Shown in pieces: positions 1 through 5,503 of a stretch of 5,503 nt of DNA (its first letter is position 1; each line of letters opens with the position of its first letter). The translations under genes were made by a program, and so were the position numbers. The stretch is from an uncultured bacterium (GTDB lineage Bacteria; CALINM01), in the NCBI GenBank assembly GCA_938045315.1, contig CALINM010000153.1, positions 1 to 5,503 of the forward strand, read 5' to 3'. The notes under the pieces were generated by a model. That model had not been told where the DNA came from, did no database searches, and saw only the letters and a list, made by a program, of their open reading frames with translations.

Positions 1-1584
1 TACTTGAGTGATATTTCGAGTTATTTTTATACCCTCTTTGTCTGTAATATATGCGAATTGTACAAAGGGATTTTCTTGCACAAAATTTCTGAGAGCTGCT
101 TCTTGCATATGAGGGTCCATAGATTTTATTTCTGGTAGTTCTACTAAATCCTGTATAAGATGAGATACCATCTCTTTTGCTTTAATTTTTATCTTATCAA
201 ATTCAGAGACAAAAAGCTCTGGTAAATATTTTCTGCATAATTTTTCCATTTCATCATCGGATATAGAAGTTGTTCTACCCTCATGATACTGCTTTTCAAT
301 CCATGAGTGAATTTTTAGTAAACTGGGATGTCTTTTATCAATTTTTTTATCACCCGTAAGTCCTAAACGCTGGTTAACCCAGTAAGCAACCCCTGCGACA
401 CCAGACTTATCAGTAATTGTGACTTTTATTGGTCTATTGAGTAATTTTTTTGTATCAAAAATATTATATATTTCCTCATTTTTTATAACACCATCAGCAT
501 GAATTCCCGCTGAAGTGGCATTAAAAGATTCTCCAATAAAAGGATAATTTGGTGGGATTTTAAACCCCAGTTCTTTTTCAAAGTAGTGAGCTAACTCAGT
601 TATTATCGTTGTATCAATTTCCTGTGACTCTCGGAGAGATAAATATTCAAAAATTAGTGCTTCGATTGGTGGGTTACCAGTTCTTTCACCAAATCCCAAT
701 AAACTACCATTTACTGCACTACATCCATATAACCAAGCACATACACCGTTCACTAAAGCTTTATGAAAATCATTATGTCCATGCCACTCTAGTTCTTCTG
801 ATGATATGCCGGTCTCTTCTTTAAGTAATTGTATCATTTGTGGGATTCCTCTGGGGATAGAAGCCTGGGGGAATGGTAATCCATAACCGAGGGTATCACA
901 TAATCTTATTTTTATATCAATTCCAGATTCTTCAGAAAGCTCCATGATTTTAATTACAAAGGGTATAACAAATCCATAAAAATCGGCCCTTGTGATATCT
1001 TCGAAATGACATCTTGGTTTAATTCCCAGTGACAAGGCTTCTTTAATAATTGATAAATAATTTTCAAGTGCTCTTTTTCTGTCCCAGCCTAACTTTAAAT
1101 AAATATGATAGTCTGATACGGATGTTAATATCCCCGTTTCTTTTATGCCAAATTCTTTTACTAATTTTAAATCTTCACTATTTGCACGAACCCATGCAGT
1201 TATTTCTGGATATTTAAAATCAAGTTCCATGCACTTTCTAACAGCTTCTTTATCTTTATCACTGTATAAAAAAAATTCAGATTGTCTAATTACTCCTAAA
1301 TTGCCTGATAATTTATGTAATAATGTAAAAATATCTACAATTTGTTTTACAGTATATGGTGGTCTTGCCTGTTGACCATCTCGAAATGTTGTATCAGTAA
1401 TAAATATATCTTCTGGTATGTCTAACAATGCAACATGATTGTTAAATATCTGTTTGCCCACACTAATATATGGAAAAATGTCTCTTAATAGATTAGGGTT
1501 TTCTGGATTGTCAAATTTAGCTAAAGGGCGTTTATTTGATCTGATACTTATGAAAGAATTTTTTTTAGAATCCCATTTAATCAC
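1..1584 (-). CDS. DRE-TIM carboxyltransferase, Re-citrate synthase / homocitrate synthase-like, with a C-terminal sensor-like extension; 3' truncated
   Basis: From a GTG start, 528 codons run open to the left edge, so the C-terminus is missing. The family condenses acetyl-CoA with a 2-oxoacid. DTTFRDGQQ (64-72) holds the metal-binding Asp and catalytic Arg region. HFEDITRAD (193-201), CDTLGYG (229-235), the metal-binding HGHND (268-272) and GFGERTGN (297-304) complete the TIM barrel. SAGIHADG (358-365) is the conserved His segment after it. The long N-terminus, PRGIP after the DTLGYG strand, and WHGHNDFHK followed by AWLYG resemble the Clostridium kluyveri Re-citrate synthase subgroup more than LeuA or NifV. 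That subgroup makes citrate from oxaloacetate with Re-face stereochemistry in anaerobes lacking GltA. Homocitrate, citramalate or isopropylmalate synthesis remains possible. Residues about 463-528 (NPFVQFAYITDKEG, then NITQ) resemble the first part of a PDC/Cache sensor, beyond the usual family length of about 450. No LeuA-type regulatory domain is visible in the part present. The gene follows the LysM stop by 1 nt. Confidence 0.85.
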   Translation of the reverse strand, partial: MIKWDSKKNSFISIRSNKRPLAKFDNPENPNLLRDIFPYISVGKQIFNNHVALLDIPEDIFITDTTFRDGQQARPPYTVKQIVDIFTLLHKLSGNLGVIRQSEFFLYSDKDKEAVRKCMELDFKYPEITAWVRANSEDLKLVKEFGIKETGILTSVSDYHIYLKLGWDRKRALENYLSIIKEALSLGIKPRCHFEDITRADFYGFVIPFVIKIMELSEESGIDIKIRLCDTLGYGLPFPQASIPRGIPQMIQLLKEETGISSEELEWHGHNDFHKALVNGVCAWLYGCSAVNGSLLGFGERTGNPPIEALIFEYLSLRESQEIDTTIITELAHYFEKELGFKIPPNYPFIGESFNATSAGIHADGVIKNEEIYNIFDTKKLLNRPIKVTITDKSGVAGVAYWVNQRLGLTGDKKIDKRHPSLLKIHSWIEKQYHEGRTTSISDDEMEKLCRKYLPELFVSEFDKIKIKAKEMVSHLIQDLVELPEIKSMDPHMQEAALRNFVQENPFVQFAYITDKEGIKITRNITQV

Positions 1585-1585
1585 C

Positions 1586-2380
1586 TTACTCCTCCAGTAA
1601 TAATTCATTTATCATTTGTTTATATTTATCAGGGGTATAAGCCCTTTTTGGTATATTTTTAGGAGTGGGTGCACCGGCTTCTTCTCTAGCTTTATAAATT
1701 TCGTCCATTGTAATATTTCTTGGTATCCTCAAAATTTGACCCCTATATAATTTTTTTGGGTTACTTATCTGGTCACGATTATATTTATAAATCAGTGGCC
1801 AGTAATACTTATCATTATAAATAAATGGTAATTCAGCAATCTTTTGTAAAGTGTCTTCATCTTTAACAGTATAAAAACTTGGCATTCTTTTTTCAATCTT
1901 ATATCTTATTTCTTCTAAAGTCTTTTTTGGTTTTGAAATACTTGCAATCTTTTTATACCCATCAAATTCGTTTTCCATGTTAATTTCACTCATTTTTAAC
2001 TCATTAGTAGTTTTTTCTTTTTCGTGAACATCAATTGATTCTTGTTTATGCTTTGCTTCTTCTATAATTATTTTTGCATGTTTTATCTTTTCTTCCTCTT
2101 CTTGCTTTTTTTTGTTAAGCTTTTCTTCTATTTGTGCAATCTTATAGTTTGTGTAATAATACAACCTGTAAGCCTCTTCTTTATTTTTAGCATATTCTAC
2201 TTCATCCAGCTTTTGCCATAATTCTTTTAGCAATAACCAGTCCTCAGGTAAATATCTTGGTAGATCAGCATAATATAGACCTTCTATTTCAAGTTTTGTT
2301 TTCGCTATCTCCTTTGAAGGGAAGGGAGCACAAGAAAAGAAAATGAAAAATATGCATAGTGATAATAGGATTTTTTTCAT
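1586..2380 (-). CDS. LysM-domain lipoprotein with central coiled coil
   Basis: This 264-residue protein is a predicted envelope lipoprotein. Residues 1-16 are a signal peptide (MKK, then a hydrophobic run) ending in FFSC. Cys17 is the likely lipidation site, although the lipobox is slightly degenerate, with Phe at -3 and -2. Residues 25-80 are helical and Tyr/Trp-rich (YLPEDW, then YRLYYYTNYKIAQIEEK), loosely like the DUF4398-type helical repeats of other envelope lipoproteins. Residues 80-125 are Lys/Glu-rich and probably a coiled coil. A single LysM domain at about 169-221 runs from FYTVKDEDTLQKIAE through WPLIYKYNRDQISNP to YRGQILRIP. LysM domains bind the GlcNAc-containing backbone of peptidoglycan, so the protein probably links a membrane to the cell wall. 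Its exact role is unknown. The ATG overlaps the aspS stop as ATGA, with AAGG just upstream. Confidence 0.9.
   Translation of the reverse strand: MKKILLSLCIFFIFFSCAPFPSKEIAKTKLEIEGLYYADLPRYLPEDWLLLKELWQKLDEVEYAKNKEEAYRLYYYTNYKIAQIEEKLNKKKQEEEEKIKHAKIIIEEAKHKQESIDVHEKEKTTNELKMSEINMENEFDGYKKIASISKPKKTLEEIRYKIEKRMPSFYTVKDEDTLQKIAELPFIYNDKYYWPLIYKYNRDQISNPKKLYRGQILRIPRNITMDEIYKAREEAGAPTPKNIPKRAYTPDKYKQMINELLLEE
1589..1595 (-). promoter_or_regulatory. Ribosome-binding site that decides the GTG start of the DRE-TIM gene
   Basis: The minus strand reads GGAGGAG, followed by TAAG and then GTG at 1584. It is formed by the last two Glu codons (GAG GAG) of the LysM gene just before its TAA. No in-frame ATG occurs near this point (the next Met is residue 119, inside the barrel), so this strong site supports GTG as the start codon. 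Confidence 0.85.
2377..2380 (-). other. ATGA stop/start overlap between aspS and the LysM lipoprotein gene
   Basis: The bases read ATGA on the minus strand. ATG starts the lipoprotein gene and TGA ends aspS. Such overlaps usually allow terminating ribosomes to restart, so lipoprotein synthesis is probably coupled to aspS translation. Only a weak AAGG lies upstream, 2 nt from the ATG, which fits dependence on coupling. Confidence 0.85.
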
Positions 2381-4164
2381 TGCCTTGGCAAAACCCTTTT
2401 TATATATAATTCCCTTAGCTGGTTTTCGTCAACAAATGAAGGTGCCTCTGTAAGTGGGCATGTGCCCTTTTGAGTTTTTGGAAAGGCAATTACATCTCTT
2501 ATTGAATCCCTTTTTAACATGAGGGCAATAAGTCTATCGAGTCCTAATGCAATTCCTCCGTGGGGAGGAGCTCCAAAGTTTAAAGCTTCTAGAAAAAATC
2601 CAAATTTACTTGTTGCATCTTCTTTGGAAAGACCAAGGATATCAAAAATTTTCTGTTGAAGTTTCATATTATATATTCTCAGGCTACCTCCACCAATCTC
2701 CGTACCATTCAAGACTATATCATAGGCTTTTGCTTTGACAGCGAGCGGATTTGAATCAAGTAATGCTATATCGGCATCATTTGGCATTGTAAAGGGGTGA
2801 TGAACAGATACAATACGATTTTCATCTTCATCATATTCAAATAAGGGGAAATTAGTCACCCACAATAACTGGAATGTATTTTCATCAAATAAGTTATATC
2901 TTTTACCCAAAAGAAGCCTTATTTTACCCAGAACAAAGAGGGTAATTTTCTTCTTATCGGCAACAAATATTAAAATATCACCGGTATTTGCGTTTAGTTT
3001 TTTTTCAATTGCTTTTTTTTCTTCTTCAGTAATGAATTTTGAAGCTGGGGACTGCCAGCCTTCAGGTTGTATTTTTACCCATAATAGTCCCTTAGCCCCC
3101 AGTTCTTTTGATGTCTCTACAAGTTCATCAAGATCCTTTCTTGAGAGGGGAAGATTTTTAAGATTTATACCAGATATGATCCCGCCTGCGTTGATTGTAT
3201 CGCTAAAAACTTTAAACTGTGAATTTTTAACACACTCAGTAATATCTTGAATTTTTAAATCGAAACGAATATCTGGTGCATCTGTCCCAAATTGGCTCAT
3301 CGCATCATCATAACTTATTACAGTTAGCGGTGTTTTTATTTGTATGTCAAGCAGTTCATAAAAAAGCTTTGACAGCATATTTTCTATAAGATTCATTATA
3401 TCTACCTCATTGATAAAAGACATTTCTATATCAACCTGTGTAAACTCTGGTTGTCTGTCAGCTCTTAAGTCTTCGTCTCTAAAACATCTAACGATTTGAT
3501 AGTATTTATCAACTCCGCCTACCATAAGAATTTGTTTAAAGAGTTGAGGTGATTGAGGCAAGGCAAAAAAACAACCGGGATTTAATCTACTTGGTACCAG
3601 GAAATCTCGTGCACCCTCAGGTGTGCTCTTAGTAAGCATTGGTGTTTCTATCTCAAGAAAACCTTCCTCATTTAAATATTCTCTTATTAATCTTGTTGCT
3701 CTATGACGAAAAATTAGACTTTCCTTCATTTTGTCACTTCTCATATCAAGATATCTATATTTCATCCTGATTGATTCCGATACTTTCTGTAACTCCTGAG
3801 CTTCTAAAGAGAAAGGTAGAGGTTGTGATTCGCTGAGTATTTTTAGTTCTTTAACTAATACTTCAATCTCACCAGTTTTTAAGTCTGGATTTTCTGTGCC
3901 TTCAGGTCTTCTTCTTATCAAACCTTTCACTGCTATAACATATTCAAGTCTTATACTTTCTGCTTTTTCATGGGATATCCTGTCATAGGTTGGATCAAAA
4001 ACAATTTGAATAATACCTTGTCTATCTCTTAGATCGATAAAAATAATTCCACCATGATCCCTTCTTCTGAAAACCCAACCTGTCAAAATAACCTCTTTTC
4101 CCACATCTTCCTTCGAAAAATTTCCACAGTAATTTGTTCTTTTCCAGCTGCCAAGAAAATCCAT
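2377..4164 (-). CDS. aspS: Aspartyl-tRNA synthetase, bacterial type, probably non-discriminating (Asp/Asn)
   Basis: This 595-residue class IIb synthetase has the usual bacterial length and is complete. It charges tRNA-Asp with aspartate. The N-terminal OB-fold anticodon-binding domain covers about 8-110 (GWVFRRRDHGG, FIDLRDRQGI). Class II motif 1 is around 171-193 (ETPMLTKSTPEGARDF). Motif 2 is FRDEDLRADRQPEFTQVD (228-245) and motif 3 is GIALGLDRL (537-545). The bacteria-specific GAD insertion lies at roughly 295-425. His37 in RRRDHGG and Gly89 in RPEGTEN align with Pseudomonas aeruginosa His31 and Gly82. Those residues are implicated in accepting tRNA-Asn, whereas E. coli has Leu and Lys there. 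The enzyme may therefore also make Asp-tRNA-Asn for GatCAB. The ATG lies 2 nt after the hisS stop, with AAGGAGAT at 4178-4171 inside hisS as a strong ribosome-binding site. The 3' end overlaps the next gene by 4 nt. Confidence 0.98.
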   Translation of the reverse strand: MDFLGSWKRTNYCGNFSKEDVGKEVILTGWVFRRRDHGGIIFIDLRDRQGIIQIVFDPTYDRISHEKAESIRLEYVIAVKGLIRRRPEGTENPDLKTGEIEVLVKELKILSESQPLPFSLEAQELQKVSESIRMKYRYLDMRSDKMKESLIFRHRATRLIREYLNEEGFLEIETPMLTKSTPEGARDFLVPSRLNPGCFFALPQSPQLFKQILMVGGVDKYYQIVRCFRDEDLRADRQPEFTQVDIEMSFINEVDIMNLIENMLSKLFYELLDIQIKTPLTVISYDDAMSQFGTDAPDIRFDLKIQDITECVKNSQFKVFSDTINAGGIISGINLKNLPLSRKDLDELVETSKELGAKGLLWVKIQPEGWQSPASKFITEEEKKAIEKKLNANTGDILIFVADKKKITLFVLGKIRLLLGKRYNLFDENTFQLLWVTNFPLFEYDEDENRIVSVHHPFTMPNDADIALLDSNPLAVKAKAYDIVLNGTEIGGGSLRIYNMKLQQKIFDILGLSKEDATSKFGFFLEALNFGAPPHGGIALGLDRLIALMLKRDSIRDVIAFPKTQKGTCPLTEAPSFVDENQLRELYIKRVLPRQ

Positions 4165-4166
4165 TT

Positions 4167-5408
4167 TTAAATCTCCTTCTCCAAGTTTTCTAATTTATCA
4201 AGTGGTAAGGCAAATTGTTCACCCTTTTCCATATTTTTGAGGGTAAAAGTACCATTATTAATTTCATTATCACCTAATATAACTACATATTTACTTTTCA
4301 GTTTATCAGCTTTTCTAAGTTTACTTTTTAAGCTACTTTTTGATGGGTCATAGGATACTTTAACCCCTTTTTTTCTTAGATTATTTATAAGGGGTAAAAT
4401 AATTTTTTCTCCTCTGTCGTCAAAGTATATAAAAAAGAAATCTAAAGAATCATCTTCAACAAAAGTTTCATCTAAAAGTAAAACAACTCTTTCCAAACCC
4501 ATAGCCCACCCCACAGCAGGTAAATCATATCCACCAAGGTCTTTTGAAAGATTGTCGTATCTACCTCCAGCGAGTATAGCACTTTGAGATCCAAGTCCCT
4601 TTGCGTGAACTTCGAAAACAGTTTTAATATAATAATCAAGACCCCTAACGATAAAGGGATCTATTTCGTAAGAAATATTATTGAGAGTCAATAATTCTTT
4701 TAATTTGGTCATGTGTTTTTTGCAATCCACACAAATAAAATCAAGTATTTTAGGAGCACTTTTAATTATTTCTTTGCATTTTTCCTGTTTGCAGTCAAGA
4801 ATCCTTAAAGGGTTTGTTATTTTTCTTCTATTACAATCTTCGCAAAGATCTTGATTATTTTCTAAATATTTGAGCAAAGAATTTCTATAAGTTTTCCTGC
4901 AATCTGGACATCCAAGATTATTTATGTATAATATTCTATCTTTAATACCAACTTTTTCCAAAAGACAATCCATTAAAGATAAAACCTCAAATTCTGCATA
5001 GGGAGTTAAATCTCCTAAAAACTCAACCCCAGCCTGGTGAAATTGTCTTAATCTGCCCTTTTGTGGTCTTTCATATCGAAACATAGGGCCTAAATAGTAA
5101 AGCTTTAAGTTCTTTTCCAATGTATATAACTTGTGCTCATTTATAAATCTAATTACAGATGCTGTACCTTCAGGACGCATTGTAACAGATTCGTTGCCTT
5201 TGTCTATAAATGTATACATCTCTTTTTCTACAATATCTGTAGTGTCGCCGATGCTTCTTTGGAAAAGTTCAGTTTTTTCAAGTATTGGGAGCCTTACTTC
5301 TTCAAAACCCCATGTTGAAAACACCTCTCTTATTATATTTTCTAATTTTTTCCATATTTTAGCTTCTTTACCATAAATGTCTTTAAAGCCCCTTACTGAT
5401 GTAATCAT
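4167..5408 (-). CDS. hisS: Histidyl-tRNA synthetase (HisRS)
   Basis: This is a class II aminoacyl-tRNA synthetase of 413 residues, close to the usual bacterial length of about 420. It joins histidine to tRNA-His using ATP in the cytoplasm. The N-terminus SVRGFKDIYG is the typical start region. MRPEGTA (77-83) and the motif 2 block from FRYERPQKGR to FHQ (110-124) bind ATP and the acceptor end. The HisRS-specific histidine A motif RGLDYYIKTVFE (255-266) and GGRYD (281-285) are intact. Motif 3 is VGWAMGLERVVLL (299-311). The anticodon-binding alpha/beta domain spans about 322-409. Between the two catalytic halves is an insertion with eight cysteines in pairs (167/170, 189/192, 206/211, 226/229), as seen in a subset of bacterial HisRS. 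The ATG at 5408 is preceded by AAGGAT at 5420-5415 with 6 nt spacing. No T-box leader fits here, because a coding sequence ends 4 nt upstream. Confidence 0.98.
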   Translation of the reverse strand: MITSVRGFKDIYGKEAKIWKKLENIIREVFSTWGFEEVRLPILEKTELFQRSIGDTTDIVEKEMYTFIDKGNESVTMRPEGTASVIRFINEHKLYTLEKNLKLYYLGPMFRYERPQKGRLRQFHQAGVEFLGDLTPYAEFEVLSLMDCLLEKVGIKDRILYINNLGCPDCRKTYRNSLLKYLENNQDLCEDCNRRKITNPLRILDCKQEKCKEIIKSAPKILDFICVDCKKHMTKLKELLTLNNISYEIDPFIVRGLDYYIKTVFEVHAKGLGSQSAILAGGRYDNLSKDLGGYDLPAVGWAMGLERVVLLLDETFVEDDSLDFFFIYFDDRGEKIILPLINNLRKKGVKVSYDPSKSSLKSKLRKADKLKSKYVVILGDNEINNGTFTLKNMEKGEQFALPLDKLENLEKEI

Positions 5409-5412
5409 AGAT

Positions 5413-5503
5413 TTATCCTTTTTCAGCTACGCAAACAATGTTGCGTGAAAGCTCTTTTCCCCTGTACATTGCTTTGTCAGCAAGTTCTATTAACTCTGTT
5501 TTT
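5413..5503 (-). CDS. C-terminal end of a GGDEF-domain protein (diguanylate cyclase-like), 5' truncated
   Basis: Reading leftward from 5502 gives 29 codons and a TAA stop at 5415-5413. The peptide contains ADKAMYRGKELSRN, which matches the conserved last helix and strand of GGDEF domains (family pattern: ADxALYxAKxxGRN). These domains make cyclic di-GMP from two GTP. The GG(D/E)EF active-site loop, the inhibitory site and any N-terminal sensor lie outside the window, so catalytic competence cannot be judged. The C-terminus stops only a few residues after the domain, so GGDEF is the last domain of the protein. The stop lies 4 nt before the hisS ATG, and the end of this gene supplies the hisS ribosome-binding site (AAGGAT), which indicates a shared transcript. 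Base 5503 belongs to an incomplete codon. Confidence 0.8.
   Translation of the reverse strand, partial: KTELIELADKAMYRGKELSRNIVCVAEKG

Follow-up and report, generated by a model that had tools for sequence, protein, structure and literature searches.

Re-citrate synthases of the Clostridium kluyveri type, like the enzyme of Syntrophus aciditrophicus, share their barrel type and expected role with the enzyme described here. Clostridium-type enzymes are about 50 kDa in size and, unlike the fused enzyme, carry no Cache domain; the Syntrophus enzyme, reportedly purified by Kim and colleagues in 2013, is said to have a subunit of about 72.9 kDa. In the same enzyme superfamily, isopropylmalate synthase bears a LeuA_dimer domain and homocitrate synthase a RAM-type domain, which are C-terminal regulatory modules for end-product control by leucine and lysine, respectively, but whose folds are unrelated to Cache. 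In the sensors KinD, Tlp3, PctA and WalK, in contrast to the single soluble Cache domain joined to a metabolic enzyme that is reported here, the Cache domains are extracytoplasmic parts of membrane receptors, although the fold and several pocket residues are held in common. Cache families are principally extracellular, the intracellular exceptions being YkuI_C and Diacid_rec, and the outputs reported for them, SMP_2 excepted, are domains of signal transduction (PMC4822843). A parallel in architecture is YkuI, an EAL protein of B. subtilis, which is likewise soluble and carries a C-terminal intracellular Cache domain (YkuI_C) behind a barrel-type enzyme domain; however, YkuI is a c-di-GMP signalling protein, whereas the fused enzyme belongs to central carbon metabolism. 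To our knowledge, no sensor domain has been reported on a Re-citrate synthase. A paper on a Cache-bearing citrate or homocitrate synthase was not found in the open-licence literature; such architectures are probably already listed in domain databases.

A synthase barrel and a Cache domain in one reading frame

The window, that is the entire stretch of 5,503 nucleotides analysed here, corresponds to the whole contig C153 of its source genome. A minus-strand frame of 536 codons (1608..1) is open at base 1, the contig end. Its probable start is the GTG at 1584, which matches the GTG starts of the complete orthologues L004 (same genus, 605 aa) and L005 (same family, 606 aa); the gene for the Re-citrate-synthase-type enzyme with C-terminal Cache domain (1..1584, minus strand) is thus incomplete, comprising 528 of about 605 codons. 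The encoded protein is 93% identical to L004 (L004:1504-3321).

Residues 69-340 of the 536-codon frame form an HMGL-like DRE-TIM catalytic barrel (589..1404, minus strand; PF00682, E 2.8e-32) with the TTFRDGQQ and HxH metal motifs that characterize Re-citrate synthases. In the substrate/metal motif DTTFRDGQQ (1369..1395, minus strand), T65, T66, R68, D69, G70, Q71 and Q72 are near-invariant among aligned fused and unfused homologues, as are E266 to D272 of the metal-binding motif EWHGHND (769..789, minus strand). The barrel was previously taken to extend to about residue 450, but it ends near residue 340 and a C-terminal synthase subdomain then reaches about 450 (HCS_D2-like; 235..588, minus strand; weak PF22617 match, E 0.003), soon after which unfused relatives end. 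In the full-length model of L066 (pLDDT 89.5; pTM 0.74, by which alone the domain orientation is judged), the barrel matches structures of homocitrate synthase and isopropylmalate synthase best (Z 30-34).

The remainder of the frame (1..216, minus strand) encodes about the first 72 residues of a Cache/PDC domain, namely its N-terminal half with a long helix, a second helix and the first strand; its aligned counterpart in L004, residues 457-528, overlaps the region matched by MCP-like_PDC_1 and dCache_1. The earlier note had proposed from the stretches KIKIKAKEMVSHLIQDL and QEAALRNFVQENPFVQFAYITD-KEGIKITRNITQ that the enzyme is fused to such a module. Both stretches indeed lie in a single frame, QEAALRNFVQENPFVQFAYITD and KEGIKITRNITQ being contiguous, and the synthase frame enters the Cache domain without a stop. 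In relatives the extension has a PDC/Cache fold with a DR-x-WF motif, an assignment borne out by profiles, by similarity to the sensor domains of KinD, Tlp3 and PctA and by the predicted fold. Pfam MCP-like_PDC_1 matches L004 and L005 with E 1.5e-16 and 4.4e-17, dCache_1 exceeds its cut-off in both and YkuI_C does so in L004; among 52 diverse fused proteins, HMGL-like and MCP-like_PDC_1 were both matched in all 52 and dCache_1 in 51. A profile search of solved structures returned Tlp3 (2e-11), KinD (3e-10), PctA (2e-7) and YkuI (5e-4). The AlphaFold2 model of the L066 Cache part (pLDDT 84.7, pTM 0.80) retrieved the KinD sensor first in Foldseek (E 1.4e-9), followed by Tlp3, YkuI (2bas/2w27) and WalK, and VIA-align gave Z scores of 16 for WalK, 16 for KinD and 14 for CitA.

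The fused proteins depart from the usual extracytoplasmic placement of Cache domains between membrane helices. As previously suggested, they lack a membrane segment: none of 93 contains a 19-residue stretch above KD 1.7, and membrane anchoring was therefore rejected. A LeuA_dimer-type regulatory domain was likewise dismissed as the identity of the extension, since PF08502 matched neither the window protein nor L004, L005 or the 52 diverse members. Cache might replace the LeuA-type domain, as was further proposed, but could equally be an addition, since unfused relatives simply end. One fused protein (L006:1354-3555, genome G037) continues beyond Cache into a C-terminal tail that is long, basic and repetitive (ERRSGTERRSVKQ...).

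The part of the gene that is absent from the window could be traced. The frame does not stop just left of base 1; that of L004 continues for 77 residues, including DREWF...GVIGLDIKF, so that the continuation anticipated by the earlier note exists, but about 77 residues are missing rather than the expected 100-150. The last 46 residues of the window's protein (VTDLYTSKITGALCVTVSAPIRNEKEEIVGVIGLDIKFDYLAKTEE) begin contig C151 of the same genome (G000:C151:2-142), where the isocitrate dehydrogenase (IDH) gene follows next, as in L004. Alignment with L004 leaves an unassembled gap of about 31 codons (~93 nt) between C153 and C151, which spans the DR-x-WF motif; for the window's own gene this motif is accordingly inferred from relatives. 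That the gene is cut by the window end might suggest a chimeric assembly or a neighbouring gene with a frameshift. However, many independent genomes, including isolates and long contigs, show the identical joined frame, which reduces this explanation to a negligible one, and we regard it as ruled out.

Enzyme type and distribution of the fusion

Predicted Re-citrate synthase is the best assignment for the catalytic part. Against the NCBIfam equivalog models of homocitrate synthase, isopropylmalate synthase and citramalate synthase, the window protein scores far below every cut-off; the best named model, homocitrate synthase, gives 144 bits where 463 are required. Two further DRE-TIM synthase-like genes, on contigs C59 and C65, are isopropylmalate synthase- or citramalate synthase-like, and both aconitase and IDH were detected in the genome. 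Si-citrate synthase was not found in this genome (G000) or in the two closest ones (G001, G002), in a search whose positive controls scored in 13 of 14 genomes; as the window's genome is 92% complete, this absence is not proof, yet three related genomes concur. With no Si-citrate synthase detected, the fused enzyme is the only candidate citrate synthase of the genome. Pfam and NCBIfam assign the wider family only, and with homocitrate synthase as the top named model the protein might be another DRE-TIM synthase, acting on homocitrate, citramalate or isopropylmalate formation. The low equivalog scores, the separate synthase-like genes and the lack of a detected Si-citrate synthase next to aconitase and a directly downstream IDH make this highly improbable, and the same IDH neighbour, missing Si-citrate synthase and separate genes support the prediction of a Re-citrate synthase.

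Close homologues occur in 30 of 386 genomes sampled domain-wide, 16 of them fused and 14 unfused; genome G259 carries a fused homologue plus a separate unfused one. Within a single-phylum sample of 247 genomes, 117 contain a homologue. The fused form accounts for about 112 of these; in three the frame stops at 455-489 codons, and two are partial matches. The best 80 named loci are nearly all fused, although many of these records are metagenome-assembled genomes and the scan, run with a fused query, is biased toward sequences close to it. Exceptions among them are the unfused L142 (Paenibacillus), L132 and L130, both truncated at contig ends, and L116, whose frame is broken as extracted. Named fused loci belong to Desulfobacterota including Desulfovibrionaceae, Nitrospirota, Spirochaetota, Omnitrophota, Elusimicrobiota, Lentisphaerota and others. 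A search of a plasmid collection yielded only distant Deinococcus homologues, in which the enzyme part alone was covered. Fusion, fold, conservation and wide spread of the Cache-bearing enzyme are established by these computations.

In about 90 fused homologues the fusion is one continuous frame, and unfused homologues end at about 447-481 aa. Since both forms occur, the barrel evidently folds without the need of Cache. Calculated masses are 70-74 kDa for fused Syntrophales-type proteins and 50-52 kDa for unfused homologues. The former agree with the mass reported for the Syntrophus subunit, which means that this enzyme probably bears Cache already and that the protein family may be known, with its sensor domain unremarked. 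In a tree of the catalytic domain, unfused members are scattered among fused ones with weak support. Parsimony on this tree counts eight fused/unfused changes, again with poor support, and the starred branches force only two of them. With such support, a single gain followed by losses and repeated gain are equally compatible with the data.

The Cache pocket and its candidate ligands

Conservation was ranked over 91 full-length members and 147 Cache positions, using L004 numbering. Trp548 and Ser566 are invariant (91/91; ranks 2 and 3), followed by Asp594 (90/91; rank 5), Phe549 (87/91), Arg546 (86/91; rank 11) and Tyr564 (74/91, plus 15 with Phe; rank 20). R546, W548, F549, Y564 and D594 align with PctA R126, W128, Y129, Y144 and D173. 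In PctA, R126 bonds the ligand carboxylate, W128 and Y144 are favourably placed for ligand binding, Y129 is structural and D173, a key position in the amino-acid motif, is conserved in amine receptors too (PMC10104139). The dCache_1AA motif Y...RxWY...Y...D of double Cache domains is only partly present: R, W, Y and D are largely kept, but the first Tyr is unconserved (position 541, equivalent to PctA Y121, ranks 136 of 147), RxWY has become RxWF and the Cache domain is single. Arg546 is absent from five of the 91 members, four of which (Spirochaetota/Lentisphaerota) carry His or Lys and the fifth Ser. Owing to the variable Y121 position, the exchange of Tyr129 for Phe and the missing Arg in five members, the amino-acid motif is incomplete. 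The pocket is nonetheless constrained, and its residues fit a small carboxylate or an amino acid.

We therefore consider it probable that the protein is a cytoplasmic Re-citrate synthase in which a single C-terminal Cache domain serves as a ligand-binding module tuning the enzyme. The synthase would form citrate from acetyl-CoA and oxaloacetate in the cytoplasm, and a small carboxylate metabolite, possibly an amino acid, would bind to the pocket of Arg546, Trp548, Tyr564 and Asp594. The signal may travel via the long N-terminal Cache helix, located just past the synthase C-terminal subdomain and a short linker, so as to raise or lower synthase activity or to alter the oligomeric state. In the L066 model this helix (residues 457-477) comes after the last synthase helix (439-449) via a short linker, which makes it a plausible coupling route. 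A point against a regulatory role is that unfused Re-citrate-synthase-like proteins do without Cache. Conceivably, a ligand-free Cache domain merely assembles or stabilizes the enzyme as a dimerization or tetramerization scaffold, as dimerization is frequent in sensor Cache and PAS domains and sequence variation is greater in Cache than in the barrel (mean entropy 1.90 versus 1.07). This appears unlikely, however, because the most conserved Cache residues include R546, W548 and D594, which correspond to the lining of the PctA-type pocket and would be needless for a scaffold.

For a ligand-binding, regulatory Cache domain, the simplest candidate signal would be the end product of the branch leading from citrate via 2-oxoglutarate to glutamate. 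Glutamate itself is a guess, made by analogy with leucine and isopropylmalate synthase and with lysine and homocitrate synthase. Alternatively, the ligand could be a keto or tricarboxylic acid that carries no amino group, such as pyruvate, 2-oxoglutarate or citrate; the nearest structural relatives include the KinD sensor, known from a pyruvate-bound structure, and CitA, which binds citrate, and the amino-acid motif lacks its Tyr121. Presence of Asp594 in 90 of 91 members, equivalent to PctA Asp173 that is kept in amine sensors too (PMC10104139), speaks against such a ligand, as does the sequence alignment, in which KinD has no Asp at this position; we thus rate it a possibility of somewhat less than even weight. 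Tentatively, a chemoreceptor-type Cache domain may have been co-opted early in anaerobes as an intracellular allosteric sensor directly setting the activity of the enzyme at the entry to the TCA branch, mediating feedback by an amino acid (such as glutamate) or a related carboxylate; its later history across many phyla may comprise inheritance, loss and perhaps retuning. Judged from the sequences, the Cache-bearing enzyme suggests built-in feedback control of central carbon metabolism. If true, a receptor module would exert direct metabolite control of carbon flux in a wide range of anaerobes, sulfate reducers and syntrophs among them. A conserved Cache domain on the citrate-forming enzyme provides a concrete, testable hypothesis for the regulation of citrate and glutamate formation in these organisms.

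Gene neighbourhood

Directly upstream of the fused gene, the window encodes a putative lipoprotein with a LysM domain (1586..2380, minus strand; PF01476, E 2.2e-5), an order that is kept in L004 and L005. It is preceded by the genes for aspartyl-tRNA synthetase (2377..4164, minus strand) and histidyl-tRNA synthetase (4167..5408, minus strand), both named by reading of their sequences and recovered by neighbour clustering. The resulting order is hisS-aspS-LysM lipoprotein-Re-citrate synthase, with the upstream part at 1586-5408 and the LysM gene intervening between AspRS and the fused gene. According to neighbour clustering, about 30 named loci have AspRS immediately upstream of the fused gene, and about 18 have HisRS two genes upstream. 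The adjoining of AspRS in about 30 distant loci represents a conserved link between a tRNA synthetase and a citrate synthase, whose rationale is not obvious. Downstream, clustering recovered aconitase-like genes in 12 named loci and IDH in 11. Of 89 fused loci with sufficient flanking sequence, 20 have IDH directly downstream (duplicate loci counted; one IDH type searched); IDH is thus not a universal neighbour. On C151, the opposite strand after IDH encodes an NrfD-like membrane protein, an iron-sulfur protein resembling ferredoxins and a c-type cytochrome bearing CxxCH motifs (L177:1923-4615), a cluster that, as read without profiles, suggests an anaerobic respiratory complex.
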